7,891 nucleotides of DNA from an uncultured Clostridia bacterium (GTDB taxonomy: Bacteria > Bacillota_A > Clostridia > Christensenellales > Aristaeellaceae), in NCBI GenBank assembly GCA_947165745.1, contig CAMVBO010000066.1, positions 1-7,891 of the forward strand, in the 5' to 3' direction. Shown here piece after piece: positions 1-7,891 of the stretch (positions are counted from its first letter, which is position 1; every line of letters starts with the position of its first letter). The position numbers and the translations under genes are program-made. The notes beneath the pieces were generated by a model. It made no database searches. It saw only the letters and a program-made list of their open reading frames with translations, and was not told the DNA's origin.

Positions 1-1
1 G

Positions 2-94
2 CGGACAATGGACGGCCGCAAAACCCCGATGGCTAACCTGTACACCGCAGGAACCAAGCAGTTTATCACTGATGAAGGGCTGGTGGAGACATGA
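2..94 (+). CDS. 3' end of an upstream gene, unidentified
   Basis: Thirty codons are open from the window edge to a TGA at 92-94; the start lies outside the window. The visible C-terminus reads RTMDGRKTPMANLYTAGTK and then QFITDEGLVET. I do not recognise a family from so short a piece. The stop overlaps the ATG of thyX in an ATGA arrangement, the tight coupling seen throughout the window, which supports this being the real reading frame. No function is assigned. Confidence 0.6.
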   Translation, partial: RTMDGRKTPMANLYTAGTKQFITDEGLVET

Positions 95-1047
95 AGATAA
101 TCAAACCCTCGTTCGAGGTTCTGCCTCGGGATGAGCAGCGCGGCGGTCTGGCTATCATCGAGCAGGCGGCGCGGACCTGCTACAAGACCGAGGACAAGGC
201 CACATACGCCAGCGCAGAGGGATTTGTGAAGCGCCTGATTCAGCGCGGCCACCTGGCCATGATCGAGCACGGCGACTACATCTTCCAGATGGACGATTAC
301 CGCATGTACGCCAATGTCAAAGAGGGTCTGGCCATGATGAAGGAAAAGCTGGGCTGCGCGCCGATGCTGAACATGACGAATCAGGGCGGGCGCATGATCG
401 TCTCCGGCAACGTCCGAGCGTGGCGGGAGCTGATTCAGAACTGCAACGCCCCGGGCGGCACCATCGCGTGGTTCTTCGCGCCGTTCATCGACCGGGTGTA
501 CATCGACGGTCTGATCGACTTCGACACCGTATCCTACCCGGATTCCCGCATCATGCAGCTGTCGTACGCAGATCTGAAGGGCCGCGTGGAAAAGCTGGCA
601 CATCTGCGGCAGACGGTGCGCTTCACCGTGGACAGAGGCGTGACCCACGAGTTCGTCCGGCATCGCCGGATGTCCTTCGCCCAGGAATCCACCCGCTACT
701 GCAACTACACGCTGGGCAAGTTCGGCAGCGAGATCACCGTGATCGAGCCGTGTTACCTGGAAAAGCACACCGAGCCCTACGATCTGTGGAAACGCCAATG
801 CATGAGCGCGGAGACAGCCTACGTCCACATGCTGAAAATGGGGCTGAAGGCGCAGCAGGCGCGGGCGGTGCTGCCCACCAGCACGAAGGCGGAGCTGATC
901 GTGACCGGCACCCTCGGCATGTGGGATCACTTCTTCGATCTTCGCGCCAGGCAGATCACCGGCCCTGCCCATCCGCAGGCCGCAGAGGTAGCCGTACCGC
1001 TTATGCAGGAAATGATGAACCGATTCCCGGGTATCATTGAGCAGTAA
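91..1047 (+). CDS. thyX: Flavin-dependent thymidylate synthase ThyX
   Basis: ThyX converts dUMP to dTMP in the cytoplasm, using methylenetetrahydrofolate as carbon donor and FAD/NADPH for reduction, so it supplies thymidylate for DNA synthesis. The 318-residue product carries the family signature RHRxxSxxxxSxR at residues 190-202 (RHRRMSFAQESTR). It also has the N-terminal histidine region GHLAMIEH (53-60), SGNVRAW (105-111), QQARAVLP (255-262) near the dUMP-binding arginine, and the closing FFDLRARQITGPAHPQA. Many bacterial ThyX proteins are about 220-250 residues; the extra length seems to lie mainly around residues 110-180. The ATG at 91 overlaps the upstream stop (ATGA), with a GGTGGAG ribosome site at 82-88. 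ThyX is common in phage nucleotide-metabolism regions, which fits the neighbours. It looks intact. Confidence 0.96.
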   Translation: MKIIKPSFEVLPRDEQRGGLAIIEQAARTCYKTEDKATYASAEGFVKRLIQRGHLAMIEHGDYIFQMDDYRMYANVKEGLAMMKEKLGCAPMLNMTNQGGRMIVSGNVRAWRELIQNCNAPGGTIAWFFAPFIDRVYIDGLIDFDTVSYPDSRIMQLSYADLKGRVEKLAHLRQTVRFTVDRGVTHEFVRHRRMSFAQESTRYCNYTLGKFGSEITVIEPCYLEKHTEPYDLWKRQCMSAETAYVHMLKMGLKAQQARAVLPTSTKAELIVTGTLGMWDHFFDLRARQITGPAHPQAAEVAVPLMQEMMNRFPGIIEQ

Positions 1048-1070
1048 GAGCATTTAAGAGAATTTAAGAG
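1045..1070 (+). repeat. Three TAAGAG repeats at exact 10-bp spacing
   Basis: TAAGAG occurs at 1045-1050, 1055-1060 and 1065-1070. The last two copies sit inside the longer unit ATTTAAGAG. A 10-bp period puts the copies on the same face of B-form DNA, as expected for cooperative protein binding. The first copy overlaps the thyX stop codon (TAA at 1045-1047). The repeats fall in the only sizeable gap of the window, upstream of a membrane protein and the late-regulator gene. A regulatory role is inferred; chance or slippage is the alternative. Confidence 0.5.
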
Positions 1071-1083
1071 AATTGTGGACTGT

Positions 1084-1108
1084 GCGGGGAGGCTGGGTGC
1101 TTCCCCGC
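1084..1108 (+). other. GC-rich hairpin in the thyX-1130 gap
   Basis: GCGGGGA (1084-1090) is perfectly complementary to TCCCCGC (1102-1108), giving a 7-bp stem with an 11-base loop. No T-run follows, so it is not a classical intrinsic terminator. It lies just 5' of the AAGGAG site (1115-1120) of the next gene. It could stabilise the downstream transcript, act as a weak attenuator or bind a regulator. The structure is read from sequence; the role is inferred. Confidence 0.45.
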
Positions 1109-1129
1109 CAGATAAAGGAGAATGACGCT

Positions 1130-1423
1130 ATGAGCGTGATTGCTGGAGTCCTGCTGTTTATCGCAGGCGTGATGACAGGCGGCGGGGCCGTCTACTACAA
1201 CCAGTACAGCATCCGGCAGGCGACGGCCAGCCTGCGCCGGGAGAATGAAAAGCTGAAGGACAGCGCGGTTGAGGATGCCATGAAGTACACCGGTGATCGG
1301 GCGTACCGCAAGGGCTTTCAGGATGGCCGGCGCAATCCCATGACCGGCGCGGAACAGTTTGCCGAGACCTTCGAGGGTATGAGAGCCCAGTTTGGCGGAC
1401 AGAGGAAGAGGCAGGAGGGATAG
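1130..1423 (+). CDS. Small membrane-anchored protein with a charged cytoplasmic tail
   Basis: The 97-residue product begins with one hydrophobic glycine-rich segment (about residues 3-22, MSVIAGVLLFIAGVMTGGGA), then a charged helical stretch with coiled-coil character (about 30-50) and a basic C-terminus ending GGQRKRQEG. This predicts one transmembrane helix and a soluble tail. I do not recognise the family with certainty; similar small membrane proteins occur near late regulators in Clostridia phages. The ATG at 1130 is chosen because AAGGAG (1115-1120) lies nine bases upstream; a longer in-frame reading from 1073 would run through the hairpin and has no ribosome site. The gene ends three bases before the next ATG. 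A spanin role is unlikely, since no endolysin or holin is nearby. Confidence 0.8.
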   Translation: MSVIAGVLLFIAGVMTGGGAVYYNQYSIRQATASLRRENEKLKDSAVEDAMKYTGDRAYRKGFQDGRRNPMTGAEQFAETFEGMRAQFGGQRKRQEG

Positions 1424-1426
1424 AAC

Positions 1427-2107
1427 ATGCAGGACGCACCCAGAAAGAACGACGCGGAGAGGCCCGACGAAAAGAAAAAGCGCCGGACGGTGGATGAGCT
1501 CATCAGCGATACCGCGAAGGCGACAGCGGATGAAGTGGTGGCAGCACAGCGCCGCCAGCGCAACATGAATTTTTACCGGACAACAGAACGCCTGCTCCGC
1601 AGCTACAAGAAATACAAGGCCTGGGAGGATGATCCTGAATCTTACGGATTCTTCCCCATGGCCAAGTCCAAGGACATCAGCGTCGCTCCCCCTCCGGGGA
1701 GCGGCGTGCGGGACAGGGTGGAGATCTACGAGGAATTCGTGAACGCCCGCAAAGCATCCTTCCAGCGCACCATGGCCAGGTACTACGACATCAAAGCCGT
1801 GGTGGAGAAATTCCAGAATCGCCCGGAGTTTATCGTCATCCGCATGTACTACTTTGGCGAAGACGCCAACGGCAATGACCGAGGCGACGACGCAAAAAAG
1901 TACACCTGGGAGGAGATCGCGGACGAGCTTGCCGCCACCGGCACCTATCGCAGCGTGACTACCCTTCGCAGCTGGCGCTCCAACTTGGTGCAGGAAATGA
2001 CCGTGCTGCTGTTCGGCATAGACGGCGCACTGTCCATCGAGGCCAGGGAGCCCAAGCAGGGGCAGAAGAAAAAGCCGGAGGAGAAGGCAGGAACGGACGA
2101 TGCGTGA
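1427..2107 (+). CDS. ArpU/sigma-region-4-like phage transcriptional regulator
   Basis: The 226-residue product resembles the ArpU-type late regulators of Firmicute phages, which are related to region 4 of sigma factors and act on late or packaging-gene promoters. Visible parts are a lysine-rich N-terminus, the helix FYRTTERLLRSYKKYK (49-64) typical of the family, and a central helical region (about 98-143). A C-terminal helix-turn-helix spans about 159-196, with YTWEEIADEL as first helix, TLRSWRSNLVQEM as recognition helix, and a VLLFG ending. The tail after residue 200 is acidic and lysine-rich, probably disordered. AGGAGGG lies nine bases before the ATG, and the stop of 1130-1423 is three bases upstream. 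In many phages this gene sits near the early/late boundary; here more small genes follow. The assignment rests on motif resemblance. Confidence 0.75.
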   Translation: MQDAPRKNDAERPDEKKKRRTVDELISDTAKATADEVVAAQRRQRNMNFYRTTERLLRSYKKYKAWEDDPESYGFFPMAKSKDISVAPPPGSGVRDRVEIYEEFVNARKASFQRTMARYYDIKAVVEKFQNRPEFIVIRMYYFGEDANGNDRGDDAKKYTWEEIADELAATGTYRSVTTLRSWRSNLVQEMTVLLFGIDGALSIEAREPKQGQKKKPEEKAGTDDA

Positions 2108-2288
2108 ATACGACATCACCAATCTGTTCGCCGCGTCATTTTACCAGAAGAAGGTCGCGGAGGTTTGCCTGAACTGCGAACCCCCCAGATGCATGTACCC
2201 GGCAGGGTGTGAAAAGTATCGGGAAGCCTGCAGGGCTGAAGCCGCCAAGACCAATTTCAGCAGGAAAAGGCAAAAGGAGGATGCGTGA
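2100..2288 (+). CDS. Cys4 miniprotein, probably zinc-binding
   Basis: This 62-residue protein has cysteines at 23, 26, 31 and 37 (CLNCEPPRCMYPAGC), a C-x2-C-x4-C-x5-C pattern suited to one zinc ion, then a basic C-terminal helix ending FSRKRQKEDA. No family name is recognised. The gene overlaps the regulator upstream by eight bases and shares one base with the methylase-like gene downstream (TGATG), so translation of all three is probably coupled. Its ribosome site (GGAGGAGAAGG) lies within the end of the regulator gene. Nucleic-acid or protein binding is possible, but nothing beyond the metal-site pattern supports it. Confidence 0.75.
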   Translation: MREYDITNLFAASFYQKKVAEVCLNCEPPRCMYPAGCEKYREACRAEAAKTNFSRKRQKEDA

Positions 2289-3205
2289 TGGCCTACGTGG
2301 GACACACCGCTCGTCAGCGGGAGTTGGAGAAGCTGTACAACAAACTGTGTGGACGGTACTCCCGCTACGAGGTCTGGCAGGACATGGTCGTCATGATCGC
2401 GTGCGCCATCGCCAACGCCGTGGACAATCGCCACTTCGACGAGCGCGAGGCCATGTACATGCGCGTCGTGTCGAAGTATTCCAAGGAGGAGCTGAGCGTC
2501 TTCCCGGAATTCTTCACCCACATCGTGCTGGGCATGGAGGAAAGCCCTGACTGTGATTTCCTCGGAGAGCTGTACATGGACCTGGAATTGGGCAACAAGT
2601 ACGCCGGCCAGTTTTTTACACCATACGACGTATGCAGAATGATGGCACAGGTGACCATCAACGACGATCATCTCAAGGGCGAGATCGAAAGGCACGGCTG
2701 GATTTCTGTGAACGACTGCGCATGCGGCGCCGGAGCCACGCTGGTCGCCACTGCCAATCACATGCGGGCCATCGGTATCAATTATCAGACGCAGGCGCTG
2801 TTCGTCGCCCAGGACGTGGACATGACGGTGGGCCTGATGTGCTACATACAGCTTTCACTGCTGGGCTGCGCCGGATATGTCGTAATTGGTAATACACTGA
2901 CAGAGCCGCAGGTCGGGCCGGTACTCTTCGGCGAGGATTCGTCGCGCTGCTGGTTCACGCCCATGTACTTCAGCGCGGTCTGGTGTACCCGCAGGGCCAT
3001 CGAGCAGGCCAGGCGGATGTTTGGAGCAGTTGCAACAGGGCGTCCGAAGGCGGCAGAGGAAAAGCCTATGGCCAATATAGGCAGTGAGGAAGCCGCCGAG
3101 AGCGCCCCTCCGGAGCCTGAGAGCGAAGCACCGGCGCAGGAGGCCACGTTCACGGTGAGCACCAGGAAGAAGAACGCAGGCCAGTTGATGTTTGACTTTG
3201 GATAA
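2288..3205 (+). CDS. HsdM/N6-adenine-methylase-like protein without a visible catalytic motif IV
   Basis: The 305-residue product resembles the AdoMet-binding part of type I/N6-adenine DNA methylases. GQFFTPYDV (107-115) corresponds to motif X, and NDCACGAGAT (142-151) to motif I, with Cys where many members have Pro. FVAQDVD (172-178) fits the following acidic loop. The family's [DNS]PP[YFW] catalytic motif does not appear anywhere; GYVVIGNTLTEP stands where it would be expected. The N-terminal helical region (1-100) has no named domain seen. After about residue 250 the chain is rich in Ala, Glu and Pro, probably disordered, and ends in GQLMFDFG, which resembles a sliding-clamp-binding peptide. 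The ATG at 2288 is preferred to GTG at 2285 because AAGGAGG ends seven bases before it. No restriction or specificity subunit lies nearby, so a lone methylase, decoy or DNA-binding role is more likely than a full restriction system. Confidence 0.8.
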   Translation: MAYVGHTARQRELEKLYNKLCGRYSRYEVWQDMVVMIACAIANAVDNRHFDEREAMYMRVVSKYSKEELSVFPEFFTHIVLGMEESPDCDFLGELYMDLELGNKYAGQFFTPYDVCRMMAQVTINDDHLKGEIERHGWISVNDCACGAGATLVATANHMRAIGINYQTQALFVAQDVDMTVGLMCYIQLSLLGCAGYVVIGNTLTEPQVGPVLFGEDSSRCWFTPMYFSAVWCTRRAIEQARRMFGAVATGRPKAAEEKPMANIGSEEAAESAPPEPESEAPAQEATFTVSTRKKNAGQLMFDFG

Positions 3206-3227
3206 TCGGACACGAAGGAGATAGACC

Positions 3228-3464
3228 ATGAAACGCAATGAACTCAAGATCAAGAGAGGATTCTACCTGCGCTGCCGGGATGGCCTGTGGTACAAGGCAT
3301 CAGGCACCAGCGACGACGGCTTCGGCGAGACTGCGCCCTACATCCACACCACCCGCTATCTTAGCGAGGCGCGGTGCTTCGACACCTTCAAGCAGGCCCG
3401 CGCCTCCCAGCGGATGATCCGTGAGAAGTACGGCAAGGTCAGCGAGATCATCAAACCTTTGTGA
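3228..3464 (+). CDS. Small phage-type alpha/beta protein, unknown function
   Basis: The 78-residue product starts with basic residues, then a beta-rich stretch (FYLRCRDGLWYKASG), an ARCFDTFKQARASQRM helix, and a closing strand VSEIIKPL. This strand-W-strand, 'A-x-F-x-T-x3-A' helix, final-strand order recurs in many small phage proteins of unknown role. The gene at 7554-7748 has a similar layout, with TRYF in place of TRYL. ATG at 3228 has GAAGGAG nearby (AAGGAG 3215-3220, seven bases away). The gap to the methylase-like gene is 22 bases and to the next gene 16, so it is probably co-transcribed. No catalytic residues are apparent. Confidence 0.7.
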   Translation: MKRNELKIKRGFYLRCRDGLWYKASGTSDDGFGETAPYIHTTRYLSEARCFDTFKQARASQRMIREKYGKVSEIIKPL

Positions 3465-3480
3465 AGGAAGGGCGAGTTGA

Positions 3481-3861
3481 ATGACACTTGAGGATTTCAA
3501 GGATGTCTACAAGGACAAAACGCCGGTGGAGAAGTTGAAGCTGATGCAGGTTCAGCACAACTACTGGCGAAACGACATGAAGGATCGTGTCGATGCAAAC
3601 TGGCGCGGGAATTTTGAGGAAGCCCAGTATTATGCCAGAGAGTGCGACGCCATGCGCGACCGGATCATTTGGCTACACGAAGAGATCAGCAAGGCGCTGG
3701 GCAGGCTGGAACCTATAGAGCCGATAGTCGATGTAGACGAGTGGAAATGCAGGAATTGCGGCCACTCGCTGGAGCATCAGCAGTTACTTGGTGACAATGT
3801 TCTGTTCCATGAGCAGTACAGATTTTGCCCGGAATGCGGACAGGCGGTGAAGTGGGAATGA
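3481..3861 (+). CDS. Helical protein with C-terminal zinc ribbon
   Basis: The first 80 or so residues of this 126-residue protein are predicted helical and highly charged (for example TPVEKLKLMQVQHNYW and AMRDRIIWLHEEISKALG), with coiled-coil character. The C-terminus carries two CxxC knuckles, CRNC (90-93) and CPEC (116-119), spaced as in a small zinc ribbon, ending QAVKWE. Zinc ribbons of this type often bind nucleic acid or mediate protein contacts; the target is unknown. A GGAAGGG ribosome site precedes ATG 3481. The stop overlaps the next start (ATGA at 3858), so translation of the two genes is likely coupled. Confidence 0.75.
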   Translation: MTLEDFKDVYKDKTPVEKLKLMQVQHNYWRNDMKDRVDANWRGNFEEAQYYARECDAMRDRIIWLHEEISKALGRLEPIEPIVDVDEWKCRNCGHSLEHQQLLGDNVLFHEQYRFCPECGQAVKWE

Positions 3862-4256
3862 CTGAACAGGGGAAGCGTGAGTGGGTTATCGAGGGGTTGG
3901 AATTTACGCTTGAAGAATCCGGCTGGGATGCAAATGCAGCCTATGACCAGGAACTGATGATACAAGTCGTGACGGAAGCCATTGCCCTGCTGAAAGCGCA
4001 GGAGCCTAGGATGATGACGCTGGAAGAAGTCAAGGCTCTGCAACCCGATACGGATATATGGATAGAGGCTAGATATTTGAACGCTCCGATCAGAATTAGG
4101 GCTTGTACGGTATCTGGTTTTTCTCCAGGTGGCACAAGACTTTTTATAATCGGCGGCGCGCATAATTACCCAATTGATATGTATAACAATTATTTTCGCT
4201 GCTGGACATCCCGACCGACAGACGAGCAGAGGGAGGCAACACCGTGGGAAAGCTGA
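3858..4256 (+). CDS. WRCW-tail family protein 1 with N-terminal helical module
   Basis: The 132-residue product has two parts. Residues 8-50 (WVIEGLEFTLEE ... EAIALLKAQEP) are helical and resemble modules that in other phage proteins carry a Cys cluster, which is absent here. Residues 53-132 begin MTLEEVKAL, pass through a strand DIWIEAR, and end in the tail YFRCWTSRP-TDEQREATPW shared with three other genes here. ATG 3858 is chosen because it overlaps the upstream stop (ATGA); an in-frame ATG at 3825 would lie inside the zinc-ribbon codons. Its last codons also form the ribosome site and GTG start of the following gene. Bases 4071-4200 are clearly more A+T-rich than the neighbours (about 40% G+C by hand count), a possible sign of recent exchange. 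Function is unknown. Confidence 0.75.
   Translation: MTEQGKREWVIEGLEFTLEESGWDANAAYDQELMIQVVTEAIALLKAQEPRMMTLEEVKALQPDTDIWIEARYLNAPIRIRACTVSGFSPGGTRLFIIGGAHNYPIDMYNNYFRCWTSRPTDEQREATPWES
4230..4246 (+). promoter_or_regulatory. Dual-coding ribosome site: AGGGAGG and GTG inside the QREATPW codons
   Basis: Codons for Arg-Glu in the tail of the preceding protein read AGGGAG, giving AGGGAGG at 4230-4236. The Pro-Trp codons ccg-tgg contain the GTG at 4244-4246, seven bases downstream. The same arrangement is found again at 4468-4485. An in-frame ATG at 4256, overlapping the stop as TGATG, is the competing start. Confidence 0.55.
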
Positions 4257-4495
4257 TGAACGCCAAAGAAGCCATGAATGCGATTCAGAGAAATCAGCCG
4301 ATTCTGATTGAATCGCGGAAGTATGGCATCGTCGCCGACTGGTATTCCGCACGGAATAAGAACGAGTTTTCGGAATGGCTGCGGAGACGGACGCTGGAAG
4401 GCGCTTATCCTGAAATCGAATATGGGCGGACGTGGCGTGCCTGGTACATCGAGCCGACTGCGAAGCAAAGGGAGAAAACGCCGTGGCAAGTGTAG
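4244..4495 (+). CDS. WRCW-tail family protein 2
   Basis: This 83-residue protein has a short helix (MNAKEAMNAI), a strand PILIESR (19-25) aligning with WIEAR of protein 1, a charged middle (NEFSEWLRRRTLEG), and the shared tail YGRTWRAWYIEPTAKQREKTPW (written here with its aligned residues: W64, R65, W67, P71, T72, Q75, R76, P80, W81). The GTG at 4244 is preferred because AGGGAGG lies seven bases upstream; ATG 4256 would shorten the protein by four residues. It overlaps the previous gene by 13 bases and the following gene by 13 bases. No catalytic motif is seen. It is a paralogue of its upstream neighbour, probably from duplication. Confidence 0.7.
   Translation: MGKLMNAKEAMNAIQRNQPILIESRKYGIVADWYSARNKNEFSEWLRRRTLEGAYPEIEYGRTWRAWYIEPTAKQREKTPWQV
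4468..4485 (+). promoter_or_regulatory. Second dual-coding ribosome site with GTG start
   Basis: AAGGGAG (4468-4474) falls in the Gln-Arg-Glu codons of the WRCW tail, and ccg-tgg for Pro-Trp supplies GTG at 4483-4485, eight bases away. Here no nearby in-frame ATG competes for the following gene, which makes this copy the stronger case for the tail acting as a translation start region. Confidence 0.6.
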
Positions 4496-4914
4496 ACTAC
4501 AACCGTCAGCGGTATCAGTGGCTCAAGGCGCACGGCATATGCGCCAGCTGCGGAAACGCCGATGCCGAGCCGGGGCGCGTGTATTGCCGCAAATGTCTGG
4601 ACGTACGAAATGAGCTGTCCAGACGTTGGAAACAGGAGCACGCTGAACGGGTAAAGGAATACCAGCGGACCTATCAGCCGATGTATCGGGAGAGAAATCC
4701 GTGTATTGGCGCGGGAAGACAGGTGGAGAAGAAGCCCAGAATCACCAAACCGAACGGCACATGCCGCCGAAAGGACTGCTGGGAAAGCGCCCTTCCGTTC
4801 AGCTGCTGGTGCGCGGTACACAGGAAGGAGATGAATGAGCGCCGATGTCTGAAAGCCTATCTAAGCGCGAACGAGTCCGCAAATACGGAGAAGTGTTCAC
4901 CCCTCCCGAAATAG
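4483..4914 (+). CDS. Two-cluster zinc-finger protein
   Basis: From GTG 4483 the product has 143 residues. An N-terminal Cys4 cluster, C20/C23 and C35/C38 (GICASCG ... VYCRKC), follows a YQWLKAHG helix; this pattern resembles zinc-binding phage proteins related to HNH-type fingers, but no HNH catalytic histidines are seen. A basic helix-rich linker (about 45-70) leads to a second Cys/His group, C94, C99, C108, C110 and H113. The last 25 residues (from MNERRC) have little recognisable character and overlap the start of the methylase-like gene by 70 bases. DNA or RNA binding is plausible from the two metal sites and the basic charge. The start rests on AAGGGAG eight bases upstream inside the previous gene. 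Confidence 0.7.
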   Translation: MASVDYNRQRYQWLKAHGICASCGNADAEPGRVYCRKCLDVRNELSRRWKQEHAERVKEYQRTYQPMYRERNPCIGAGRQVEKKPRITKPNGTCRRKDCWESALPFSCWCAVHRKEMNERRCLKAYLSANESANTEKCSPLPK

Positions 4915-5276
4915 TCTCCCACATGTGCGACCTGCTGGAAGCGGAAAGCCCTGGCGCGTTCGCCATTAAAAAGACCTTTCTGGAGCCCACCTGCGGCGAC
5001 GGCGTGTTCATTCTGGAGATACTGCGCCGGAAGTTCGCCGGGTGCCGGGCGCATGACGAGTATCGTGCGGCGCTGGAGAGCGTGTACGGCTTCGAGATTC
5101 AGGCCGATAACGTGGCTGCTTGCATCGAGAACGTCACGGCGCTATGCCGGGAATACTTCAAACCGACCAAGGATGATTTGCAGCTCATAAACGACCACAT
5201 CATCATGTGTGACAGCCTGAAGGTGATGAAGATGCTGAAGTGGATGAACGAAAGAGAGGCGAAATTATGCCCATGA
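4845..5276 (+). CDS. Short DNA-methylase-like protein lacking the catalytic half
   Basis: The 143-residue product has the AdoMet-binding half of an N6-adenine methylase: RKYGEVFTPP (12-21, motif X), FLEPTCGDGVF (45-55, motif I), YGFEIQADN (81-89, acidic motif II) and IIMCDSL (119-125, like the GD-x-L of motif III). It stops 18 residues later, before the place where NPP[YF] and the target-recognition region would lie, and the next genes do not continue the frame. Other phage proteins of this type are often longer. An upstream in-frame stop (4836) leaves ATG 4845 as the first start. The nearest good site, AAGGAG 4825-4830, is 14 bases away, which is long, so initiation may depend on coupling. 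It could be an AdoMet-binding decoy, a partner of another methylase, or a truncated remnant. Confidence 0.75.
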   Translation: MSESLSKRERVRKYGEVFTPPEIVSHMCDLLEAESPGAFAIKKTFLEPTCGDGVFILEILRRKFAGCRAHDEYRAALESVYGFEIQADNVAACIENVTALCREYFKPTKDDLQLINDHIIMCDSLKVMKMLKWMNEREAKLCP

Positions 5277-5485
5277 CCAAGGAAGACCGCATGAAGCTGC
5301 GGGAAATGCTGCTCTACATCGCCGATTGTATGGTTGCCGTGAACGACATGCAATCGATGCACAACTGCAATGATTGCGGTGTCCGAAACGAGTGCCCTTA
5401 TGTGCCGCGACCGGGTACGCCGGTGCGGTGGAATTGCCCGCTGTGGCAGGAGGACGAGCGATGCAAGAGCGGACGAAGCAAATGA
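5267..5485 (+). CDS. Cys4 small protein with NCPLW signature
   Basis: The 72-residue protein has an N-terminal helix (EDRMKLREMLLYIADC) and then cysteines 34, 37, 43 and 57 in the order NCNDCG, NECPYVPRPG, RWNCPLW. The C-x2-C-x5-C-Y-x-P...N-C-P-L-W arrangement recurs in small proteins of Firmicute prophages and probably binds one zinc. No enzymatic role is evident. ATG 5267 has GAGAGG about eight bases upstream; ATG 5273, in the same frame and overlapping the upstream stop as ATGA, would remove two residues and cannot be excluded. It overlaps the next gene by 25 bases. Confidence 0.72.
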   Translation: MPMTKEDRMKLREMLLYIADCMVAVNDMQSMHNCNDCGVRNECPYVPRPGTPVRWNCPLWQEDERCKSGRSK

Positions 5486-5811
5486 TCGAAGCCTACATCC
5501 CCCACCCCAGGGATCCTTCCCTGGAGGCGGGAGAGTATTACTACTGCCGGGAGACCATGGGCGGGCCGCGGATCATCCGCGTGTTCGCCCTGGACATCCT
5601 GCCGCACAGGGACGGCACGGAGTACGGCATTTATCAGGCCCGGGGCACGCGCATGGTGCGGGTGGACGCCAGAGGCGATGGCGATCTGAGCCGGGGCGTG
5701 CACATGTACGAGCTGTACGACAACAAGGAGGATTGCCGGGACAGGACGCACAACTGCTATGATAACTGGGAATGGCTGCGTGAAGAGCAGCAGAAGGAGG
5801 AAAAGACGTGA
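5461..5811 (+). CDS. Conserved-looking phage protein, 116 residues, unknown function
   Basis: The product opens with MIEAYIPHPRDPSLEAGEYY (8-27), continues through beta-rich segments (RIIRVFALDILPH, GIYQARG) and ends with ELYDNKEDCRDRTH then NWEWLREEQQKEEKT, an acidic helix. The PHPRDPSL opening and the YDNKEDCRD ending look like family signatures of Clostridia phage proteins, from memory rather than a search. ATG 5461 has AGGAGG (5448-5453) seven bases upstream inside the NCPLW gene. The stop overlaps the next start (GTGA at 5808). No catalytic motif or membrane segment is seen. Confidence 0.72.
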   Translation: MQERTKQMIEAYIPHPRDPSLEAGEYYYCRETMGGPRIIRVFALDILPHRDGTEYGIYQARGTRMVRVDARGDGDLSRGVHMYELYDNKEDCRDRTHNCYDNWEWLREEQQKEEKT

Positions 5812-6104
5812 TTTTTGGAGGGATAGACTCACTGGGCAGCTATATGCCTGGGATGAAGTTCAAAAAGGTCAAGCAGAAACACATCTGGTACTGCGATCTG
5901 AAGCCCGGCCTTACCGTCCTGATCGAGCGGAGGGATGGCACGATAGAGAAATGCCTGCTGATGGAAAAGCAAGATAATGGATTCGTCGCCCAAACCGCTT
6001 CTTTCATGTGCGAACCGCTGTTGCGTTCAAATTATGGGCACACCTGGCGCTGCTGGTGGCGACAGCCGTCCGATGAAGACAGAGCAGCAGCACAGTGGAG
6101 GTGA
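5808..6104 (+). CDS. WRCW-tail family protein 3
   Basis: From GTG 5808 the product has 98 residues. AAGGAGG (5794-5800), coded in the previous gene, ends seven bases before the GTG, which overlaps the previous stop. Its segments are a basic N-terminal region (GMKFKKVKQKHIWYC), a strand GLTVLIERRDG (34-44) that aligns with WIEAR/LIESR of proteins 1 and 2, and the tail YGHTWRCWWRQPSDEDRAAA then QW. The Pro-Trp of the other tails is Gln-Trp here, so no embedded GTG forms; instead TGGAGGTGA, which codes the last Trp-Arg-stop, is the ribosome site for the next gene. No function is recognised. Confidence 0.72.
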   Translation: MIFGGIDSLGSYMPGMKFKKVKQKHIWYCDLKPGLTVLIERRDGTIEKCLLMEKQDNGFVAQTASFMCEPLLRSNYGHTWRCWWRQPSDEDRAAAQWR

Positions 6105-6108
6105 TTGC

Positions 6109-6426
6109 ATGAACACGAGTACAAGAGGCCCGCTGCGTGGCAGGGATGTACCCTTCGTGATGCATTTGGAGAGGGTCTGCCGGTTGATCGAGATGGGGCA
6201 GCGGTTCACGGTGGAATTCAACCCGAGCAGCGACATCGAGATCGCCAGGGTGATCCGGGATCTGGAGCTGCACGTGCACGACGGCGGCGACATATCCATG
6301 CGGACGCTGAACGGAGCCACGCTGATGGCGTTTGACCTGTCGCTGGGCAATTACAAGAGGGTGTGGCGGTGCTGGCAGAACGGGACGCCCACCGAGGCGC
6401 AAAGACGGGCCGTGAAGTGGGGGTGA
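6109..6426 (+). CDS. WRCW-tail family protein 4
   Basis: This 105-residue protein has a helix (FVMHLERVCRLIEMG, 16-30), a strand QRFTVEF (31-37), a mixed middle with IARVIRDLELHVHDGGD, and the shared tail KRVWRCWQNGTPTEAQRRAV ending KWG. One residue is inserted between WRCW and P-T compared with the other copies. ATG 6109 follows GGAGGT (6097-6102) by six bases, and the upstream stop is four bases away. The first dozen residues differ from the paralogues and may be flexible. It is the most diverged of the four members, and its role is unknown. Confidence 0.74.
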   Translation: MNTSTRGPLRGRDVPFVMHLERVCRLIEMGQRFTVEFNPSSDIEIARVIRDLELHVHDGGDISMRTLNGATLMAFDLSLGNYKRVWRCWQNGTPTEAQRRAVKWG

Positions 6427-6430
6427 GGGC

Positions 6431-6595
6431 ATGACCAACGAACAGAGAGAGCACATCATTTCAAGCGTCGCTATCATGGACATGGCGGCGGCGATTCTCC
6501 GCAAGTGTAAATTCGAGGATGCTGCGGCTGTTGTCAGCGTCCAGTGTGAAATCCTCCAGGAAGTGCTGGATCACGACAGGAGAACGGAAACATGA
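6431..6595 (+). CDS. Small helical protein, 54 residues
   Basis: The frame ATG 6431 to TGA 6593-6595 codes MTNEQREHIISSVAIMDM, then AAAILRKCKFEDAAAVVS and VQCEILQEVLDHDRRTET. The composition is almost wholly helix-forming, with alternating hydrophobic residues, consistent with a two-helix bundle. A purine-rich GGGGGTGA site (6419-6426) lies four bases upstream, and the gap to the previous gene is four bases. The stop overlaps the next start (ATGA). No family is recognised. The tight fit between neighbours is the main support. Confidence 0.65.
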   Translation: MTNEQREHIISSVAIMDMAAAILRKCKFEDAAAVVSVQCEILQEVLDHDRRTET

Positions 6596-6756
6596 AGAGA
6601 TGGATCGTGTTTTTTGAAGTAGGTGGGCGCGAGCTTCTGCGCATCTCACTTCGTGGACTGGGAGAAGGAGAGATCGAAGCCACTATCGGCTTGCTGGCCT
6701 ACGAAAAGGGAATACCGGAAAGCAGTATCTACTATGCCGAGATGGGAGGCCGCTAA
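6592..6756 (+). CDS. Small alpha/beta phage protein, 54 residues
   Basis: The frame ATG 6592 to TAA 6754-6756 codes MKRWIVFFEVGGRELLRISL, then RGLGEGEIEATIGLLAYEKG and IPESSIYYAEMGGR. This is a beta-hairpin, then a helix (GEIEATIGLLAYEKGI), then a final strand. The 'G-E-x2-A-T-x2-L-L-A-Y-E-x-G-I' helix is one I associate with small Firmicute phage proteins of unknown function (recalled, not searched). AGGAG (6578-6582) lies nine bases upstream, and the start overlaps the previous stop as ATGA. Confidence 0.7.
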   Translation: MKRWIVFFEVGGRELLRISLRGLGEGEIEATIGLLAYEKGIPESSIYYAEMGGR

Positions 6757-6758
6757 AT

Positions 6759-7175
6759 ATGGCCGGGCGCATCTGGAAGCCGGAGATCGGCACAATGGTC
6801 TGGTTTGTCACAGAACACTTCTGGCGCAGGCCCGGCGCGACAAAGTACCAGCCGGAATATGAGTTCATGGTGTTTCAGGGTGAGGTGCGCGGCTACCGCA
6901 CGGGCAACTGGACAGATGTCACCATCCTTTACCGGGACGGCGATCCGGGGCCGATCGAGCTGATCGACATCGCCCTGAGCGCCGAGAAGCAGAAGATATT
7001 CGACAATCCCCGGGATGCCGCGCTGTACGCGCAGGAGCTGACGACTGAGTATCTGAAGCACTGGGGCTGGGTATGGTCAAAGGACATGTGGCCGGACAGG
7101 CCACCCATGCCGAGGCGCTGGGAGAAATACCTGACGGAGGGTGAAGAACATGCCGGATGTACAACAGATCATTGA
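6759..7175 (+). CDS. Beta-rich phage protein, 138 residues, unknown function
   Basis: The product starts MAGRIWKPEIGTMVWFVTEH, followed by strands EYEFMVFQGEVRGYR and DVTILYRDG, then IDIALSAEKQKIFDNPRDAALYAQELT (here given by parts: ALS at about 75-77, IFDNPRDAALYA about 83-94), and a Trp-rich end (WGWVWSKDMW, RRWEKYLTEG). The order of strands followed by 'x-I-F-x-N-x2-D-A-x2-Y-A' is common in small phage proteins whose function is not known. ATG 6759 has GGGAGG (6744-6749) nine bases upstream, within the previous gene's end. The C-terminus overlaps the next gene by 26 bases, and the last six residues look uncharacteristic. Confidence 0.72.
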   Translation: MAGRIWKPEIGTMVWFVTEHFWRRPGATKYQPEYEFMVFQGEVRGYRTGNWTDVTILYRDGDPGPIELIDIALSAEKQKIFDNPRDAALYAQELTTEYLKHWGWVWSKDMWPDRPPMPRRWEKYLTEGEEHAGCTTDH

Positions 7176-7401
7176 CAGCCTGGGCTGTTTCACGACCAAT
7201 CAGCATAAATGTCGTGATTGCCCTTTCAACCCACATCCCGGCATGATCTGGGTGTATGGCTGCATCAAGGGACAGGGCGACATCGTAGATGCGGCGCGGG
7301 AGGCGCTGCGGAAATACCAGGAGGTGACAGATCATGGAGAAGGAGCTGACAGCGGCCGAGATACGCGGGTTGCCGGAAGGCGCCAAGGTGACGGTGCATA
7401 A
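7150..7401 (+). CDS. Cys-cluster protein resembling the N-terminal module of 3858-4256
   Basis: The 83-residue product opens with a helix (VQQIIDSLG) and has cysteines at 13, 21, 24 and 38 (KCRDCPF, YGCIKG), then the helix DIVDAAREALRKYQEV. A 'C-x2-C-P-[FY]...C...D-A-x-x-A-L' module of this kind is known to me from Clostridia phage proteins, where it can be fused to an MTLEEV domain like that of the gene at 3858. ATG 7150 is preferred to GTG 7141 because GGAGG (7136-7140) abuts the GTG but lies nine bases from the ATG. After residue 60 the tail is Gly/Arg/Asp-rich and overlaps the next gene by 68 bases, which suggests a lost stop or an old frameshift. Confidence 0.7.
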   Translation: MPDVQQIIDSLGCFTTNQHKCRDCPFNPHPGMIWVYGCIKGQGDIVDAAREALRKYQEVTDHGEGADSGRDTRVAGRRQGDGA

Positions 7402-7561
7402 AACCGACCAGTATGGTTATCCCTGCAAGGGCACGTATTATGTGCATGAGTTGTCGACAGGCAAGAAGGTGCTGATGACACTCAGCCCGTTTCATAGGGG
7501 CTACATGGAGATCCGGAGCCGGAAGGGCCAGAGATACACGGTGGAGGTGGAGTATGACTGA
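7334..7561 (+). CDS. Tail-less relative of the MTLEEV/WRCW proteins
   Basis: The 75-residue product begins MEKELTAAEIRGLPEGAKVT, which lines up with MTLEEVKALQPDTDIWI of the 3858 gene: helix, L-P-x-G, then a strand. It continues with strands GYPCKGTYYVHE, KKVLMTLS and GQRYTVEVEYD, but has no WRCW tail. A near-perfect site, AGGAGGTGA (7319-7327), precedes the ATG, so this start is well supported even though it lies 68 bases inside the previous gene. It overlaps the following gene by eight bases. A beta-rich small domain is likely; the function is unknown. Confidence 0.72.
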   Translation: MEKELTAAEIRGLPEGAKVTVHKTDQYGYPCKGTYYVHELSTGKKVLMTLSPFHRGYMEIRSRKGQRYTVEVEYD

Positions 7562-7748
7562 GGAATACATTTTCTGTGCTGTGAACGACCGGGACGAGGT
7601 TCAATGGGTGTGCGGTTCAAGCCAGAAAACCCGTTACTTTAAGACGGACAAGTATCTGAAAAAGGCTGTTGAATACCACAATCTGTATCATGGCGATGAT
7701 ATGTGGCGGGTTGCAAAGTTCAAACTGGTGGAGGTGTTCTACGATTGA
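7554..7748 (+). CDS. Small phage-type protein similar in layout to 3228-3464
   Basis: This 64-residue protein has a strand (EYIFCAVND), a second strand around VQWVCGSS, the motif TRYFKTDKYLKKAVEYHN and a closing strand FKLVEVFYD. The same order, with a TRY[FL] element and a final helix-strand, occurs in the gene at 3228; the two may be distant relatives, though identity is low. GGAGGT (7543-7548) lies five bases before ATG 7554. The stop overlaps a possible TTG start of the next small gene. No function is recognised. Confidence 0.7.
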   Translation: MTEEYIFCAVNDRDEVQWVCGSSQKTRYFKTDKYLKKAVEYHNLYHGDDMWRVAKFKLVEVFYD

Positions 7749-7843
7749 TATGCCTTTTTGAGCTTAGAATCGACGATATGCCATATTGCCCCATGTGCGG
7801 TGCGAGAATGGACGGTGATCCCAATGTATTGGCGAAAGCCTGA
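7745..7843 (+). CDS. Putative 32-residue zinc-knuckle microprotein with TTG start
   Basis: In the frame starting TTG 7745 the product reads MICLFELRIDDMPYCPMCG then ARMDGDPNVLAKA. YCPMCGARMDG is a typical zinc-ribbon knuckle, usually one half of a four-Cys site, and only this half plus Cys3 is visible. GGAGG (7730-7734) lies ten bases before the TTG, and TTGA overlaps the previous stop, like the other coupled starts here. An ATG at 7778 would give only 21 residues, without a clear ribosome site. It may instead be a remnant of a longer zinc-ribbon protein. Confidence 0.45.
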   Translation: MICLFELRIDDMPYCPMCGARMDGDPNVLAKA

Positions 7844-7891
7844 GCCCGCAGCCGTACTCCCTCCACATTCCAGATTCGACAGGCGGCTGCA
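7824..7891 (+). CDS. Possible 5' end of a further gene, runs off the window
   Basis: From ATG 7824 the frame stays open to the window edge, coding MYWRKPEPAAVLPPHSRF and then DRRL. No good ribosome site is visible (only GGTGA at 7814-7818), and it would overlap the microprotein by 20 bases. There is no recognisable motif. It is listed because it is the only frame with a start codon open to the edge near this point; the call is weak. Confidence 0.22.
   Translation, partial: MYWRKPEPAAVLPPHSRFDRRL

Follow-up and report, generated by a model that had tools for sequence, protein, structure and literature searches.

Tail-bearing genes of the window

The window, by which we mean the whole stretch of 7,891 nucleotides analysed here, carries four genes, g3858, g4244, g5808 and g6109, whose products end in a common tail of the form WRCW...P..QR....W (Table 1). 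The tails read as quoted in the preliminary description, and the I-E-x-R strand that it attributed to three of the proteins is found in g3858, g4244 and g5808 (WIEAR, LIESR, LIERR). All six pairs of the four proteins have Smith–Waterman scores of 50–78 (z 6.5–11), with none of 500 shuffles scoring as high, and among the remaining 165 pairs of the 19 window proteins a single one lies above z 3 (200 shuffles each). Outside the tail the likeness is weak, 22–38% in multiple alignments; g3858 and g4244 can be aligned in the core too. As a DNA pattern, the tail matched two of the four genes and none of 200 shuffles; the other two were missed because F replaces W or because there is one extra residue.

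The gene adjoining g3858 is likewise of a modular type; its zinc ribbon is matched in Pfam, and ATG 3858 sits at its Trp codon +5. Its DNA is 81.0% identical to L400 over window positions 3705-3862, 80.3% to L384 over 3725-3861 and 79.4% to L395 over 3725-3865.

Table 1. Genes, modules and start signals in the tail-bearing part of the window.
Feature	Position	Strand	Description
Module-type gene adjoining g3858	3481..3861	+	N-part (MTLEDFKDVYKD...) and C-terminal zinc ribbon, end QAVKWE
g3858	3858..4256	+	N-module, linker, predicted SH3-like core, WRCW tail
g3858 linker (LLKAQEPRMMTLEEV)	3974..4037	+	Mosaic breaks fall here
Possible internal start within g3858 linker	AGGAG 4000-4004; ATG 4011	+	ATG six bases further
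Swapped core cassette of g3858	4008..4247	+	DNA identity to L293, L294
Tail of g3858	4197..4250	+	Tail-only DNA matches of 84-94%
Putative g4244 start signals in g3858 tail	AGGGAGG 4230-4236; GTG 4244	+	GTG overlaps Trp codon 4245-4247
g4244	4244..4495	+	Core and tail, without N-module
Putative next-gene start signals in g4244 tail	AAGGGAG 4468-4474; GTG 4483	+	GTG at Trp codon -1
Cys-rich protein gene downstream of g4244	4483..4914	+	Begins within g4244 tail
g5808	5808..6104	+	Predicted SH3-like core and tail
Putative SD in g5808 tail	TGGAGGTGA 6096-6104	+	Opened by last Trp codon 6096-6098; would serve ATG 6109
g6109	6109..6426	+	Separate subfamily, without visible shuffling
Putative start signal in g6109 tail	Trp codon 6418-6420	+	Opens TGGGGGTGAGGG, upstream of ATG 6431

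The predicted models of g3858 (pLDDT 84.8) and g5808 (pLDDT 66.7) are both five-strand barrels with a short helical turn ahead of the final strand, as is common to SH3-like and Tudor-type barrels such as bL19, TDRD3 Tudor and Spindlin. In both, the tail supplies the closing strand and the C-terminal helix of the predicted SH3/Tudor-like barrel. The same strand order is found in both, and therefore the two genes modelled do not have the unrelated folds that would have spoken against the relationship.

With one profile, the tail family comprises 1298 proteins at E<=1e-3, of which 120 homologues are listed, so that the profile search proposed in the preliminary description recovers more than 1000 homologues. 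The separate subfamily of g6109 numbers at least 50 proteins, g6109 included. There are 118 family stretches in viral contigs, and profile searches over sampled bacterial genomes, from which bacterial occurrence was judged, find the family to be rare there. These searches replaced a scan of GTDB genomes with a DNA pattern, whose matches (at least 120 stretches) were rejected as mostly chance, judging by the organisms; many came from one Bradyrhizobium genome. The phages carrying these proteins apparently belong to gut and rumen bacteria. Other searches returned little: g5808 as a single sequence matched only itself, and a pattern-based search for g5808 loci confirmed none; against 50,697 phage records, the window had six short blastn matches, all in its own methylase and ThyX genes; tblastn of the family member P0031 against phage records gave zero matches; and in PHROGs, 1 of 73 members of A3 had one weak match (E 0.0049). 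None of the family libraries scanned gives a function, in agreement with the preliminary description, and the papers found by searching an open-access collection do not, by their titles and abstract openings, describe the tail or its modules. This is a large family of small phage proteins, so far without a name.

Mosaic structure and breakpoints

As read from their sequences, most family genes are mosaics in which an N-module is fused in frame, via a conserved linker (consensus LLKxQEPRVMTLEEV), to a core that can be exchanged. Unrelated N-modules are found on near-identical cores, and vice versa. Among the 193 of 231 sequences that could be parsed into modules, 47 pairs have N-modules at least 80% identical; their cores are below 40% in 31, at least 80% in 10 and between in 6. 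Conversely, the 243 pairs with cores at least 80% identical have N-modules below 40% in 131, between in 102 and at least 80% in 10. When the halves of other proteins of 150-320 aa from the same contigs were compared as a control, the other half fell below 40% in just 3 of 78 comparisons at 80% or more. In four pairs, N-modules 70-85% identical carry a WRCW core in one gene and a zinc ribbon in the other. The gene of L076 unites an N-module and a core that in L411 belong to separate genes lying close together (14230-14691 and 13408-13833), with 98.5% identity to each.

The borders can also be followed in the DNA. Of 102 near-identical DNA matches selected over family genes, 34 were usable (including 5 tail-only, 2 linker-only and 3 edge-to-edge matches); none of their ends falls within the core, and 40 of the 48 ends inside genes fall in the linker or the tail. 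Linker-only matches of the g3858 linker, with 86-91% DNA identity, lie in genes otherwise without a match. In the window, positions 4008-4247 are 96.7% identical to L293, and 4001-4229 are 96.9% identical to L294. These matches stop just outside the cassette, with breaks in the linker and the tail, and the other window segments in common with L293 (E<1e-12) have 71-85% identity.

The preliminary description proposed that the module is duplicated and retained. In favour of local tandem duplication in this phage as the origin of the four genes, retained for dosage or diversity, 2-8 tail copies are found in 12 of 30 phage records, all 30 having been picked for holding the tail. Copies may also adjoin, as do g3858 and g4244 and those in L411, and the search with g5808 alone gave no relative in another phage. 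Against this, for two of the four genes, the g3858 core shares 97% identity with L293/L294 and g6109 shares 87% with P0123, while the four are mutually 22-38% alike. The g3858 core and g6109 thus resemble genes of other phages much more than they resemble each other, and we regard local duplication as highly improbable.

A second account would take the tail as part of a plain structural domain, kept for the last strand and helix of the barrel, with the variable core the product of fast vertical divergence. The position of the tail in both models agrees with it, as does the invariance of Trp and Pro in 18 aligned proteins of the g6109 subfamily, which is not visibly shuffled. So does the mean codon identity of the tails, which is that of ordinary homologues; this codon control also rules out a DNA-level constraint over the whole tail. 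Left unexplained are the 95-98% identical cores on unrelated N-modules, the abrupt DNA breaks in linker and tail, and the similar N-modules joined to zinc ribbons. As a full explanation, this account is contradicted by the mosaic pairs and is unlikely, yet it holds for the first half of the tail.

Start signals within the tail

By sequence, the end of the tail contains the start signals of the next gene. At tail nucleotide 36, the SD energy is -7.54, versus -4.05 under synonymous recoding (z -18), and 85 linkers have an SD excess over recoding (z -11), while the opening codons of the tail disfavour SD-like pairing (z +10); these z-scores are overstated because the sequences are related. The core, as a control, gives |z|<3. 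Counted from the Trp codon, 118 of 139 next starts lie at -1, +4 or +5. Its position goes with the residue before the Trp: in 50 tails with K it is +4/+5 in 42, -1 in 4 and elsewhere in 4, and in 50 tails with P it is -1 in 35, +4/+5 in 7 and elsewhere in 8. For the 88 K- and P-type tails starting at -1, +4 or +5, the end residues track the start position with p 9e-12. The following gene starts at one of these offsets, too, in 59 of 68 zinc-ribbon genes picked for their terminal Trp.

It might be argued, then, that the tail chiefly serves translation coupling, and that its final residues are kept for codons that supply the gene behind it with a ribosome site and a start. The SD excess and the fixed offsets, shared by the zinc-ribbon genes, speak for this, as does the dependence of the end residues on start position. 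However, other gene pairs of the same genomes embed an SD as a matter of course without such a motif (Trp is among the last three residues in 22 of 404 other genes), a control that rules out an embedded SD peculiar to the tail family. Moreover, the SD comes only after WRCW and P, SD-like pairing is shunned in the first codons of the tail, and the Trp is retained in g6109-type proteins. We give this account slightly less credence than the plain domain; the embedded start is probably not the sole reason for tail conservation.

The DNA gene sets used for breakpoints, SD energies and start offsets were picked with a pattern requiring the terminal Trp and therefore cannot test whether that Trp is a mere by-product of the next start. 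The by-product idea is untenable, since all 18 g6109-type proteins in the alignment have this Trp; a profile search without the Trp requirement found a terminal Trp in 116 of 117 motif-bearing proteins.

Proposed module exchange and known systems

We consider it likely that these genes encode small accessory proteins of phages and form a combinatorial family, with modules swapped at linker and tail and the start of the next gene embedded. Each C-module, in the window genes a predicted barrel closed by the tail, would join in frame, via the conserved linker, to many unrelated N-modules. Recombination at or near linker and tail would create new combinations, the cassette from linker to tail end being exchanged among paralogues and among phages, presumably by homologous recombination. 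With the genes so tightly packed, the last tail codons would double as the SD, and in many cases as a portion of the start codon, for whichever gene comes next, and the embedded start would shape both the tail codons and the end residues, which vary (..AVKWD/E versus ..EATPW). Translation may also begin internally, at the linker. As to function, our guess is that the barrels are binding modules directed at host or defence proteins at an early stage of infection.

It is tempting, though doubtful, to go further and see in these "start-to-start" cassettes a dedicated, unrecognised mode of gut-phage diversification, in which a module border is at once coding sequence, ribosome site and start codon, and recombination joint. 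A module landing there would be translated at once, whether fused to a new N-module or by itself by way of the internal start, and phages would in this way counter host defences by reassorting a stock of small binding domains.

Small unnamed genes make up much of most phage genomes. Here a large set of them follows a simple construction rule, by which module borders become predictable, "orphan" genes can be grouped by module and the building of new phage proteins can be watched. The breaks within genes at conserved linkers offer a natural, countable case for the origin of phage mosaic joints and, if the barrels do bind host or defence proteins, the modules would be a ready library for host-takeover or anti-defence factors.

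Phage mosaicism through recombination of diverged sequences by lambda Red offers a route for swaps at short imperfect homologies (PMC2327257). RecT or ERF occurs in only 7 of 30 records and was rejected as the general recombination agent.

The closest precedent is the lambdoid Ea22/DUF551 mosaics. In the exo-xis region of lambda and Shiga-toxin phages, the C-terminal domains of Ea22 proteins are swapped, according to the published account (PMC10834534). In both systems the same N-terminal part is met on different C-terminal domains, but here many N-modules are combined with many cores, the breaks lie in conserved linkers and there can be several copies per phage. Early expression and an effect on lysis or lysogeny are further marks of Ea22-like proteins. 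In Pfam at E<=1, the window proteins lack the Ead_Ea22 N-terminal/coiled-coil signature, and the four have zero matches to DUF551 (PF04448). Membership in DUF551 was rejected, as hhalign gives no homology at the sequence level (probability 0.03 of a possible 100, E 0.93), and the opening WISVxDRLP motif of DUF551 is missing from the window proteins and the family consensus, as compared with A6. Foldseek gives weak matches to viral models named DUF551 (E 0.013 and weaker), and both families are small phage domains with a closing strand W-x3-P. DUF551 is present in 10 of 30 records, and in L412 and L415 it has N-modules in front of it.

Ordinary compact operons have the next start and its SD in the last codons of the upstream gene. 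The window genes resemble such translationally coupled, overlapping genes, but here the putative coupling codons sit in the motif that closes an exchangeable protein module.

A family of tail-bearing proteins

The preliminary description had placed genes sharing a C-terminal tail (WRCW...P..QR....W) at 3858, 4244, 5808 and 6109 of the window, and all four ORFs (g3858, g4244, g5808 and g6109) are found there with the tails as quoted. The six pairs among their products align at z 6.5 to 11, a score reached by none of 500 shuffles; one of the 165 other pairs among the 19 window proteins compared passes z 3. That the tail proteins have no assigned function, as had been said, still holds for the four in the libraries scanned: Pfam gives no match at E<=1, PHROGs and NCBIfam give only stray ones (E 0.088 or weaker), and none of the three has a family that covers them. 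A small protein at 7334-7561, beginning MEKELTAAEIRGLPEGAKVTV, resembles the start of a family core by eye and carries no tail.

Two of the checks suggested earlier, a tail profile search and a count of copies per genome, succeed. With a profile built from 19 members, 1298 of 1965 candidate proteins score as homologues at E<=1e-3 (none of the 120 listed has an informative name), and two or more copies, in a range of 1 to 8, occur in 12 of 30 viral records picked for holding the tail (E<=0.01). In the viral-contig collection, the DNA pattern of the tail matches 118 stretches; distinct tail ORFs number 111, from 132 loci, and the endings YGKTWRCWTSRPTDEQREATPWE and ...QRKAVKWD are the most frequent. 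One homologue, P0031, has no tblastn match in 50,697 phage records. The family is rare in bacterial genomes (1 of 291 in one class, 1 of 200 in one order), both positives being the centre genome, itself picked for a match, in surveys where scoring often took in only part of the first-look candidates. It is present in six of the 12 genomes behind the pattern matches, weakly in one; the other five positives are titled Clostridiales, Clostridia or Lachnospiraceae, one being a Sheep_Rumen assembly and two RUG (rumen) assemblies.

Mosaics of N-modules and cores

Most of the proteins consist of an N-module, a linker (LLKxQEPRVMTLEEV) and a core ending in the tail. g3858 (P0002) and P0031 are near-identical over their first 51 residues and share the tail, with unrelated cores; conversely, P0108, P0035 and P0005 have cores 95-97% identical to that of g3858 and N-modules only 33-44% alike. 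Across 18528 pairs of the 193 parsed proteins (of 231; 38 had no parsable linker or tail), N-modules are at least 80% identical in 47, with cores below 40% in 31 and at least 80% in 10. Cores are at least 80% identical in 243, with N-modules below 40% in 131 and at least 80% in 10. Halves of other proteins of 150-320 aa from the same contigs show such mismatch in 3 of 78 half-comparisons.

The same arrangement is apparent in the DNA. A 264-base stretch running from linker to tail is shared by loci L051 and L076 at 98.5% identity, with both flanks unmatched; for its N-module, L076 matches another gene of the L051 record, one gene further on, at 98.5% over 195 bases. Against L293 and L294, ungapped identity measured in 21-base steps climbs from 0.14-0.57 to 0.81-1.0 at window base 4005 and drops in steps from 4236 and 4215, respectively; the best matches are 4008-4247 (96.7%) and 4001-4229 (96.9%), and the remaining segments common to L293 (E<1e-12) are 71.2, 74.3, 72.2 and 84.9% identical. 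By eye, L293 3743-4372 is a single ORF in which the g3858 core comes after an N-part like that of window gene g3481 (joined there to a zinc ribbon) and one more N-part.

Of 102 DNA matches that reach 88% identity over 60 bases or more, 34 lie over genes whose linker could be recognised (85 of 149). As pairs these are not independent; seven lie wholly within tail or linker and three run edge to edge (overlapping pieces). Their 5′ ends fall in the tail (11), linker (10), N-module (7), upstream (2) or at the sequence edge (4), and their 3′ ends in the tail (14), linker (5), N-module (1), downstream (6) or at the edge (8); none of the 34 ends inside a core.

Other C-modules occur on similar N-parts. 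Of the ORFs that fit a loose linker pattern, 41 carry the tail. The 67 that do not include some chance hits and a small number of tails that have diverged; many of the 67 close with a zinc ribbon (..CP.CG.AVKWE) or with RCKDC..WFCADGER. The 148 parsed genes comprise 76 WRCW, 59 zinc ribbon, 11 CADGER and 2 DUF551, and in four pairs with N-modules 70-85% identical, one carries WRCW and the other a zinc ribbon. N-parts of these kinds can also precede DUF551 (L412, L415), which is present in 10 of 30 viral records. Three adjacent DUF551 matches lie about 3 kb or less from a WRCW gene in both G017 (124683-126342) and G022 (90749-91640; two of the three under the Pfam cut-off). In a 234-aa ORF on the L019 minus strand the tail lies inside a longer protein; another residue stands where the last Trp would be (ATPR), and the reading frame continues into other sequence, a natural exception to the family layout that is worth studying.

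The most economical account is one of shuffled small phage proteins, encoded by tightly packed genes, whose exchangeable N- and C-modules are swapped near conserved linkers and tails. g6109 is a cousin retaining its own N-part.

Start signals and the last tryptophan

The tail also carries start signals for the following gene. Synonymous recoding weakens anti-Shine-Dalgarno (SD) pairing at tail nucleotide 36 from -7.54 to -4.05 (z -18, n=144) and in linkers from -5.45 to -3.48 (z -11, n=85); SD-like pairing is avoided in the first tail codons (z +10), and core segments stay within |z| 3, although these z values are overstated because the sequences are related. This embedding is tempered by controls, as other gene pairs in these contigs embed likewise: 404 pairs picked for a close next ATG give z -14, with a smaller effect, and 68 zinc-ribbon genes picked for a terminal Trp give z -10.5. 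Of 85 linkers, 78 contain a start codon, where 68.8 would be expected, so that internal initiation there is only a suggestion.

An ORF of at least 45 codons follows in 139 of the 142 tail genes with enough sequence. Taking an ATG within +9 if any, otherwise the frame's first start, the next start stands at -1, +4 or +5 relative to the last Trp codon in 118 of 139. Where K precedes that Trp (n=50), it is +4/+5 in 42, -1 in 4 and elsewhere in 4; where P does (n=50), -1 in 35, +4/+5 in 7 and elsewhere in 8. In the window, GTG 4244 and GTG 4483 overlap final Trp codons, and in g5808 and g6109 the final Trp codon is where the SD begins (TGGAGGTGA and TGGGGGTGAGGG, respectively). PWN-ending tails in L343, L372, L385, L390 and L320 directly overlap genes beginning MELKPCP; the two of these five scanned (L343, L390) match Pfam Lar_restr_allev.

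Is the tail, then, kept as DNA? Mean codon identity at identical residues is 0.601 in linkers and 0.452 in tails with unrelated cores, like the 0.45-0.51 of ordinary homologous genes at 30-70% amino-acid identity; constraint at the DNA level is therefore rejected, on average, for the tail. Of the 120 homologues listed, 117 bear the motif (three lack it), and 116 of these 117 keep the last Trp. Of 50 g6109-type proteins, 46 match the strict tail pattern, and the Trp is invariant in the 18 aligned, the window's own included. Since it is so kept, and since the g6109 Trp codon overlaps no start, it is likely that the last Trp has a role in the protein.

Gene setting and the nearest known case

The four tail genes share the window with those for a FAD-dependent thymidylate synthase and N6-methylase-like proteins, the latter with no NPPY-type motif seen by eye.

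Coordinates of neighbouring and compared genes
Sequence	Coordinates	Feature	Basis or remark
Window	91-1047	FAD-dependent thymidylate synthase ThyX	NCBIfam TIGR02170
Window	2285-3205; 4845-5276	Two short N6-methylase-like proteins	SAM-binding type motif
L411	10657-11073	Protein of the window 4845 type, similar length	
L411	13408-13833; 14230-14691	Genes with the core of L076 (shared with L051) and with its N-module, respectively	
L411, one phage record	9895-10509; 11054-11569; 16336-17130; 19127-19489	Cys-rich proteins like that of window gene 4483-4914	By eye

Because L411 has a protein of the shorter methylase-like type with about the same length, the window copy is probably not a broken gene. 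Lar-type restriction-alleviation genes come after some tails, and together with ThyX and the N6-methylase-like proteins they are consistent with an early region that deals with the host and with restriction. From this setting, and from the predicted fold, comes a tentative working guess that the modules might bind host or defence proteins.

Among published cases, the closest found is the Ea22 protein of lambda and Shiga-toxin phages: its variants have a common N-terminal part and coiled coil, but their C-terminal sequences are for the most part unrelated, and one includes DUF551 (PMC10834534). The tail family is of the same kind but goes beyond Ea22 in scale, in linker-bounded exchange and in multiplicity.
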